Shown here: piece after piece, positions 1 to 64,000 of the stretch
Position numbering within the stretch: position 1 is the stretch's first letter
Layout of the letters: every line of letters starts with the position of its first letter
From: Bacillota bacterium
GTDB lineage: Bacteria; Bacillota; Negativicutes; Sporomusales; CTSoil-080
Assembly: GCA_017889635.1 (NCBI GenBank)
Contig: JAGGAC010000009.1
Coordinates: forward strand, 1-64,000
DNA: 64,000 nucleotides
Direction of reading: 5' to 3'
Position numbers and translations under genes: made by a program
The notes under the pieces: generated by a model
What the model saw: only the letters and a program-made list of their open reading frames with translations
Told to the model about the DNA's origin: nothing
Databases searched by the model: none

Positions 1-332
1 GGATACTCTATATACACCTTTGACCCCAAAGGGATAACTTTTGGATCAACAGCAATTATACCGGGACGAACTTGCGTACCCAGAAAAGTCTTGTTACCCC
101 ATTGATCATTATCATGCGCACCAGGAGCATAAGCAGTGGCCTTAATATCAATAACTTGCTCGTACTTTGTTGGAGGCTTTGTGGATTCATGCTGCGCAGC
201 ATTCTGCGGTGCAGCTCCGGCTACTGGCGATAATATAACCGACGACATAATAGCTGCTCCAGCAAGAACACCGGCGGCAATATTCTTATATTTTTTCCGA
301 AGCCGGTCAATGGTGCGATGACGATCATTCAT
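1..332 (-). CDS. 3D-domain (double-psi beta-barrel) secreted protein, partial
   Basis: The frame starts at the ATG at 332 behind a GGAGGAG ribosome site and runs off the left edge, so only about 110 residues are visible. A basic N-terminus is followed by a hydrophobic segment (residues 18-40, ending SPVAGAA), which looks like a signal peptide. From about residue 63 it reads ATAYAPG, then GTQVRPGIIAVDP and IPLGSKVYIEYP, which is the 3D domain (named for conserved Asp residues) of lytic-transglycosylase-like proteins such as YabE/YocH/YuiC. Likely cell-wall acting. The function is inferred from the family and the catalytic end is outside the window. Confidence 0.85.
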   Translation of the reverse strand, partial: MNDRHRTIDRLRKKYKNIAAGVLAGAAIMSSVILSPVAGAAPQNAAQHESTKPPTKYEQVIDIKATAYAPGAHDNDQWGNKTFLGTQVRPGIIAVDPKVIPLGSKVYIEY

Positions 333-451
333 GCCATACTCCTCCTTGTCAAATATCTCATTCATAGTTTTTCGCAAATAGCAACTATAATCCGCAACAT
401 ATTTTGTAAATCCTCAGAAAAAGCAAACTTGTTAGCATTGTTAAATAAATC

Positions 452-1204
452 CTATTTATTCTCGAACTGGGACCGAGTTTTTAACATTTGCGCCGCTCTT
501 TCCTCCACAATAACGGTAACATCTTGATGCAATTGCAAAATCGACGCAGGCACTTTTGGCGTTATCCCTTCAAATAAAGCCCGATAAATGACATCCGCCT
601 TATTTTCCCCATCCGCCAGCAGAATAATTTTTTTCGCATGCATTATATTCTTAATTCCCATGCTAATTGCAAATCTAGGCACAGCCTCAATACTGTTAAA
701 AAAACGCGAATTTGCATGAATTGTCTCATCATCTAATTTAACTTTATGCGTTGTGGCTTCAAATTTAATATCTGGTTCATTGAAGCCAATATGGCCATTG
801 GTGCCGATCCCTAAAATTTGCAAATCGGTTCCGCCCCGCTCAAGAATACTATTATCATAGTTTTGACACTCTAATTCAACATTTTGTGTCATTCCGTCAG
901 GAATGTGAATATTTTTCTTATTAATATTCACATGTTTGAAAAAGTTGTGGTACATATAATATGTATAGCTTTGCTCATTGCTTGACTGTAATCCCAGATA
1001 TTCATCCAAATTAAAAGAAACCACTTCGGAAAAATCCAACCCAACTTGATGATGAACCATTATTAAATTCTTATACATTAAAAGCGGCGTACTGCCTGTA
1101 GCCAACCCCAGCACACTGTTAGGCTTTAAATAAATTTGCCCGGCAACAATTCTCGCCGCTCTTGCGCTCATATCCTCGTAATCTTTAGCAATTACAACCC
1201 GCAT
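452..1204 (-). CDS. nagB: glucosamine-6-phosphate deaminase NagB
   Basis: Converts glucosamine-6-phosphate to fructose-6-phosphate and ammonia in the cytoplasm, the last step of amino-sugar use. Family motifs are plain: LATGSTP (phosphate loop), FNLDEYLGL, and LGIGTNGHIGFNEP. The protein from MRVVIAKDYE is 250 residues, normal for the family. An upstream GTG/ATG extension exists, but the AGGAGG site lies 7 bases before the ATG at 1204, so that start is chosen. It overlaps the end of nagA by 20 bases, so the two are probably translationally coupled in a nagA-nagB operon. Confidence 0.95.
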   Translation of the reverse strand: MRVVIAKDYEDMSARAARIVAGQIYLKPNSVLGLATGSTPLLMYKNLIMVHHQVGLDFSEVVSFNLDEYLGLQSSNEQSYTYYMYHNFFKHVNINKKNIHIPDGMTQNVELECQNYDNSILERGGTDLQILGIGTNGHIGFNEPDIKFEATTHKVKLDDETIHANSRFFNSIEAVPRFAISMGIKNIMHAKKIILLADGENKADVIYRALFEGITPKVPASILQLHQDVTVIVEERAAQMLKTRSQFENK

Positions 1205-2345
1205 CCAATTGCCTCCTATATAACAAGTTACCATGCACAAAAGTTGCCGAAACCCCTAAATCATCATCAAAAACAACAAAATCAGCCTGCTTTCCGACCT
1301 TTATACTGCCTTTCTCTGCTAAAACGCCGATTTCTCTAGCCGGATTGACCGTTACCAATCGGATCGCGCTAACTAAATCAATTCCGGTATTATCCATGAA
1401 ATTTTTCACCGCCTGATTGAGCGTTAATATACTGCCGGCAATAACACCATCAGCTAACCGAGCTTGTCCGTTACTTACTGTCACAGCTTGGCCACCCAAA
1501 TCATAGTCACCGTCACCCAGCATGCTGGCCCTCATCGCATCAGTAATCAAAATAATTTTATCTAAGCCTTTGACCTTTAACAGCAGTCTTTGAATAGCCG
1601 GGTGCACATGAAAATTATCGGCAATAAGTTCACAGACCACTTCGCTATCCATAGCAGCCCCAACGACGCCTGGCTGCCGATGATGCAACGGCGGCAAAGC
1701 ATTAAAAATATGCGTAACGTGAGAGATTCCCGCAGTAATACTGGCCATTGCTTGCTCATAAGTAGCATTACTGTGCCCGATTGACACCACAATGCCATGT
1801 TCAATGCAAGCTTGAATAAATGTCCTCTCTGCAATTAATTCCGGAGCTAATGTAATAATTTTTATAACATCTAAATATTTCTGCAACTTGACAAACTCAG
1901 GCCTTAAAATATGGCGTTTGTCTTGTGCTCCCGCATAAAGTTCACTAATAAACGGTCCTTCCATATGGCAACCCAAAATTTCAGCCCCGCTCCTTTTGTT
2001 CATAGCCAAGCGGATCCGCTCCAACGTTTTAGCGACTTTGTCATAAGCCATGGTCATACTTGTCGCCAAAAAAGAAGTTACACCTGTTTCCAACAGGCAT
2101 CTACTCATGTTTAATAAAGCCTCGCCGTCATCATCCATCGTATCAAAGCCGCAGCAACCATGGACATGAACGTCAATAAACCCTGGCGATACATACCGGC
2201 CTGCGGCGTCTAGCCGCTCTTTCAAAGAATACCGATTTAACTCAGCTTCAGGAATTACTGCTACAACTTTTTCATCAAATACAATCGCGTGATCTCGCAA
2301 TATTTCTTGTTCAGTAATAATCTTACCATTAACGATAGCTTTCAT
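1185..2345 (-). CDS. nagA: N-acetylglucosamine-6-phosphate deacetylase NagA
   Basis: Removes acetate from N-acetylglucosamine-6-phosphate to feed NagB; amidohydrolase superfamily, metal dependent. Visible motifs: PGFIDVHVHGCCG near residue 55, LGCHMEGPFIS near 125, GHSNATYEQA, HVTHIFNALPPLHHRQPG, and ITDAMRAS. The length of 386 residues is standard. The start ATG has AGAGGATG upstream. It is the first gene of the nagA-nagB pair and its 3' end overlaps nagB. Substrates probably come from cell-wall recycling or chitin-type sugars; no PTS or GntR regulator gene is visible next to it. Confidence 0.95.
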   Translation of the reverse strand: MKAIVNGKIITEQEILRDHAIVFDEKVVAVIPEAELNRYSLKERLDAAGRYVSPGFIDVHVHGCCGFDTMDDDGEALLNMSRCLLETGVTSFLATSMTMAYDKVAKTLERIRLAMNKRSGAEILGCHMEGPFISELYAGAQDKRHILRPEFVKLQKYLDVIKIITLAPELIAERTFIQACIEHGIVVSIGHSNATYEQAMASITAGISHVTHIFNALPPLHHRQPGVVGAAMDSEVVCELIADNFHVHPAIQRLLLKVKGLDKIILITDAMRASMLGDGDYDLGGQAVTVSNGQARLADGVIAGSILTLNQAVKNFMDNTGIDLVSAIRLVTVNPAREIGVLAEKGSIKVGKQADFVVFDDDLGVSATFVHGNLLYRRQLDAGCNC

Positions 2346-2372
2346 AATTGTTCATCCTCTAGTTTAGTTATT

Positions 2373-2528
2373 TTATGCTACCTCAACCACAACATTCGTG
2401 CGAGCAGTGGGCGATAATTCATCACGAATTACTCGAGTGTTTTCAGATACTACCAGTCGCATCGCTCCATATCTTTCACCAACAGGCAAGTCATATAAAT
2501 CTGGCTTATATGAAAAAGCAAGCCAGAT
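2373..2528 (-). pseudogene. possible C-terminal remnant of an unidentified protein
   Basis: A 51-codon frame without a start codon reads like real protein (...DLPVGERYGAMRLVVS..., ending NVVVEVA) and stops just upstream of nagA. I do not recognise the family. Its beginning lies in a 22-bp inverted repeat, as if a rearrangement cut off the rest of the gene. Could be chance. Confidence 0.3.
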
Positions 2529-2541
2529 TTATATGACTTGC
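2486..2541. repeat. 22-bp perfect inverted repeat
   Basis: Arms at 2486-2507 and 2520-2541 (core TCATATAAATCTGGCTT) are exact reverse complements around a 12-base loop. It lies downstream of the YheC/YheD operon and upstream of nagA, so it may terminate the former, although no clear T-run follows on the minus strand. Confidence 0.6.
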
Positions 2542-2631
2542 TCTTTATAATAAAATATATCAATTATGTTTTAAAGCCCCCTTCATACCTCCACCTCAAT
2601 ACAAAACTGTTTTAATATTATTATACTGTAA

Positions 2632-4017
2632 TTACCTGTCGCAATCCACCATGTTAAGCAAGTCTGGTCCCGCTCTTGTAAAACCGGCTAATGATTTCGC
2701 ATAAAATAATGGACTGGTTTTCAAAATATGGTATAACTGCTCATCATGAATATCCAATGCAATTTTAGGGTCGGGATCACGGTTATTTATTTCAATTAGC
2801 CAAAGATATCCTTTAGTGTCCAGACCTACATCAACTCCAAGTGTTCCGCAGTTGATTCCACATTTGTCCAAGGCATTACACACCGCTATAGCAAAAGACT
2901 CTATTCTTTCTATCAATGCTAATATATCTTCTTCATCAGAAGAAATAACTTTTCCCAGTATATCTGCTGCCAAGAAACCTGCCCCGCCACTAGAAATATT
3001 GCTTACAATACTGCCTTTATTTCCTAGTCGCCCAACTATAGCATTACATATCCATATATTGGCTTGGTTTTTTTGTACTACGCACCTGAAATCAATAATT
3101 CCACCCTGATATTCAATTAGGTCAATCGCTTGTTGGATCAGATATTTTCTATTATTGAAACGTTTTTGAATATATTCATTTGCTTCACTTATACTTTCAA
3201 AGACAGCTTGACCGTTTACTCCCTGTTCACGATACTGGAAAACAAAAATCTTGTTTTCCATAGTTACCTTTACTATTCCGTGGCCTCTTAAACCTGAAAC
3301 CGGTTTAATATATATTTTTTTATACCTTTCCAACAAATTAAATACATCTTGAGGTGATTCATATAATACTGTATATGGAATATGATGGTTTAATTCGCTA
3401 TCTTGAGAAAACCATTGATACATCTCCCATTTTCCAAAGTAATGATTATTAAAAATTTTATCCCCGCTAACTGATAAAAAATGATTTTTCCACTGGTCAC
3501 TAAGTCCAATACTTCGATATATAGATGCTGGATAAGGAAATATTCCTTTTTGCCAGTAATTCTTAATAGGGTTATAGCAGTAGCCCTCGATTAGCCGATT
3601 TGTCTTATCTACCTTGTTTAATGCAAAAACAATAATAGCGCCATGCAGTTTTGAGTATTCCCTTACATAAGCCAGCGTTCTTTTCATACGAGAAACTGTC
3701 AGTTTCTCATCGTTCTCACTTACTAGGAGGCCAATATATGGTCCGATAATAATCTCATTTTTATCTACACTCATTTCATATATCGGGTAATCTGGCAGAT
3801 GCAATTCCGCCATAAGCTTTGGAGAAATCAAAACATTATCAGGTGATATTTCATTATTCATTAATATATTGATATACTGTTTTTGACTTCCAAAGCTTAT
3901 AAAACCACGCTTCTTCCTTCCAAGCTTGATTTCATCCGCTTGCTTAGGATGCATAACTATTTCAGAATCACTATTGGCACTCGCTTTTATTGTTATAACA
4001 TTTTTTCCAAAAGACAT
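2632..4017 (-). CDS. YheC/YheD family endospore coat-associated ATP-grasp protein
   Basis: 461 residues. The N-terminal third contains the beta-rich segment typical of YheC/YheD (IIIGPYIGLLVSENDE near residue 95, FPYPASIYRS near 175). The C-terminal half is an ATP-grasp fold: KPVSGLRGHGIVKV (nucleotide loop), IDFRCVVQKN, and GTLGVDVGLDTKGYLWLIEINN with the metal-binding Glu and Asn. Members are associated with spores in Bacillus; the ligase substrate is unknown. It is the last gene of a three-gene operon, 15 bases after a paralogue. Confidence 0.85.
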   Translation of the reverse strand: MSFGKNVITIKASANSDSEIVMHPKQADEIKLGRKKRGFISFGSQKQYINILMNNEISPDNVLISPKLMAELHLPDYPIYEMSVDKNEIIIGPYIGLLVSENDEKLTVSRMKRTLAYVREYSKLHGAIIVFALNKVDKTNRLIEGYCYNPIKNYWQKGIFPYPASIYRSIGLSDQWKNHFLSVSGDKIFNNHYFGKWEMYQWFSQDSELNHHIPYTVLYESPQDVFNLLERYKKIYIKPVSGLRGHGIVKVTMENKIFVFQYREQGVNGQAVFESISEANEYIQKRFNNRKYLIQQAIDLIEYQGGIIDFRCVVQKNQANIWICNAIVGRLGNKGSIVSNISSGGAGFLAADILGKVISSDEEDILALIERIESFAIAVCNALDKCGINCGTLGVDVGLDTKGYLWLIEINNRDPDPKIALDIHDEQLYHILKTSPLFYAKSLAGFTRAGPDLLNMVDCDR

Positions 4018-4032
4018 ATAATTCTTATCCTT

Positions 4033-5370
4033 TCAGGCCCTAAACTCTGTAAGCGAGAGCGCATAAAGAAAAGGGGTATAACGTATAGCAAGGTATATCT
4101 GCCAATCCATTGTTTTGAACCCTTTAAAACTTGGAAAGACATTTGCTTCAATAAACCACAATTTTTTATCGCTATCAATACCAATATCAATTCCGAATTC
4201 TGCAAAATGTTCCGTAGAAGCGTCCATATACAAGCAGAGTTTTTGACTCAATTCGGTTACTTGCTGTGCGAGCGATTTATCATCTTCAGGAAACGCTTGA
4301 CATAAAGCATCATCTAAAGATAAGGCATAACCACCTTTTGATATATTTGTCAGGTGACTATCAATGCTAGCAACCCTACATTCAATTCCTGTACAGCCCC
4401 AAACTTTGTTCTTTTGTTTTTGCATAACAATCCTAATATCAAAAATTGAATTACCGATCTTGGCTAATGACAAACATTTTTGAATCAGATAATTTTCAAA
4501 AAAATTATTATTTTTCATTGCAAAAAAGTCTTCTAACGATTCATCATCATTAAAAACTGAAACTTTTGGATTTTTAGCTCTATAATCAGTAAGTTTATAA
4601 ATTAAATCTATTTTTTCAATAATACATATTCCTCTACCCCGCGAGAGATCAATTGGCTTTAAAATTACTTTATTGTAACAGTCGATAAAAGCCTTTACCT
4701 GTTCAAATTTAAGCAATAACTCTGTAGGTGGAAGGTATTTATTCACTTCACTATTTAGTCTAAAAAAATTATATAATTCATATTTGGAGAATCGATAAGA
4801 ATTAAATAACTTACCACCAGTAAATTCGATCAATTTTTCTATATCCTTAGGATTAGAATGAAAGTCCCGTCTATAAATCACTTCCGGCAGCGGAAAATAA
4901 CCATACTCCCATGATTTTGCAACTATATTATAATAAAGACCATAAGCCGTCTGATTTTGCCAATTAATTGACTTGGGAGAAAAAGCATATATTAGCCCAC
5001 CAACTTTATTGTAAATACCAAAGCGGTCAGAATATTTTTTCATATGGTTAGGATTATAACGCTTGGTATCGTTACCCAATAATAGGCCGATAACTGGCCC
5101 TATGGCTATAGAAGAAGTTGAGATTTTAACCCGATAAACCTGAGTTTCCGGAATGAGAAGCTTCTTCTTTAATTTTTCCGTAATCACAATTTTCCCGGGA
5201 TTTTCAAAAGAACTTTCTTCTAAACTCGAATCATCAGTATACTCCACTGATGCATTAACTGACTTTCTGCCAAATATTATATTAATAGACTGTTTACAGT
5301 CTATTAATAATGAAGAAGTTAAATAAATAATCTCACGGTCGGAAGATATTACTTCTATTTTGGCCCACAT
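4033..5370 (-). CDS. YheC/YheD family endospore coat-associated ATP-grasp protein (paralogue)
   Basis: 445 residues with the same architecture as its downstream neighbour: IAIGPVIGLLLGNDTK in the N-terminal half, FPLPEVIYRR, then ATP-grasp signatures KPIDLSRGRGICIIEK, IFDIRIVMQK and FGIDIGIDSDKKLWFIEAN. The two copies are clearly diverged, so the duplication is old. It sits 21 bases downstream of the small 103-residue gene and 15 bases upstream of the second copy. Expression during sporulation is expected from the family, but no sporulation promoter was identified with confidence. Confidence 0.85.
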   Translation of the reverse strand: MWAKIEVISSDREIIYLTSSLLIDCKQSINIIFGRKSVNASVEYTDDSSLEESSFENPGKIVITEKLKKKLLIPETQVYRVKISTSSIAIGPVIGLLLGNDTKRYNPNHMKKYSDRFGIYNKVGGLIYAFSPKSINWQNQTAYGLYYNIVAKSWEYGYFPLPEVIYRRDFHSNPKDIEKLIEFTGGKLFNSYRFSKYELYNFFRLNSEVNKYLPPTELLLKFEQVKAFIDCYNKVILKPIDLSRGRGICIIEKIDLIYKLTDYRAKNPKVSVFNDDESLEDFFAMKNNNFFENYLIQKCLSLAKIGNSIFDIRIVMQKQKNKVWGCTGIECRVASIDSHLTNISKGGYALSLDDALCQAFPEDDKSLAQQVTELSQKLCLYMDASTEHFAEFGIDIGIDSDKKLWFIEANVFPSFKGFKTMDWQIYLAIRYTPFLYALSLTEFRA

Positions 5371-5391
5371 AATCTTTCTCCTTTTACTGCA

Positions 5392-5703
5392 TCATTCTTC
5401 CAATTCGTCACATTCCTTAAAACAGCCACTTCCTTGAAATAATCCTTCCAAAAAGTCAAGTTTATCCTGAGTCAACCTTTGTAGTTTTATTATATTTTCT
5501 ATAATACTATTTACGGACTCATTAACAACTACAAATTCTTTAATATTGCGTGCGCCTTTCCTTGATTTTTGTATTATTTCGCCTTCTAAATTAAGAATTT
5601 TAGCAAGAGCAATCTCTTCAGCGGCAATTGATTTTATAATATCGTTAAGAGCTTGTTCTAAACTGGCATCGGAAATACGAATATTTGACACAGATTTAAA
5701 CAT
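5392..5703 (-). CDS. small conserved protein of the spore-coat-type operon
   Basis: 103 residues, mostly helical, soluble and acidic at the C-terminus (CFKECDELEE). It has the segment DASLEQALNDIIKSIA followed by AKILNLEGEIIQK, which I recall from the N-termini of several short proteins and collagen-like exosporium proteins of Clostridia and Negativicutes; function is not known. First gene of the operon with the two YheC/YheD genes. The start is preceded by a GGAGGTATT-type ribosome site. Confidence 0.65.
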   Translation of the reverse strand: MFKSVSNIRISDASLEQALNDIIKSIAAEEIALAKILNLEGEIIQKSRKGARNIKEFVVVNESVNSIIENIIKLQRLTQDKLDFLEGLFQGSGCFKECDELEE

Positions 5704-5789
5704 GATAATACCTCCACAGATTAATTCTAATGTTCCGGTCCATCAATATAAGTGAGTCTTGCGTTCGGAGGTGGTTATTGCCCCCACCA

Positions 5790-5879
5790 AACGCTTAGAA
5801 CGAACTTAGTTCGAGTGTTATAGCCTGTTTGATCTACAACCTAAGAGGACGGAATCTTACAGGCTGTTAACGAGATAAA
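5790..5879. repeat. dispersed repeat element, copy 1
   Basis: Contains the near-palindrome CGAACTTAGTTCG, then GAGTGTTATAGCCTG, CTAAGAGGACGGAATCTTAC and CAGGCTGTTAACGAGATAA. Related whole or partial copies occur near 49182, 51541, 55151, 44871, 26209 and 61889. Noncoding; it lies in the gap between 5704 and 6324, where no gene is seen. Confidence 0.65.
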
Positions 5880-6026
5880 CAATTCGGAAGACAGTCGCCT
5901 GAAGCGCATTACGACAGCGTCCATCCTAATATAAATTATGCAAAGGTAACATAATATGCTACATTATCTAGATAGCATAATGTACTGTAAACTAAATTTC
6001 GGCCATTGCTGAATTATTAACAAATT

Positions 6027-6070
6027 AAAAGTGGCCTGCCCATCATTACACAAGGGCTTAGGCCACTTTT
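6027..6070. terminator. hairpin, probable terminator
   Basis: AAAAGTGGCC plus TGCCC pair with GGGC plus AGGCCACTTTT around a short loop. The A/T flanks make it usable in both directions. Confidence 0.7.
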
Positions 6071-6178
6071 CAACATTATCATTCAAACTAACCGTGCAAT
6101 AGATAAAGAAACTAAGAATCCACTGCCATTAATTACGGACGCATATTAATCCCATTCATCACTTATTGCGCTAACACT

Positions 6179-6216
6179 TAAAAGCGGTAATTCTGAAATC
6201 AGAACTACCGCTTTTA
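6179..6216. terminator. bidirectional hairpin terminator
   Basis: 17-base arms with one mismatch around a 4-base loop, with A- and T-rich outer ends. It is downstream of the minus-strand gene ending at 6325, so it probably terminates that transcript. Confidence 0.75.
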
Positions 6217-6324
6217 GACATACACAAAATTCACCTTTATTTTTACCATACTAACAACCACATAATAATTACTTCAAATAGAGAATCTTGATTTATCAAA
6301 ATAGGTCTAACGTCTAATAATAAA

Positions 6325-6669
6325 CTAATCCCTTGCTGATCCTATTGCGATGCCAAGTAAAATATTGGAAATATCTCTCAACGCATCATTATGACGCCTA
6401 TTTTCTCTCTCTTGACGCTCATGCCAATCTCGATCGCTTTCACCATCGTGCCGCCGCATCTCTCTCTCATGCCGCTCATTTTCTTCGCGCTGCCTTTCAT
6501 CATGTTTACGCTGTCTGTCATTATCAGGCTGACGTCTATCATCTAATTGAACAATTCGCTGTGAATCCTCATTATATAATGGTATAGCTTCTATTACTGT
6601 TGCACCGAGCCCAAATTGCATAATCCCCGCCAGTGAGTAAAACATTATTTTTTTTGTTATATTGTTCAT
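6325..6669 (-). CDS. secreted, highly charged Arg/Glu/His-rich small protein
   Basis: 114 residues from MNNITKKIMFYS; the GGAGG site 9 bases before the ATG at 6669 decides the start over an upstream TTG. Residues 1-30 form a signal peptide or membrane segment. Residues 45-95 are almost only Arg, Glu, Asp, His, Asn and Gln (e.g. RRQPDNDRQRKHDERQREEN), likely a charged helix, followed by a short hydrophobic tail ISNILLGIAIG. No known family is recognised. Similar low-complexity charged exported proteins occur in Negativicutes, but function is unknown. Confidence 0.65.
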   Translation of the reverse strand: MNNITKKIMFYSLAGIMQFGLGATVIEAIPLYNEDSQRIVQLDDRRQPDNDRQRKHDERQREENERHEREMRRHDGESDRDWHERQERENRRHNDALRDISNILLGIAIGSARD

Positions 6670-6865
6670 AAAACATTCCTCCAATATTTTATCCTATATA
6701 ATACTATTTTAATTTTACTAGATTATAACAGTTTTATCAAAAAAACATTTTTTCCCTTTTTTTAATATAAATTTAGAATATTGTGTAAATTAATAACGTA
6801 TCACCATTGATATATTGGTCAACATTTTCAGGTGAAGCGGTTGCATGTTGCCAGCCTGATTTCTG

Positions 6866-6903
6866 ACATAAAATAAGAGCCCCGAAGGACGCTTATTTTA
6901 TGT
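6866..6903 (-). terminator. terminator with TTCG loop
   Basis: Read on the minus strand: ACATAAAATAAG, then GTCC-TTCG-GGGC, then CTTATTTTATGT. It overlaps the 3' end of the gene stopping at 6893. Confidence 0.75.
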
Positions 6904-7768
6904 GCATATTCTCAATAATTTCTGCCCGATGTTCGTCTACATACTTTTTAATTGTCTGAAATTCATATTCATCTTTTGAACCAATAATAATTGAATTCCA
7001 TGGCTGATTATCATCATGCTGAAAAAAACGTCCTTTATCTTTAGTCCAAGAAGAAATTATATCTGGTTTACTTTTTTTATTAGACAAATCATATTCAACC
7101 AAATAATACGAATTTCCAATAACTTCATTATCTAATATTGTTCTACCCCATTTCCACACTTTTACACAATCTCCGTTTAAAGTTACAGATAATTTATCAA
7201 ACCAAACTTCACTTTCACTTCCGTCTGCATTTTTATACCAAGTTAGACCTACCCATCGATCTTTGTTTTCTTTCCATTGCAAAAAATAAACCTGCTGACT
7301 ATTATGAAATGCCAAATCGCTAATTATACTATAGTATCTTTCATTTGCGCTACCTGGCACAAATTCAAAACTGTCTGAAACAGTGCTTTCTTTACTCCAA
7401 AGAACTCGTCCACCTTCATCAAAAAACGCTTCATGTTGAAATAAAATTTTACCTTGACTAGGGTAAATATATATTTGGGCTAATTTAAACTTCAAGTCAT
7501 TTATTTTAGGCACTTCAGTTAATCGATGATTATTTATTGCATTATTCTTGCCTGCTTCGCTATAAGTAGTTTTTATACATAGTTCAACATGATCAATATT
7601 TCCATTGTAATCTTTAACAATATTAAGTGATTCGGGATTATAAAAATCACTTACATAATCGCTTGAGTAATACCAAATCCAGTTAGATTCAGCAGCATAG
7701 ACATTCTGAAAACTACAGAAACAAACTATTAACATTACTCCAATTGTAATACGCAACCTTTTTTTCAT
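6893..7768 (-). CDS. secreted protein of unknown function
   Basis: 291 residues from MKKRLRITIGVML; GGAGG lies 9 bases before this ATG. Residues 1-26 are a signal peptide ending VYAAES. The mature part is a beta-rich soluble domain with many aromatic residues (NWIWYYSSDYVSDFY, YFLQWKENKDRWVGLTWY). No catalytic motif is visible. It resembles the hypothetical exported proteins of Veillonellaceae and Sporomusaceae carrying surface-adhesin-like domains, but I cannot name the family. Single-gene unit with its own terminator. Confidence 0.65.
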   Translation of the reverse strand: MKKRLRITIGVMLIVCFCSFQNVYAAESNWIWYYSSDYVSDFYNPESLNIVKDYNGNIDHVELCIKTTYSEAGKNNAINNHRLTEVPKINDLKFKLAQIYIYPSQGKILFQHEAFFDEGGRVLWSKESTVSDSFEFVPGSANERYYSIISDLAFHNSQQVYFLQWKENKDRWVGLTWYKNADGSESEVWFDKLSVTLNGDCVKVWKWGRTILDNEVIGNSYYLVEYDLSNKKSKPDIISSWTKDKGRFFQHDDNQPWNSIIIGSKDEYEFQTIKKYVDEHRAEIIENMHIK

Positions 7769-8039
7769 TAGAAAACACCTCCTAAACGCCTTTGTTTCGC
7801 ACATTTCGACAAAATAACTTTTTTTCCTTCTCCTGCACTATTTAACTAGAATATCCATTATAATGGCTCTTTTCTCATTATTACTATTCTGGTGACACAG
7901 GACCTTAACTCTCCAACACTGAAAAACATAATTCTGCTCCCATAATAGTCTTCTTTTTAAGTATTAATAAATAATTAATACTTACGTAATAATAACATGC
8001 CAAAATATTGTAAAATATACTAAAAGGATGTGATATACT

Positions 8040-8258
8040 TTGGCCTTAATCTTAAACAGCAAAATTATGGGATTAGTAATTGATGAACTTGAAAAAGCTG
8101 TAACCCGAACCGGTAAAAGTATCCATGATATCACCAATACTTTATCAAGTATGCATCCTGAAATCTTGTTTTCCCCCGAAGATTGGGATCGACTACTACA
8201 AAAAACCAAAGATGGCATCATTAATAAAATCAGAAAGACCTTAGAGTCATTTGCCTAA
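8040..8258 (+). CDS. small hypothetical protein
   Basis: 72 residues, start TTG with AGGATGTGAT upstream. Contains LVIDELEKAVTRTGKSIHD and SPEDWDRLLQKTKDGI, a soluble helical protein. No family recognised. It is followed by a 26-base repeat that recurs 480 bases later. Confidence 0.5.
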   Translation: MALILNSKIMGLVIDELEKAVTRTGKSIHDITNTLSSMHPEILFSPEDWDRLLQKTKDGIINKIRKTLESFA

Positions 8259-8282
8259 CCACTATTGAGTCTGTTATTTCAT

Positions 8283-8308
8283 TTTTCGTCTTCCTGAAGA
8301 GGCAGCAT
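8283..8308. repeat. 26-base direct repeat, copy 1
   Basis: Identical to 8763-8788 (core CGTCTTCCTGAAGAGGCAGC). Each copy lies 60-100 bases upstream of a small plus-strand gene, so it may be a leader or regulatory element. Confidence 0.7.
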
Positions 8309-8373
8309 ATAACCGCCTGTGTTAGTATTTAAATTATTGATTATGCAAACAATAATTTGCGGAGGTGATACTT

Positions 8374-8490
8374 GTGGCTTCAAAAAAATCAAACGATTCT
8401 TTAGAACAAAAAAAAGCTAAAAGGGAAAACCAGGAGATTAATAATAAGTTTGGTAGACGCACCGAAGATCCTAATCATCCATCAACCTAA
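8374..8490 (+). CDS. very small charged protein (38 aa)
   Basis: GTG start 7 bases after a strong GGAGGTGA site. 38 residues, rich in Lys, Asn, Glu and Ser, ending NKFGRRTEDPNHPST. It is followed by a perfect terminator, which supports a real gene. Composition resembles small spore proteins, but this is only a resemblance. Confidence 0.6.
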   Translation: MASKKSNDSLEQKKAKRENQEINNKFGRRTEDPNHPST

Positions 8491-8520
8491 TGCAATATAT
8501 CTTACGCTCCTTCGCCCTTT

Positions 8521-8554
8521 GAGCAAGGTCACTAGCTGACCTTGCTCTTTTTTT
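8521..8554 (+). terminator. Rho-independent terminator
   Basis: Perfect 11-bp stem GAGCAAGGTCA / TGACCTTGCTC followed by seven or more T residues. Confidence 0.9.
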
Positions 8555-8724
8555 ATGTATCCGAATCAATCTTACTACCAATTTTGTAGTCCAGTAGTCT
8601 TAGCTATTTAAAACAAACTATTTCAGTGTAGTTATTAGTAATTTTATGTAGACTAATTGTGGCCTGTTCGTGTCTTAACGATTTCCTTTAGTCCACTAAA
8701 GTGGCACCTCGGTAATGTTTTAAT

Positions 8725-8767
8725 AAACAAAAGTTTTGTTGCTACTTAAGACAAGACTTTTGTTTTC
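8725..8767. terminator. A/T-rich hairpin, possible terminator
   Basis: AAACAAAAGT and ACTTTTGTTT pair, followed by T residues. It immediately precedes the second copy of the 26-base repeat. The gap 8555-8883 holds no gene. Confidence 0.5.
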
Positions 8768-8788
8768 GTCTTCCTGAAGAGGCAGCAT
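8763..8788. repeat. 26-base direct repeat, copy 2
   Basis: Exact copy of 8283-8308, here 95 bases upstream of the small membrane protein gene. Confidence 0.7.
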
Positions 8789-8883
8789 TAAAATTTAGTT
8801 GATTTTTTTTGCATATGTTAAAAGGAATATTTTACCAATTGTCAAATTTAAAAATAAACGAAATTTTACCGGAGGCGAATACA

Positions 8884-9087
8884 TTGACTAAAAAAACAAG
8901 AATCACAATCGGAAGTATACAAGTAATTATTGTATGGATCTTATCAATGCTAGTAGATGATTACTTTCAAATCAATTATAGCTTTTATATTGAGAGCATA
9001 ATTCATCTTATAATATTTTGGTTATTGTGGCTTATTATTGGTGAAATATTTGATATACTTCATAAACACTTTTCAATAAATCTATAG
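8884..9087 (+). CDS. small two-helix membrane protein
   Basis: 67 residues from the TTG at 8884; GGAGGCG lies 7 bases upstream, preferred over the ATG at 8809, which has no ribosome site. Two hydrophobic segments (IGSIQVIIVWILSMLV and IIHLIIFWLLWLIIG) suggest an integral membrane protein. No family recognised. Confidence 0.55.
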   Translation: MTKKTRITIGSIQVIIVWILSMLVDDYFQINYSFYIESIIHLIIFWLLWLIIGEIFDILHKHFSINL

Positions 9088-9262
9088 GACTTTATTTCTT
9101 ATCCATCCCTGCAATTTTCGAGTTCCCATCCTGCAATATGATCTTATTTTATTTATTTGCAGGGAACCAATATAATTTGTCGTATAAAATAAATATATTT
9201 CAAAATCTACTAACCAACACACCACAGATACATAATAAATATTAAAACTAGGAGTAATATAA

Positions 9263-9961
9263 ATGAAAAAGCTATTAGTTTTAACCATAATCTTCTTCAT
9301 CTGTACTATTACAATTGGACAAACTACTCCTATAAACAGAACCACACAAAAACATAAAGCCTATAACGAAGCCGCTAACAAACTTTTATTAGTTTCCAAT
9401 AGCTTAGAACAAGTAAAACGAGCATTTGCCCTTGGTGCTAATCCTAATATTAAACGTAATAGTTTTGGCGCTCCGTTCATTGATGCAATTGAAAGTAATT
9501 CTATTGAAATGGTGCAGAGCTTCTTGGATAATGGCGCTAATCCTAACCTCTATCTTTATGACATAAACTTTGGGGAATCAACTCCCTTATGGACAGCAAT
9601 CATTAAACACAATTATAATATGGTAGAATTATTAATTAATGCTGGTGCAGATCCAAACCTAGCCATGAAAGATGGGCAGACAGTCCTGTTCTGGACTGTA
9701 AAATACAACACCCCTAACAATATTAAACTAACAAAATACTTGATTAAAAAAGGCGCAAACATAAATAAAATTGACAACGAAGGAGATACGCCTTTAATAG
9801 TTGCATGCAAAAATGGCAACTTTGAAATAGCGCAAACATTATTAGACCATGGTGCAAATCCCAATATAAGTAATAATGAAATGCGAAAACCATTATATTT
9901 CGCATTTAAATCACAAAATCAGAACTTAATTAATATTTTATTACGGGTTACGAAAAATTAA
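9263..9961 (+). CDS. secreted ankyrin-repeat protein
   Basis: 232 residues. Residues 1-19 form a signal peptide. From about residue 40 there are five ankyrin repeats of about 33 residues, with hallmark turns such as LGANPNIKRNSFGAPFIDAI, LINAGADPNLAMKDGQT and LLDHGANPNISNN. Ankyrin repeats mediate protein binding; the partner is unknown. AGGAGT lies upstream of the ATG. A long terminator follows, separating it from the convergent molybdoenzyme operon. The export signal suggests a periplasmic or surface role, consistent with a diderm cell. Confidence 0.85.
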   Translation: MKKLLVLTIIFFICTITIGQTTPINRTTQKHKAYNEAANKLLLVSNSLEQVKRAFALGANPNIKRNSFGAPFIDAIESNSIEMVQSFLDNGANPNLYLYDINFGESTPLWTAIIKHNYNMVELLINAGADPNLAMKDGQTVLFWTVKYNTPNNIKLTKYLIKKGANINKIDNEGDTPLIVACKNGNFEIAQTLLDHGANPNISNNEMRKPLYFAFKSQNQNLINILLRVTKN

Positions 9962-10030
9962 AGTTATAGTAAAAAACACATTATATTTCTACAGTTTTGT
10001 ATATCCTAAACTATTGTTGTCCATTCGGAC

Positions 10031-10099
10031 ACGACCTTCTTTGTACTATAGATCGGCTGCCGAAAACCGTATCTATAGTACAAAGAAGGTCGTTTTTTC
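10031..10099. terminator. 23-bp stem terminator between convergent genes
   Basis: Arms 10031-10053 and 10071-10093 are perfect complements, with six T residues following on the plus strand. Serves the ankyrin gene and probably also the opposing operon. Confidence 0.9.
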
Positions 10100-10226
10100 A
10101 TTCCTTATCATTAAAATTTCTTACATCTAACCAACAAACTTATAGTTCTGCATAAAAATAAGCTGCCTTAGGATTTTATCCCCAAGACAGTTTGAAAACA
10201 ATATAATGCCTGTTGCCAGCATCACC

Positions 10227-10568
10227 CTACCGTGGTACCCAAAGAACCATTCGCGGTTTAGTAATTTTCCCAGCCAGTTCTTCAACAGGTCCATATTCCA
10301 TACACGCCGCCATACAATTTTGCACGCAAGCTGGTTTTTCACCTTTTTGGGTCCGTCCAGCACACAGAATGCAGAGCTCGGTAGGAAATGGTATGTAAGT
10401 AAGATACGCCTTATTATTAGGTAATTCCTGAATTGATTCTATAACCCGGATACCGCCCATTCCAGCCGGCCATTTATATTCCTGAGCACAGGCAATTTCA
10501 CAAGTATGACATCCTGTGCAGTATTCATAATCAATAAGTAACCCGTAACCATTGTTTTTTTTGCTCAT
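10227..10568 (-). CDS. ferredoxin-like iron-sulfur subunit of the molybdoenzyme
   Basis: 113 residues, DmsB/HycB-like 4Fe-4S electron transfer subunit. Cysteine groups: CTGCHTCEIAC near residue 18 and CILCAGRTQKGEKPACVQNC near 68, enough for two clusters arranged across the halves. It ends naturally at KPRMVLWVPR. The start abuts the stop of the catalytic subunit. No membrane anchor gene follows, so the pair probably works in the cytoplasm with a soluble electron donor. Short for the DmsB family (about 200 residues) but typical of the compact form found beside such oxidoreductases in Desulfitobacterium-like anaerobes. Confidence 0.85.
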   Translation of the reverse strand: MSKKNNGYGLLIDYEYCTGCHTCEIACAQEYKWPAGMGGIRVIESIQELPNNKAYLTYIPFPTELCILCAGRTQKGEKPACVQNCMAACMEYGPVEELAGKITKPRMVLWVPR

Positions 10569-13006
10569 TACGCCTCATCTCCTTTAACTTTGTGGACTTT
10601 ACATAGCATATGCTTGATTGGCGAACCCAGCCCATCTTTACCAACGCTGTTCATAGGAATGAGCGTATTAATGTTAGACCTGAAAGTTCCATATAAAGAA
10701 GGTTCACTGCCTTTTTCCTCCGGGAACCACCAACCGTGCGCCGCCATAACCATCCATTCAGGAACTTCTAAAGTTACCTTAGCTTTAAGCTTACATTTTC
10801 CAAACCAGTTTTCTACCCAAACCCACTCGCCGTGGCCAATCCCTAATTTTCTGGCCGTTTTGGGGTGAATCTCCACAATAGGGTCTGGATCAAGCGCCCG
10901 AAGCCAAGGAATATTCCGATGTTCCGAAATAAAGAAAGCAGCCGATCTCCTTCCAGTACACAAAATAAGCGGATACTCCTTTGCTAAATCAGGTCGGCTT
11001 ACGGGAGTAAACGGAGGTTCTTCATAGTGTGCAATCGGCTCCAATTTCCATTCCTCGCGCAAAGTAGAGTAGAGCTCGAATTTCCCGGAAGGCGTCTGAA
11101 ACCCTGGTTTCTTGTCTTTACGCAACAGCCCCTTCTCAAACCTCAAATACGGAGCGCTAGGATGCCCCTCAGGCGGAAAAGCCCATCCTTTCTCCTGTAA
11201 TTCCTTAAAAGACAGACCCGAAGGTTTAAGAATCTCATCAAAAACCTCATGAATAGAATTATACTTGAAATCAGGATCCAGGCGTTTTGCTAGCTCAAAA
11301 TTGATCTCGGCATCCGATTTGCAGTCATCCACTTCAATAACTTTATTAATTGTCTGTAACGGAATCCACCATGACCTGATACTATCCTTCTCCAAAAAAG
11401 ACGTTGCCGGCAAAACAATATCGGCAAGCTGAGCCGTTGGTGTCATAAAAAGATCAACTACTGCAACAAAATCAAGTTTTTTTAAAGCTTCGCGCCATTT
11501 TAGTGGGTCCATTCCAATCCCAGCCAAGGGATTCGTTGTTTGCAACCACATCCCTTTGATTGGATAAGGATCTTCGGAAAAGATTTGATCGATAACTAAA
11601 TCGGTATGAGCCCGCCAGATAAATTTCCCAATCGGGCCGTATTGATCCACCCCTATTCTCTTTTTATCAATTTCCTTAGACTTTAATTTTATGGTTCCCT
11701 CAGCGCCGGGCAAAGCGTAGGCAACCGCATCAAATGCATAGCGAGAGATTACATTACCTCCAGGTATATCAAGATTACCAGTAATAGCCCATAAATCAGC
11801 AATGGCCTGAGTAGTCGGAGTAATCGCCGGGGTCATATCAATAGGCTCACCCCAATGAATTGCCGCCGGCTTGCTTTTAGCATATAAAAGTGCAGCATCT
11901 CGAATATCCTTTGCCGATACTAATGTAATTTCGGCAACCTTATCTAATGAATACTCACTGACTTGTTGGCAAAGCGCATCCCAAACGGTTATACACCTAA
12001 CCTTTTTTCCATCAGCCAAAATAACTTCGTAATTTCCCGTTAAAGCTGGACTTGTATTGGCTGATTTATACTGAACCTCAGTTGTATCCCAAATCACAGG
12101 ACTAGCAATAGACGTGTCCCAAACCACAAAATTACTCGGAGACTCATTTACATCTAATTCATCAGCTCTAAGTAATTTCCCTGTGTCACAACAAATAAGA
12201 TGAGGAGCATTAGTCCATTTTTCAACAAAAGCACGATCATATAAACCTTCATTGATAATTACATGAAGAAATCCCATGGCCAGCGCCCCATCAGTACCAG
12301 GTCTGAGCCTTAACCAATGCTCGGCACGAGATGCGAACCACGATAGTCGTGGATCAATACAAATAATTTTTGTACCTTGTTTCATCAAATCAATAATCCA
12401 ATGCCCAAAAACATTATCCGGACAAGAAGATGGGATATTATAACCCCACACTACTATACATTCCGGCTTCGTATAACGCGGATCATCATACCGCTTGGAA
12501 AACCATTGCGAAGCATCCATAATGCAGTAATCTCCCTGAACTGTCGTTACTGCTGCAATTCGCGGACTATAACAGGCCAAGCCGCTCAAGGCAAACATGA
12601 CATTAGGGCTACCATAAGCATATGCAAGCATACAAATCCAAGCTCCAATATCCCGTCCTGTTCCCATAGAAAAGATTACGCTTTCCGCACCATATTCTTG
12701 TCTGATATGCGAAAGCTTCTCTTCAATAAAATCAAATGCTTCTTCCCATGATATCTCTTGCCACTTACCTTCACCCCGCTCTCCAACGCGTTTTAGCGGA
12801 CGTTTAATCCTATCCTGGTGATAAACATACTGGGTAATAGCCAAACATCTAGCGCATAACCGCCCCTGATTCCATGGATGATTAGGATCTCCCTCAATTT
12901 TTATCAGTTTACCATCCTCAATATGCGCCAATACACCGCACCCGCCGTGGCAGCCAGCTCCAGCAGACCATGCTGTGGTCTGGACTATTCTTCGCTCTTT
13001 ATCCAT
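10568..13006 (-). CDS. molybdopterin (DMSO reductase family) oxidoreductase, catalytic subunit
   Basis: 812 residues, Mo/W-bisPGD enzyme. The N-terminal cluster region has C19, C23, C51 and C54; the canonical first Cys (residue 16) is Gly. Further signatures: GRLCARCLA, the RIKRPLKRVGERGEGKW linker, WEEAFDFI, PECIVVWGYNIP, IICIDPR, and the C-terminal cofactor domain PLILCTGRR...HGWWFPEE. No Tat signal, so cytoplasmic. The substrate is unknown; relatives include DMSO reductase, pyrogallol transhydroxylase and resorcinol hydroxylase. AGGAGAGG lies upstream of the ATG. A T-box leader with its own promoter precedes it, suggesting control by an uncharged tRNA, so a role near amino-acid (perhaps aromatic) metabolism is possible. 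Confidence 0.88.
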   Translation of the reverse strand: MDKERRIVQTTAWSAGAGCHGGCGVLAHIEDGKLIKIEGDPNHPWNQGRLCARCLAITQYVYHQDRIKRPLKRVGERGEGKWQEISWEEAFDFIEEKLSHIRQEYGAESVIFSMGTGRDIGAWICMLAYAYGSPNVMFALSGLACYSPRIAAVTTVQGDYCIMDASQWFSKRYDDPRYTKPECIVVWGYNIPSSCPDNVFGHWIIDLMKQGTKIICIDPRLSWFASRAEHWLRLRPGTDGALAMGFLHVIINEGLYDRAFVEKWTNAPHLICCDTGKLLRADELDVNESPSNFVVWDTSIASPVIWDTTEVQYKSANTSPALTGNYEVILADGKKVRCITVWDALCQQVSEYSLDKVAEITLVSAKDIRDAALLYAKSKPAAIHWGEPIDMTPAITPTTQAIADLWAITGNLDIPGGNVISRYAFDAVAYALPGAEGTIKLKSKEIDKKRIGVDQYGPIGKFIWRAHTDLVIDQIFSEDPYPIKGMWLQTTNPLAGIGMDPLKWREALKKLDFVAVVDLFMTPTAQLADIVLPATSFLEKDSIRSWWIPLQTINKVIEVDDCKSDAEINFELAKRLDPDFKYNSIHEVFDEILKPSGLSFKELQEKGWAFPPEGHPSAPYLRFEKGLLRKDKKPGFQTPSGKFELYSTLREEWKLEPIAHYEEPPFTPVSRPDLAKEYPLILCTGRRSAAFFISEHRNIPWLRALDPDPIVEIHPKTARKLGIGHGEWVWVENWFGKCKLKAKVTLEVPEWMVMAAHGWWFPEEKGSEPSLYGTFRSNINTLIPMNSVGKDGLGSPIKHMLCKVHKVKGDEA

Positions 13007-13121
13007 TCAACAATCCTCTCCTTTATTTTTTAATTATTCCAATATTAAGACAATGCATAATGTTCTTAACTATCTTCGTAATCATCCCCTTATTCGAATG
13101 TCAGCGTAATAAATTCACACT

Positions 13122-13409
13122 ATAAATAAAAATCTCGTCCCCTCTAATAGGGACGAGATTTATTCCCGTGTTACCACCCAGCTTGTATTTCTACCACTTC
13201 AGATACAAAAGCACTTGCTTTGATATCCTATCCTGTTAACGGTGGCCGCCGGCACAACCTACTTTACGCAAGGAACTACCCTACGGATTCAGTCTGCAAC
13301 TCAAGGGCGTACTTCGTTGTATTCAATTGTCCGGTTTACACCCCCCACCGGCTCTCTGTGCAATCGAATACACTTACTCTTCCCTATCATCATCTTTACG
13401 TATCTATTT
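13122..13409 (-). promoter_or_regulatory. T-box riboswitch leader
   Basis: On the minus strand the T-box sequence TGGGTGGTAACACGG lies at 13180-13166, followed by a terminator with 12-bp arms (AAATCTCGTCCC and its complement, 13161-13130) and T residues; the 5' arm can alternatively pair with the T-box as antiterminator. Upstream is a Stem I with AGAGAG and GGTGG-TG loops, a 12-bp helix (TGTATTCGATTG with CAATTGAATACA), and a specifier loop GAAGUACG at 13314-13307. With the usual GAAN-codon phasing the specifier is UAC (Tyr, 13311-13309); GUA (Val) is the alternative. The next gene downstream is the molybdoenzyme. Confidence 0.88.
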
Positions 13410-13416
13410 TTGTATA

Positions 13417-13446
13417 AATATACCATTTCAAAAATATACTTGTCAA
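13417..13446 (-). promoter_or_regulatory. sigma-A promoter of the T-box leader
   Basis: Minus strand: TTGACA at 13446-13441, an 18-base spacer, and TATATT at 13422-13417. Predicted transcript start near 13409. Confidence 0.85.
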
Positions 13447-13468
13447 GTCTTCATTTCTTTCATTTTCT

Positions 13469-14452
13469 CTACACTACTTGCCACGGGTTTTCCTTGCCGT
13501 TTTCAACTAACCAACAACTCTTGATAGCGTGATGTACCATATCATCGATGGCTTGGTCGGTATAAAATGCCATGTGTGGTGTGACAATGACATTAGGATA
13601 ACCGCGAAGAATCAATAGTTCTCGATTATCTAGCACTCGAGATTTTAAATCATAATAGTATAGTCCAAATTCCTTCTCCACAACGTCTAGGCCAGCTGCA
13701 CCGACTTTTCCACTTTCCAATCCTTCAATTAAGGCTACAGAATCAATAAGGGCTCCTCTAGCTGTATTAATGATAATAACCTTATCTTTCATTTTAGCTA
13801 TACTGTCCTTATTAATTAAGTGATAATTGGAATCTTCCAGCGGCATATGTAGAGAAATCATATCACATTTTGTATAAATTGTATCTAAATCCACGTATTC
13901 TGCGTATTGTTTTACTTCGCTATTTTCAAATAAATCATAAGCATAGACCTTACAGCCAAATCCTGATAAATACTTTATCACCGTACGGCCAATTTTCCCT
14001 GTACCAATTATTCCAATAGTGAAGTTTTGCATCTCCCTTCCTTGAATTCCTGGCAGGGAAAAATCATTAATGTTAGCTCGCTCCATAATCCGTTTCATCT
14101 TACGAACGGACATAAGCATCAACATAATAGTATAATCCGCCACACAATTAGGAGAATACGTAACATTACTGACTTGAACACCAAGTTCCTCTGCTTTATG
14201 CAAATCAATATGATCATAGCCTACTGTCCTTGTAGAGATCATTTTTACCCCTAATTCGTGAAAGCGTGTTACTAAATCAGCATCAATCTTCGTCGTGATA
14301 ACACTAATATACGCATATCCTGATACCAAATATGCGTTTTCTAACGTTGGCGCTTCCCTACAGGTGCCAAGCTCTATGTTATATTCACTGCTATATTTAT
14401 TAAAAAATTCACCTTCATCAAAATCTCGATAACTATATACAAATAATTTCAT
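13469..14452 (-). CDS. D-2-hydroxyacid dehydrogenase (D-lactate dehydrogenase/VanH type)
   Basis: 327 residues. Interconverts a 2-oxoacid and a D-2-hydroxyacid using NADH. Rossmann motif GIIGTGKIGRTVIKYLSGFG near residue 147; catalytic Arg in NTARGALID, Glu in DVVEKEFG, His in VTPHMAFYT. The N-terminus MKLFVYSYRDFDE and TRTVGYDHIDL resemble VanH and D-lactate dehydrogenase; phenyllactate dehydrogenase FldH is a close alternative. A strong promoter lies 100 bases upstream. The T-box promoter starts immediately after its stop, so it is not itself under the T-box. Confidence 0.85.
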   Translation of the reverse strand: MKLFVYSYRDFDEGEFFNKYSSEYNIELGTCREAPTLENAYLVSGYAYISVITTKIDADLVTRFHELGVKMISTRTVGYDHIDLHKAEELGVQVSNVTYSPNCVADYTIMLMLMSVRKMKRIMERANINDFSLPGIQGREMQNFTIGIIGTGKIGRTVIKYLSGFGCKVYAYDLFENSEVKQYAEYVDLDTIYTKCDMISLHMPLEDSNYHLINKDSIAKMKDKVIIINTARGALIDSVALIEGLESGKVGAAGLDVVEKEFGLYYYDLKSRVLDNRELLILRGYPNVIVTPHMAFYTDQAIDDMVHHAIKSCWLVENGKENPWQVV

Positions 14453-14555
14453 AAGTTCCTCCCACCTGCAAAAAACCAGAGATTTTACTGAATAGGCCCT
14501 TTTCCACCTAATCAGTCAAACTTTAACTACTTTTCCTTTATTTACAGTATTCGCT

Positions 14556-14584
14556 ATTATATAGGGTATCCCTTTACATATCAA
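14556..14584 (-). promoter_or_regulatory. sigma-A promoter of the hydroxyacid dehydrogenase gene
   Basis: Minus strand TTGATA (14584-14579), 17-base spacer, TATAAT (14561-14556). The rest of the 14453-14756 gap shows nothing else I can support. Confidence 0.8.
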
Positions 14585-14756
14585 AAACCGCTCTACAGAA
14601 TTAGAAAACACTTAGATCACATATCCCCTTCTAGTATCTCAAACTGCTATGCGGTCAATTGGCTATTAATGGCCTCAGCTTGCCCCACTAAAACTCACCA
14701 TATAACAAGGCTAGCTACAGTTTTTATTTTCGGACGTTTGTCTTAAATTTCAAGAA

Positions 14757-15209
14757 TTACTTTCTTTTTATACGACTCATCTTAATAATTTCAATAATGG
14801 TTCCCCACATGTGAATACTAGCAACATCGTGTTTTATCACGGCTTCCACTTGTACTTGTAAACCATCCTGTTTAAACTCCGGTGCCAGGTTCGCCGGATC
14901 ATATTGCTTTCCATCATCAGCTACTATTCCCCAGAATCCGCCTTCCAACGTCACAAATTTGACAGTCCCATTAAACTTCAAATAATCAGAAGGATCCACT
15001 TTCTCCGGCAGCAATATTTTATCTCCAACATGCATTTTAAGAGGATTTATCCCTGGATTCAAATCTTTAAACTTTTGAATATATATGAGTTTTTCACTTT
15101 TATTAGTAGTATACGTGCCCGATATAAGCCATAAATTATCACCTTCTTTAACTTGATAAACATAAGTTCCACTTGGAGGATTATTAGCTAAGAAATTTAA
15201 ATATGGCAC
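14757..15209 (-). CDS. LysM-domain protein
   Basis: 150 residues, GTG start behind GAGAGGAGAT. LysM domain at residues 17-68 (YVYQVKEGDNLWLISGTY, then LNPGINPLKMHVGDKILLP). The C-terminal half has a small beta domain (GTVKFVTLEGGFWGIVADDG, YDPANLAPEFKQDGLQVQV) that I recall as a stand-alone conserved unit in Firmicutes. LysM binds peptidoglycan or chitin-type glycans. No signal peptide is visible, so it may be cytoplasmic, spore-associated or exported by another route. Confidence 0.8.
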   Translation of the reverse strand: MPYLNFLANNPPSGTYVYQVKEGDNLWLISGTYTTNKSEKLIYIQKFKDLNPGINPLKMHVGDKILLPEKVDPSDYLKFNGTVKFVTLEGGFWGIVADDGKQYDPANLAPEFKQDGLQVQVEAVIKHDVASIHMWGTIIEIIKMSRIKRK

Positions 15210-15366
15210 AACCGTTATCTCCTCTCTAATTTAGAATCTCAATCCTGTTTTTTTGTGGAAAAGCTCACCTTTTTTAGAAAGACTATAAGATAGTGTATAT
15301 ATATACATAACAACTCTCGTTTGTTACTATCTTAGAGTAAATATACTCAAAACAAAAATAAAAGAG

Positions 15367-15396
15367 GGTAATGAACCCCCAATTACCTTGCCATAC
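15367..15396 (-). terminator. weak terminator after the CoA-disulfide reductase gene
   Basis: GGTAAT / ATTACC stem around a G-rich loop, with a T-rich run following on the minus strand (below 15367). Confidence 0.5.
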
Positions 15397-15498
15397 TAAT
15401 GTGCAATTAACTTTTCGCTGTCTGATCCATTACCTTTAAAATCATCTATTCAAGTTATCCAAGCATCTAGATTATAAGCGGCGTAGTCAGGATTCGTC

Positions 15499-17976
15499 TT
15501 ATATAAACAAATTTAATCCCGCATCATCTGTTGCCGCCAAATAGGACGCAACACCACCAATTTCTACTCCATCAATAAACTCTTCTTGCTTAATTCCCAT
15601 TAACTCCATCGACATGGAGCAAGCTACAATTTTAACTCCCATCTTCAACGCATTATCGATCAATGCTTCTATATCATCTACATGATTCTTTTTCATAATA
15701 TACTTGATCATTTTGGGCCCCATACCGCCCATATGCATCTTAGACAACGGTAATTTTCCGGCATGCCCCGGTAGCATCGTATCAAACATCTTAGCAATTA
15801 TATCTTTTGCGACAACAGGCTTATCTTTTCGTTTGAGAATATTAAGTCCCCAAAAGGTAAAGAACATCGTAACATGTTTGCCCATTGAGGCTGCACCGGT
15901 AGCAATAATAAATGATGCTATCGCTTTATCCAGATCGCCGCTAAATACTACTAATGTAGCTCCGTCTTTACTGTTCTGAGCGGCAGTCGCAATATTGGCA
16001 GTTGGCTGAATCATATCTTTAGTACCTTTCTGAATCAGCACGATAAACCGATTATGTTCTTTTTCAAACTCACCTTTTAACAGTATATTTCCTGTTTTAG
16101 CGCACCAAGCACCAATATCTTTCTGAAAACCAGGGTCTGTAGCACTAACTTCTAATAGCTCTCCATCTTTCATTTCAGCCATTTTTTCAAAAACAAGCCG
16201 AATCGGACCAGGACACTGAAGCCCACAAACATCTAGTTTCGCAATAATCTTATTCGAAAACTCTGTTATACCTTCCGGCACGCCATCATCTTTAGTGCTG
16301 TGCCAGACCTTAGCACCTTTATCACCATTAATTCCTTTTACCAATCCATATGTTTTGAAACCGCCATCAAGATTCTTGCACTTATATCCATGTTGGGTAA
16401 GTATTCGGCAAGCCAAATAACCCCGAAGCCCCACCTGGCAATATACATAAACTTCTTGGTCCCTCGGAATCTCATTTAACCGTTTTCGCAGTTGCCCCAG
16501 TGGAATATTAACTGCATTTTCGAGAATTCCTAATTCTGCTTCAAAAGGTTCTCGGACATCAATTACAAATCCGCCTTTTCGTATAATCTCATCGATTTCA
16601 TGCCATTGAACTGTCTCGACAAGTCCATCAAGGATATTTTCTGCAACATAACCAGCCATATTTACCGGATCTTTAGCTGAGGAATATGGCGGAGCATAGC
16701 ATAATTCCAGGTCAGGCAAGTCAAAGACGGTTAAATTGCCTTTAATAGCGGTTGCAATTACATCAACGCGCTTATCTACACCATTAAAACCTACCCCTTG
16801 CGCCCCAAGAATTTTTCCCTCGTTTGGAGAGAATAATAATTTAAGCGACATCGGAAATGCCCCCGGATAGTACGCCGCGTGCGCACCCGGATGAATGTGC
16901 AACACATTATAACTTATCCCTGCATTCTTGAGCACTTTTTCATTATTTCCGGTTGTAGCAACCGTTAAATCAAAAACTTTGGCTACCGACGACCCCAATG
17001 TACCGGAATATTGAGCGTTCCTTCCCGAAATATGATCGGCAACCACTCGCCCTTGGCGATTAGCTGGCCAAGCCAAGGGTATCATTGTCGGGTTACCATT
17101 TATATAGTCCTTGACTTCTATCGCATCACCCAATGCATATATATACGGATCAGATGTTTTCATATGGGAATCAACAACAATGGCATTTCTCTTATTCAGT
17201 ATAAGCCCAGCTTCCTTTGCCATTGTTGTTTCTGGTTGAACACCGATAGCAAGTACGATCATATCGGTATCAATTTCACGACCACTGTTTAATACAACCT
17301 TTCTACCATGGTCTTGGAATGAATTGACGCCATCTGCAAAAATCAAGTCAACTTCTTTATCCAATAAATGATCATGAACAATGCACGCCATCTCATAATC
17401 AAGCGGAGCCATTACTTGATTTGCCATTTCAACAATGGTTACATGAATACCGCGTTGATGCAAGTTTTCAGCCATTTCAAGACCAATGAAGCCACCGCCT
17501 ATAATCACAGCCTGTTCCGGTCTGTTTTCATCAATAAATGCCGTAACCGCATCAGTATCCGGAATATTTCTAAGCGTAAATAAATTTTCTGCTTCCTTAA
17601 TTCCGGGAATCGGAGGCTTAATTGGTTTAGCTCCTGGAGAAAGCACTAATACATCATAGGCTTCTTCATAAATTTCATTTGATTTCAAATTCTTAACCGT
17701 AATCGATTTTTTAGCTGTATCTATTTTTATTACTTCGCTAAATATCCTTACATCGATATTAAACCGGTCAGCCATTGCTTCAACACTTTGTACAATTAAC
17801 CTTCCCCGATCTGTTATAGTCCTCCCTATATAATAAGGAAGACCACAATTAGCGAATGATATATATTCACCTTTTTCAAACATGATAATCTCATAATTCT
17901 CATTCAGTCTTCGCAGGCGAGCAGCTGTAGAAGCACCGCCTGCAACACCACCAACAATAATAATTTTCTGAATCAT
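15499..17976 (-). CDS. CoA-disulfide reductase-like flavoprotein fused to rhodanese, TusA and DsrE domains
   Basis: 825 residues. Residues 1-440: FAD/NAD(P) disulfide reductase with GGVAGGASTAARLRR and the single active Cys44 (FANCGLPYYIG), as in CoA-disulfide or NADH:persulfide reductases. Residues 460-550: rhodanese with active loop CQVGLRG. Residues 590-660: TusA/SirA (LDVCGLQCPGPI). Residues 670-825: DsrE2-like. The chain suggests persulfide or polysulfide handling, passing sulfane sulfur from rhodanese to TusA with reduction by the flavin domain. Ribosome site AAGGAGATG. Monocistronic. Cytoplasmic, because no signal is present. Confidence 0.9.
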   Translation of the reverse strand: MIQKIIIVGGVAGGASTAARLRRLNENYEIIMFEKGEYISFANCGLPYYIGRTITDRGRLIVQSVEAMADRFNIDVRIFSEVIKIDTAKKSITVKNLKSNEIYEEAYDVLVLSPGAKPIKPPIPGIKEAENLFTLRNIPDTDAVTAFIDENRPEQAVIIGGGFIGLEMAENLHQRGIHVTIVEMANQVMAPLDYEMACIVHDHLLDKEVDLIFADGVNSFQDHGRKVVLNSGREIDTDMIVLAIGVQPETTMAKEAGLILNKRNAIVVDSHMKTSDPYIYALGDAIEVKDYINGNPTMIPLAWPANRQGRVVADHISGRNAQYSGTLGSSVAKVFDLTVATTGNNEKVLKNAGISYNVLHIHPGAHAAYYPGAFPMSLKLLFSPNEGKILGAQGVGFNGVDKRVDVIATAIKGNLTVFDLPDLELCYAPPYSSAKDPVNMAGYVAENILDGLVETVQWHEIDEIIRKGGFVIDVREPFEAELGILENAVNIPLGQLRKRLNEIPRDQEVYVYCQVGLRGYLACRILTQHGYKCKNLDGGFKTYGLVKGINGDKGAKVWHSTKDDGVPEGITEFSNKIIAKLDVCGLQCPGPIRLVFEKMAEMKDGELLEVSATDPGFQKDIGAWCAKTGNILLKGEFEKEHNRFIVLIQKGTKDMIQPTANIATAAQNSKDGATLVVFSGDLDKAIASFIIATGAASMGKHVTMFFTFWGLNILKRKDKPVVAKDIIAKMFDTMLPGHAGKLPLSKMHMGGMGPKMIKYIMKKNHVDDIEALIDNALKMGVKIVACSMSMELMGIKQEEFIDGVEIGGVASYLAATDDAGLNLFI

Positions 17977-18140
17977 ACACGTTCATCTCCTTTCTAAATT
18001 ATACACTCACCACACTGTCCTAATAACTAAACCAGTTCTGCACTATCAATCTGGAATAGTTATCCCCCTCCCAGAGGGGTGGGAGTCCATGATATTAATA
18101 TATACTAGTATTTCTTAAAAAGCAAACATTTAATTATCTC

Positions 18141-18174
18141 AAAGCTACACCGTCAAATATGGCGATGTAGCTTT
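18141..18174. repeat. hairpin
   Basis: AAAGCTACA and TGTAGCTTT arms with a CG/CG extension. It lies in the 17977-18349 gap upstream of the flavoprotein gene. Possibly a terminator. Confidence 0.45.
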
Positions 18175-18209
18175 CTAAGTAGGCATAGCTTAGAATATAT
18201 TTTTGCTAA

Positions 18210-18263
18210 ATTCAAACTGTTTAAAATAGCACACTCATATTGACTATTTTAAACAGTTTGAAT
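18210..18263. repeat. 20-bp perfect inverted repeat upstream of a small-ORF promoter
   Basis: TTCAAACTGTTTAAAATAG (18211-18229) is exactly repeated in reverse at 18244-18262. It ends 33 bases before the -35 box at 18296, so it could be an operator or a terminator. Confidence 0.65.
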
Positions 18264-18295
18264 AAATGATTATTCGTATTAGTGGATAATTGTTA

Positions 18296-18324
18296 TTGAC
18301 TTTTTCTCCACTCTTTGCTATCAT
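18296..18324 (+). promoter_or_regulatory. promoter of the 31-aa ORF
   Basis: TTGACT (18296-18301), 17-base spacer, TATCAT (18319-18324). Confidence 0.65.
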
Positions 18325-18349
18325 TAAAAAATGTAAGGAGGGATATAAT

Positions 18350-18445
18350 ATGGAAAAATTCATTAATTATATTTCTAAATACCCACCGGTTGTTCCATCC
18401 GGCCCCATATGTTTATATGGTATCATTAAAGACACTTCGATATAG
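18350..18445 (+). CDS. 31-residue peptide gene
   Basis: ATG 8 bases after AAGGAGGGA, with a promoter upstream and a 27-bp hairpin 15 bases after the stop. The peptide starts MEKFINYISKY, continues PPVVPSGPICLYG and ends IIKDTSI. No family recognised. It faces the 3' end of the radical SAM/dynamin cluster. It could be a peptide substrate, a regulatory leader peptide, or a fragment. Confidence 0.5.
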   Translation: MEKFINYISKYPPVVPSGPICLYGIIKDTSI

Positions 18446-18459
18446 CAAATATATATATA

Positions 18460-18516
18460 TCAGCCGATAATAATGAACTGCACTCCCTGGGAGTGCAGTT
18501 CATTATTATCGGCTGA
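18460..18516. terminator. 27-bp perfect hairpin between convergent units
   Basis: Arms 18460-18486 and 18490-18516 are perfect complements around a CTG loop (core GAACTGCACTCC). It probably terminates both the 31-aa ORF and the opposing DUF4291 operon, although T-runs are weak. Confidence 0.65.
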
Positions 18517-18544
18517 ATTTGATTCAAAGTTCAAATATAAGCGA

Positions 18545-18652
18545 TTAATCAGATTCAATCGCTCCACACTTTTTACAATAACATTCATAATCGTCATTAT
18601 AGTCGAAGTCACATCACCTCTAACGATACCTGCAACGGCACCATTTCATCAT
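18545..18652 (-). pseudogene. possible broken zinc-ribbon microprotein
   Basis: After GGAGG an ATG frame reads MMKWCRCRYR, then two in-frame stops, then a Cys-rich tail CDFDYNDDYECYCKKCGAIE. The composition looks like a decayed zinc-ribbon peptide at the end of the operon. Low confidence. Confidence 0.25.
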
Positions 18653-18681
18653 AGCCTCCAGTCATTTGTCGGCTTCTACAT

Positions 18682-19299
18682 TTACATTCCCAGAATCTGT
18701 TTTATATCGCTGTTAACATAGTATTCTATCTCTTTTGGCAAGTGGCTAATATCACAAGATCCATTAGCAATTTCCATTCTCCATTGACCAACCTCACTTG
18801 TGATATCTGATATTTTTACTATCCATTCATTAACATACCGTTTAACCATATCGCCACGTATTCCAAGCTGTATGGCTCTTCTATCGATTGGAGCTCCATA
18901 GATATTTCTATCTGGATCCCATTGGCATCTTACTAAAGAATTTTGCAACTTGCTTTTCCATTCATCATGAGACGAATATGTTTTTGCATTAAACGAAGCC
19001 AGAATTGCATTTGCTAAAATAGTGTTAAATCCAGACCTGTCAATATCAATAGCTAAAATTCGTTCTTGTCCAGGTTTTATTCCCCACCCGGCTCTATACA
19101 TCATCCATAAAAATGATGGCTTGATCCATGTCATTCTATCCATCTTAAAACACGAACCAAACGTGCCTAATTTTAAAGCTTCATCCGCAATCCTGTCACT
19201 ATATGCCTGGTAAACTCTAATTGTTTTAGCGTCAAATGCGGCTAAAATCTTTCTTTGTTCAGTTATAGAACTGTTTATATATTTATTCATTGCCATCAT
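18682..19299 (-). CDS. DUF4291 family protein
   Basis: 205 residues. The DUF4291 signature is clear: IRVYQAYSDRIADEALKLG, FKMDRMTWIKPSFLWMMYRA, WGIKPGQERILAIDIDRSGF, and RCQWDPDRNIYGAPIDRRAIQLGIRG. The biochemical function of DUF4291 is not established as far as I know. Three nearby start codons follow GAGGT (19299, 19296 and 19290); the last has the best spacing. Last intact gene of the cluster, 12 bases after the dynamin-partner gene, so co-transcribed. Confidence 0.88.
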   Translation of the reverse strand: MMAMNKYINSSITEQRKILAAFDAKTIRVYQAYSDRIADEALKLGTFGSCFKMDRMTWIKPSFLWMMYRAGWGIKPGQERILAIDIDRSGFNTILANAILASFNAKTYSSHDEWKSKLQNSLVRCQWDPDRNIYGAPIDRRAIQLGIRGDMVKRYVNEWIVKISDITSEVGQWRMEIANGSCDISHLPKEIEYYVNSDIKQILGM

Positions 19300-19311
19300 A
19301 CCTCAAAAACA

Positions 19312-20550
19312 TTATCTGTTCCTATAATACTTCCTGTCTTCTTTTAAAACTTCTTTAATTTGTTGTATTTTTAATAACTGTTTATTTATTGCCTCATCCG
19401 GAAGAGCTGTAATTGTTTCATCATTTATTTTCCAAGCCGCTTTTAACCCTCTGGGTATTTCGTTTTCATACGTTTCGCATTCGTTAATCATCTTATTATA
19501 AAATAACTGTAACCGGTCTTGCACTTTTTCAACAGCCGCCTGTAAAACATCCTCTAACCACCCGTTTAGTGCAGCATCAAGACTATCTTTTTGCTTCTCC
19601 TGCTTATTCCCAAGTATTTTTTCAGTTACTATCAAACCGCCTATACTTGCTACTATCCCCAGCGGGGCAAATATCACGGAAGTAGCAACCGCGGCCGCGC
19701 CTACACCAAGGCGGGAAAATAATTTAATATTACTCAAGTCAGCCACTTCAGCGTCAACTTTTGGCAATAGTAACCCCTCAATATCAAATATAGGCTCTTG
19801 AAAGCCATTACTATCTTGTCGTATTTTTCTTTCTTTCGATATTTGACTTAACCATACCGCATCACTAGCAACCTTCTGCTGCAACTGCATCTCAAATCCT
19901 TTTGTTATTTGGATTAACAGCATGCGTACCCGAAACGGTAAATCCTTCTCAACCCACTCCTTCGAATTTGGCGTATGCCGTAATTCATAGCGCAGTTGCT
20001 CTAATACAATGTCTTTTTGATTATAGACTTTTTCTGCTACCCACTTACTACAATTGCCCGCTCTTTTTTGTACCTCTAGGCGTATGTCCTTCCACACAAA
20101 ATGTGCCTTGTTTTCATTATCTTTCATCATTTTGACCTTTTCTTGCTGCTTCGCAGCCGAAAAAGTAAAACTGAATTGCTTAAGTAATGAGCAATATACT
20201 TCATACAGCTTTCCTTGGGGAGCGGGAATACTGCTGTGGTTATCCAATGCCAATTGTATGGCATCTGCATCCAGCTTTTTACAAACATCACTTTCCTGCA
20301 ACGCAACAGCTTTCCCTTCAATAAAACACTGTATATCAACCATTGCTAAGAGCCGACAGGATGGCCATTTCCAGCAAAGATAACCCCATACATTTAGACT
20401 TGACTCATTGCGCGGTGTCGCTAAAACAGTATGGACAATTGCCCCCTTATCTGTTCTTATCACTAACGGCTTCATGACCCTGGACTCAAGAGTAACCCAT
20501 TCGCGAGTAGGCGGCTTTGCATGAGCAGACTTAATTAAATCCCAAATCAT
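19312..20550 (-). CDS. membrane-associated helical protein, probable partner of the dynamin-like GTPase
   Basis: 412 residues with no Walker A motif. The N-terminal part (residues 1-130) is a mixed domain; residues 130-265 are predominantly helical and charged. Residues 277-310 (GVGAAAVATSVIFAPLGIVA) form a glycine/alanine-rich hydrophobic hairpin like the membrane paddle of bacterial dynamin-like proteins; the C-terminus is again coiled coil (LLKIQQIKEVLKEDRKYY). It lies in the same operon as the GTPase, 3 bases after the C39-like gene. A role as a GTPase-less dynamin stalk/membrane partner is inferred; no homologue is recognised by name. Confidence 0.6.
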   Translation of the reverse strand: MIWDLIKSAHAKPPTREWVTLESRVMKPLVIRTDKGAIVHTVLATPRNESSLNVWGYLCWKWPSCRLLAMVDIQCFIEGKAVALQESDVCKKLDADAIQLALDNHSSIPAPQGKLYEVYCSLLKQFSFTFSAAKQQEKVKMMKDNENKAHFVWKDIRLEVQKRAGNCSKWVAEKVYNQKDIVLEQLRYELRHTPNSKEWVEKDLPFRVRMLLIQITKGFEMQLQQKVASDAVWLSQISKERKIRQDSNGFQEPIFDIEGLLLPKVDAEVADLSNIKLFSRLGVGAAAVATSVIFAPLGIVASIGGLIVTEKILGNKQEKQKDSLDAALNGWLEDVLQAAVEKVQDRLQLFYNKMINECETYENEIPRGLKAAWKINDETITALPDEAINKQLLKIQQIKEVLKEDRKYYRNR

Positions 20551-20553
20551 GCA

Positions 20554-21558
20554 CTACGCTACCCCCTCATTAAGCTTTGTAATTACTGCTTGATTGCCGA
20601 AATCACTCCAGGCATTATTAAAATCTTCCAGTGCAACCATTTCACCGGCTCCATTGCCCCTGCCTGTGTCATTAAGAATGACATACCAATGTCCATCATC
20701 ATTTTGATATATACCTGTCACTTGGGCGGCGTGTCCAGCCACAGCTTGTTCAATCGGTAAGCCATTCGAATCTGCAGCCTGATTCCAAATTTCATTTGCA
20801 TTAAGACTTACAATTACCTTTTCCCCATTTGCCAACGCCGCTTTAATATCTGCTACCGTTAGATCAAATGAATTTTCTACCGGTATACCTGCTGCCTCAA
20901 GAATATCTCCCATTGCCAAAGGACTTGTCCCTGAAGCTGTGTCATACCACCCGTGCTCTTCTGCGAACTTAGCTAATTGCTGTTCTGGAAGATCTATTCC
21001 GGTAATAGACTCAATAACATTCCGCTGCGAAGCAACAGCGCATGAGTAGTCGCCCTCCTGAATATGATAATTATTCATTTCACTTTGATGGTCATCAAGC
21101 AACTGATCGCCAAGCATTTGGTGGCTAATCCCCGTGTCAAGTGACGATTGATCTAAATTATAAGGATCTACATAGGTTGGGTCAAAATCATGATTGGAGT
21201 TGGGTAGATTACTGTCCAAAAGTACCGAGGAAGCATTCCTTAGAGCATCATCGGCAATATTTTTAGCCTGATTATATTCTAATAAATTTGTCTCCATTTC
21301 AAGACGGTTGGTTGGCTCACTGTCCAAAAGTATCGAAGAAGCATTTCTAAAAACATCTACTGCCATATACTTTAACTGATTATACTCTAATGAGTTTGCG
21401 CCCATATTATAGCAATAGGTTGGCCCACTGTCTAGAAGTACCGAAGAAGCATTCCTAAGAGCATCGTCGGCAACATTTTTGGCCTGGTTATATTCTAATA
21501 AATCATCATCGATATTATGGTATTGTTGAGAATGCAATAATGAAAATAAGTCAAACAT
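20554..21558 (-). CDS. repeat-bearing protein with C39-like papain-fold domain
   Basis: 334 residues from MFDLFSLLHSQQYHN; AGGAG lies 8 bases before this ATG, so a longer upstream frame is rejected. Residues 20-130 hold three tandem repeats of about 36 residues (LLEYNQAKNVADDALRNASS, then VLLDS...). Residues 185-330 form a C39-like peptidase domain: catalytic Cys in GDYSCAVASQ, then EEHGWYDTASGTSPLAMGDI, His in VAGHAAQVTGIY and Asp in VILNDTGRG. Such domains cleave leader peptides or act as non-catalytic binding modules. No signal peptide. Ten bases downstream of the FVTNSSSS protein. Confidence 0.75.
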   Translation of the reverse strand: MFDLFSLLHSQQYHNIDDDLLEYNQAKNVADDALRNASSVLLDSGPTYCYNMGANSLEYNQLKYMAVDVFRNASSILLDSEPTNRLEMETNLLEYNQAKNIADDALRNASSVLLDSNLPNSNHDFDPTYVDPYNLDQSSLDTGISHQMLGDQLLDDHQSEMNNYHIQEGDYSCAVASQRNVIESITGIDLPEQQLAKFAEEHGWYDTASGTSPLAMGDILEAAGIPVENSFDLTVADIKAALANGEKVIVSLNANEIWNQAADSNGLPIEQAVAGHAAQVTGIYQNDDGHWYVILNDTGRGNGAGEMVALEDFNNAWSDFGNQAVITKLNEGVA

Positions 21559-21568
21559 ATTATTTCTC

Positions 21569-21892
21569 CTAAATATCAAGATCGATCTTTGGGCATTCGA
21601 TATCACTATCGTATTCACATAAAATGTCGTCTAATTGTGGATTATACCTCCCTGCATCATAGCTAACCCAAACATGCATGATATCTCCGCCGCTGTAGTC
21701 TACAAGATAGTAAAGTTGATCAAAATCACAGTCATTGTTGTACATTTTCATTATTTCTGCTACTGTTACACTTTTACAACAACAAGTAATTAGTTTCTTG
21801 TACGCTTCCTTCTTTTGCACGTCTATTTCACTTAGATTAACCACAAAACAGCTGCTGCTGCTATTGGTTACAAATGAACTTCTGATTTTCAC
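21569..21892 (-). CDS. small protein with N-terminal FVTNSSSS motif
   Basis: 107 residues, GTG start overlapping the stop of the radical SAM gene (TAGTG), so translation is coupled. It begins MKIRSSFVTNSSSSCFVV, the motif (usual form FVSNSSSSSF) that I recall at the start of many otherwise unrelated bacterial and phage proteins. The rest is acidic with a Cys triplet (LITCCCKS) and DDILCEYDSDIECPK. No domain recognised. Tight coupling to a radical SAM enzyme makes it a candidate substrate or accessory protein (inference). Confidence 0.7.
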   Translation of the reverse strand: MKIRSSFVTNSSSSCFVVNLSEIDVQKKEAYKKLITCCCKSVTVAEIMKMYNNDCDFDQLYYLVDYSGGDIMHVWVSYDAGRYNPQLDDILCEYDSDIECPKIDLDI

Positions 21893-22944
21893 TATACAGT
21901 CCTCACCTTTCGATTACATAAGACAATCCCGCGTTCTAACGGACAGCCGCTTTTGCAAATCTCATGTTTATCACATACTGTACAATTAGTTTTCATATGA
22001 CTTCTAAACTCATCGAAACTGCCGGAGTCCCATGCATCCTGAATAGTAAATAAATTAAGATCGACACTATAGTTGTGACTTTGATCAAAACTACAGGGAA
22101 CTGCAATCATATCTGGTGAAATATACATCGAGTACCTTGCGCCTTCACAAGTGTCCACCGTATCAAAATTTATATCTGCATAATTCACAAGCCCAGGGAT
22201 AGTACATGAATCGAACCCAATTTTAAATTGATGTTTCTTTGCTACTAAACCAAAGAACTCATTAAGCCTTGGGTAATCTATATGCAATATTGCCTCTTTA
22301 CTACCGCAGCCAACAGGTTTATGCAGCAGAAAGATTATAGCGTTAAACTCTCGAAACTTATATTTGCCTGAGAGAATATCAATCGCTTCATTAATAGACT
22401 CATTGGATAACACATAATGAATATTGGTTGTGCATCCTGCATCTAGAAAACTGTTTAATGCTCTAAAAGTATAATTCTGCCGGTACCAACTGACAGCTAC
22501 AGCGCCACAATATTCCTTGGTTAACCTGACTTCCTCGTCAGTCAAATTGAATCCGCTTGTTGTATAATTGGGCACAATGTTTTTGCTTCTGGTGTACTTT
22601 AGGATTTGTGCAAAATTCTCGTGCTTGTTGGGATCACCATGACCACCTAAAGCTATTTGAAAAACCTTGCCTTCACACTGATCAATAATGCTTTTATAGT
22701 TTTCAAGCTTCATATCCGATTTTTGATTATTGGTCCCGCCTTGATAACAGCCTACAGTACATTGAGTAGCATGAGCGCAGCTCCCCATAATTCCAACATC
22801 AATTAACTCAGGAAAGCTTGCCATAAATGGGTCTACATTAGTATCAATGCCATTTTTGATCACTCCTGAACGTATGTAGAAACCGCTCTCGGTATTAAAC
22901 CTTGCCACAAAGCTATTTGCTTTATCTACCTTAACAATCTCCAC
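21892..22944 (-). CDS. radical SAM/SPASM protein with atypical Cys spacing
   Basis: 350 residues, GTG start behind AGGAG. Cluster motif at C56, C62 and C66 (GSCAHATQCTVGCYQGG), i.e. C-x5-C-x3-C rather than C-x3-C-x2-C. The SAM-side motif ALGGHGDPNKHE is near residue 98. The C-terminal SPASM-like auxiliary cluster region has TCEGARYSMYIS, VPCSF and CTVCDKHEICKSGCP. SPASM enzymes usually modify peptides or proteins (thioether links, epimers, Cys oxidation). Neighbouring small proteins may be targets. Second gene of the cluster, 42 bases after the GTPase gene. Confidence 0.85.
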   Translation of the reverse strand: MEIVKVDKANSFVARFNTESGFYIRSGVIKNGIDTNVDPFMASFPELIDVGIMGSCAHATQCTVGCYQGGTNNQKSDMKLENYKSIIDQCEGKVFQIALGGHGDPNKHENFAQILKYTRSKNIVPNYTTSGFNLTDEEVRLTKEYCGAVAVSWYRQNYTFRALNSFLDAGCTTNIHYVLSNESINEAIDILSGKYKFREFNAIIFLLHKPVGCGSKEAILHIDYPRLNEFFGLVAKKHQFKIGFDSCTIPGLVNYADINFDTVDTCEGARYSMYISPDMIAVPCSFDQSHNYSVDLNLFTIQDAWDSGSFDEFRSHMKTNCTVCDKHEICKSGCPLERGIVLCNRKVRTV

Positions 22945-22986
22945 CGTTAGTCTGTCTCCTATTGTTCTTAAAGTTCCTCCTATTGC

Positions 22987-25053
22987 TCACGCACAACTTT
23001 GCATATTTCTCAACCGTTCAAATATATGCAGGATCTCTACATGCCGGCCATGAATTTCACTAATCTGTCTGGTTATGACTTCCTGTTCACTTTTTAAGTG
23101 TTTTGCTTCTTGTTCATCTCGCTCAATCATTTGCTTTATCAAAGCATCATACTTAACAAAATACATATTAATTATTTTATTTAAATCTCGAATAATCTCA
23201 TTTATCATTTCTTCTATTCCATCCAGCACCGAATTTTTTGTTAGCTGAAAGGTTTCTTGAATCTTATGACCCATCTCATTTTTATATCTTGTCTTCTGCT
23301 TCTGTAAAGATGGACCAAACAACTGCCCCAGATATCCGCCAACAGCTCCGCCCAACAAAGTACCATACACAGGCATTATCAGTGTGCCAATAACTGCCCC
23401 AATGCCTGCCCCGCCAAAGGTTTTAAACGCCGTCGTCATGTCATCATCTTTTACCGCTTTTTTCAGCCGGATAAACAAATTGTCTTGTTCATTTTTGAAT
23501 ACCTTAGGAATCATATCCCTATATCTTGCATCACTTATTTTCAGCTTGCCGCCTAACGTAGCTAATGACCGGTACAACACAATAAACTCTGTTTCAAACT
23601 GCTGTAGTCTGCCTTTCCCTAACTGCTGTATATAATCTTGTATTTCAGCCGACTTCGCCAGCAACATTTGCTTGGTATCAGCTAAAACCTGATCAGTAAA
23701 TTTCGTTACAGCCAATTTTAATTGCTCGGCATCTTCCGCATTGTCAATTGCGGTATAAATCTTCTCAACAACCTCTTCACATAAGCTATCAACTAAAGTA
23801 TTAGCGTAATCTTCAATATGCCGCTTACCATTTAGTATATTATTAACATGTAAATCCTTTTGGGAATGGATAAACTTTGACAAATCCTGAATGCTGTTCA
23901 ACGCTAAGGCTTCATGTCTCTCCTTGTATTTGCGATCCATTTCTCTCAAATCACTTTCTAACTGGGTATAAAGTGTACTTAGCAAAAGAATAATTTTTTC
24001 AATTTGAATCAATACCTGTTGCGACTGCAATATGTGTTGTATTCTCTGTTCAACATTTTTAAACTGAACTAAAAAAACATCATTAATATCAGCCTTATTC
24101 TTGTCAGCTAAATTCGCCAGGCTTTCAACAACTTTTTGCGGGGCTGCCGCCAACAATACCACCTGATTAAACCCTAACCTTTGGCACAACCTTCGCTCAA
24201 TATTTTTTATTATACCGCTCCTGTCCTTTTCCCGTATTTGATCCATCTTAGTAACAACAAATATACAGCGCGGCAAAACCTCACTTAGATTTTCGCGTAA
24301 AAACTTGATAAGTGTTTCTGATACGGGAATAGGAGCAGGTATAACAACAACCGCCGCATCGCACACCTCTTCAATTGCCCACTTCGCAATCTCAGTATGG
24401 CGGGCATTCTCTGTATTAGTTCCCGGAGTATCGACAATAACAAGTCCTTTTTTCAATACATCCGAAGGATGTTCAACAGTTACCTTCCGTATCTGCTGAG
24501 CTATTCTTTCATCTGCGCTAACAGAATGAAGAAACTTATCTATATTATTTTTCTCAGCTGACAAAGATGGTCGAAAAAAGAACCGACCTATTTTAGAAAT
24601 AGTCGATATTCCATCATTCAAAAATGACTTTTTCTCACCGCTCTGCGTTTCAATTTTTACATCAAGCCCCTTGCCATATTGCAGCAATGTTGCCGCAGCT
24701 GTTGTTGCCGGCAAAACATCTGTCCACAACAAGTCATCATGAATCAAGGCATTAATTAATGTACTTTTGCCACTAGAAAACTCGCCAACCATAGCCAAAT
24801 ATAGTCTGGGGTCTGCCTCTCTCCTGCGAATCTTCGCAATAAGTTTCAATAGTTCCTGACTGTTTATAAGCTTCTCTCTATGCTGATTTATTAACTTCTC
24901 CGCCAACTTCATGTGTGACTCTACCGCTAACTGCTGACGAATAGCTTGAACTTCATCTTCGTTTTCACAAGGACCAGCCAGATGAATCACTCCTATTATG
25001 TGACCTCTCACTTCAAGTATAAATAGAGCCCCGTCCCCAATTTTGATGTTCAT
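22987..25053 (-). CDS. dynamin-like GTPase
   Basis: 688 residues. G1 GEFSSGKSTLINAL near residue 88, G3 VDTPGTNTENARH near 208, G4 VVTKMDQI near 267. A long helical stalk follows, then a glycine-rich membrane segment (GGAGIGAVIGTLIMPVYGTL, about residues 547-575) and a C-terminal coiled coil with EQEAKHLKSEQEV. Bacterial dynamin-like proteins remodel or tether membranes and often come in pairs. First gene of the cluster. The start lies in the loop of a GC-rich hairpin and lacks a good ribosome site, so initiation may be lower or regulated. Confidence 0.9.
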   Translation of the reverse strand: MNIKIGDGALFILEVRGHIIGVIHLAGPCENEDEVQAIRQQLAVESHMKLAEKLINQHREKLINSQELLKLIAKIRRREADPRLYLAMVGEFSSGKSTLINALIHDDLLWTDVLPATTAAATLLQYGKGLDVKIETQSGEKKSFLNDGISTISKIGRFFFRPSLSAEKNNIDKFLHSVSADERIAQQIRKVTVEHPSDVLKKGLVIVDTPGTNTENARHTEIAKWAIEEVCDAAVVVIPAPIPVSETLIKFLRENLSEVLPRCIFVVTKMDQIREKDRSGIIKNIERRLCQRLGFNQVVLLAAAPQKVVESLANLADKNKADINDVFLVQFKNVEQRIQHILQSQQVLIQIEKIILLLSTLYTQLESDLREMDRKYKERHEALALNSIQDLSKFIHSQKDLHVNNILNGKRHIEDYANTLVDSLCEEVVEKIYTAIDNAEDAEQLKLAVTKFTDQVLADTKQMLLAKSAEIQDYIQQLGKGRLQQFETEFIVLYRSLATLGGKLKISDARYRDMIPKVFKNEQDNLFIRLKKAVKDDDMTTAFKTFGGAGIGAVIGTLIMPVYGTLLGGAVGGYLGQLFGPSLQKQKTRYKNEMGHKIQETFQLTKNSVLDGIEEMINEIIRDLNKIINMYFVKYDALIKQMIERDEQEAKHLKSEQEVITRQISEIHGRHVEILHIFERLRNMQSCA

Positions 25054-25067
25054 TCCAAGGACGGGGC
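25028..25067 (-). promoter_or_regulatory. hairpin enclosing the start codon of the GTPase gene
   Basis: GCCCCGTCC (25028-25036) and GGACGGGGC (25059-25067) are perfect complements; the ATG at 25053 lies in the 22-base loop. It could restrict translation or act as an attenuator. Confidence 0.5.
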
Positions 25068-25139
25068 AACACTATAGTTTTACCCGGCAACAATTTTCAG
25101 TTATTTTACTATCGTGTCTAACTCCTTTTGCCGATAACC

Positions 25140-25186
25140 ATTATACTAATTATTATCCTAAACTTATAAGTTTAGGATAATAATTA
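25140..25186 (-). promoter_or_regulatory. 40-bp perfect palindrome next to a -10 box
   Basis: 25147-25186 is a loopless perfect palindrome (half-site TAATTATTATCCTAAACTTA). It abuts TATAAT (25145-25140, minus strand) and covers the -35 position of a candidate promoter for the GTPase cluster. Operator or terminator. Confidence 0.55.
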
Positions 25187-25301
25187 TATCACGCCTTCTT
25201 TTTTTTTGTACCGGAACCTTCTCAAAGTATAACCAAACATAAATTCATATATCAAATTATCATCAAATCCCCCTCACTATGCGCTTCGCAGTAACTAAAA
25301 A

Positions 25302-25346
25302 CAGAGCCAAACTTGACGTATACAACTATACTCAAGTTTGGCTCTG
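25302..25346 (-). terminator. 15-bp hairpin downstream of the PagL-like gene
   Basis: CAGAGCCAAACTTGA pairs perfectly with 25332-25346. It is placed 54 bases after the stop of the PagL-like gene. Confidence 0.65.
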
Positions 25347-25399
25347 CGATGATAACCGCTCGTTCATAGCATCATGTAATTTCAGCACAATGCCAATTT

Positions 25400-25984
25400 C
25401 TAAAACTTTGTCTCAAAATTCAAAGAAACTCCCTTGGCATTATAGCCAGGATTATGCGCTTTCAAACCATTGGAAACATGCATAAACGTATAACCGAAAT
25501 TTATTGAGGAGCTTTCTCCAATTTTATAAATGAATCGGGGCCCGATCCTCCACATAAAATTATAATATCTTCCTCCGGCCGGAAATGCCTCGTCATATAC
25601 AATAAAACTACTACTAGCATCTACTGCTGCTGAAAGCTTTCCAGTAAGATTCTTTTCATAGCGAACCATGTAAACTGGCCCAATACCAACTGCAGAACTA
25701 TCTTCAGGCTGTTGATTTTCAACAATGTAACCATACGGTCGGGTAATTGTAAAGCCTCTATAAATAAACCTATGTTTTGTTTTCGAAATATTCTTAAGCA
25801 CATGTAGCGATACCGTATCTATGTAGCGGTCTTTGAAATATGCGTGGGTTAAATAGTCCCAATCCATTTCAATTATAGAGTCATCTTGTTCAAGATTAGA
25901 GTTGGATTGGCAATATGACTTTTCCGGCATAAAGCTCATCAACCCAAAATTAATAATAATTAACAAACAAATGAATTTACGCAC
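25400..25984 (-). CDS. PagL-like lipid A 3-O-deacylase / acyloxyacyl hydrolase
   Basis: 194 residues from the GTG at 25984 (GAGAGGGA upstream). N-terminal signal peptide (FICLLIIINFGLMSF...YCQS). The C-terminal third has alternating hydrophobic strands and the PagL motif NFGYTFMHVSNGLKAHNPGYN with catalytic His and Ser, ending in a Phe (NFETKF) as outer-membrane barrels do. Family members remove a 3-O-acyl chain from lipid A in the outer membrane. It is preceded by a palindromic operator matching that of the neighbouring tetR gene, so it is probably repressed by that protein. Confidence 0.8.
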   Translation of the reverse strand: MRKFICLLIIINFGLMSFMPEKSYCQSNSNLEQDDSIIEMDWDYLTHAYFKDRYIDTVSLHVLKNISKTKHRFIYRGFTITRPYGYIVENQQPEDSSAVGIGPVYMVRYEKNLTGKLSAAVDASSSFIVYDEAFPAGGRYYNFMWRIGPRFIYKIGESSSINFGYTFMHVSNGLKAHNPGYNAKGVSLNFETKF

Positions 25985-26119
25985 TATCGTTCCCTCTCTT
26001 CCTTCAAAGTTTAAGTTAATCACACATAAAAAAACTCGTTTTATTATTTTTTGAGTTATTCAAAAAAAGGTTGAAAAATATTTTTTTTCCAGTCTCCTCT
26101 CTAAATCAACAAGTTCCCT

Positions 26120-26150
26120 GATTATTATTTGAATGGTTCAAATAATAATC
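26120..26150. promoter_or_regulatory. TetR-type operator upstream of the PagL-like gene
   Basis: 14-bp arms GATTATTATTTGAA / TTCAAATAATAATC around TGG. The core ATTTGAA-N3-TTCAAAT matches the operator at 26847-26871. Confidence 0.75.
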
Positions 26151-26216
26151 AAAAAAACCTTTCAGGAAAACCTTCACTGAAAATTTTAAAGATATAATAG
26201 TTCGATTCTCAGGCTG

Positions 26217-26843
26217 TTAACACGATAACTGTATCGTATTCTTCGGCATGCCAAATAAACTCTCGACCAGATATTCCGTCATCCGTAAGCGGCAAGGCAG
26301 TTCATCTCGGTTATCCTCACATAACGCATCAGATAGACATCTTAGTATTGAAAAGAAAAAATCAATAGTTATATTAGGATTTGTAACATGAAAAGAACCT
26401 GCCTGATTTCCTTTTTCAATAATTCTTAATAGATATGGTTTCAAACACAGTATAGTACGATTAAAAATTTTCTTTTGTATAGGCAGAAATTTTTCCTCTC
26501 TAAACATACTCTGAATCAAATCTTGAGCATCGTGCTCGATAATTTTAATAATAATATTGATAATAACTTCAATTTGTTCTGTAGCGGTATACATATCAGA
26601 ATAAACTACCTTCTCAATTTTAATCAAAAGAGAAGAAAGTTGACGAAACATTACTGCCTCGATAATTTCATCTTTAGACTTGAAGTAATAATACAACATA
26701 CCCTGCGCAACGCCAAGCTTTCCTGCAATATCACTGATTGTTGTCTTGCGATAGCCTTTCGTCGATACTAAAAGCTCAGTTGCATCAAGTATCTCATCTA
26801 TTCTAATTTGAGGATCTTGGGGAGGCCTAGGCAAATTTCTCAC
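26217..26843 (-). CDS. TetR family regulator
   Basis: 208 residues. N-terminal HTH: RIDEILDATELLVSTKGYRK then TTISDIAGKLGVAQGMLYYYFKSKDEI. The C-terminal helical domain is ligand binding and unassigned. GTG start at 26843, or the TTG three codons later, which has better spacing from GAGGTGAG. A palindrome just upstream and a matching one before the PagL-like gene indicate autoregulation and control of that gene. Its 3' end carries part of a dispersed repeat (AGGCTGTTAACACGATAAC). Confidence 0.9.
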   Translation of the reverse strand: MRNLPRPPQDPQIRIDEILDATELLVSTKGYRKTTISDIAGKLGVAQGMLYYYFKSKDEIIEAVMFRQLSSLLIKIEKVVYSDMYTATEQIEVIINIIIKIIEHDAQDLIQSMFREEKFLPIQKKIFNRTILCLKPYLLRIIEKGNQAGSFHVTNPNITIDFFFSILRCLSDALCEDNRDELPCRLRMTEYLVESLFGMPKNTIQLSC

Positions 26844-26846
26844 CTC

Positions 26847-26871
26847 TATAATTTGAACTGTTCAAATTATA
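26847..26871. promoter_or_regulatory. TetR-type operator upstream of tetR
   Basis: 11-bp arms TATAATTTGAA / TTCAAATTATA around CTG, ending 4 bases before the tetR start. Same core as 26120-26150. Confidence 0.8.
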
Positions 26872-27067
26872 CTATGATATGGAATTTTTCGCAAGCACTT
26901 AAAAGGTTTTGTTGATCAAAGCCCGCTTTCTCGTTACTTCAAGTATATTGTAAGAATGACTCCTGAAGAATAGTTAAATTATCTTGCTCATTAAATAACA
27001 TTGTTATAATATTAACTTAGTCAATTCACTGAATTAGTTAGATGAAATTAGTTAGGAGGAATTTATA

Positions 27068-29080
27068 GTGTCTAAGTATAAGCTGGGGCCTACATATAAT
27101 AAATTATTTGAACCAGTTAAAATCGGCTGCCTCGAAGTGAAAAACCGCTTTGCCATGGCACCGATGGGACCATTAGGACTTGCCGATGCCGAAGGCGGCT
27201 TTAACCAGCGCGGCATCGAGTACTACACCGCCCGCGCCCGCGGCGGCACCGGCCTCATCATTTCCGGGGTAACTTTTGTCGATAATATTGTCGAAGAGCA
27301 TGGAATGCCTAACGTCCCCTGCTCCACCCACAATCCAGTGCAGTTTATACGTACAGCCCTGGAAATGACCGAACGCATTCATGCCTATGATTCCAAAGTT
27401 TTCATTCAGTTAAGCGGCGGCTTTGGCAGAGTAACAATCCCTACAAATTTAGGTGAGTATCCGCCGGTAGCGCCCTCGCCGATTAAGCATCGCTGGCTTG
27501 ATAAAACCTGCCGTGAACTGACAGTACCAGAGATTAAGTCTATTATTAAAAAATTCGGCGACGGTGCTTTTAATGCTAAACGGGCTGGGTTTGACGGCGT
27601 TCAGATTCACGCCGTCCATGAAGGATACCTTATTGACCAGTTTGCCATATCCTTTTTTAATCATCGAACCGATGAATATGGCGGCAGCCTGGAAAACCGT
27701 CTGAGATTTGCCAGGGAAATAGTCGAAGAAATTAAGCATAGATGCGGTAATGACTTCCCTGTTACCTTACGATATAGTCCTAAAAGTTTTATCAAAGATT
27801 GGCGGGAAGGTGCTTTGCCTGGTGAGGAATTTAAAGAAAAAGGCAGAGATATTCCTGAAGGTATTGAGGCCGCCAAACTGCTTGTAAATTACGGCTACGA
27901 CGCTTTAGATATCGATGTCGGCTCCTATGACTCCTGGTGGTGGAGCCATCCGCCGATGTACCAAGCCAAAGGTCTGTATATCCCTTACGCTAAAATAATC
28001 AAAGAACATGTTAATGTGCCGATAATTTGCGCCGGGCGGATGGATAATCCTAATTTAGCCCTAAGCGCGGTAAATGACGGTGCCTGCGATATAATAAGCC
28101 TTGGGCGCCCGCTATTAGCTGACGAAAATTATGTAAATAAGCTTCGGGCAGGAAAATTGGGGGATATTCGCCCCTGCCTGTCCTGCCAGGAAGGCTGTAT
28201 GGGACGCATCCAGGAGTATTCCGCCCTAAACTGTGCCGTAAATCCTGCGGCCTGCCGTGAAAAAGAAGCAGCTCTTTCACCTGCTCTCAAAAGTAAAAAA
28301 GTAGTCATCATCGGCGGCGGGGTTGCCGGCTGTGAAGCAGCGCGCGTCCTAGCGCTTAGAGGCCATAAACCAGAAATTTACGAAAAAACCGATCAGTTAG
28401 GCGGAAACTTAATTCCCGGCGGAGCCCCGGATTTCAAAGAAGATGACCATGCCTTAGTTCATTGGTATGAACATACGCTTAAAGAACTCGGTGTAAAAAT
28501 TAACCTTAACACTGAAATTAGCGCCCAAACTCTACGGAAAACTACTTATGATGCCGCAATTATTGCCACAGGGTCAAAACCAAAAATGTTTAGTTATGGT
28601 GATAACCGCAAAGTGCATGCGGCTACCGATGTATTACTGAAAAATGTTGATCCCGGCGAAAGAGTTGTTGTGGTCGGCGGCGGACTTGTTGGCTGCGAAC
28701 TAGCCATTTGGCTGGCCCAAAACCAAAAGAAAGTAACGCTGGTCGAAATTCAAGATAAACTACTAGCGGTAAACGGTCCGTTATGCCACGCCAATTCGGA
28801 AATGCTTGAAAGGCTCGTTCCCTTTAGGGGAGTTGAAGTATTAACCTCATCAAAAGTCATAGAAACCACGGAAAAAGGAGTTTTAGTAAATGTTAATGAA
28901 AATGAGCGGGAAATTCTTGCTGACAGCGTAATTCTGGCAGTTGGCTACAATTCCGATAACTCCTTATATAACGAATTAAAATATGATTTATCCGACCTTT
29001 ATTTAATAGGAGATGCCCGTAAGGTTTCAAATATAATGTATGCTATTTGGGACGCTTATGAAGTTGCAGCCAATTTATAA
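27068..29080 (+). CDS. 2-enoate reductase (old yellow enzyme family, FMN/FAD/4Fe-4S)
   Basis: 670 residues, the same size as clostridial 2-enoate reductase. The N-terminal TIM barrel binds FMN: RFAMAPMGPLGLAD, GFDGVQIHAVHEGYLIDQF, HRTDEYGGSLENR, ISLGRPLLADENY. The cluster region is CLSCQEGCMGR...NCAVNP. C-terminal FAD/NAD domains: VVIIGGGVAGCEAARVLALR and VVVVGGGLVGCELAIWLAQ. It reduces the C=C of enoates such as cinnamate, crotonate or coumarate with NADH. GTG start behind AGGAGG. Codon use is more GC-rich than its neighbours. A TetR gene follows and may be its regulator. Confidence 0.92.
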   Translation: MSKYKLGPTYNKLFEPVKIGCLEVKNRFAMAPMGPLGLADAEGGFNQRGIEYYTARARGGTGLIISGVTFVDNIVEEHGMPNVPCSTHNPVQFIRTALEMTERIHAYDSKVFIQLSGGFGRVTIPTNLGEYPPVAPSPIKHRWLDKTCRELTVPEIKSIIKKFGDGAFNAKRAGFDGVQIHAVHEGYLIDQFAISFFNHRTDEYGGSLENRLRFAREIVEEIKHRCGNDFPVTLRYSPKSFIKDWREGALPGEEFKEKGRDIPEGIEAAKLLVNYGYDALDIDVGSYDSWWWSHPPMYQAKGLYIPYAKIIKEHVNVPIICAGRMDNPNLALSAVNDGACDIISLGRPLLADENYVNKLRAGKLGDIRPCLSCQEGCMGRIQEYSALNCAVNPAACREKEAALSPALKSKKVVIIGGGVAGCEAARVLALRGHKPEIYEKTDQLGGNLIPGGAPDFKEDDHALVHWYEHTLKELGVKINLNTEISAQTLRKTTYDAAIIATGSKPKMFSYGDNRKVHAATDVLLKNVDPGERVVVVGGGLVGCELAIWLAQNQKKVTLVEIQDKLLAVNGPLCHANSEMLERLVPFRGVEVLTSSKVIETTEKGVLVNVNENEREILADSVILAVGYNSDNSLYNELKYDLSDLYLIGDARKVSNIMYAIWDAYEVAANL

Positions 29081-29096
29081 TTATACTAGATTTATA

Positions 29097-29124
29097 CCCT
29101 GACAAACATCAGGGGCCTTTTTTT
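29097..29124 (+). terminator. terminator after the enoate reductase gene
   Basis: CCCTGA / TCAGGG stem with a seven-T run. Confidence 0.8.
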
Positions 29125-29167
29125 CTAGAATAATTGTAAAAATAAGCAGATTTTTGTATTATTTAGA

Positions 29168-29191
29168 AGCAGGCTCTTACGCCTGCTTTTT
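29168..29191 (+). terminator. second hairpin before tetR
   Basis: AGCAGGC / GCCTGCT stem with a 6-base loop and TTTT. It lies between the enoate reductase and the TetR gene. Confidence 0.7.
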
Positions 29192-29229
29192 ACTGAAGAT
29201 GCTATATATAATTTTTGAGGTGAAGCTTA

Positions 29230-29808
29230 ATGACAAAACTGACAAACCGTGCAAAGCAGGCCGTGGCTACCAAAAATAAGATTTTTGAATGCGGCGTCAA
29301 TTTAATTAGACGGCATGGTTTTGATCAGGTAACGATAGAGCAGATTTCTAAAGAAGCAGGTGTTTCTGTCGGCACTTACTACTACTACTTCCAGTCTAAA
29401 TTTGACCTTTTCAGTGAAATTTACAAAAGGGCTGATGAATACTTTCAAAGCCATGTGGCGAATAACTTACAATCCCAAGATGCCGCAGGCCAAATAGTAG
29501 AGTTTTTTGATAGGTATGCTGATTTTAACAAATCAGATGGTATTCAAATGGTAAAAAAGCTTTATATTGCTGATAACAAGATGTTTATAACTAAAGGCCG
29601 AGCTATGCAGGCTATCTTAAATGCGATTATTGAGAACGGCCAGGCAAATAACCAGCTTACCAGAAAATTATCTTCGCAGGAAATAACAAATGCTCTGTTC
29701 GTAGCAGCCAGAGGCGTTGTATACGAATGGTGTCTATATGATGGTAATATGGACTTAAACCAAGAAATGCGAAAGATTATAACCATAATGGTAAATGGTC
29801 TTATCTAG
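29230..29808 (+). CDS. TetR family regulator
   Basis: 192 residues. HTH at residues 10-57 (TKNKIFECGVNLIRRHGFDQ, VTIEQISKEAGVSVGTYYYY, FQSKFDLF). The C-terminal domain resembles TetR_C groups binding small hydrophobic acids, but the ligand is unknown. GAGGTGAAG lies before the ATG. Placed after the enoate reductase on the same strand but separated by two hairpins, so probably its own unit. Candidate sensor for the enoate substrate (inference from position). Confidence 0.88.
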   Translation: MTKLTNRAKQAVATKNKIFECGVNLIRRHGFDQVTIEQISKEAGVSVGTYYYYFQSKFDLFSEIYKRADEYFQSHVANNLQSQDAAGQIVEFFDRYADFNKSDGIQMVKKLYIADNKMFITKGRAMQAILNAIIENGQANNQLTRKLSSQEITNALFVAARGVVYEWCLYDGNMDLNQEMRKIITIMVNGLI

Positions 29809-29914
29809 GAAGATCGTCATTATTCAATCATCCAGAAGTTTCATAAAGAAAAACTTACACACCATCGTCTTACCGTGGTTTATCGCTTTGGTTTTCCAAG
29901 GCGGGCATAAAAAA

Positions 29915-29940
29915 GACGGCGGATTTGCCAATCCGCCGTC
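29915..29940 (-). terminator. terminator of the enoate reductase fragment
   Basis: GACGGCGGATT / AATCCGCCGTC stem; on the minus strand it is followed by TTTTTT. Confidence 0.85.
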
Positions 29941-29973
29941 TCGCAATTCTCTACTTAATTCTAAGTCAACACT

Positions 29974-31284
29974 TTATAACCTGGAAGCTGCCGCAAAAGC
30001 GCTTCTCATGCACTGCTGTACATTTGCAGCAGTTTGGCAGTCTCCAACCATAAAAAATTGATTTGCTGTACCATAATACTTTAACGCTTCTGCCTGTTTT
30101 GCTCTTGTATCAACAGCAAGAACAACACTACCGGCTTCAATTTTATGTTCTATGCCCTCAGCATTTACATATTTAACTTCACTGTCAGATATTTCAGTAC
30201 ACCTCGCATTCAATATATAACTAAATTTTTTTAACTTCTGCCATGCCGCTTCAAACATTTCCCGGTAGTGAATAGCTGTAGCATCGGCAGCAAGCTTATC
30301 CTGTAATTCCAGAACAACCACCTTATGGCCAGTTTCAGCTAAATGCATCCCCGTTTCGACACCAATTTCGCCACCGCCAATCACGACAACATTCTCATCC
30401 AATGCCGCCTCATTGCCAAACACGTTTTCCGCGAATATGACATTTTTTCCGGCCACACCGGAAATCTTAGGAATAATAGGAGTAGAACCCATAGCAGTAA
30501 ATACGGCGTCGTAATTTTCCGTGCAAATCATTTCAGGTGTAGCCTCTATTCCTAGTTGTACATCGATATTGACTTTATTCACCTGACGAACAAGATAATT
30601 CTTAAAATCTCTTAACGGCCACTTAAATGAAGCGTAATCAGCATGTTTAAGTTGTCCGCCTAACGTATTGCTTTTTTCATACAAGGTAACTTTATGACCT
30701 CTCTCTGCTGCCACCAAAGCCGCTTCCATACCTGATGGACCGCCGCCAATTACAGCAATCTTTTTGGATTCCGTCTTTAATGGAATCATATCATAAATTT
30801 TATGTTCCAGCCCAATGAGCGGATTAACCGAACATACGCTAAGATAAGGGCCGTATAATTTATCTACATGGCACTTGTTGCATTTTATGCAGGGTACTAC
30901 GTCTTCTCCCTTACCTTGATACGCTTTTGTTCCAAAATCAGGGTTGCTAATCCAACTCCTCGCCATAGCAATCAAGTCAGTATGACCGGACGCGATAACC
31001 TTTTCACACTGAGCAAGATCCAAATAACCTCCCGCAGTTTCAACTACCATTTTTACACCACTTGCTTTAACCGCTTCGGTATAATGAATATACGGAGTAG
31101 TATTCGGTCGTAAATTAAAACCGGTAGGATGAGATAAGTCTCCGTCTGCAGCACGCAGATGTAAAATATCAATATAACCTTCCGCAAGCTTTGCGAAAGC
31201 AACAGTATCTTCTAAAGAATAGCCTCCCTCAGGCTCTTCCACACTCATAATGACTTCAACCAGGAGTAAGCCCATAAAACTCAC
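29974..31284 (-). pseudogene. 5'-truncated 2-enoate reductase-like gene
   Basis: 436 codons covering only the C-terminal two thirds of an old-yellow-enzyme/enoate reductase: end of the TIM barrel (HPTGFNLRPN, VETAGGYLDLAQCEKVIASG, DLIAMARSWISNPDF), cluster CIKCNKCHVDKLYGPYLSVC, and complete FAD (IAVIGGGPSGMEAALVAAER) and NAD (VVVIGGGEIGVETGMHLAET) domains. About 200 N-terminal residues, with most FMN-binding parts, are missing. Its 5' end runs into a truncated DapA-family gene in another frame, indicating a deletion joining two genes. A residual diaphorase-like product is possible but unlikely to be an enoate reductase. Confidence 0.85.
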
Positions 31285-31453
31285 CAGTCGTTCCGACTAA
31301 AAAAAGTCCGTGCACGCCGCCATCAATCAAATAATTGATTAGTTTACGCATTGCCGCTTCATTAAACTTACCCTCCGGCATAAAAGGTGTAATAACGGCA
31401 GGTATAATCCCTCGCGCCCGAAACCCCTTGTCTTTTCTGTTGTTCATACCCAC
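31256..31453 (-). pseudogene. 3'-truncated DapA/N-acetylneuraminate lyase-family gene
   Basis: About 65 codons matching the N-terminus of dihydrodipicolinate synthase-family aldolases: GIIPAVITPFMPEGKFNEAA, LINYLIDGGVHGLFLVGTTG, EFYGLTP, then a stop two codons on, where intact members run about 290 residues. The start is GTG 31453 or ATG 31447, after AAAGGAG. The 3' end is fused to the enoate reductase fragment. A sigma-54 promoter precedes it, so this was the first gene of a regulated operon. Confidence 0.85.
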
Positions 31454-31530
31454 GAAAAGCTCCTTTCTTGACATTTCCTTTTAAGTAAAATGCTCAGTAG
31501 CTTTATAAACTTTTCACACTCATCTTATAA

Positions 31531-31546
31531 CGCAAATAGCGTGCCA
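31531..31546 (-). promoter_or_regulatory. sigma-54 (-24/-12) promoter
   Basis: Minus strand TGGCACGCTATTTGC matches the consensus TGGCACG-N4-TTGC exactly. It points to the DapA'/enoate reductase' unit. Confidence 0.85.
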
Positions 31547-31605
31547 AGTTCAAAAACGTTGAAATTTCTAAAAATGATGTAGTTTTAAACTGAGCAACTG
31601 TTGCC

Positions 31606-31631
31606 AATTCAACAACAATTGTTGTTGAATT
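31606..31631. promoter_or_regulatory. 26-bp palindrome, likely activator (enhancer) site
   Basis: Perfect palindrome with half-site AATTCAACAACAA, 60 bases upstream of the -24 box and 53 bases before the start of the adjacent sigma-54 activator gene. Confidence 0.75.
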
Positions 31632-31683
31632 TATGTTGCAAAGGCTATACAATTACTGTATCAAATAACATTTGGAGTGAATA

Positions 31684-33594
31684 ATGTCTAAGATTGCTTT
31701 CATCTCACCAGATAAACAGATATATCTACAAGGCAAGAGAATCATTAAAGAACTCGGTTTGGAGCATAAAATTGATATCTATTTAGCTAGACTGAAACGA
31801 GCCATACTGCTTGCCCAACGCCTGGAAAGCGAAGACGTAGATGTTATCATATGCCGGGGAGGAACCGCGACCTCCATCATTGATTCCAAGATCCGAATCC
31901 CTGTTGTTGAAATCCCCATAACCGGACAAGATCTCGCTCAGTTATTTCACGAGGCAAAACAAATTACCGGTCATCCCGCTCCTAAACTCGCCATGGTTGC
32001 ATTCAGCAATATGATCCATGATATCGAGACCCTTGCCAGCATTTTAGGAATCGATTTGACAATTCTGCCCCTAAATAATATGAATGATATTCCTATCAAA
32101 AACGAGGAAATCGACCCCAATACCATCGATGTTGTCGCAGGCGGAAGACGATCAGTTCTTTTAGCGGCACGCAAAGGAGTAAAAACCCTGCTGATAAAGT
32201 CAGGAAATTTTTCCATAAAGTCAGCAATTATCGAAGCTCAGAAGATTGTATTGGCTAGAAAAATCGAAAAAGTAGCCGCCCAGGAATTTAAAGCACTTGT
32301 CGACTACTCCTCAGATGGAATTATCAGCGTAAGCCAGGATGGAGTTATTAAAGTCTTTAACCCCAAAGCCGAGCGATTGCTTAATATCGCCGCCAAAGAC
32401 GCTCTGGGCAAAACTGCTGACACAGTCCTCAGTTTTATTGATCTCATTCCATGCTTAAACGACGGGCAGGAATCAATCGGCCAAACAATTCAATTAAACG
32501 ACAGTTGGTTAAGTTTTAATATTGCTCCCATTATCGTAGATAAACTGATTACCGGAGCCATAATAACGCTCCAAGATATCACCCGCGTTCAAGAAATCGA
32601 GACCAAAATTCGCAATGATATCCTGGCTAGAAAATTTATTGCCAAATATCAATTTAAAGATATTCTTGGCACTTCACCCGAACTAGTCGAAAGCAAACGA
32701 ATTGCTCAGGAAATAGCTTCAATTGATGCTACTGTTTTAATTTATGGCGAATCCGGAACAGGAAAAGAATTATTTGCCCAAAGCATCCATAACAACACTC
32801 AAAGAAAAAACGGCCCCTTCGTTGCAATCAACTGCGCCGCACTGCCCTCCAACCTGCTTGAAAGCGAATTGTTTGGTTACGTCGAAGGAGCATTCACCGG
32901 TGCCAACAAAAAAGGAAAGCCTGGCCTATTCGAGATGGCCCATCGCGGAACTATATTTCTTGACGAGATATCTGAGATGGATAAATACGGTCAAAATCGT
33001 CTTCTTCGTGTATTGCAGGAAAAGCAGGTCATGCGTCTCGGTGATGACAAAGTAATTCCTGTAGATGTAAGAATTATTGCGGCCACCAACAAAGACCTTA
33101 TGGCATTAATTGAAGAAAAACAGTTCAGGGAGGACTTATACTATAGATTAAAATTATTGACATTAGATTTGCCGCCATTACGCGACAGAAGCGGCGATGT
33201 TAAGCTTTTGGCGCTCCACTTCGTTAATTTGTTCAAAAATAAATATAACAAACATATTGAAATAAGCCCCGAAGCCTATGATTGCCTGGCCGAATATCAT
33301 TGGCCAGGCAACGTGAGAGAGTTCATGTACTTCATTGAAAGGCTGGTAATAATAGCCCACGAAAAAGTCATTACCGCCACAGTACTGAAAAAGTACTGGG
33401 ATAGAAAACACACCCCTAAGATAAACACCCCTTTACCTTCTCCCTTGCCATTATCGGAAAAGGACAAAATTACAGAAGCCTTAACTGCCTGCAATTCGAA
33501 TATCTCACGAGCAGCCCATATGCTAAACATTGATCGGAGCACACTGTATAAGAAGTTAAGATTGTACAATATAGCAGTAAAGAAAACCTACTGA
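31684..33594 (+). CDS. PrpR-type sigma-54-dependent activator
   Basis: 636 residues. Residues 1-185: PrpR_N ligand-sensing domain (VDVIICRGGTATSIIDSKIR, IDVVAGGRRSVLLAARKG). Residues 200-310: PAS. Residues 325-555: AAA+ with Walker A GESGTGKE, the sigma-54 contact loop GAFTGA, and DEISEMDKYGQNRLLRVLQE. C-terminal Fis HTH (ACNSNISRAAHMLNIDRSTL). It senses an organic acid or its CoA-ester derivative and opens sigma-54 promoters. Divergent from the DapA'/enoate reductase' unit, which carries a perfect -24/-12 promoter and a palindrome between them. Confidence 0.93.
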   Translation: MSKIAFISPDKQIYLQGKRIIKELGLEHKIDIYLARLKRAILLAQRLESEDVDVIICRGGTATSIIDSKIRIPVVEIPITGQDLAQLFHEAKQITGHPAPKLAMVAFSNMIHDIETLASILGIDLTILPLNNMNDIPIKNEEIDPNTIDVVAGGRRSVLLAARKGVKTLLIKSGNFSIKSAIIEAQKIVLARKIEKVAAQEFKALVDYSSDGIISVSQDGVIKVFNPKAERLLNIAAKDALGKTADTVLSFIDLIPCLNDGQESIGQTIQLNDSWLSFNIAPIIVDKLITGAIITLQDITRVQEIETKIRNDILARKFIAKYQFKDILGTSPELVESKRIAQEIASIDATVLIYGESGTGKELFAQSIHNNTQRKNGPFVAINCAALPSNLLESELFGYVEGAFTGANKKGKPGLFEMAHRGTIFLDEISEMDKYGQNRLLRVLQEKQVMRLGDDKVIPVDVRIIAATNKDLMALIEEKQFREDLYYRLKLLTLDLPPLRDRSGDVKLLALHFVNLFKNKYNKHIEISPEAYDCLAEYHWPGNVREFMYFIERLVIIAHEKVITATVLKKYWDRKHTPKINTPLPSPLPLSEKDKITEALTACNSNISRAAHMLNIDRSTLYKKLRLYNIAVKKTY

Positions 33595-33735
33595 AAAGGA
33601 ACAACTCCCCTCCCCCCAATGCAAAAACAAACAACTTTTCTTCAAGAAAACTCGTCGCCCATCCGAACAGCAACTATCAGTACTGCTATCAACCAGCTCC
33701 GGCAATTCAAAGCTGCTTAAGTATATGGAGGAAAA

Positions 33736-34968
33736 ATGACTGAACAACAATTTGTGCATATAATCAATAGATTGGGTGGCAAAGCTTATATCGTTGGTGG
33801 CTGGGTTCGAGATACTATAATAGGAAGGAAACCTAAAGATAAAGACTATGTTGTGACCGGTGTTCATTACCCTGACTTTATTGCAACGTTTCCTACGGCT
33901 AACCAGGTTGGAAAGTCCTTTCCTGTATTCCTGTTGGAAATCGATGGGGACACCTGCGAAGTAGCCTTTGCCAGAACCGAACGTAAAGTTGGCGTTGGTT
34001 ACAAAGGTTTTGAAGCACTATACAACACTTCAGTTACCATTGAGCAAGATTTGCTTCGCCGCGATACCACAATGAACAGTATTGCAGCAGAGTTGCCTGG
34101 TTATAAATTTATCGACTGCTATGACGGCATAAATGATATTAAAGCCAAAATCATCACTGCTACATCAGACCACTTTAAAGATGACCCTGTTCGAGCCTTA
34201 AGGGCAGCAAGACAAGCTTCCGACTTAGCATTTTCTATTGACTCACGAACAATAGCACTGATGTCTGAATGTACAAAAGAGCTTAAGCTAGAACCACCAG
34301 AACGACTTTTCGAAGAACTCAAGAAAGTACTTAAGACCGCTGAACCATCGCTATTCTTTAAATACTTACATAAGGCTGACCTGCTTGCTACCGTGTTCCC
34401 TGAGATTCATGCCCTAATTGGTCAGACTCAACCGCCGGAACATCACCCTGAAGGCGATGCCTTTGAACACACTATGAAAATTATCGATCAATTAGCCTCT
34501 ACACCCTTACCCTTAAAAGTTAGATTTGCTGGCCTCATGCATGATATCGGCAAAGGAATGACCCCCAAGGAAAAGTTACCGAAACATATCGGTCATGACA
34601 CCAATGGCTTAGCAGCGTTAAATGCATTTGCAAACCGCATTCCGCTTCCCACCGAATGGTATAAATCGGCTGAAATAGCAATAAAACATCATATGCGAGT
34701 TGCCAGAATGAATCAGCCCCGAAAAATTGTTGAAGTGCTTTTAGAAATTGCAAAAAATCCAATAGGTATTGACGGCTTTCGCACAATAATTTTCTTCGAT
34801 GGTGGCGGCGTCCCGTTGTTTTTAGCTAAAGCCGAACAAATACTTGCAGCAATTAACCTAGTCAAAGGTACTGATGCCCCCGATGAATTACAGGGTAAGG
34901 AGATAGGAAACTGGCTATTACACCAGCGCTGCATGATAGTTAGCACTCTGATGAAAAAATTTGATTAG
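33736..34968 (+). CDS. cca: CCA tRNA nucleotidyltransferase with HD domain
   Basis: 410 residues, class II polymerase-beta fold. AYIVGGWVRD, then KPKDKDYV carrying the catalytic acidic pair, LLRRDTTMNSIA, and DDPVRALRAARQASDLAF. The C-terminal HD domain has GLMHDIGKGMTPKEKLPKHI. This resembles proteobacterial-type Cca, which adds or repairs 3' CCA of tRNA and has phosphohydrolase activity. AGGAGG-like site (TATGGAGG) upstream. The gene stands alone between two sigma-54 systems; no functional link to them is seen. Confidence 0.92.
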   Translation: MTEQQFVHIINRLGGKAYIVGGWVRDTIIGRKPKDKDYVVTGVHYPDFIATFPTANQVGKSFPVFLLEIDGDTCEVAFARTERKVGVGYKGFEALYNTSVTIEQDLLRRDTTMNSIAAELPGYKFIDCYDGINDIKAKIITATSDHFKDDPVRALRAARQASDLAFSIDSRTIALMSECTKELKLEPPERLFEELKKVLKTAEPSLFFKYLHKADLLATVFPEIHALIGQTQPPEHHPEGDAFEHTMKIIDQLASTPLPLKVRFAGLMHDIGKGMTPKEKLPKHIGHDTNGLAALNAFANRIPLPTEWYKSAEIAIKHHMRVARMNQPRKIVEVLLEIAKNPIGIDGFRTIIFFDGGGVPLFLAKAEQILAAINLVKGTDAPDELQGKEIGNWLLHQRCMIVSTLMKKFD

Positions 34969-35070
34969 ATAAGAATATCGCACTTAATGCCGACTATCGT
35001 TACTATGACGAAGATTACTTCACTTTTAAAGGTCCGGAAATAGGTGTAACTTCTAAAGTTTAACAACCCT

Positions 35071-35112
35071 AAAAGCCCTCGTACCTACTTCGAACTGGTA
35101 CGAGGGCTTTTT
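35071..35112 (+). terminator. terminator downstream of cca
   Basis: 15-bp stem AAAAGCCCTCGTACC / GGTACGAGGGCTTTT, followed by T residues. Confidence 0.85.
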
Positions 35113-35184
35113 TGAATATTTCAGTCCATATGAAAAATCCCCAACCATTAGGTAAGGGACTGATTGAAAAATATATCATCGACA

Positions 35185-35218
35185 GGCATAGTAGTAAAAT
35201 CAACAAAAGTACTATGCC
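35185..35218 (-). terminator. hairpin downstream of the ferredoxin gene
   Basis: GGCATAGTA / TACTATGCC stem. Placed about 90 bases after the ferredoxin stop on the minus strand. The rest of the 34969-35304 gap shows no gene. Confidence 0.5.
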
Positions 35219-35304
35219 CATCGTTGTTTTATGTGCTTTATTATACTATGCTATTTTGGCAGAATTATGGCATTTACGTTAAGATTTCGTGACAATAAGG
35301 ATAA

Positions 35305-35499
35305 CTATTTAGCAACAAGATAAATAGCCGTAACGGCGCAATCTGCCACTGACTTCCTAGCTTTTTCTCGTAACTCTTCCGGTACTTCTTCCACCAAAAT
35401 GTCGATAGCATCTTTTTCGTAATTGATTCGATACAGTTCCGGATACAAATCCTCACATAAGCCGCAGCGAATACAGAAATCTTTGATTGCAATCTTCAT
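35305..35499 (-). CDS. small single-cluster ferredoxin
   Basis: 64 residues: CIRCGLCEDLYPELYRI near the start and DCAVTAI near the end give the four Cys of a one-cluster (Fer4_13-type) ferredoxin with a long acidic insert. Its ATG overlaps the stop of the flavoprotein gene (TAATG), so the two are translationally coupled and it is very likely the electron donor to that flavoprotein. Confidence 0.88.
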   Translation of the reverse strand: MKIAIKDFCIRCGLCEDLYPELYRINYEKDAIDILVEEVPEELREKARKSVADCAVTAIYLVAK

Positions 35500-37031
35500 T
35501 ATAAAACCTCCGCTTTTTGTATATAATCACAAGCCCAATCCGCAGCAACCAGGCCCTGGGAAAAACTTATCGTTGATGTACCAATTCCGCCAATAGGCGG
35601 ATTGCCGAATACCTCCCCTGCCGCGCAGTCACCCGCCGAATATAATCCCTTTATTACTCTAAAATTGTTATCCAATACTTGACATTTACCATTAACCTTA
35701 ATTCCGCCCATAGCTTGATAACCGCCTTTGAAGACCCGTAGTGCATAAAACTTACCTTCTTTGACCAGGCGAAGGAAACCGGGGTTCTTCGCAAACTCGT
35801 CATCATGCTGTTTATCACAATATTGATTATATCTTTTCAGCGTCTCTGACATTCCTGCGTAATCAATGCCAGTTTGTTGGCATAATTCTTCAATAGTCTC
35901 AGCCATAAATACATGCCTATTTCCTTTTACCTGTATCAGATCTTCAAACTGGGCCGTAACATTAAGGAGTTTATCGGCCGGAAATATATGATAAATATAG
36001 TCTAAGCCGACATTCTCCATATTCCTTTTAGTTGCTTCATCAAAAATTAAGTACCCGCGTTTTTTCGGTTGTCGCGCAATAGCGGTACCCATTGCCATAT
36101 GATCATTCGACATAGCTTCATTAATAAAACGCTGCCCTAATTGATTTACCCATAAATAAGGCTGTTCTTGTATTGTCCGGATTTGGTTATAAACAATCCA
36201 CGGATTATTTCCAATAATCCCCGGCCCTGGAACTAAATTATGCCCGTTTATACCCATAGCCCCTTTAGCTCCGCCAATAGCCCATACCGCCTTCTGGCCG
36301 TCGCCGGTCAACTGTGCGTTCGGCTGGGTATTGAACAATACATCTCCTTCTCCATCACAGTTGTTATTGGTATAAATATGACCGGTATATTCTTTAATCA
36401 TATCTGCATCATCACTAAAACCACCAGAGGCAACAATCAGCGCTTTACACGTTACTTTTACTTCTTGCCCTCCTTTTTCTTGAGCAATAGCACCAATTAC
36501 AGCATCTCCCTCTTTAATCAAACCAGTAACCGCGGTATTAAAAACAATTTTCCCGCCCAGTTCCCTCAGCTTTTCCACAGCTTTAAAGCAGATTATCGCC
36601 GCGCCATGTCCCTTTCCCCGCGGTTTAAAAAAATAATAATCACCTAAGTTATAACCGTTGGGAAACCCGCCGCAGTACCCGCGTTCAGCTCCTATCTTTT
36701 CTAACGGAGTTTCTACAACCATTTGAAAATCAATGCCTAAGTCTTTTATGAATTCTGGAATTCTGTAGGAATTTTTGATCCAGGCTCGAACCACTGCCGG
36801 ATCAGCATTCCAGTTAGTATAATTCATATGCGTATTAAAGGCCTTGTCCAAATACTCTACCTTATTCTTAACCGCCATGGTCATCATAGGCGTATTAGAA
36901 ACACCGCCGCCTTGGAACGGTCTCTTTTCAAGCAAGACAACTTTTGCCCCTTTTTTCGCAGCATTCACAGCAGCGGTTAATCCGGCGAGACCGCTTCCCA
37001 TAACAATAAGGTCTGTTTTGATCTCTTTCAT
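35499..37031 (-). CDS. FAD-dependent fumarate reductase-like flavoprotein
   Basis: About 511 residues from ATG 37031 (GAGAGGAG upstream; the adjacent ATG 37034 is possible). FAD motif DLIVMGSGLAGLTAAVNAAK with VVLLEKRPFQGGG. Middle: GKGHGAAIICFKAVEKLREL, ALIVASGGFSDDADMIKEYT. C-terminus: KGGYQAMGGIKVN, GLYSAGDCAAGEVFGNPPIG and TSTISFSQGLVAADWA. Relatives are soluble fumarate, urocanate, cinnamate and acrylate reductase subunits and 3-ketosteroid dehydrogenases. No signal peptide or heme motif, so cytoplasmic and ferredoxin-driven. Controlled by a sigma-54 promoter and the divergently grouped activator upstream. Confidence 0.85.
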   Translation of the reverse strand: MKEIKTDLIVMGSGLAGLTAAVNAAKKGAKVVLLEKRPFQGGGVSNTPMMTMAVKNKVEYLDKAFNTHMNYTNWNADPAVVRAWIKNSYRIPEFIKDLGIDFQMVVETPLEKIGAERGYCGGFPNGYNLGDYYFFKPRGKGHGAAIICFKAVEKLRELGGKIVFNTAVTGLIKEGDAVIGAIAQEKGGQEVKVTCKALIVASGGFSDDADMIKEYTGHIYTNNNCDGEGDVLFNTQPNAQLTGDGQKAVWAIGGAKGAMGINGHNLVPGPGIIGNNPWIVYNQIRTIQEQPYLWVNQLGQRFINEAMSNDHMAMGTAIARQPKKRGYLIFDEATKRNMENVGLDYIYHIFPADKLLNVTAQFEDLIQVKGNRHVFMAETIEELCQQTGIDYAGMSETLKRYNQYCDKQHDDEFAKNPGFLRLVKEGKFYALRVFKGGYQAMGGIKVNGKCQVLDNNFRVIKGLYSAGDCAAGEVFGNPPIGGIGTSTISFSQGLVAADWACDYIQKAEVL

Positions 37032-37091
37032 CATCAAACTCCTCTCACTTAGCTGAAATATACCCTTCTTTGTACCTATTTTCATATAATA

Positions 37092-37107
37092 TGCAAGCCC
37101 TATGCCA
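37092..37107 (-). promoter_or_regulatory. sigma-54 promoter of the flavoprotein-ferredoxin operon
   Basis: Minus strand TGGCATAGGGCTTGCA fits TGGCA-N6-TTGCA, 60 bases upstream of the flavoprotein start. Confidence 0.75.
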
Positions 37108-37144
37108 ATATTGGCAAGCCTTATTAATCAACCCTAGGAAAACG

Positions 37145-37190
37145 TTAAACGGCAGGTTTGCTGCGAATTCGCAACAAACCTGCCGTTTAA
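37145..37190. promoter_or_regulatory. nested palindrome upstream of the sigma-54 promoter
   Basis: 16-bp arms TTAAACGGCAGGTTTG / complement enclose TGCGAATTCGCA, itself palindromic. It lies 38 bases upstream of the -24 box; activator site or hairpin. Confidence 0.55.
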
Positions 37191-37216
37191 ATTGTTGTCT
37201 TTCTATTTATACTCAA

Positions 37217-37253
37217 GTTGCGATAACGCAATAAAATTATGCATTATCGCAAC
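37217..37253 (-). terminator. terminator of the sigma-54 activator gene
   Basis: GTTGCGATAA / TTATCGCAAC stem just after the stop at 37261 on the minus strand. Confidence 0.6.
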
Positions 37254-37260
37254 TATCTAT

Positions 37261-38787
37261 TTAACTATTTCTAGTAATTTTATATTTTTGCATCTTTCGC
37301 ACTACATTAGAAGCATTGATTCCTAATATTTTTGCAGTTTCCCTAACTGTTTTTCCTGCCGCCAGTGCGCTAATGATTTCTCTTTTTTCCAGCGCTTCAA
37401 CCTTCTCCGCCAGAGTAAGCCGGGAATTCAATTCACTATCCACAGCTGCAATACCCATCAGCGGGGAAAGTTCATCTTTGGTAATTGCGTCGGTTCCTTT
37501 AGAAATAATCACCATTCGCTCGATTATATTTTCCAGTTCTCTAATATTTCCCGGCCAAGAATAATTATATAACAACGAAAGGGCATCAGGTAAAAACCAA
37601 GCCGCTTTTGTATATTTTGCATTATAAATTGAAAAAAAGTGTTTCACCAATACAGGTATGTCTTCGTTTCGTGCCCGTAACGGAGGTATATCAATGGGAA
37701 AAAGATTAAGTCTATAATATAGATTCATACGGAAAGTTCCTGCTAACGCCATTTGGTAAAGGTTTCGATTAGTAGCGGCAATAATTCTTACATCCAGTTC
37801 TACAGGCTTTGTCGCACCAACGCGAATTAATTCTTTTTGCTGAATTACCCTAAGCAGCTTGGGCTGAACCTCTAATGGTAACTCGCCAATCTCATCCAAA
37901 AGAATAGTTCCCTTTTGGGCCAGCTCAAAATACCCCATCTTACCTGTAGTATTAGCTCCGGTAAACGCGCCCTTTTCATAGCCAAAAAGTTCGGCTTCAA
38001 TCAAATTGCTGGGAATAGCCGAGCAATTTACTTTTACAAACGGTTTTTCGCAACGCGTACTACACTTGTTTATCTCATTGGCCACATTTTCCTTTCCAGT
38101 GCCAGTCTCTCCGGTAATTAGCACAGTAGCATCCAATGGCGCAATTTTGCCGATTAACTCCCTCACTTGCTGCATTCCAGCACTATAGCCAATCAGCACA
38201 CTGTTTTTACTCGCCTTTGTAAGCTGAGTCAGCGCCCTGTCCTTAATGACAATTTCATCTTCCATTATTTTTATATTGTTCTGCGATTTTATAATCGCAG
38301 CCTGCATCTGCTCCAGTTCGGTCATATCTCTGTCGATGATGATAACTCCCATGAAGCTGCCATCCTCATAAAACACCGGCGTGGCCGCTGTAGTGACATT
38401 AACTTTTGTAATCGGACTGGTTAGAGCGGTATTTACTAACTTTTTAGTCTTTAATACCTCCCCGGCTATTTCCGTCTGATACCCCCGAGCCGCTAGATCG
38501 CTAATATGAAACCCTATTATTTCTTCACCAAAACCTGAAACTCTCTTAAACCCTTGATTGACATAGACAACCACACCTTTACTATTGACAATATGAATTC
38601 CATCATGAAGTTTATTGGCCAAGATATTAAATTTCTTAGCATTATTGATAGTCTCTTGAATCGTTTCCAGCTTCTTGATCCTGTTAAAATTCTTCGCCTG
38701 ACGCTCTTCTTCCAGCAAACAGACAATAAATCGTTCCGAAAGTTTTAGGTTATTTAGAGTAGTAAACTGGTCGTAAAGATTCTTCAT
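37261..38787 (-). CDS. PAS-containing sigma-54-dependent activator
   Basis: 508 residues from ATG 38787 (AAAGGTGA upstream); a longer frame to 38844 lacks a ribosome site. PAS at about residues 55-165 (HDGIHIVNSKGVVVYVNQGF). AAA+ at 210-440: GETGTGKE, FGYEKGAFTGA, LDEIGELPLEVQPKLLRVIQ. Fis-type HTH: AGKTVRETAKILGINASNVV. Activates sigma-54 promoters in response to a PAS-bound signal. It lies directly upstream of, and on the same strand as, the flavoprotein-ferredoxin operon with its -24/-12 promoter, the expected target. Confidence 0.92.
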   Translation of the reverse strand: MKNLYDQFTTLNNLKLSERFIVCLLEEERQAKNFNRIKKLETIQETINNAKKFNILANKLHDGIHIVNSKGVVVYVNQGFKRVSGFGEEIIGFHISDLAARGYQTEIAGEVLKTKKLVNTALTSPITKVNVTTAATPVFYEDGSFMGVIIIDRDMTELEQMQAAIIKSQNNIKIMEDEIVIKDRALTQLTKASKNSVLIGYSAGMQQVRELIGKIAPLDATVLITGETGTGKENVANEINKCSTRCEKPFVKVNCSAIPSNLIEAELFGYEKGAFTGANTTGKMGYFELAQKGTILLDEIGELPLEVQPKLLRVIQQKELIRVGATKPVELDVRIIAATNRNLYQMALAGTFRMNLYYRLNLFPIDIPPLRARNEDIPVLVKHFFSIYNAKYTKAAWFLPDALSLLYNYSWPGNIRELENIIERMVIISKGTDAITKDELSPLMGIAAVDSELNSRLTLAEKVEALEKREIISALAAGKTVRETAKILGINASNVVRKMQKYKITRNS

Positions 38788-38928
38788 ATTCACCTTTACC
38801 AACTTTCTACAATTCGCAGTTTCCCCTACAATCAACTTAGTCATATATAATACATACTTTCATGTAATCATTACAACACTTTTTGCTTATTCGTGAATAT
38901 GTCAACAAATAACCTTCTTTTCGGAATT

Positions 38929-39687
38929 TCATATTAGTTTTTTTAATCCATATAAACTTAAAGGATCACTTTCTAATGCACCTTTGTAAAGATTTATTAC
39001 ATTATTTACTTTGAAAAACATGCATTTTGCATTTCCAATATTGATATCTTTTATATAACCGTTTGCATAGGCTTGATCTTGTACTTTGTACCAGGCCCTT
39101 TCCGGCGGGGTTCCTGTTTCAATATACCATTCGTCTTTTGGGTAATAGTTTTGAACTTCAGCCGATGGCTTAAAGATATCTTCTATTTCCGCTGGTAGAT
39201 TATCTTCTACATAATGCATGCTTGTCAATCTATATATGTCGACGCCTATTAATAAGCCATACCCATCTTTCAAGTGTAAATTTGATAACCCTTTACTGTT
39301 CTTATCTTGCTCGGCCCCCCAGGCCGACACTCTATACATTCCTTCACCGGTCAAAACATCAGGCATTCTCCGAAATGTATCGGCGACAATTCCCATTCCG
39401 GTTCTTTCATTTGTATTAGAGTCCAATATTTTTATTTTACAGGTTATCCCTCTTTCTTTATCTTCCTCAGTAAGTTCAATTTGTTTTGACATAGGAAACG
39501 AAGTCATAATAATTGCACCGTCTGGGGTAATTATATTCTGCAAGGCTCTGATTACCACTTTTGCCCCACCGTCAACTTGACCAAAACTACTAAGAGAACT
39601 ATGTACTTCAACATACATACCTTTCCGTAAACCAAGCTCACGTAATTTTAATTCAATTGTATTACAGGTAATCATATTAATATTCAT
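38929..39687 (-). CDS. AAC(3) family aminoglycoside N-acetyltransferase-like protein
   Basis: 252 residues. Antibiotic_NAT signatures: GLRKGMYVEVHSSLSSFGQV near residue 20, GGAKVVIRALQNIITPDGAI, IMTSFP, GMGIVADTFRRMP, GYGLLIGVDIYRLTSMHYVE (the catalytic His region). Acetyl-CoA dependent acetylation of an amine on an antibiotic or other substrate, as in YokD. Chromosomal members often do not confer resistance. Short ribosome site; start 39687 or the ATG five codons in. Stands alone on the minus strand. Confidence 0.85.
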   Translation of the reverse strand: MNINMITCNTIELKLRELGLRKGMYVEVHSSLSSFGQVDGGAKVVIRALQNIITPDGAIIMTSFPMSKQIELTEEDKERGITCKIKILDSNTNERTGMGIVADTFRRMPDVLTGEGMYRVSAWGAEQDKNSKGLSNLHLKDGYGLLIGVDIYRLTSMHYVEDNLPAEIEDIFKPSAEVQNYYPKDEWYIETGTPPERAWYKVQDQAYANGYIKDINIGNAKCMFFKVNNVINLYKGALESDPLSLYGLKKLI

Positions 39688-39733
39688 TCCTTTGCACTGT
39701 CAGCCTTCCCAAAAGTAACAGCACCTTTTGCTG

Positions 39734-40510
39734 TTACTCATTATAAGCAGTAAAAAATATTCTCCTAAACGGAAATAACACGTGACCATCTTGTTGGACT
39801 TCATACTCGTGTTCAACAAGCTTCAATATATCACCAGAAAATTCAAACCTAAGCTTCGCGTCAGGCAACCTATCAAGGTACGGTTTCATTCCAGTCGATT
39901 CATACCAATCAATAATACTCTGATGGTTCTCCATAACATGGTAGTAATGCGTTTCCCATAAATAAATTACCGATGTTAGCCGCGATAAAATATCATAATA
40001 AACTTGCGGTGACTCAAACACTAGTTCAACTGTATTTAATTTAAAATATCGATTCCATTTATTACTGGTTACAACAGCTTGAAGCGCTTTATTAATACCC
40101 ATATTACCGACATGCGGAATTTGTACTGCGAGTACGCCTCCTTTATTTAGCATAAAAAATAGTTTACGCAATAAACCTTCATGATCAGGTATCCACTGAA
40201 TCGCAGCATTAGAAAAAACAATATCAAATTTCCCTAAAACTGATAAATCCGCACCGCCGTCAGCTTCGATCCATTCTATCTCCGTTGAAACTTTTCTTGC
40301 CTTTTTTAACATATTAGGAGAACTATCCAGGCCCACAATATAAGCTTGGGGCCACTTATTTTTTAGTTCCCTGGTACTATTTCCAGGGCCACAACCAATA
40401 TCGATGATGCGTGCCGGCTCAGCCTTTTCAATCCTTGAAATTAAATCCTTAACCGGTTGTGTTCGCTCTTTTTCAAACCTCAAATACAAATTTGGATTCC
40501 AATCTTCCAA
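39734..40510 (-). CDS. trans-aconitate methyltransferase-like SAM methyltransferase
   Basis: 258 residues from the TTG at 40510, reading LEDWNPNLYLRFEKERTQPV, the usual Tam start; AGGAGGAG lies just upstream, so the longer frame is rejected. Class I SAM motif ARIIDIGCGPGNSTRELKNK, VGLDSSPNMLKKAR, FDIVFSNAAIQWIPDHEGLL. Tam methylates trans-aconitate, detoxifying a TCA-cycle by-product. The family assignment is good; the substrate is inferred. Confidence 0.85.
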   Translation of the reverse strand: MEDWNPNLYLRFEKERTQPVKDLISRIEKAEPARIIDIGCGPGNSTRELKNKWPQAYIVGLDSSPNMLKKARKVSTEIEWIEADGGADLSVLGKFDIVFSNAAIQWIPDHEGLLRKLFFMLNKGGVLAVQIPHVGNMGINKALQAVVTSNKWNRYFKLNTVELVFESPQVYYDILSRLTSVIYLWETHYYHVMENHQSIIDWYESTGMKPYLDRLPDAKLRFEFSGDILKLVEHEYEVQQDGHVLFPFRRIFFTAYNE

Positions 40511-40569
40511 AGGAACTCCTCCTTCCGCTAAATATGATGCAGACACCAAAGCTCTCGATAATAATTCTC

Positions 40570-40947
40570 CTATTGTATTTCTTTAAACTCAATTTGCTTT
40601 GATAATGTTTTCCGGACCGCACAATGCTTTACTATGTCGGTTATAATATTCTTCACATTCTCAGGCAATTCGTCACAAATATTATATTGATATTCAAATA
40701 TCGATTTTCCTGCAATATCCCGGTTTAAGCTAACACTTGTCGTTACCTTTTTTAACTCAATTCCGTATTCCTTGGCTTTCATTCTTAAGGCAATATTCAT
40801 ACACGCTGCTAAAGCTGCCTCCAATAATTGATGCGGCCTTACACCAACTCCTGTACCACCTTTATCCTGAGTAGTATCAATTACAATATTCTCCTTCGCT
40901 GCAAAACAACATTGATAGTCTCCACCTCTACTTATAATATCAATCAT
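40570..40947 (-). CDS. OsmC/Ohr family protein
   Basis: 125 residues. GVGVRPHQLLEAALAACMNI carries the first redox Cys and KHCAVRKTLSKQIEFKE the second, as in OsmC-type thiol peroxidases that reduce organic hydroperoxides. Divergent from the LysR gene, 109 bases apart, so a likely target of that regulator. Confidence 0.88.
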   Translation of the reverse strand: MIDIISRGGDYQCCFAAKENIVIDTTQDKGGTGVGVRPHQLLEAALAACMNIALRMKAKEYGIELKKVTTSVSLNRDIAGKSIFEYQYNICDELPENVKNIITDIVKHCAVRKTLSKQIEFKEIQ

Positions 40948-41056
40948 ATTTACCGCCTTCTTCCGCTAAAGTTCTTTAATATCTGTAATTATAACTTTCC
41001 CCGTTATATAATTGAAGTGCATATTAATTATACTTACTATTATCAGGAGTTATATT

Positions 41057-41956
41057 ATGAATGGAGACTTAGAACTTTATCGAATTTTTCATACTGTTGC
41101 GTACTACAAGAATATTTCCCGCGCCGCCGAGGCCTTGTATATAAGTCAACCAGCAGTAAGTAAATCAATACAAAAACTCGAAAATGCCATTGGTGTTAAA
41201 TTATTCATGCGTAGTTCGAGGGGAGTAACTCTAACCAGCGAAGGAAAAATCCTTTATGATTATATAAAAAAAGCGCTTGATGTGATTTCAGACGGTGAAA
41301 ACATATTAACACAACTTAAAAATAAAGACCAAGGGACAATTACAATCGGCGTAAGCACCACCTTATGTAAAAACTTTCTTCTCCCCCATTTGAAACCTTT
41401 TATGAATAAATACCCAGAAATACAAATAAAAATCATCAATAATACCACCTTGGATACCTTGGCGCATATTGATGAAGAAGTAATTGACTTAGGCATTGTT
41501 AGCCACCCGCTTACTCTGCCTTCCTATCATTATATTGATGTAGCAATTATCCAGGATATTTTTGTTGCCACCAAATCATACCTTACCTCCATTAACGTTA
41601 TCGCGCCAAACGACATCTTTTCCAAATGTAAATTTATGCTGCTCGAAACTAGCAACATTACACGTCAATACCTTGATCAATATCTTATTGAAAACAACAT
41701 ATTTATAAAACCAGAAATAGAAATTAGCAATATGGATTTTCTAATTGAATTCGCAAAACTCGGCTTAGGTATAAGTGCGGTAATAAAGAACTTTGTTACC
41801 CAAGAACTTAATACCGGAACCCTTGTTGAAATTCCAGTAATACCGTCAATCCCTTCAAGAAGTATTGGGATTATTTTTTCTAAAAAAACTTCATTATCAA
41901 TCGCTGCTCAGACTTTTCTTGAATATTATAAAACAGCGCTTGGTAATACCCTATGA
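41057..41956 (+). CDS. LysR family transcriptional regulator
   Basis: 299 residues from ATG 41057 (CAGGAGTT upstream). HTH: LELYRIFHTVAYYKNISRAA, EALYISQPAVSKSIQKLENA. C-terminal periplasmic-binding-like effector domain (GTITIGVSTTLCKNFLLPHL). Divergent from osmC, the usual LysR layout. The inducer is unknown; an oxidative or thiol signal is suggested by context only. Confidence 0.92.
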   Translation: MNGDLELYRIFHTVAYYKNISRAAEALYISQPAVSKSIQKLENAIGVKLFMRSSRGVTLTSEGKILYDYIKKALDVISDGENILTQLKNKDQGTITIGVSTTLCKNFLLPHLKPFMNKYPEIQIKIINNTTLDTLAHIDEEVIDLGIVSHPLTLPSYHYIDVAIIQDIFVATKSYLTSINVIAPNDIFSKCKFMLLETSNITRQYLDQYLIENNIFIKPEIEISNMDFLIEFAKLGLGISAVIKNFVTQELNTGTLVEIPVIPSIPSRSIGIIFSKKTSLSIAAQTFLEYYKTALGNTL

Positions 41957-42041
41957 CAGCTACACCAGCCTTTTGCATTCTTATGAAAATTCCCTTTCCT
42001 GGCATATAATCAACAAGACCAAGTTAGTAAATCCTTCCCCT

Positions 42042-42095
42042 CAATATAAAAAGCCGACCAAATATTTTCAAATAAATGGTCAGCTTTTTATATTG
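42042..42095. terminator. bidirectional terminator between lysR and ppsA
   Basis: CAATATAAAAAGC and GCTTTTTATATTG arms plus inner GACCA / TGGTC, between convergent genes. Confidence 0.85.
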
Positions 42096-42118
42096 ATATT
42101 GTATTTCTATACTAACCG

Positions 42119-44518
42119 CTAAAACTCATAGTCTTCAATTTCTGCAAGGCCGCGGCCAGTTAATTTGTCCAGCATAATTTTTTGTTCAACTTGAGCAACC
42201 AACTTTTTCGTCGCTTTGACCGCATCTGGATTAACTGACATTGAATCAATACCGCTTTTTACTAAAAACTCAGCAAAGTCAGGATAAACGCTTGGTGCCT
42301 GTCCGCAGATCGAGACAGTTTTTCCGTCGCGATGCGCCACCTTAATCAAATGTCGAATGGCCCGCTTTACGGCTAGATTTCGTTCATCAAAAAGATGCGC
42401 AACAGTATCATTATCGCGATCACATCCTAATAAAAGCATTGTTAGGTCATTTGAACCAATCGAGTATCCGTCTACATATTGATTAAATTTATCGGCTAAC
42501 AGTATGTTTGAAGGTATTTCCGCCATAAGCCAAACCTTAAAATCAGGTCCGCGTCTTAGCCCTTCCACCGCCATCAGGTTTGTTACTTCCTCAGCCTCAG
42601 CAACTGTGCGACAGAAAGGAATCATTACATATAAATTTTTTAACCCGTACTCTTCCCGGACTTTACGAACCGCTTTTAATTCAAGTTTAAAAGCTTCAAT
42701 ATATTTCGGGTCACAATATCTAGAAGCTCCACGCCAGCCTAACAATGCACTTGGTTCACAGGGTTCATATTTGTCTCCGCCCTTGAGATCACGGTATTCT
42801 GCCGATTTAAAGTCACTGAACCTTAACACAACCGGGCGCGGTGCCATTGCCTGGCAGACTTTGCATATACCTGCCGCCAAACTATTAACCACTTTTTCGT
42901 GTTGGCCGGTTTCAATAAGATACAACGGATGTTCATGAATAAAAGTAGTCCAAATAAATTCTTCCCTCATCAGGCCAATACCATCGCTAGGCAAGCTCGA
43001 ATATTTTTCGGCTAAATCAGGATCGCCTAAATTCATATATATCTTTGTACCGGTAACCGGAAATAGCTCGACAAGTTCGGTACGGGCTGCGGAAACATCA
43101 TTAGATGCTGGTTTTACTAAGTCGCCGACCGTTCCCTCGTATACAATGCCTGTCGTTGCATCAAACGATACTTCCATTCCATCTTTAATCACATCGGTTG
43201 CTGCCGTACTGCAACTTTTGGTGCCAACAATACAGGGAATACCAAGTTCACGGCTTACGATAGCTGCGTGACAAGTCATACCGCCTGAGTTAGTAATAAT
43301 AGCTTTCGCCTTTTTCATAACCGGTACCCAATCAGGAGCTGTCATTTCCGTAATTAATATTTCGCCCTCTTTAAATTTGTCAATTTGGGACGGATCATTA
43401 ATAACGTGGGCGACACCCACGCCCTTACCAGGACTAGCCGGAAGTCCTTTGGTAATAGCTTTACGGTCCAAGTTCAACGTATTTTCAGTTGAACTTGCCT
43501 GTTTGCTTTTATCTTTATTCCGCCGCGACCAAACTGTTTCTGGTCTCGCCTGCAGTATCCATACCTTCCCATCACGTTCATCAATGCCCCATTCAATATC
43601 CATATAGGAACCGTAGTGTTGTTCAATGGAAATCGCATATCGAACCAATTCCGCAACTTGTTGGTCAGTCAATACCGGCGCCTTCACCATATTAGCTGGA
43701 ACTTGCTGTTCCTCACAGTCGCCGGATGACTTACGTACAAGCATGACTGGTTTTTCATGAATATTTCGGGTTAAAATTGCTAGATCACTTTTACGGACGG
43801 TAAAGTTATCCGGCGTAACCGTACCTTGCACCACATACTCGCCAAGGCCCCAAGCACCTTCAATCAGTATGTTCTCATCATTTCCATTGGTAATGTCTAC
43901 GGTAAACAGGACACCAGCAGCCCGGGAGAATACCATCATTTGTACAACTGCACTCAAGGCTACTTCCATGTGATCAAAATTTTGTTTGACCCGATAATAA
44001 ACTGCTCTGTCGGTAAATGTGGAAGCGTAACACTCTTTAACTTTACTAACGATGGTATCGGCTCCCTGAACATTTAAATATGTATCTTGTTGCCCTGCAA
44101 AACTCGCATCAGGTAAATCTTCTGCGGTCGCACTTGAACGTACAGCAACATAAGGGGCCGTTTCTCCGACCTTAGCCGCCAATGTCTTATATGCATCAGC
44201 AATGGCTTTGTACAAATCCTCTGGCATAGCCGCCTGCATAATCTCAGTCCTAATTTTTTCGCTTATCTCGCGGAGTTTCCTTGAATCCTCGACATCATCA
44301 TCTAATTGATTAAGCCAAAAGGCTATTTTACTCTCAAGATCACTTTCTTGAATAAAGTAGCGGTAAGCATAAGCAGTTGTAGCAAAACCATATGGAACCG
44401 GTACTTTAGTATTTGATGTCATTTCCCCGAGCGATGCTGACTTTCCACCAACAATCTGAACATCGCTTTTATTAATTTCGTCAAACCATAATAAAAATTT
44501 CTCTTCTCTGTCCATCAA
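42119..44518 (-). CDS. ppsA: phosphoenolpyruvate synthase
   Basis: 799 residues. Makes PEP from pyruvate, ATP and water: the gluconeogenic entry for a lactate or organic-acid user. N-terminal nucleotide-binding domain (VQIVGGKSASLGEM, VRSSATAEDLPDASFAGQQ), central swivelling His domain (ITNSGGMTCHAAIVSRELGI, phospho-His at about residue 404), C-terminal PEP/pyruvate barrel (GIGLMREEF, GYSIGSNDLTMLLLGCDRDN, VSICGQAPS). Full length. Tandem Met start. The upstream region has three related A/T-rich motifs that may be regulatory. No PEP synthase regulatory protein gene is adjacent. Confidence 0.92.
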   Translation of the reverse strand: MMDREEKFLLWFDEINKSDVQIVGGKSASLGEMTSNTKVPVPYGFATTAYAYRYFIQESDLESKIAFWLNQLDDDVEDSRKLREISEKIRTEIMQAAMPEDLYKAIADAYKTLAAKVGETAPYVAVRSSATAEDLPDASFAGQQDTYLNVQGADTIVSKVKECYASTFTDRAVYYRVKQNFDHMEVALSAVVQMMVFSRAAGVLFTVDITNGNDENILIEGAWGLGEYVVQGTVTPDNFTVRKSDLAILTRNIHEKPVMLVRKSSGDCEEQQVPANMVKAPVLTDQQVAELVRYAISIEQHYGSYMDIEWGIDERDGKVWILQARPETVWSRRNKDKSKQASSTENTLNLDRKAITKGLPASPGKGVGVAHVINDPSQIDKFKEGEILITEMTAPDWVPVMKKAKAIITNSGGMTCHAAIVSRELGIPCIVGTKSCSTAATDVIKDGMEVSFDATTGIVYEGTVGDLVKPASNDVSAARTELVELFPVTGTKIYMNLGDPDLAEKYSSLPSDGIGLMREEFIWTTFIHEHPLYLIETGQHEKVVNSLAAGICKVCQAMAPRPVVLRFSDFKSAEYRDLKGGDKYEPCEPSALLGWRGASRYCDPKYIEAFKLELKAVRKVREEYGLKNLYVMIPFCRTVAEAEEVTNLMAVEGLRRGPDFKVWLMAEIPSNILLADKFNQYVDGYSIGSNDLTMLLLGCDRDNDTVAHLFDERNLAVKRAIRHLIKVAHRDGKTVSICGQAPSVYPDFAEFLVKSGIDSMSVNPDAVKATKKLVAQVEQKIMLDKLTGRGLAEIEDYEF

Positions 44519-44965
44519 AATTACCTTCCCCTCAAATCAAAGTATACTTTTTGTTTAAATGTTCTAATTAGTATATACTATATTATTTCCTTCGAAATAC
44601 CATCATTTTATATTTTCAACAATTGTAATATACTAATTAAATTATTTCTGTAATTAGGTTATACTATATCATTTTCCTTTTAAAATGCCAATAGAAAATT
44701 TCAAAATTCCCCTAGAGGACATCCCCTCCGACCATTTATTTAATGTACTAAACTGCAGCGCATTGGCTCTCTAATTTCAAAAAAATGCTTCGACCATCAA
44801 GGGCCGGAGCATTTTAATATTCCTCAATATTAAATTACCGAATATTGTAGCACTAAGATATACTGAAGCTTACAGGCTGTTAACGAGATAAAAAGAAGAG
44901 TAGAACATCACATAATACTATGAAGTCTACTCTATTGCTTGATATAGTTAAAATAAATGGGTTAC
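44519..44965. other. intergenic region upstream of ppsA
   Basis: No gene seen. Contains related motifs TAATTAGTATATACTATAT (44568) and TAATTAGGTTATACTATAT (44651), a hairpin at 44782-44815 (AAAATGCTTCG / CGGAGCATTTT), part of the dispersed repeat at 44871-44893 and a hairpin at 44897-44933 (AGAGTAGA / TCTACTCT) that may terminate the chagasin-like gene. Confidence 0.5.
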
Positions 44966-45415
44966 CTATTGCTGCTCTGTAACAACAGTCAAATCAAACA
45001 TCTGGACTGGTTTTTTACCTTTCTCCCAGGGACGGCTGAGATAAAAATGAAGCGTCTCCTGTCCCACAGCTTCAGGTTTTACCCTCAAGCAGAAATCCCA
45101 CCGAGCCTTCCCCCCCGGCAGCGGTCGCTTGTCAACCGGCCCTTTGGAATCAGCTACCGCTTCTATTGACACTAAATTTTCATCAGAAAGCTGCCAGCCA
45201 TAACCGGTTCCCCCAGCCGCATATAACACAACCTTAAAATATTTACCGGGTTTAACTTTAATAGCTTCCGGTGCCATACCACTATTGTCTCCAACCACCA
45301 CAACCGTAGAAACCACAGGACACTCACCAGCTTTTTTCTCCCCGGCAGATGCTGTCCCCGAAGCAATTGTTGCCATAGCCAGCATCATCACCAGCATTAC
45401 GCTAATCTTCTTCAT
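44966..45415 (-). CDS. chagasin family (I42) secreted cysteine-peptidase inhibitor
   Basis: 149 residues. Signal peptide 1-24 (ending TASAGEKK). I42 motifs: GGTGYGWQLSDE near residue 70, PGGKARWDFCLRVKPEAVGQ, and FYLSRPWEKGKKPVQMFDLT, the three loops that enter the protease active site. Members inhibit papain-like proteases. The target is unknown; it is exported, so perhaps defence against host or competitor enzymes, or control of its own periplasmic protease. Confidence 0.88.
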   Translation of the reverse strand: MKKISVMLVMMLAMATIASGTASAGEKKAGECPVVSTVVVVGDNSGMAPEAIKVKPGKYFKVVLYAAGGTGYGWQLSDENLVSIEAVADSKGPVDKRPLPGGKARWDFCLRVKPEAVGQETLHFYLSRPWEKGKKPVQMFDLTVVTEQQ

Positions 45416-45562
45416 ATTCCACCATCCTAATAATTTTTGTATGTAATAATCATACCTAAGTCCTTTATTAAAAGGATAGCTTATTTAATTCTAACATTAT
45501 TCTCTTTTCTTTTCCATTATATATTATTCAACTGTCGCAATATCATACCCCGCACAGCCGTT

Positions 45563-45901
45563 TTATAAGCCAACCAGGAAATTCACTATACTAACAATAC
45601 CAATCGATAATCCAATTCCGCTTATCAGTCCAGTTATCAGCCTTAGCGTATTGGTACTGGTCCTCCATTTTAGCATCTGTGTATATCCATCAATAATCAT
45701 AGGTGCTTGACACAGAATTCCCACCCACGATGGTATATGCATACAAAAAATAAAAGGTATCGACATATACCCCACTAATATGCTAAAGCAGCGCGCACAG
45801 ACAGGCATAGGATTACCCTTTATAGAAAAACACCTTTCTGTTTTTCTATGGCATGGCAACAACAAAATCAATGAAATTACGTTTCTTTTCAGTGGAACCA
45901 A
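45563..45901 (-). CDS. DUF2085 membrane protein
   Basis: About 112 residues from a TTG near 45901, after GAGAGG; a frame extended to 46027 overlaps the preceding Cys-rich gene out of frame and is rejected. DUF2085 signature: LPCHRKTERCFSIKGNPMPV, CARCFSILVGY; then hydrophobic segments (FIFCMHIPSWVGILC, LITGLISGIGLSIGIVSIVN). Conserved His and Cys could bind metal, but function is unknown. Follows the Cys-rich gene by about 10 bases. Confidence 0.75.
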   Translation of the reverse strand: MVPLKRNVISLILLLPCHRKTERCFSIKGNPMPVCARCFSILVGYMSIPFIFCMHIPSWVGILCQAPMIIDGYTQMLKWRTSTNTLRLITGLISGIGLSIGIVSIVNFLVGL

Positions 45902-45911
45902 CAATTCCTCT

Positions 45912-46235
45912 CTAATTACTACAATCGCCTCCACCACAATCGAGACTACCACAGTCAGGGCTACCACAATCGGCGTTACCACAATCAACATTGGTACAAT
46001 CTTCGCCAATGGGCGGGATACAATCAAAGAAGCCCCATCCGGTGTTATTTGTATTATCAGCTAAACTTTTTTCTCGCCTTTTCGACCTATAAGACTCATA
46101 AGTACCAAACATCATTACTAACCCAATTACTAAAAATATCGCCCCTTTGCCGTTGTAGCCGCTAAAATAGCATACTCCAGCCGCTATAAGAAAGGTAAGA
46201 ATTGCTGAAATCAATATAAAAATCAAAGACTTCAC
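45912..46235 (-). CDS. small membrane protein with DCG-repeat Cys-rich tail
   Basis: 107 residues. Two hydrophobic segments (residues 1-25 and 30-45), a basic stretch (SYRSKRREK), then a tail with evenly spaced Cys (GEDCTNVDCGNADCGSPDCG and on, period about five). The repeat is also visible in the DNA. Possible metal or iron-sulfur binding tail. Co-transcribed with the DUF2085 gene, whose signature also contains conserved Cys and His. Confidence 0.7.
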   Translation of the reverse strand: MKSLIFILISAILTFLIAAGVCYFSGYNGKGAIFLVIGLVMMFGTYESYRSKRREKSLADNTNNTGWGFFDCIPPIGEDCTNVDCGNADCGSPDCGSLDCGGGDCSN

Positions 46236-46513
46236 TCCTGTTTCTTAAAGAACTTTCGACAAACAAATTCCCGCCGATATTTTCAAGCAATATCTATTCA
46301 CCTAGAATAGCCCGTGTTTCTTATGTAACATCCATTTACCAAGCATAAAAACTCCACTCGTCATAGGTATACGATCACTATTTATACACGTGTTATAATT
46401 TCTACAATACATCAATATAACCTTTTTATTCATTATCTAAATCGAAATATTATTACAGAGTTATAAATCATTATCAAACCATCATCTTCTCCCTTCATAT
46501 TGCATATATGTCA

Positions 46514-46538
46514 AAGGAGCTGCAATGAGCAGCTCCTT
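46514..46538 (-). terminator. hairpin terminator after the alpha/beta hydrolase gene
   Basis: AAGGAGCTGC / GCAGCTCCTT around a 5-base loop, 83 bases after the stop at 46621. The rest of 46236-46620 shows no gene. Confidence 0.65.
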
Positions 46539-46620
46539 ACGTTTCCCTCAATATCACTAATCCGTTCCTAGCCATGATTTTTTAGCAGTCTATGCCATGC
46601 TCCACTAATATGCGTGTCCC

Positions 46621-47613
46621 CTAGAATTTCGAATCATTTACCAACTCCTTAGTAATCGTATGAATTGCTGCGTCATCGAGCGTTAAGCCGATATGGCCTA
46701 CGCCTGGAACAAAGGTTATCTTAATCGGACGGCCGGCTTTTTCAAACACAGGCCCGAACTGGTCCGCGTAAAACAGCTCGTCGTCCTGTCCCACAATAAG
46801 AGACATTGGCTGTTTGGCTGCCAGAATATTAGCCTGATAGTTATTCAGCGGCCGGAAGTTAGTTGCAAGCGCGAACGAATAAGCAGGTGTGAGAACATTC
46901 TTTGCCGCGTCATTGATCGCAAATGCGTTGACATCTAAATTATTGAAACACCTGATTCCCGCTTGATTCAACACCGACAGAGCTACCACCCTTGGAATGC
47001 CAACATTTACCCAGCCTCCGCCAGCGGCTTTGTAGGTTTCGGCATCTTGATGAATAAATGGCGACAATAGCAAATACCGATCAAATATATTTTGCCGTTC
47101 ACTGCCTGCAAACCGAAGAACAAAGCCGCCTCCTGACGAAAATCCGACCAAAGTCCGCGGTAACGCCGGATTAACCTTAGTAACAAAATCCTCAAGATCA
47201 TCTTCAAGCTGCCCAATATACCCGATCGTTCCCTTAGTCCCCGAATCGCCATGCCCCCTAATATCCAGAGCATAGACATTAAAACCGGCACGCGCCAAAC
47301 TTTGCGCAAGCGGATGCATGCTCGCGCTGCTTGCCGATGAACCATGAATAAGTACCACCGATTGGGTACTTGCGTGCAAGCTTGACTGGTAAAACCGGTA
47401 TGCCAAAGCTACGCCATCGCGGGCGGCGTAATGCTCTAGTACAGGTAACTCAGAAAAATCCACCTTCTGAAATGATAAATTAATGCTGTCCATAGCTTTC
47501 GGAGCCGCTGGTCCACCACAAACAAGAGCGGCTATTAATACAATAACGGTCAAACCAATTGCTATACCCAAAGCAATACCAATTTTTACTAGCAGTTTTG
47601 ACAACAGTAACAT
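46621..47613 (-). CDS. membrane-anchored alpha/beta hydrolase
   Basis: 330 residues from ATG 47613 (GGGGGAGAAG upstream). N-terminal membrane helix (LLVKIGIALGIAIGLTVIVL). Hydrolase fold: VVLIHGSSASSASMHPLAQS, YALDIRGHGDSG, nucleophile Ser in LVGFSSGGG, Asp in GQDDELFY, His in GVGHIGLT. Resembles monoacylglycerol lipase/lysophospholipase types. It follows the Lnt-like gene directly, suggesting a joint role in lipid or lipoprotein handling at the membrane. Confidence 0.85.
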   Translation of the reverse strand: MLLLSKLLVKIGIALGIAIGLTVIVLIAALVCGGPAAPKAMDSINLSFQKVDFSELPVLEHYAARDGVALAYRFYQSSLHASTQSVVLIHGSSASSASMHPLAQSLARAGFNVYALDIRGHGDSGTKGTIGYIGQLEDDLEDFVTKVNPALPRTLVGFSSGGGFVLRFAGSERQNIFDRYLLLSPFIHQDAETYKAAGGGWVNVGIPRVVALSVLNQAGIRCFNNLDVNAFAINDAAKNVLTPAYSFALATNFRPLNNYQANILAAKQPMSLIVGQDDELFYADQFGPVFEKAGRPIKITFVPGVGHIGLTLDDAAIHTITKELVNDSKF

Positions 47614-47647
47614 TTCTTCTCCCCCTTCCTGCGTTTTAACGCAGAAT

Positions 47648-49111
47648 TCATTCATTCATTTTTCGCTTGCTTAATAGAAAAATCAGCAATAGAAAAATAA
47701 ATAGTCCCTCAGAAAAGTAACCAAACCAATTGCCAAGCCTGCCGTAAATTGATTTACCCTGGTCCAGTCTTATTTCTCCCAGCACTAAAACAGCATTGTC
47801 TTCTCTAGCATTCGATGTCATAGCTATAACCTTTCCCTTATTACTACTTAAACTCAGGAGTCCCCATTGTGCTGCCCGTGCCACTGCAAAATTTTCTTCG
47901 ACCCCACGCATGATAGCTATTCGTGCGTGCAGCCACTCATCGGCCTTAAAATCAAGCGCCGGTACAAACAAAAGGTTAATCCCCTTCTGACTGTAGCCCC
48001 GACTTGGCTCTTCAAAGTCCATATCCTTGCAAATAGCAAGCCCCCAGACTCCCTTATCTTCCGTTTCGCTAATACAAAGTTCTTCACCGGCAGAATAACG
48101 CCCCTCAGCAAGTGGCAAAAGATGTTGCTTATCATATTTTTTAGCGATTTCACCGCTAGGCGCGAATATATAAGCCGAATTAGATAATTTCGAATCCTCT
48201 TGAACACTTAACCCTGCAATCAAAGTAATTTGCTGTGCCCGAGCGGCAGCAGCTAAACGCGCCAAAATATCCGCCTGGTCATTCAGGTTTAGACTCACAA
48301 TCTTTTCTGGCAGTAAAATAACCTCAGCCCCTGAATGTGAAAGCACCTCAATACACTGAATATATCTGGCAATAGTCTTCTCAGCTATTTGCTGCTGCCC
48401 GCTAGAACGCAGCTCCTCTAAACTCATCGGAACAGACCCCAGGCCAATTTTTACACCAGGACCTTGAACCGGCACATTCAAACGATACAAGCCAAAAGCA
48501 ACAGTTAGAATCAGAATACTTACCGGCAAAACCATTGTCTTTACACATAGCTTTGCTTCCTTACGGTAATGCCAAGCTAACGCTAAACTAGCAGGAATAA
48601 GCATTAATAAAAAGGTAACGCCCCAACCTCCGGTAACAGAAGCAATTTGTATCAAAGGCAAATTACACACTTGTGTATAGGCGATACTGTCAAAACTCCC
48701 CGCCGGTGAATGTAATGACGTATTAAATTCAAAAGCCGTCCAACCGCTGGCCAAAACGAAGCTCCACAGCCAATACTTTTTTTTAGAAGCCATATACCGG
48801 AATAACACTAACAAAATCGTAAATATTATTGCATTTAGGATATTTCCGGCGACAAGTAGCCAAATAGGAATTACTACCGTGCCTGAATATGCGAAAATCA
48901 TACTAGAAAACCCCATAAAGTATGTAACAAAACCGGCAAGCGCCGCTGCCACGGCCTGAGATTCCAGCGCATATATAAAAAGCGGGATTGGAGCCAGCCA
49001 AATTAAAATCCAGCAATTATAAATCCCGGTCGAAAAATAATACCCTATCGAACTAACCATGACCGTGATTATAAACCATAGAGATCTTTTTCCAGCTTCC
49101 TTATTAACCAT
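47648..49111 (-). CDS. apolipoprotein N-acyltransferase (Lnt)-like membrane nitrilase
   Basis: 487 residues. About six N-terminal membrane helices (e.g. GWGVTFLLMLIPASLALAWH), then a carbon-nitrogen hydrolase domain with Glu in VILLPEKIVS, Lys in KKYDKQHLLPLAEG, and Cys in WGLAICKDMDFEEPS, and a final helix. Lnt adds the third acyl chain to outer-membrane lipoproteins, consistent with a diderm. Divergent from E. coli Lnt, so another acyl acceptor is possible. Parts of its 3' half reappear as a decayed copy at 50413-50540. Confidence 0.82.
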   Translation of the reverse strand: MVNKEAGKRSLWFIITVMVSSIGYYFSTGIYNCWILIWLAPIPLFIYALESQAVAAALAGFVTYFMGFSSMIFAYSGTVVIPIWLLVAGNILNAIIFTILLVLFRYMASKKKYWLWSFVLASGWTAFEFNTSLHSPAGSFDSIAYTQVCNLPLIQIASVTGGWGVTFLLMLIPASLALAWHYRKEAKLCVKTMVLPVSILILTVAFGLYRLNVPVQGPGVKIGLGSVPMSLEELRSSGQQQIAEKTIARYIQCIEVLSHSGAEVILLPEKIVSLNLNDQADILARLAAAARAQQITLIAGLSVQEDSKLSNSAYIFAPSGEIAKKYDKQHLLPLAEGRYSAGEELCISETEDKGVWGLAICKDMDFEEPSRGYSQKGINLLFVPALDFKADEWLHARIAIMRGVEENFAVARAAQWGLLSLSSNKGKVIAMTSNAREDNAVLVLGEIRLDQGKSIYGRLGNWFGYFSEGLFIFLLLIFLLSKRKMNE

Positions 49112-49181
49112 TTTTATAGCCCGTCCTTCTTCCTAACCCCATTCTAAGTTACCAAAGAATATACAATTGAGTCTTGTATTC

Positions 49182-49219
49182 GGCTATAACGCTCGAACTA
49201 AGTTCGTTCTGGCTGTTAT
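49182..49219 (-). repeat. dispersed repeat element, inverted partial copy
   Basis: Minus strand AGAACGAACTTAGTTCGAGC followed by GTTATAGCC; matches 5797-5825. Confidence 0.65.
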
Positions 49220-49320
49220 ACTTGGGAACCATGGCCATTACAGCAGCATAATCTATACAAAAAGTTGTTACGCCTAAAATTCTAGCGAAGGCATTTGGCA
49301 CAGTAAAAAGGAGGCTGGTC

Positions 49321-50415
49321 ATGGCCACTATTTCCTTTCAGCCAGTAGTAAATTATCCAGCGGGTAGCGGGCCAGTTTTTCTCACCGCCGCGAATTTTCG
49401 CAATAATGGTATCCTGGACTTGGCAATCACTAACATTGCATCAAACAACGTTACCTTCTTGCCAAACAACGGCGACGGCACTTTCGGACTTGGTATAAAC
49501 TATGCTGCCGGAACAGGACCTTTCTGCATTGTATCAGCTGATTTTAATGGTGATGGTAACCTCGACCTCGCGGTAGCTAACCAGAGTTCAGATGACGTAA
49601 CTTTGTTAATGGGCGATGGTTCCGGCGTTTTCGCTTCCCCCGTATCATACCCTGCTGGAGACGGGCCCTGCGGAATTGTATCCGCCTTCTTTACTGCCAG
49701 TGGAAACCTTGACCTTGCGGTGGCAAATATTTTTTCGGGTGATATTGCCGTTCTGCCAGGTAATGGAGACGGAACCTTTGCAGGAGCATTGTCTACTGTT
49801 CTTCCGTCGTCAAATCCGATCGAGCTGGTGACCGCCGATTTTAACGGCGACGGCAATATGGATCTGACAGTCTCCCTTTCCAACTCGGGAAACATCGCCG
49901 TCCTGTTAGGCAATGGACTTGGTGGCTTTCCTACCATAACAACTTATTCAGTGGGCACCACCCCACGTGGAATTGCAACCGCTGATTTTAACAGTGATGG
50001 CAATCTGGACTTAGCTGTAGCTAATCTTTCTTCTAATAATATTTCAATTTTGTTTGGGGATGGAATAGGCGGATTTACATCAACACCCGGAATCGTACTT
50101 AGCCCCACAAGCACACCCTTTCAGCTGGTTGCGGCTGATTTTGACGGCGACGGCAATCTGGATCTGGCGGTTACTGACTTTAATAACAATTCCGTTATTG
50201 TCCTGCCGGGTAACGGAGACGGCACCTTTGGCACACCGGTAAGCTTCACTGTAGGGTCATCACCTACCGGTATTATAGCAGCCGACCTAAACAACGACGG
50301 CAAGCCGGACTTAGCCGTAGCTAATCAGGGCGGCAACGTTTCCATCCTCATAAACAACTCGATACTTAAGCCAGTCCGCGGCATCAAACTGTTCAGAAAT
50401 ACTTTCTTTTTATAA
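49321..50415 (+). CDS. FG-GAP/VCBS-repeat beta-propeller protein
   Basis: 364 residues, AAGGAGG before the ATG. Seven repeats of about 48 residues, each with a calcium-loop-like segment such as DFNGDGNLDLAVAN followed by a GNGDGTF turn; seven blades make a full beta-propeller as in integrin-alpha-like repeats. No signal peptide, though such proteins are usually extracellular. The C-terminal tail (KPVRGIKLFRNTFFL) runs into the decayed lnt copy, so the 3' end may be altered. More GC-rich and repetitive than its neighbours; it may have been acquired by transfer. Confidence 0.85.
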   Translation: MATISFQPVVNYPAGSGPVFLTAANFRNNGILDLAITNIASNNVTFLPNNGDGTFGLGINYAAGTGPFCIVSADFNGDGNLDLAVANQSSDDVTLLMGDGSGVFASPVSYPAGDGPCGIVSAFFTASGNLDLAVANIFSGDIAVLPGNGDGTFAGALSTVLPSSNPIELVTADFNGDGNMDLTVSLSNSGNIAVLLGNGLGGFPTITTYSVGTTPRGIATADFNSDGNLDLAVANLSSNNISILFGDGIGGFTSTPGIVLSPTSTPFQLVAADFDGDGNLDLAVTDFNNNSVIVLPGNGDGTFGTPVSFTVGSSPTGIIAADLNNDGKPDLAVANQGGNVSILINNSILKPVRGIKLFRNTFFL

Positions 50416-50540
50416 CCAATCCACCAAGACAATTGCCAATCCTGCTGTAAATTGATTTTCCCTAGTCCAGTATTATTTCTCCCAGCAATATAAGTGAGCC
50501 CCCAGACGCCCTTATCTTCCGTTTCTCTAATACAATATAC
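50413..50540 (-). pseudogene. decayed fragment of the Lnt-like gene
   Basis: Two stretches match the gene at 47648: minus-strand codons ETEDKGVWGL (also at 48040-48080) and, further on, a part matching 47726-47790 (Lnt residues around LGEIRLDQGKSIYG). The region between is deleted. It is on the same strand as lnt, beyond the FG-GAP gene. Confidence 0.75.
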
Positions 50541-50548
50541 AATAATCA

Positions 50549-51406
50549 CTATTTGATAGGAATATATAAGCAGTGCTTTGCTTCGCAGTCATTCGGAATA
50601 AAACTCTCGTCAAACAGCTCAAAATCATAAGTATCACAAGGCTCCAGTTTTAAGTCAAATAACAACTTACTATATATCCGTTTAATTATTTGTGGCACAT
50701 CATCAATTATCGACGAAATGGGGAATACCGCATATCGATTGGCCGGAATTTCGATTGAAACCATTCCCTGCGGAACTATATCCCTACACTCTGCTTCGAT
50801 ACCTGCAATATATGTAAATTCCCCGTTGCCTTTACTATCTTCGGTATATGTTTCATAACCATAACCTAGGCCGCCATTCAATGCATTTTTTATCTCAGCC
50901 GCCCTTGGAACAAACCGGCTCCACAGCTTCGGAATTTCCCTATTCTCATTGTTTCCTTTATATTGCATTCCAACAATGGTCATTTTTTGCATTTCAATAA
51001 AACTAGGCTTGATTTCATCTTCATTCCGCTTGTTGTATAATATTGCTTCACTAAATACAACTTGATCTAAATTGGCAAAATGCCTTTTACTCACTCTATA
51101 TGCTTTAGGCGTTAATCCATACATGTCTTTAAAAGCTCTGGTAAATGCCGCTTGCGAACCATACCCATAAAATGTAGCGATATCAATAATAGCCTTTTTA
51201 GTTTCTACCAATTCACAAGCAGCTTTAGAAAGCTTTCGCCTTCTTATATATTCATTAACTGTAATACCGGTTAATGCTTTGAATATACGGATGAAATGAA
51301 ATTTTGACAGTTGGGTAAACTGAATAACATCATTTATGTAAATATCTTTATCAATATTATCTTCAATATAACTTACTATTTTATATGTATCCTCTAAATA
51401 GTTCAT
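50549..51406 (-). CDS. AraC family regulator with GyrI-like effector domain
   Basis: 285 residues. Two AraC HTHs at residues 8-105 (INDVIQFTQLSKFHFIRIFK, IATFYGYGSQAAFTRAFKDM, YGLTPKAYR). Residues 130-285: GyrI-like/effector-binding fold (MTIVGMQYKGNNENREIPKL, YIPIK). Such proteins sense lipophilic drugs or small molecules (Rob/BmrR style). AGGAGGGAG before the ATG. No obvious target gene adjacent. Confidence 0.92.
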   Translation of the reverse strand: MNYLEDTYKIVSYIEDNIDKDIYINDVIQFTQLSKFHFIRIFKALTGITVNEYIRRRKLSKAACELVETKKAIIDIATFYGYGSQAAFTRAFKDMYGLTPKAYRVSKRHFANLDQVVFSEAILYNKRNEDEIKPSFIEMQKMTIVGMQYKGNNENREIPKLWSRFVPRAAEIKNALNGGLGYGYETYTEDSKGNGEFTYIAGIEAECRDIVPQGMVSIEIPANRYAVFPISSIIDDVPQIIKRIYSKLLFDLKLEPCDTYDFELFDESFIPNDCEAKHCLYIPIK

Positions 51407-51479
51407 ATCTCCCTCCTCCTAGCTCATTATACAACTAAACCCTTACCTATATTTGATAGAAATTGCGATTTAACCTCAT

Positions 51480-51520
51480 CAATATAAAAAAACCGCCTTA
51501 CTGGCGGTTTTTTTATATTG
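51480..51520. terminator. bidirectional terminator
   Basis: 18-bp stem including ACCGCC / GGCGGT with long A and T flanks, between the YdcF and AraC genes. Confidence 0.85.
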
Positions 51521-51540
51521 ATGTTTATTACATACGTTCT

Positions 51541-51560
51541 TGCTAAGTGTTATAGCCTGA
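51541..51560. repeat. dispersed repeat element, short copy
   Basis: TGCTAAGTGTTATAGCCTGA matches the middle of the element at 5790-5879. Confidence 0.5.
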
Positions 51561-51671
51561 TTCATATATACCATGATATCTTGATTTTTGCAAATACCAA
51601 ATTTGGTTACAATACCAATTACAGGGACATCCTGTTACCAGCAGTAGACAGGGAAGCATTAGGGAGAATAT

Positions 51672-52484
51672 TTAACTTTGCACTATAGCCAGACCTAACA
51701 ATTTTAAAACTGCTAGATATTCCCGAACGCTGTAGTTTATCATAATAGTTGTCGGCGTAGTTGATGCAATACCATAGACTCTGGGAAAATATCTGCTCGC
51801 AATTAACTTTGCTCTGAACATATGATAATCACTAGTAATTACAACTATATCTTGCCTCTGTTCACCATGAATCTCGTTTAACAATTCTCGCGTATATTTT
51901 AAATTTTCATTACTTGTCTTAGATCTTTCTTCTTTTAAAATTCTACCTTCATTTATCCCTCGCTCAATTAAATATCGCTTCATTACCTCCGCTTCCGATA
52001 TCCTTAGCCCTTCTCCAAAACCACCAGATACTATCAACTTTACCTCAGGATTTTCATTAAGAAACTTTATGCTACTGTCAAGTCTTCTTCTAAGAGACAG
52101 CGATGGTTGTTCCCCATCAATTCCCGCACCTAACACTACAGCATATTTTACATTTATATTATCATTAGATTTTATAGCTTGAAAAATCAGCAATTCAATC
52201 CACACAAAAGAAAACAATCCAAGTAATATACTAATTGAAATCAACCTACGTATCAGCAAAAATATTAGATTTAATTTTTTATTTCTCGTTTGAATAAATG
52301 TAATACCATATATGTATAATATTAAGCCAATCGTAATCATTCCAACAGTACCAAAAGTAAACCCAAATATGAAGCTAGCTAGTATTATACCACTAATGAC
52401 AATGCCAATACCTGTAACAATAAAATACATACCGCCTTTTGAAACCAATTGTCTTGCAGGCTTCACTAATAGCACCTCAATCAT
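51672..52484 (-). CDS. YdcF/ElyC-family (DUF218) membrane protein
   Basis: 270 residues. Four N-terminal hydrophobic segments (e.g. MYFIVTGIGIVISGIILASF, LISISILLGLFSFVWIELLI). DUF218 domain from residue 113: AVVLGAGIDGEQPSLSLRRR, LIVSGGFGEGLRISEAEVMK, and IVVITSDYHMFRAKLIASRY. ElyC and SanA relatives affect envelope or lipid-carrier metabolism. Single gene with a terminator after it. Confidence 0.88.
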   Translation of the reverse strand: MIEVLLVKPARQLVSKGGMYFIVTGIGIVISGIILASFIFGFTFGTVGMITIGLILYIYGITFIQTRNKKLNLIFLLIRRLISISILLGLFSFVWIELLIFQAIKSNDNINVKYAVVLGAGIDGEQPSLSLRRRLDSSIKFLNENPEVKLIVSGGFGEGLRISEAEVMKRYLIERGINEGRILKEERSKTSNENLKYTRELLNEIHGEQRQDIVVITSDYHMFRAKLIASRYFPRVYGIASTTPTTIMINYSVREYLAVLKLLGLAIVQS

Positions 52485-52505
52485 CTAGTATCAATTAAAC
52501 TAAAA

Positions 52506-52634
52506 CTAATATCTGCCCCATTCTTCTTCGCGGCAAAGCTTCCGACGCATTCTACGAGCTCTCGCCCATGGCTTTACCCCATCCTTCAAACAAAAATAAG
52601 ACCGGAATGCTACTGCTGCAATTCGCCGAATCAT
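52506..52634 (-). CDS. possible 42-aa basic protein
   Basis: ATG 52634 to TAG 52506; Arg-rich (KPWARARRMRRKLCREEEWG). Only a weak ribosome site. No family recognised; it fills part of the gap between the YdcF and NAD-kinase-like genes. Confidence 0.3.
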   Translation of the reverse strand: MIRRIAAVAFRSYFCLKDGVKPWARARRMRRKLCREEEWGRY

Positions 52635-52716
52635 ACCTGTAACCCTGCTACCACGTCTTTATACTCAACTTTATCAATTTTCTTATCCAAAATTCAATTT
52701 TTCAAACGTTCCGTTC

Positions 52717-53655
52717 TTATATTACCAGATATCCTTTTTTTTCAGCCACTGTGATCGTTGCCTCAATCCCTGCATTAAACTGGATAAAATCACTCTCGAT
52801 ACCGTCGCTGAAAATAACGCCATCGCCAGCCATCAGAGATCTTACAACAAGCGATTCTTGAGCTGTCACCCTGCCAATCACAAGATTCGCATGCGAGGTT
52901 CGGCTAATGAAAGGTTCCCTAACAGAAAAATAGAGACAATCGGCATTCCAGTCCAGCTTAGTATCAGTCTTTATGTTAAAGCCTTTATTACCACTTAAAT
53001 ATTTGACTATTGCCGCCGCCCCTGTGACAACACTCTTCAGCCATGCCGTAGAGCCCAGTCCTGTGGAAATAATTATCCCACTAGAAGACTGCCGTTCCTG
53101 ATCTGCACCGATCTGAATTTCGTATTTGGCGGAAACATGGGTGCGCTGCCCCACAAAAAGGTCATTTACAGCATAAATATTTTGACCGTCATTAAGTTGG
53201 GCTTTTGCCATTGCAACCTCCTTACACGGTCTTGAGTGACGCAGAACCTCAGGAATGATCAATCGCAAATCACTTACTGTAAACGGAAGCAGAATTCCGT
53301 CCCATCGCTCCGGATCAGGATTAACTCCTATTATCCTCTGCTCTGTCAAGTATTTCATCGTATTGGCCACCAGGCCATCCTGGCCAATGGCCACAACTAA
53401 ATCATCCGACCCAAAGATGAAGTTTGGTACAAACGCACGATCAACGATCTGGACCCTCCCAAATCGGCCAAGAGATTCAACAGCAAGAGCGACAGCTGAA
53501 TTATAAACTTCAGCCTCCCGTTGATAGTCGGAAAAATCAGCTCCCATGTGCTCAATATAAAACTTGGCCTGCAAAACGGTATTGAACCTTTCAACAAGTT
53601 CCTCTAGGCGGGTTCTTCGCTTGATAATAATTATTTTTTGCTCCTTTGCCGCCAT
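52717..53655 (-). CDS. NAD kinase-like protein paired with SPFH protein
   Basis: 312 residues. ATP-NAD-kinase fold: VVAIGQDGLVANTMKYL, where the usual GGDG is GQDG; GVNPDPERWDGILLPFT; AVNDLFVGQRTHVSAKYEIQ; GIIISTGLGSTAWLKSV. It keeps the NAD-binding GSTAW but has an altered nucleotide motif, so it may not be a classical NAD kinase. Starts 2 bases after the SPFH gene stop, so co-translated. I recall SPFH plus NAD-kinase-like pairs in other bacteria with no assigned role. Confidence 0.75.
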   Translation of the reverse strand: MAAKEQKIIIIKRRTRLEELVERFNTVLQAKFYIEHMGADFSDYQREAEVYNSAVALAVESLGRFGRVQIVDRAFVPNFIFGSDDLVVAIGQDGLVANTMKYLTEQRIIGVNPDPERWDGILLPFTVSDLRLIIPEVLRHSRPCKEVAMAKAQLNDGQNIYAVNDLFVGQRTHVSAKYEIQIGADQERQSSSGIIISTGLGSTAWLKSVVTGAAAIVKYLSGNKGFNIKTDTKLDWNADCLYFSVREPFISRTSHANLVIGRVTAQESLVVRSLMAGDGVIFSDGIESDFIQFNAGIEATITVAEKKGYLVI

Positions 53656-53657
53656 GA

Positions 53658-54674
53658 TTAATCCGCCCTTTTTATCAAGTCCTGTAGTAAATCCGGGGTA
53701 ATGTTCAATTGTCCAATTCGTTCGGCTTTTTCAGCAAGTCCCTGAAACGCTATCGCAATAAGCTTATCCGGCTGCATGCCTACATTTGCCAAGGATTGTA
53801 TCACACCCTTGTCCATTCCATCAAAAGCCTTCATCATCGCAGTCAGTTCATACGCCTTTGCATCCGCTTCAGCTCGAGAGTTCTCCACCGACAAGGCTAT
53901 GAGATCTTTCCGCCGTTCTTCAATAGCCGTCTCAAATAGCATTTGGGTTTCTTTGAGTTCGTTTTCCTTCTGCTGCACCAATCGTTCAGCCTCCATTTGG
54001 GCTTCGCGGATCTGGAGCCTTTTATTCTCCACAGCTATATCTGTGTTAAGCTCATTCTCCTTAACCAGGCATTCCTGCTTAATGGCCGCGTTACGCCGCT
54101 CGTAAACAGCCTCATCCGCCTTGCGTAGAATTTCTTCCCTAGTCTGTGCTTCCAACGCCCTAGCCGTTTCCTTATTAGGTAAAATGGCCAGAATGGACAG
54201 TCCTAAAATTTCCAGGCCCAATAAACTTATTTCGCCATAGTCCGCAATATCCTTTGATACACTTGCTCCCAAACTCTCACTAGACTTCAGCACTTCTGTC
54301 AACAGCATACCCTCGATCGTCTTTTTAATAAGCACTTTAACAATATTGATAATCTTCTGCAGCAGCCGCTGAGGATCCTCAGAGACGTATCGGCGGCCAT
54401 TTCCATCTATTGTATAGTTTAACAAGGTGGTAAGCATTTTAGGGTTTTCCACCCGATACGTCACTTGCCCCTGAATTGTGACCATTTGAAAATCGGCCGT
54501 CAGCTCCTCAAAGATGAACGGCACCTCAACACTGCCGGAAGACACCACTACCAGCGAAGCTGATGGGGCAAAATAGAAAATCGACAACCCTGCACCTTCC
54601 CTCACAACTTTCCCGTTGCGGTACATCAAAACATATTCGTTCGGCTCGAACTTAGCAAATCTAAAACCCAACAA
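53658..54674 (-). CDS. SPFH/Band-7 domain protein
   Basis: 338 residues, TTG start behind AGGGGGAAG. N-terminal SPFH domain (FEPNEYVLMYRNGKVVREGA, VEVPFIFEELTADFQMVTIQ, GQVTYRVENPKMLTTLLNYT), then a long coiled coil (residues 175-270, ERLVQQKENELKETQMLFET). There is no membrane helix at the N-terminus, so it is peripheral or cytosolic. Likely forms ring or lattice assemblies at membranes, as flotillin/stomatin relatives do. Partner: the NAD-kinase-like gene. Confidence 0.85.
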   Translation of the reverse strand: MLGFRFAKFEPNEYVLMYRNGKVVREGAGLSIFYFAPSASLVVVSSGSVEVPFIFEELTADFQMVTIQGQVTYRVENPKMLTTLLNYTIDGNGRRYVSEDPQRLLQKIINIVKVLIKKTIEGMLLTEVLKSSESLGASVSKDIADYGEISLLGLEILGLSILAILPNKETARALEAQTREEILRKADEAVYERRNAAIKQECLVKENELNTDIAVENKRLQIREAQMEAERLVQQKENELKETQMLFETAIEERRKDLIALSVENSRAEADAKAYELTAMMKAFDGMDKGVIQSLANVGMQPDKLIAIAFQGLAEKAERIGQLNITPDLLQDLIKRAD

Positions 54675-54751
54675 TTCAACTTCCCCCTCATCTCAAAATC
54701 AAAGCTCTTCTCTTTTCTCCAGTCATCGCAGTTTCGCCATTTGACGCTAAA

Positions 54752-54865
54752 TCAATACAGTTTTGCCGGCCTATGATTGTTACGATCCGGCATCAACTTC
54801 AATCCAATATCGGTATACTCCAACTTATTGCGCAGGCGCTCATTTAAAGCATCATAATGCTGATA
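54752..54865 (-). pseudogene. possible C-terminal remnant of a lost gene
   Basis: 37 codons with no start, reading QHYDALNERLRNKLEYTDIG, ending RPAKLY. Looks coding but the family is unknown. The rest of the 54675-55305 gap holds a short repeat copy at 55151-55167 and the MFS promoter. Confidence 0.25.
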
Positions 54866-55150
54866 CTACTGCTTTCGGTAATCCTATTTTATCGATTAAA
54901 CCTGCCAAATATCACCGCCTTTGAAGATATTATCTTTTTGTTATTATTAATATAATACTATCAAAAATAGATGTCAAGTGTTTCCACCATCTTTTTTTAC
55001 ACGGCCAGCCAACTAAATTCATCTTCAGCCAAACTGACACAAAAAAAGAACCCGCATACTTACTGGTTCTTACTTGCATCCAAATTATCTCCGTTAAGGA
55101 CAATCCAAGGCCCTGCAAACCCATCCGTTTGGAGCATGAGAAAAGGTAGA

Positions 55151-55167
55151 TGAGTGTTATAGCCTGC
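55151..55167. repeat. dispersed repeat element, short copy
   Basis: TGAGTGTTATAGCCTGC matches the middle of the element at 5790-5879. Confidence 0.45.
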
Positions 55168-55228
55168 TCTCCTCCGGCCCAAAAGGCAAATATGTCATTA
55201 AACATAATAATTTGACGTTAAATGGCTT

Positions 55229-55257
55229 TTGACGTGTAATTTTATGTCATAGATAAT
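55229..55257 (+). promoter_or_regulatory. promoter of the MFS gene
   Basis: TTGACG (55229-55234), 17-base spacer, GATAAT (55252-55257). A second TTTGACGT lies at 55211. Confidence 0.65.
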
Positions 55258-55305
55258 TTTGTATTTAAACACATAATTAAACTTGCAACGAGGGAAATAC
55301 TTACT

Positions 55306-56541
55306 ATGCTTCACTCTTCAACTAAAGCACCAAATTCTCTATCAAGCCTATATAGCAAACCGTTAATATTGTTTTTGTTCGCACGAGTATATAATATGTT
55401 GGCTTACCAAATGCTGTCGGTTGTCGTTGGCTGGCAAATTTATCTTCTTACCCAAAGCGCCTTCTATCTTGGCCTAGTTGGATTAGCGCAATTTCTTCCC
55501 ATGTTTCTCCTTACACTTATTGCAGGTCAGGTTGCTGATCGCTATAATCGCAGGATAGTCGCTTACATTTGCGAAGGCCTGGGAGCCTTAATTCTGGCCC
55601 TTGGCACGTATGCTGGCTGGCTAAATAAAGAGAGCATCTTGGGCATTGTATTTATACTTGGAGCGGCACGGGCTTTTGATCGTCCGACGATGCAGGCATT
55701 AATGCCTGCGCTTGTACCTACTGAGCTCTTTTCCCGTGCTGTTGCTTTAAGCTCTTCGACAACTCAAGCAGCAACCATTATAGGCCCAGCACTCGGAGGC
55801 TTCTTATATATTACCGGACCTAGCGTTGCTTATTTATGTGTTGGCTTATTATTCATTCTATCCGGTCTACTAATTTTTCTGCTTAATATTAAGCAAAGCC
55901 AGTCAGCACAGGAGCCATTCAACCTGAACTCGCTATTTGCTGGCATTCGCTTTATTCGCAGCAAACAGAAGATCCTTGGTGCAATATCACTAGATCTTTT
56001 TGCCGTCCTTCTAGGCGGAGCAACAGCATTACTTCCCGTCTACGCCCGAGAAATTCTTGCTATAGGTCCAGTCGGACTAGGTATGCTCCGCTCAGCCCCA
56101 GCCGTAGGGGCAATCTCAATGTCAATGTTATTAGCGCATAAACCGCTCAAGCATAAAGTAGGACAAATTATGTTTGTTGCGGTAATCGTATTTGGAATTG
56201 CAACCATAATATTTTCCCTTTCAACGTCTTTTTGGCTGTCACTTGCCGCATTAGCCATTCTTGGCGCGGCTGATGTCTTCAGCGTCGTTATTCGCTCGAC
56301 TCTGGTACAACTGGAAACCCCAGATGAAATGCGCGGTCGAGTAAGCGCAGTTAATTCATTGTTTATCGGAACATCCAATCAATTAGGAGAATTCGAATCG
56401 GGTTTGACTGCTGCTTGGCTAGGAGTTGTACCCTCCGTATTTATTGGTGGAATAGGTACAATAATTGTTGCCCTCATTTGGATGCGTTTTTTCCCCGAAC
56501 TTGTTCGTATTAACACTATCGAAAAAACTACACCGAATTAA
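55306..56541 (+). CDS. MFS transporter (EntS-like exporter)
   Basis: 411 residues, twelve predicted membrane helices. Signatures: NMLAYQMLSVVVGWQIYLLT, FLPMFLLTLIAGQVADRYNR (loop 2-3 motif A), GAARAFDRPTMQALMPALVP, and ETPDEMRGRVSAVNSLFIGT. This is the MFS_3/EntS subfamily, which exports siderophores or drugs. Substrate unknown. Monocistronic with its own promoter and terminator. Confidence 0.9.
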   Translation: MLHSSTKAPNSLSSLYSKPLILFLFARVYNMLAYQMLSVVVGWQIYLLTQSAFYLGLVGLAQFLPMFLLTLIAGQVADRYNRRIVAYICEGLGALILALGTYAGWLNKESILGIVFILGAARAFDRPTMQALMPALVPTELFSRAVALSSSTTQAATIIGPALGGFLYITGPSVAYLCVGLLFILSGLLIFLLNIKQSQSAQEPFNLNSLFAGIRFIRSKQKILGAISLDLFAVLLGGATALLPVYAREILAIGPVGLGMLRSAPAVGAISMSMLLAHKPLKHKVGQIMFVAVIVFGIATIIFSLSTSFWLSLAALAILGAADVFSVVIRSTLVQLETPDEMRGRVSAVNSLFIGTSNQLGEFESGLTAAWLGVVPSVFIGGIGTIIVALIWMRFFPELVRINTIEKTTPN

Positions 56542-56686
56542 CACTTACCATGAAACTGCAAGAAATAAACTGCCTCGCCTTTATCAAGAACAACTGTCAG
56601 CCCTTTTTATCAGCTTTGCTTCCACAAAGAACCTCTTACTATATTAATATTAACTTTTGCAACCTCTCATCATTATTATATCGGGT

Positions 56687-56736
56687 ATAAAATTTTTAGC
56701 CATTCAAACTAATAGTTTGAATGGCTAAAAATTTAT
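56687..56736. terminator. bidirectional terminator
   Basis: 21-bp stem TTTTTAGCCATTCAAACT / complement around AAT, between convergent MFS and amidase genes. Confidence 0.85.
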
Positions 56737-56836
56737 AATGACTGTTTAATAATTTATTCAGACCAATTGAAAGGTTCACTGGTATCCATGTGACCAGAAA
56801 TTGTCTCTACTTTTTTACCAGAGAGGTTTCGCAGCA

Positions 56837-57916
56837 TTAGTTTCCGCCGCCTTGTTGCGCAGCCGAATTAAAAAAGCTGTCCAAACCATTAACAATCCCT
56901 TGCGCCAATTTCTGCTGAAACTGCGGCGTATTAAGCTGTTTTTCCTCATTAGGATTCGAAAGGAATCCTAATTCAATAAGCACCGCTGGCATCAAAGTAT
57001 GTTTAAGAACATAGAAATTAGCCGCATAAATACCACGATCATTTAATCCGTCTGCACTCACCAAACTATCCTGAATACTTTGCGCCAATAGTTTATCATA
57101 GGATGATTTTAAATAATAATAGGTGCCGGTTCCACTAACTTTTGGATTTCCAAAATAGTTGGCATGAATATCGACAAACACATCAACCTTGTTTTCGTTG
57201 CCAACAGCGACTCTAGCCCCAAGTTCTTCGGTAGCACTATCATCCGGAGCATATACATCGCGGTCATCGTTCCGGGTCAAATACACTTTTGCTCCGGCTT
57301 GTTCAAGTAAGTCCTTCACCCTTAAAGCTACAGCTAGGGTTACTGTTTTTTCCTGAATATTATCCGGGCCAACAGCTCCAACATCACTGCCACCATGCCC
57401 AGGGTCAAGCGCAATTACCTTGCCTTTTAGGCCTGACGTAAAATTAAAAACAGCAGGAGGCGTCGGTTTATTAATATCGACTACCACCCGGAATGGTTTA
57501 TTAGTGTTGAGGTCTCCAGGCAGCGTAAGTATTTTATAGTCGCCGTCGTTAAGTGCAACCGGTAAGTCAATGGTTATTTTGCTGTTTTGTCCATCACTTG
57601 AGGTAATGTTTATTTTGTCAGCTATTTTTGTGTCAAGATTTATCGAACTGGCTATTTTCTCTGGTACTGCTCCTATAATATTGACAACCAATTGCGGTAA
57701 GGGAGCAACATTGTTTTGAGCGGTTACTTGCACAGAATCTGACACATCGAAACTAAGTCTTATACTGCTTGTTCCTGTGACACCATCAGTATAGGTATCC
57801 CAGCGAACTTGCGTAATCTTAGCAACAGTCCTTGGAGAAACCGGTGCCGACGCAAAACCAAACGCCGGAGTTAGCAACAGTAACAAAATAAGCACTAAAC
57901 AGAATGCTCGCTGCAA
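56837..57916 (-). CDS. N-acetylmuramoyl-L-alanine amidase with AMIN domain
   Basis: 359 residues from TTG 57916 (GGAGGTG upstream). Signal peptide (AFCLVLILLLLLTPAFGFAS). AMIN domain residues 40-150 targets the septum or wall. Amidase_3 domain from residue 165: VIALDPGHGGSDVGAVGPDN, Glu in QEKTVTL, His in VDIHANYF, and Glu in AVLIELGFLSNPNEEK. Zinc-dependent cleavage of peptidoglycan stem peptides in the periplasm, for cell separation or sporulation (CwlD/AmiC-like). Confidence 0.92.
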   Translation of the reverse strand: MQRAFCLVLILLLLLTPAFGFASAPVSPRTVAKITQVRWDTYTDGVTGTSSIRLSFDVSDSVQVTAQNNVAPLPQLVVNIIGAVPEKIASSINLDTKIADKINITSSDGQNSKITIDLPVALNDGDYKILTLPGDLNTNKPFRVVVDINKPTPPAVFNFTSGLKGKVIALDPGHGGSDVGAVGPDNIQEKTVTLAVALRVKDLLEQAGAKVYLTRNDDRDVYAPDDSATEELGARVAVGNENKVDVFVDIHANYFGNPKVSGTGTYYYLKSSYDKLLAQSIQDSLVSADGLNDRGIYAANFYVLKHTLMPAVLIELGFLSNPNEEKQLNTPQFQQKLAQGIVNGLDSFFNSAAQQGGGN

Positions 57917-58009
57917 CTTAACACCTCCGTTCCACAAAACAATAATATAAGTAGCGTTATAATTCGCTGGTTACATCAAAAATCCTGTAGAATTATCTGC
58001 CAAAACCCT

Positions 58010-58049
58010 CTAAGCCCCTCACTGTCACTAAAACAGTCAAGGGGCTTAG
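58010..58049 (-). terminator. hairpin terminator
   Basis: CTAAGCCCCT / AGGGGCTTAG with inner ACTGT / ACAGT; TTTT follows on the minus strand. Downstream of the ferritin-like gene and the 54-aa frame. Confidence 0.7.
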
Positions 58050-58080
58050 CAACTTAAACATCATTGATAAGGCTGAGTAT

Positions 58081-58245
58081 TTAATAACCGTTTTCCGTCT
58101 TTGATAATACCGTAGTTTTCACGGTTGCTGCGTCTACACCGTTCCAATCCTCTGTATCAAGTGACCGCAAAACAATAATTTTACCTTTTGAATACTTGAC
58201 ACGATTGCCCCGCACTCTACATGTTAAATCTACGATAACAAACAT
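58081..58245 (-). CDS. possible 54-aa protein
   Basis: ATG 58245 to TAA 58081, reading MFVIVDLTCRVRGNRVKYSK and on to LDTEDWNGVDAATVK. Protein-like composition, starts 10 bases after the ferritin-like gene and ends before the terminator, but no clear ribosome site. No family recognised. Confidence 0.4.
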   Translation of the reverse strand: MFVIVDLTCRVRGNRVKYSKGKIIVLRSLDTEDWNGVDAATVKTTVLSKTENGY

Positions 58246-58254
58246 AGCTGGTTT

Positions 58255-58842
58255 TTAATCGTCTTGGTCTGAGCTTCCTGTAATTTTTCTGAACAATTCC
58301 GGACAATAATGAGATGCCGCCTGGGTAAACAGCTTCAAATGATATTCTTCGTCCTTGATGATACGCTCCAGTAATCCCTTAATATGAATATCCTCAATCA
58401 GAAAATGATGCTTCCGATATTGTTTTATTGCTTGTTTTTCTGCAACAATATCAGCTGCTAACATGTCGTAAATATCTGTTCCATAGAATACATACGATGC
58501 ATCCCAAAAGGTTGGGGAATTATTTGTAAGAGTTCGGTACTTAGGGTCAACTCCTAAAAGAAGAATACTCTCAGCCAGCAATTCAAGATGGTGCATTTCT
58601 ATAATACCAATACATTCTTCTAATTCAGCCAGATCTTTATATTTATCATCAAACATAAAGTGGTGATGCATGTACTGGTTGATTGCTGTCAGTTCGCTTG
58701 CATTTCCTGCGTAATCTTCAAGGAGCAAAGTAGCATAAAATAAATTTTGCTGGCAAACACTTGGTTTAGGATAAGCATCAGGAAGGGCGCACCAGCTTTT
58801 TGTTCGTTTCTCAACATTAGGTTCCTCGTTTTTCTTTGTCAT
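58255..58842 (-). CDS. ferritin-like (rubrerythrin-type fold) protein
   Basis: 195 residues. Four-helix bundle with metal-ligand motifs: ELTAINQYMHHHFMFD, LEECIGIIEMHHLELLAESI, VAEKQAIKQYRKHHFL and IIKDEEYHLKLFTQA. These give the Glu and Glu-x-x-His ligands of a di-iron or manganese site. Resembles the ferritin-like proteins of anaerobic Firmicutes close to the CotJC/manganese catalase group; a peroxide or oxygen protection role is inferred. Confidence 0.8.
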   Translation of the reverse strand: MTKKNEEPNVEKRTKSWCALPDAYPKPSVCQQNLFYATLLLEDYAGNASELTAINQYMHHHFMFDDKYKDLAELEECIGIIEMHHLELLAESILLLGVDPKYRTLTNNSPTFWDASYVFYGTDIYDMLAADIVAEKQAIKQYRKHHFLIEDIHIKGLLERIIKDEEYHLKLFTQAASHYCPELFRKITGSSDQDD

Positions 58843-58948
58843 TTCAGAACCCCCTGAATTTTATTCTCTAGCATTTTATTACCTTTATTTATTCCTTATT
58901 ACAGCCCACTAGAAAAACATGCTTCAGCCTATGATCAGCGAATCACGG

Positions 58949-58963
58949 CTGTCACGGGGACAG
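58949..58963. repeat. REP-like palindrome, copy 1
   Basis: CTGTCACGGGGACAG within GGCTGTCACGGGGACAGCAG; its core TGTCACGGGGACA recurs at 61790-61802. Confidence 0.5.
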
Positions 58964-59023
58964 CAGCCTGGCGAAAACGCTTGATTTTTCAGCCCCAATA
59001 TCTTAAAAATCCTGTTTTAACTC

Positions 59024-59069
59024 AAATGCGGCAATCAAGTAGTCTGTATCCTACTTGATTGCCGCATTT
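59024..59069. terminator. 19-bp hairpin
   Basis: AAATGCGGCAATCAAGTAG and its exact complement around 8 bases, in the 58843-59241 gap; probable terminator of the TIGR04076 gene. Confidence 0.65.
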
Positions 59070-59169
59070 AATTGCTTGGTTCCCATAATGATAAAACTCG
59101 TTTAGTAATACGTCCATTAATTTAAGGACACTAGACATTAGGGGAGTTCCTTTTTGTCAACTTTTTTGC

Positions 59170-59208
59170 GTCAAATCGAGCAAGATCCAGTCACTCGCTC
59201 GATTTGAC
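59170..59208. terminator. 12-bp hairpin after the TIGR04076 gene
   Basis: GTCAAATCGAGC / GCTCGATTTGAC; TTTTTTG follows the minus-strand arm closely (CAAAAAAG on plus at 59161-59169). Confidence 0.65.
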
Positions 59209-59241
59209 GGATAGATTTACTCCAACAATACCTGCATATAG

Positions 59242-59583
59242 TCATTCCTCCACATCAATCCGCTCGATTTTGAAGATGACCGAGCGGGTACCATCGTTGC
59301 AGCAGGCAATCATCATTTTCTCATCGTTTGTCCAGCCCTTCATGATAGAGCCACCCTGCAAGGCGGCGTAGACATACCGGCTGACGCAGTCCCAGGCCTC
59401 GGAGCAAAATTTTCCGTCTAGCATGTGCCAAAAATCATCCCGTTCTCCGTTCCGCTCCAGAATGAACTCCTGCCCGACCTTAAAGCAGGGACACGGTCCA
59501 GACTTAGGATCGGCAAGATATTTTTCCTGCATTTCTGGGAAGCATTTTGTCTCTAGTACGGTAATTTTACATTTGTGTTGCAT
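59242..59583 (-). CDS. TIGR04076 family protein
   Basis: 113 residues from ATG 59583 (GGAGG 7 bases upstream). Features: MQHKCKITVLETKCFPEMQE, then GPCPCFKVGQEFIL, FCSEAWDCVSRYVYAALQGG, and MIACCNDGTRSVIFKIER. Multiple conserved Cys suggest metal or redox chemistry; the family function is unknown. It leads no evident operon but lies among redox flavoproteins. Confidence 0.85.
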   Translation of the reverse strand: MQHKCKITVLETKCFPEMQEKYLADPKSGPCPCFKVGQEFILERNGERDDFWHMLDGKFCSEAWDCVSRYVYAALQGGSIMKGWTNDEKMMIACCNDGTRSVIFKIERIDVEE

Positions 59584-59659
59584 TTTTATTCCTCCATTTG
59601 CAAATAGAAATCGATATGGCGCTTCCATATACGAAATTCCCGTTGCTTTAAGCTGTGAC

Positions 59660-60184
59660 TTATTTCAAATAGTAAAAATAATCTGATTTTCTAGGCAAAA
59701 CAGATATTGCAGGTCCATCGGAATAGCCAATGACACAATGCCCAATTCCTTCATAATCTCCTTTGATCCCCAACTGTTTCAGAATTTCTTTTCCTTCGTC
59801 CCGCTCAAATGTCTCTTTTGCCCGATGAATCCAACAGCCTCCAAGCCCCAAAGAATGAGCAGCCAGCATAATGTTTCCCATGACAAGACTGCCATCATAT
59901 ACACGGGTCGGACAGTTCTTATCCGCAAGCACAATCAGTACGACGGGTGCCCCATAAAACGGATCAGAGCCAACGGCCCCCATGATTTCTGCATTTACCT
60001 CTGACAGACGGTTGCGAATTTCCTGATTCGTTACCGCAATAATAATGGGAGACTGCCTCCCCATGCCTGTCGCGGCATAAGTACCAGCTTTTACAATCTG
60101 CTCAATTATTTCCGGTGATACCATATCGGGTTTGTATTTTCTTGTACTCCGTCTGGTAACCATCGCATTTATCACATCATTCAT
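59660..60184 (-). CDS. nitroreductase family protein
   Basis: 174 residues. FMN-binding motifs: TRRSTRKYKPDMVSPEIIEQ, AGTYAATGMGRQSPIIIAVT, DGSLVMGNIMLAAHSLGLGG, CWIHRAKE and IGHCVIGY. Reduces nitro compounds, quinones or enones with NAD(P)H; physiological substrate unknown. Same orientation as the FMN reductase gene upstream. Confidence 0.9.
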   Translation of the reverse strand: MNDVINAMVTRRSTRKYKPDMVSPEIIEQIVKAGTYAATGMGRQSPIIIAVTNQEIRNRLSEVNAEIMGAVGSDPFYGAPVVLIVLADKNCPTRVYDGSLVMGNIMLAAHSLGLGGCWIHRAKETFERDEGKEILKQLGIKGDYEGIGHCVIGYSDGPAISVLPRKSDYFYYLK

Positions 60185-60285
60185 TTTTCAATCTCTCCAA
60201 TCTTTTCACCGCATGACATCTGTGTCCATCAATGTACCACCATTAACATTGAACGGTTGGCAACATCGAAACTTATACTGCATGC

Positions 60286-60822
60286 TTATACCATCTTCCC
60301 GAGCTGGTATGCTTGTTCGGGATAATCAGTCTTTTCAATATCCTCCCGCGTACGACAGCTTTTTGCGAGCACTTTGCCGCAATCCTGCCACCGGAGATAT
60401 TGGAGTGCCTCAGTGTAATTACCGACAATACCGTGCATAGCCCAATCCCGATTATTGGTACCAGACACAAGCAGCACGGCCTTTTTATCTGTTCCGCGCA
60501 GCAAATTGTTAATGCCATAGAAACGGTCAATCACCGCTTTGATTTGGGAAGAAGGCCCATAAAAATATAGCGGCGTCACAAAAGCAATCATATCGGCCTC
60601 TCTGAGTTGGGGGAACAGTTTTGTCATGCTGTCCTGAAAAACACATGGATTTTCTCCACATTTGCACTTATCACAGGCAATACAGGGATGAACTTTCTCA
60701 AAGGCAGCATCAAAACGATATATCTCATGCCCGGCTTCCTTGGCACCATCAATAAAACTATCAGCAAGTAAAGAAGAAGTTCCGACTTTATGTGGACTGC
60801 CCGTCAAAACAACGATTTTCAT
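60286..60822 (-). CDS. NADPH-dependent FMN reductase/iron-sulfur flavoprotein
   Basis: 178 residues. Flavodoxin-like: MKIVVLTGSPHKVGTSSLLA, and VTPLYFYGPSSQIKAVIDRF. A Cys group CIACDKCKCGENPC (residues 48-61) may hold an iron-sulfur cluster, as in the ISF family. Divergent from a Crp/Fnr gene (120 bases apart), which is the likely regulator. Confidence 0.9.
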   Translation of the reverse strand: MKIVVLTGSPHKVGTSSLLADSFIDGAKEAGHEIYRFDAAFEKVHPCIACDKCKCGENPCVFQDSMTKLFPQLREADMIAFVTPLYFYGPSSQIKAVIDRFYGINNLLRGTDKKAVLLVSGTNNRDWAMHGIVGNYTEALQYLRWQDCGKVLAKSCRTREDIEKTDYPEQAYQLGKMV

Positions 60823-60941
60823 TTTTACTCTCCTTTCGATGTATCAGGATATTATCGGCATATCCTTTGTTCTCTTTATGAAACTCTGATAAAATAATTA
60901 AATAGGTTGTTAATGTTTATGCGTTAAGGGAGCGCAATTTC

Positions 60942-61613
60942 ATGCTTATACCAAGCTATTTTTTCACCAATGACTTCAAACAGTTTTATGAATATTTTTT
61001 ATCTCAACCGCATATTAAGAAGTCTTTCAAAAAAGGCGACTATTTATGGGAACCGAATAAACCGTTCGAAAAAATCCATTACATTATTTCTGGCGTTGCT
61101 CAAAACTATCTGGAGCATGAAAACGGCCATAGGAAAATTCTTTCTTTCCACGGAAGCGGAACGGTTTTTCCCGGCTACCATGAGCAGGATTATAAAATTG
61201 AAAGCGCCCTCATTACCGTCGCACTGTCTGACATGGAAGTACTGGAGTTTACCAAAGTGGAGTTTCGCCGCATGTTCCAGCAAAACCAACAGCTAAGTGC
61301 GCAAGATATTGATTGGTTTTCCAAAGATGTAAATCTATTGCTCTACGAAACGGCACATCAGGAGTACAATAACTCGTTTATTAAGTTGTGTAATTTACTA
61401 TATCTGCTTTTAGTGAACGAGACCGGAAAACAGAATCACTTCAATTGTATGACGCAAGACGATATTGCAGATATTCTCGGAATCAGCCGAGTTAATCTTA
61501 CAAGAGGGCTTACTCGCCTTCGAAAGGAAAACATCATTATAACAAAACGAAAACAAATTCAAGTCATTGATCCATCAGCACTGGAAAAGTATTGCTCATT
61601 AGAAACACTTTAA
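60942..61613 (+). CDS. Crp/Fnr family transcriptional regulator
   Basis: 223 residues. N-terminal cyclic-nucleotide-binding fold (KKSFKKGDYLWEPNKPFEKI, HYIISGVAQNYL); C-terminal HTH (TQDDIADILGISRVNLTRGL, TRLRKENIIITKRKQIQVID). No N-terminal Fnr cysteines, so it is not an oxygen-sensing Fnr; closer to CooA/CprK-like or Yeil-type regulators with an unknown effector. Divergent from the FMN reductase and nitroreductase genes, its probable targets. Confidence 0.9.
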   Translation: MLIPSYFFTNDFKQFYEYFLSQPHIKKSFKKGDYLWEPNKPFEKIHYIISGVAQNYLEHENGHRKILSFHGSGTVFPGYHEQDYKIESALITVALSDMEVLEFTKVEFRRMFQQNQQLSAQDIDWFSKDVNLLLYETAHQEYNNSFIKLCNLLYLLLVNETGKQNHFNCMTQDDIADILGISRVNLTRGLTRLRKENIIITKRKQIQVIDPSALEKYCSLETL

Positions 61614-61788
61614 TGGATAGATGGATAATAAATGGGGTAGTTTCTTAAGCCCCACATTTCAACCTACATATTGTATTCTACAAAAACTGTTAGGTTTTAT
61701 CTGCTAAAAATGATGCAAACACATCTGCTTTCGCAAAAAATTCATCCAGATCAACGAACATACACTTTTTTTGACGGCTCATAGGCCA

Positions 61789-61803
61789 GTGTCACGGGGA
61801 CAC
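61789..61803. repeat. REP-like palindrome, copy 2
   Basis: GTGTCACGGGGACAC; compare 58949-58963. Such GTGTCACGGGGACAC motifs often belong to REP/RAYT-type remnants, but no transposase is present. Confidence 0.5.
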
Positions 61804-61888
61804 GGTTCCGCTGACGCACTAGCACCACGCCCAGCGCTTGATCCCTGTAGAAGCGCCACAAGACCCTAGACCAAAACTTGCCCCATCG

Positions 61889-61960
61889 AACGCTTAGCAC
61901 AAACTTAGTTCGAGTGTAATAGCTAATAAGACTCCGCCCTAAGAGGACGGAGTCTTATTG
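61889..61960. repeat. dispersed repeat element with terminator
   Basis: CGCTTAGCACAAACTTAGTT, then CGAGTGTAATAGC matches 5791-5823. The 3' part forms a hairpin AATAAGACTCCG / CGGAGTCTTATT (61925-61959) that probably terminates the flavoprotein gene at 61980. The rest of 61614-61888 shows no gene. Confidence 0.65.
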
Positions 61961-61979
61961 GTATTACATCAATAGGATT

Positions 61980-62915
61980 TTACTTTTCAGGTACAATTGC
62001 TGTAATAAGTTCTTTATATTCGGCCATACGTTTCTTAAACGTCTCAGTCTTCATACCATCAATAGCGGCTTTAGTGTTTCTGCCGATATCATCGGCATGA
62101 ATCATCTGGCCTTCCATAGTATCATGGGCATGCGCTAACTGTTCCTCATCAAACTTAAATTTAACCGTGTTGTTCTCAACAACAACATCGCCCACAATAC
62201 CGCAAAGACAACAAATAGCGTTCTTATTTTCATTTGTAATATAAAAGTTTCTGCTATGGCAGTGAGGACACACGCCGTCATCACCCTTGTACTCAGCATG
62301 CGCTATATCTGCTGCCGCCTTTGCAATATTTACCCCAACCTCATGGGCTCTTTGAATTTTTTTATCATCCATCATAATTCCCAGTGACCAGCTAAACACC
62401 TCATTGTTTACGATTTTCCACATCGGTGTTAACGCATGAATACCAAAGCTAAGCTGCACATCAGTTGTCCATTCAGAACCACCAATGGCCATATATGACA
62501 CTACCTTTTCCTGTAAAAATCTTTGGTCGATAGGTTTTCCCTTACCTTGTTTCGCAAGATTATCTCCGATAACCTGGTGTCCTTTGCTCATTCTTGGCCC
62601 AAAACGATCCATAAGAGTTCTAAATATCCCTGCAGGACCTTTTTCAAAGATAGGAATCGAAAACACAATCCCGTCAGCATCATACATCCTATCTAATAAC
62701 CAATTAAAGTCGTCTTTACAAACACACATGTTTCCTTTGCCGCTAAGGATAGATTGTACGCACGCCGTACAGCCATTACAATGCTTAATATCTAAGTCTA
62801 ACAACCTGATAAATTCAATATCTGCGCCTTGCTCTTTCGCTCCTTTAAGAGCCTCCTTACACATACAGTCATTTCTACCATTCTTAGTGCCGCCCGAAAT
62901 TCCTAATATCTTCAT
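61980..62915 (-). CDS. iron-sulfur flavoprotein of the NADPH-dependent FMN reductase family with C-terminal zinc-ribbon
   Basis: 311 residues. Flavodoxin-like domain 1-190: MKILGISGGTKNGRNDCMCK, HCNGCTACVQSILSGKGNMC for an iron-sulfur site, FSIPIFEKGPAGIFRTLMDR. Residues 218-245 have CPHCHSRNFYITNENKNAIC and CLCG, a zinc-ribbon or rubredoxin-like knuckle. Electron carrier or FMN-dependent reductase. Located 56 bases downstream of the LVIVD gene, so probably one operon; the link is unexplained. Confidence 0.85.
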   Translation of the reverse strand: MKILGISGGTKNGRNDCMCKEALKGAKEQGADIEFIRLLDLDIKHCNGCTACVQSILSGKGNMCVCKDDFNWLLDRMYDADGIVFSIPIFEKGPAGIFRTLMDRFGPRMSKGHQVIGDNLAKQGKGKPIDQRFLQEKVVSYMAIGGSEWTTDVQLSFGIHALTPMWKIVNNEVFSWSLGIMMDDKKIQRAHEVGVNIAKAAADIAHAEYKGDDGVCPHCHSRNFYITNENKNAICCLCGIVGDVVVENNTVKFKFDEEQLAHAHDTMEGQMIHADDIGRNTKAAIDGMKTETFKKRMAEYKELITAIVPEK

Positions 62916-62971
62916 AATTCACACCATTCCTTTACTTTTTAAATTGTTTTAAGCTTAATTTTTGAGATTCA

Positions 62972-64000
62972 TCATACTGTGCAACGCACAATATAAAGTC
63001 CACCCATAAAGGTATCAAAATAGATGTATCCTCTGTCATCAACTAGAACGTCTTCAGTAATTGAAACCTTTGCCCCAGGAACCAAATTCTTTTCTTCATT
63101 ATCAAACCAGTTATCTTCAGGATCAGGAGGCATAAAATATGCTATTTCCTTAGGTACAAACGGATCACTTACATCATAAATTCTAAGACCTGCATTAAAA
63201 TAGCAGCAATATACTCTATCATCTACTTTTTTATATACCGATTGGTTGAACGCATCAAAAATATTATGAGGACCAAAGGGAATACGAACTCCATCAACGA
63301 TGTTAAAGTTCTTCCCGTGCGTATAGCCTTCCGGAACTTCCGGATAAGGAAATACCGAGATCAAGCTAGGATTCTTTATATCGGTTATTTCTACTATTCC
63401 AATAATATTCGTCGGCTGTGTTGTGAGTTTTTTCCAATGGCCTTCTGAAATATCATTAGCAAAATACCGGGAACGCTCCCCCTCGGTAGTAACTACTACA
63501 TACGGCCGGTCTCCCAACGGCAGAACAGAATGAATAGGCGCTCCTGCCGCGCCTCCGCCAAAGGGTGGGTTTAATGGCAGACAATTTAGCATTTTAGGAT
63601 TTGCCTTATCCTTAACATCCAGCATAATAAATCCCTTATTGGCATAGGCCATGTAGACAATGTCATCTTTTACAATACATGCATGCAAGAACGGTGCTGA
63701 AAGAGCCTCATTCGAGCCATACCGAAATGCTTCTTTGGCTATCTTATTGCCTATGTATTGTTCGTCAGCCCACCATCTTCCCACTTCTACCGGCTTTGTA
63801 GGATCTTTGATATCTAAAATCCTTAGGATAAACCCATTAAACCCTTCGGCGTTTCCTGTTACATACACATATCTGCCACCATTGTAGCAGAATCTGTGGA
63901 CACCAGCACCACCCTTACATTCAAATTGTGATAAAAACTTCGGATTTTCCGGATCAGACCTAATATCCCAAAGCATAACACCGGCAAAGGCTTTTTCGGT
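62972..64000 (-). CDS. LVIVD-repeat beta-propeller protein, partial
   Basis: At least 342 residues, open to the right edge; the start lies outside. Repeats such as FILRILDIKDPTKPVEVGRW, KGFIMLDVKDKANPKMLNCL, IGIVEITDIKNPSLISVFPY, and GLRIYDVSDPFVPKEIAYFM are LVIVD repeats, which form a beta-propeller. C-terminus FDTFMGGLYIVRCTV. LVIVD proteins are often surface or exported; signal not visible here. Followed by the iron-sulfur flavoprotein, suggesting a joint pathway, possibly hydroxy-aromatic or ring-cleavage metabolism (speculative). Confidence 0.8.
   Translation of the reverse strand, partial: TEKAFAGVMLWDIRSDPENPKFLSQFECKGGAGVHRFCYNGGRYVYVTGNAEGFNGFILRILDIKDPTKPVEVGRWWADEQYIGNKIAKEAFRYGSNEALSAPFLHACIVKDDIVYMAYANKGFIMLDVKDKANPKMLNCLPLNPPFGGGAAGAPIHSVLPLGDRPYVVVTTEGERSRYFANDISEGHWKKLTTQPTNIIGIVEITDIKNPSLISVFPYPEVPEGYTHGKNFNIVDGVRIPFGPHNIFDAFNQSVYKKVDDRVYCCYFNAGLRIYDVSDPFVPKEIAYFMPPDPEDNWFDNEEKNLVPGAKVSITEDVLVDDRGYIYFDTFMGGLYIVRCTV

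Follow-up and report, generated by a model that had tools for sequence, protein, structure and literature searches.

The window, by which we mean the whole 64,000-nucleotide stretch of DNA analyzed here, carries six open reading frames (ORFs) in a row, all on the minus strand (18682 to 25053), that encode a dynamin-like GTPase, a SPASM radical SAM enzyme, a small protein with an FVTNSSSS motif, a C39-like protease, a 412-aa helical protein, and a DUF4291 protein. The original prediction described six tightly packed same-strand genes with gaps of 42, -1, 10, 3, and 12 bases, values that the ORF positions reproduce exactly, and its motif and family calls (Dynamin_N, DUF4291, C39-like with repeats, hydrophobic hairpin, FVTNSSSS protein) were all recovered. 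The radical SAM and FVTNSSSS genes overlap by 1 base, and a Shine-Dalgarno-like sequence lies at the stop codon before the C39-like gene. Just upstream of the operon's TATAAT-like element is a perfect 28-bp palindrome (TTATCCTAAACTTATAAGTTTAGGATAA, 25153 to 25180), a candidate operator present in one copy in the genome, and a 13-bp hairpin (25028 to 25067, minus strand; RNA fold, z -2.1) surrounds the annotated dynamin start codon, itself an uncertain assignment. The original prediction mentioned neither the palindrome nor this hairpin, nor the CX5CX3C motif described below. As read from the ORFs in the window, the genes flanking the operon serve ordinary metabolism and form no defense island, and in an empty-site comparison they are not syntenic in relatives.

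The dynamin-like GTPase (688 aa; 22987 to 25053, minus strand) has a C-terminal glycine-zipper/hydrophobic hairpin at about residues 545 to 586. It matches Dynamin_N (Pfam, 2.8e-26), the PADLOC models LeoA (1.2e-18) and LeoBC (9.6e-17), and, among solved structures, a bacterial dynamin-like protein (2j68, 5.6e-15) and IniA (6j72, 8.9e-10); in B. subtilis, a bacterial dynamin delays phage lysis (PMC8844932). The C39-like cysteine protease (20554 to 21558, minus strand; Peptidase_C39_2, 7.8e-10) has an ATG start after AGGAG, with a longer GTG ORF beginning at 21618, and carries three N-terminal repeats of 98 nt at 108-nt spacing (21190 to 21287, 21298 to 21395, and 21406 to 21503); a relative is encoded on an Anabaena plasmid (38%, 1e-27). 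The 412-aa protein (19312 to 20550, minus strand) is an orphan in which a hydrophobic hairpin is visible at about residues 281 to 308. It has no family in Pfam or NCBIfam (sole Pfam match 0.0035, below the cut-off) and no homologue among 299 genomes or in plasmids; the protein behind a weak match in genome G352 is helical and rich in proline but not related to it. Its reading as a degenerate dynamin is unsupported (BLAST, 0.046; hhalign probability, 0.2%), homology to an Anabaena protein of equal length (412 aa) was not detected, and a 187-aa Anabaena protein considered as a bridge to it yielded no family. The DUF4291 protein (18682 to 19299, minus strand; PF14124, 2.4e-67) is an uncertain member of any functional unit, and no relatives of it were found near the other radical SAM/tag loci tested.

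The original prediction took the six genes for one conserved system, a view that the comparison does not support: the arrangement was found in this genome only, and the dynamin, C39-like, 412-aa, and DUF4291 proteins have no relative in the other radical SAM loci tested. Because one genome holds the arrangement, what speaks for a joint function of the six genes is their spacing. Scattering of the homologues, or confinement to one strain together with transcription breaking between the genes, had been named in advance as grounds for refutation, and half of this was found, there being no second six-gene case. In partial rescue, dynamin and C39-like genes recur together, a few genes apart, in Anabaena and Rhodococcus plasmids, where the radical SAM/tag pair is absent.

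The radical SAM enzyme and its tagged partner

The second gene encodes the SPASM radical SAM enzyme (350 aa; 21892 to 22944, minus strand), identified by radical SAM and SPASM matches and presumed to modify the tag described below. Its Pfam SPASM match (0.003) falls below the Pfam cut-off; over the catalytic domain it is homologous to bona fide radical SAM enzymes (TIGR04317, 1.1e-9; mycofactocin maturase, 2.3e-7). The canonical iron-sulfur cluster motif of the radical SAM superfamily is CX3CX2C. In the alignments the window enzyme has CX5CX3C instead (CAHATQCTVGC, residues 56 to 66; 22747 to 22779, minus strand), and because the canonical three-cysteine spacing is broken, its activity is not certain. 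It aligns at 34 to 41% with CX3CX2C relatives, and spacing varies throughout the orthologous family (n = 109: CX3CX2C, 51; CX7CX6C, 42; CX5CX3C, 6; CX7CX2C, 5), which spans CX3CX2C to CX7CX8C, an unusual range for radical SAM enzymes. Seven auxiliary SPASM cysteines are present (C266, C284, C321, C324, C330, C334, and C343), the first two kept in 109/109 enzymes and the other five in 93 to 105. The nearest solved structures are the peptide modifiers SuiB, PqqE, and SkfB.

The presumed substrate is a 107-aa protein (21569 to 21892, minus strand), recognized by motif conservation and phage relatives, that begins with the FVTNSSS tag (MKIRSSFVTNSSSSCF, residues 1 to 16; 21845 to 21892, minus strand). 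Position-wise conservation over 88 such proteins is concentrated in these 16 residues (consensus M-K-[IV]-[RK]-x-[DG]-F-V-[TS]-N-S-S-S-[ST]-S-F), with the remainder divergent and lengths spanning about 84 to 670 aa. The window protein has no Pfam or NCBIfam match, and modeled alone it gave low confidence (mean pLDDT, 56.5). A canonical-family tag protein was modeled as a folded domain (pLDDT about 90 after residue 10), and this confident model has no PDB or viral structural match with E <= 0.001.

The enzyme-tag pair is widespread. At 69/80 fetched loci, a tag gene is found no more than 2.5 kb from the enzyme gene and in the same orientation, several of the other 11 loci being cut by contig ends; a tag gene adjoins the enzyme in 5/5 relatives of the first sample and in every one of the relatives that are 37 to 41% identical to the window enzyme. 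The genomes with the tag motif are exactly those with the enzyme, both among 200 relatives (6/6) and among 299 genomes phylum-wide (9/9; Fisher, 2e-17), and, reciprocally, the enzyme is present in 37 of 50 virus records retrieved by the motif alone. Adjacency and perfect genome co-occurrence support the link between the two proteins that the original prediction had drawn. Its statement that no named system is involved also holds for the pair, which has neither a Pfam or NCBIfam model nor a named function; among open-licence PMC papers, those on the motif, on STAND or Avs with a radical SAM enzyme, and on DUF4291 yielded no description of the pair.

Co-occurrence this tight is compatible with any obligate partnership, including one in which the tag would be a docking site only, with the enzyme acting on a nucleotide, RNA, or phage protein and the tag protein serving as adaptor or inhibitor. 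Weak PADLOC viperin matches (2e-12 at locus L066, 0.002 for the window enzyme) point the same way. We consider this reading unlikely, however, given that the universal C266 and C284 and the mostly conserved C321 to C343 form the layout of a peptide modifier and not of viperin, and that a single phage enzyme can be accompanied by as many as six distinct tag proteins, a pattern expected of substrates.

A RiPP pathway, in which modification of the small protein would be followed by cleavage by the C39-like protease and then by export or membrane insertion, appears less probable still. SPASM enzymes usually act on ribosomal peptides, the nearest solved structures are those of SuiB, PqqE, and SkfB, the genes of enzyme and tag protein resemble a modifying enzyme paired with its precursor, and the cysteine protease gene directly follows the substrate gene. 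Yet the conserved part is the very N terminus, the rest of the protein is folded in the canonical family, the row has no transporter, and the protease is absent at the other loci tested. The C39-mediated processing and secretion originally proposed has no support: the match is to Peptidase_C39_2, the row lacks an ABC transporter, and many loci without this C39-like protease nevertheless have the conserved tag.

Relatives in phages and STAND cassettes

The pair is common in phages, where one enzyme occurs with one to six tandem tag genes. The window enzyme is 74% identical to that of phage contig L145 (tree support, 99), which is followed by three tag genes, and the window tag protein aligns over its full length with a phage protein (L154, 11717 to 12028; 43%; phmmer, 4.2e-17). 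Among T4-like phages, 174 records contain the tag protein and 174 the enzyme; in RB16 the two genes lie about 23 kb apart. Because of the 74% identity to a phage-contig enzyme, the window pair is probably phage-derived by sequence. It might accordingly be phage cargo stranded in the chromosome that retains a phage function, the modification of phage proteins during infection, with no functional link to its dynamin, C39-like, 412-aa, and DUF4291 neighbors. We lean against this possibility: although both proteins have their nearest kin in phages, and dynamin and C39-like genes co-occur without the pair and are united with it at no other locus, the pair lies inside the row and not at its edge, its packing is tight (with the 1-base overlap and the Shine-Dalgarno-like sequence before the C39-like gene), the reading frames are intact, and no obvious phage structural genes were read from the ORFs in the window.

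At 44 bacterial loci the pair closes a four-gene cassette consisting of an Avs-like STAND receptor, a gene designated B, the tag protein, and the enzyme. An HMM matches the receptors in all 44 loci, and PADLOC Avs2 matches 7/7 of those tested (1e-17 to 1e-31). Their effector domains are swapped among SMEK, trypsin, and PNP, an Avs1a/LmuA-like MBL gene also occurs, and gene B is a tag-less paralogue of the tag protein (hhalign E, 3.4e-12). This cassette is probably an anti-phage defense system. The HMM that found the 44 loci matches no STAND receptor in the window.

We think it reasonably likely that the N-terminal tag is the part acted on by the enzyme and that the pair was recruited into the dynamin/C39 operon, perhaps for phage defense. 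On this reading, the SPASM radical SAM enzyme would recognize and oxidatively modify the N-terminal tag of otherwise different folded small proteins. The pair is mobile, carried by phages as one enzyme with one to six tag proteins and placed by many bacteria at the end of STAND cassettes. In the window, a phage-type pair lies in a one-direction operon, flanked by the genes for the dynamin-like GTPase and the C39-like protease. Once modified, the tag protein would probably serve as a sensor or switch, while the dynamin, together with the hairpin protein, would probably act on the membrane, for instance when a phage attacks. The pair, unnamed despite its presence in phages, many bacterial phyla, and Avs-like immune cassettes, probably marks an undescribed protein modification in phage-bacterium conflict. 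More speculatively, and in our view rather doubtfully, FVTNSSS would be the target of that modification, made by a radical SAM family of variable cluster spacing; phages would apply it to arrays of their own proteins, and the bacterial tag protein would be a modified decoy with an Avs-like STAND receptor as its guard (the dynamin in the case of the window), so that interference with the modification would trigger immunity. This decoy/guard idea is directly testable, the pair being common to phages and STAND receptors. A short N-terminal tag on folded proteins would represent a novel means of bringing radical SAM chemistry to proteins.

Comparison with known systems

The window dynamin shares a GTPase and a membrane hairpin region with LeoABC, DynA, and IniA; LeoABC and paired dynamins, however, need at least two adjacent GTPases, whereas the window has a single Dynamin_N protein, whose 412-aa neighbor lacks both a GTPase domain and any profile similarity to dynamin. 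Dynamin and C39-like relatives also occur in Hsp70-dynamin-C39 neighborhoods (the Anabaena and Rhodococcus plasmids, L329 and L330), which contain Hsp70 and other genes and lack the radical SAM/tag pair. ABC bacteriocin exporters carry the C39 domain on a transporter and cut a GG leader, in contrast to the window gene, which has Peptidase_C39_2 only and no transporter.

The window enzyme differs from prokaryotic viperin in having SPASM cysteines and a PADLOC pVip match of only 0.002. With the RiPP maturases SuiB, PqqE, and SkfB it shares fold and auxiliary cysteine pattern; unlike theirs, its family has CX5CX3C or CX7CX6C motifs and N-terminally tagged proteins as presumed substrates, and where a RiPP precursor has a conserved leader and short peptide core, a folded domain follows the N terminus in the canonical family. 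The FxSxx-COOH/FxsB VMAP ternary conflict systems (PMC7159879) likewise place a SPASM enzyme beside a small variable protein with a Phe/Ser motif, and FxsA/FxsB are also coupled to an NTPase conflict system (PMC7159879). There, however, the FxSxx motif is C-terminal and cut by a metallopeptidase (PMC7159879), whereas the window motif is an N-terminal FVTNSSS on a folded protein, in a row with neither a metallopeptidase nor a C-terminal FxSxx; the NTPase partner differs as well, being an Avs-like STAND receptor in relatives of the window pair. These receptors (about 700 to 1070 aa) are shorter than the Avs models (about 1375 to 1920 aa), and a B gene, tag protein, and radical SAM enzyme after STAND were found in no described Avs type. 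With Avs/AVAST (PADLOC Avs1 and Avs2; trypsin-MBL pairs, PMC12799240), the relatives' STAND receptors share swapped effectors, including MBL and trypsin.

Conservation of the enzyme and tag protein pair

The original prediction held that six packed genes, among them a 350-aa SPASM radical SAM (rSAM) enzyme (21892..22944, minus strand) and a 107-aa FVTNSSS protein (here the tag protein, its tag being residues 1 to 16), form one system to be sought in relatives. Among 200 relative genomes, the adjacency of these two genes stood: five other genomes encode strong rSAM relatives (37 to 41% identity), and in 5/5 the rSAM gene abuts, or all but abuts, one whose product begins with MKI[RK]..FV[TS]NSSS, whereas the dynamin, C39-like, 412-aa, and DUF4291 genes are missing there. 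Scanning 84,980 species genomes yielded 80 rSAM loci spanning Firmicutes, Proteobacteria, Bacteroidetes, Verrucomicrobia, Planctomycetes, and others. A tag gene lies on the same strand within 2.5 kb of the enzyme in 69 of the 80, usually no more than about 100 bases away; it is immediately upstream in 58 loci and immediately downstream, as in the window, in 9. Several of the 11 loci without a detected tag gene end at a contig edge, and one of the 11, L089, has a variant tag start (VRIKMDFVTNSSS) missed by the tag filter. Sixteen rSAM loci (e.g., L027, L042, L047, L051) also encode, near the pair, a small "VKDIQEYLxLSxxQxIYRWF" protein, probably a DNA-binding regulator.

Searching the tag DNA pattern in the 200 relatives and translating matches to sort out true tags recovered G000, G005, G013, G027, G105, and G187, exactly the six enzyme genomes (Fisher p = 1e-11). 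Across 299 phylum-wide genomes, enzyme (E < 1e-40) and true tag were each found in the same nine (p = 2e-17); a pattern match in G298 of this sample reads KFYITNWSW and was rejected as a tag. The pattern is rare, with a few matches per genome in 19 bacterial genomes reached via fetched loci, and all matches there with placeable positions fall inside rSAM loci. In the reverse search, 37 of 50 virus records chosen by tag DNA alone contain the enzyme, and many of the 13 enzyme-less records are short fragments. The rSAM reading frames of virus records G517 and G557 are 782 to 789 aa long, with an intein-like in-frame insert of ∼400 aa near residue 73 to 90.

N10 and S12 never vary across 88 tag proteins; conservation is 98 to 99% at S11 and S13, 94% at V8, and 92% at F7, and sequence outside the tag is divergent. 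The tag is also joined to unrelated bodies, including a BspA-type leucine-rich repeat protein (L032:11066-12550) and cysteine-rich, zinc-ribbon-like proteins (L025:12613-13269; L145:11730-12344). Pfam and NCBIfam searches gave no match for the 107-aa protein, and a structure search with the predicted canonical fold gave no significant match. That model is confident (pLDDT 87.6) except at residues 1 to 8, and the likely substrate is therefore a folded protein bearing a flexible N-terminal tag rather than a short peptide. The solved structures nearest to the enzyme are SuiB, PqqE, and SkfB. Its cluster motif, CAHATQCTVGCYQ, is CX5CX3C, a spacing shared by 6 of 109 enzymes; the others have CX3CX2C (51), CX7CX6C (42), CX7CX2C (5), CX6CX6C (2), CX7CX3C (1), or, as counted here, CX7CX8C (2, phage sequences L155 and L162). 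Both outer cysteines of this motif are invariant, as are C266 and C284 elsewhere in the protein, and C321-C343 are kept in 93 to 105 of the 109.

Phage and STAND contexts

The window enzyme as query matched 170 phage records, most of them from T4-like phages that infect Klebsiella, Enterobacter, Cronobacter, and Citrobacter. In RB16, the enzyme (RB16p156) lies some 20 kb from two tag proteins (RB16p106, RB16p111); 174 phage records have an RB16p106 homologue and 174 have the enzyme, in two separate lists of closely related phages. The C-terminal part of RB16p106 (L144:1111-1578) matches PHROG 132 (3.3e-10), labelled head-tail adaptor. PHROGs labels both enzyme (phrog_7293) and tag protein (phrog_7397) as of unknown function. 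In many of 46 IMG/VR loci, between two and six tag genes come after a single enzyme. An 81-kb phage contig that also encodes primase and DnaB-like proteins carries L145, where three tag genes follow an enzyme that shares 74% identity with the window enzyme across its length; the two enzymes pair in a tree of 109 enzymes (support, 99), adjoined by L155 and L162. The window tag protein is 43% identical, full length, to a phage tag protein, and these sequence relationships make a phage origin most likely for the window's pair.

At 44 loci the pair is the second half of a four-gene row that opens with a gene for a large protein, followed by one for B (about 130 aa), then the tag gene and the enzyme gene. 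This STAND/B/tag/rSAM cassette, whose STAND protein is Avs-like (L052-L060, L062-L103), occurs across many phyla. Each of the seven large proteins searched against PADLOC matches Avs2 (1.1e-17 to 1.1e-31), and their N-termini differ (SMEK, trypsin, phosphorylase, others). A metallo-beta-lactamase (MBL) gene related to LmuA and Avs1a is nearby in ten loci; a trypsin-MBL pair has been acquired by several immune systems (PMC12799240). B is a tag protein paralogue lacking the tag itself (hhalign 97.6%, E 3.4e-12). Tag position 14 is Thr in 43/43 STAND-locus proteins and Ser in 36/44 elsewhere. STAND cassettes require at least three separate changes on the enzyme tree, and SMEK versions also occur on Agrobacterium and Rhodobacter plasmids.

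The six-gene row in the window

All six genes lie on the minus strand at 18682-25053 with gaps of 42, −1, 10, 3, and 12 bases, as predicted, and the repeats claimed for the C39-like gene are present (3 × 98 nt, spacing 108 nt). The proposed families were likewise recovered: Dynamin_N (2.8e-26; top PADLOC matches, LeoA and LeoBC), a radical SAM enzyme with a SPASM match under threshold, Peptidase_C39_2 (7.8e-10), and DUF4291 (2.4e-67). Family searches of the 412-aa protein gave below-cut-off matches only, homologue searches leave it an orphan, and profile comparison rejected it as a dynamin. Upstream of dynamin are a perfect 28-bp palindrome (25153-25180; single exact copy genome-wide) and, directly downstream of the palindrome, a TATAAT-like element, so that the row resembles a single regulated operon. 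Because a strong 13-bp hairpin (25028-25067) encloses the annotated dynamin start codon, that start is uncertain; translational control or a wrongly annotated start is possible. Elsewhere, a T-box leader (13146-13399, minus strand; RF00230, 116.9 bits) lies upstream, on the same strand, of a large oxidoreductase-like ORF (10568-13006).

No relative of the dynamin, C39-like, 412-aa, or DUF4291 protein was found in any other fetched rSAM locus. A C39-like relative (38% identity) on Anabaena plasmid pANA01 (L329) sits in a row of Hsp70, four hypothetical genes (two of them double-GTPases), C39, a 187-aa protein, dynamin, and dynamin; relatives on Rhodococcus plasmids (L330) follow a dynamin-like GTPase, Hsp70, and a hypothetical gene. 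Genes for dynamin and C39-like proteins thus recur as neighbors, on the plasmids together with Hsp70, independently of the rSAM pair, which in the window is placed between the two; DUF4291 may be unrelated to the rest. A serious rival to any joint function is that the pair is a hitch-hiker with no functional link to its neighbors.

Proposed mechanism and known systems

In the mechanism we propose, the enzyme would oxidize or cross-link residues within FVTNSSS, the conserved F7, N10, and S11-S13 suggesting a Phe-centered cyclophane or serine oxidation, neither preferred. A short STAND receptor would, in its cassette, use the modified tag protein together with B as a sensor arm, and phages would put the same mark to use on several of their own proteins. 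The window would represent a phage-type pair inserted in a dynamin/C39 operon, whose dynamin could protect or destroy membranes upon disturbance of the mark; phage lysis is known to be delayed by one bacterial dynamin (PMC8844932). The closest described logic in the open-licence literature is the FxSxx peptide and SPASM enzyme of VMAP conflict systems (PMC7159879), from which the pair differs in motif end, processing, and NTPase. The pair is classed here with a known kind, in which a radical SAM enzyme is genetically linked to its substrate and the two are coupled to conflict systems; were the mechanism shown, it would go beyond that kind through its arrays in phages, the placement of the tag at the N terminus of folded proteins, and its association with Avs-like receptors.
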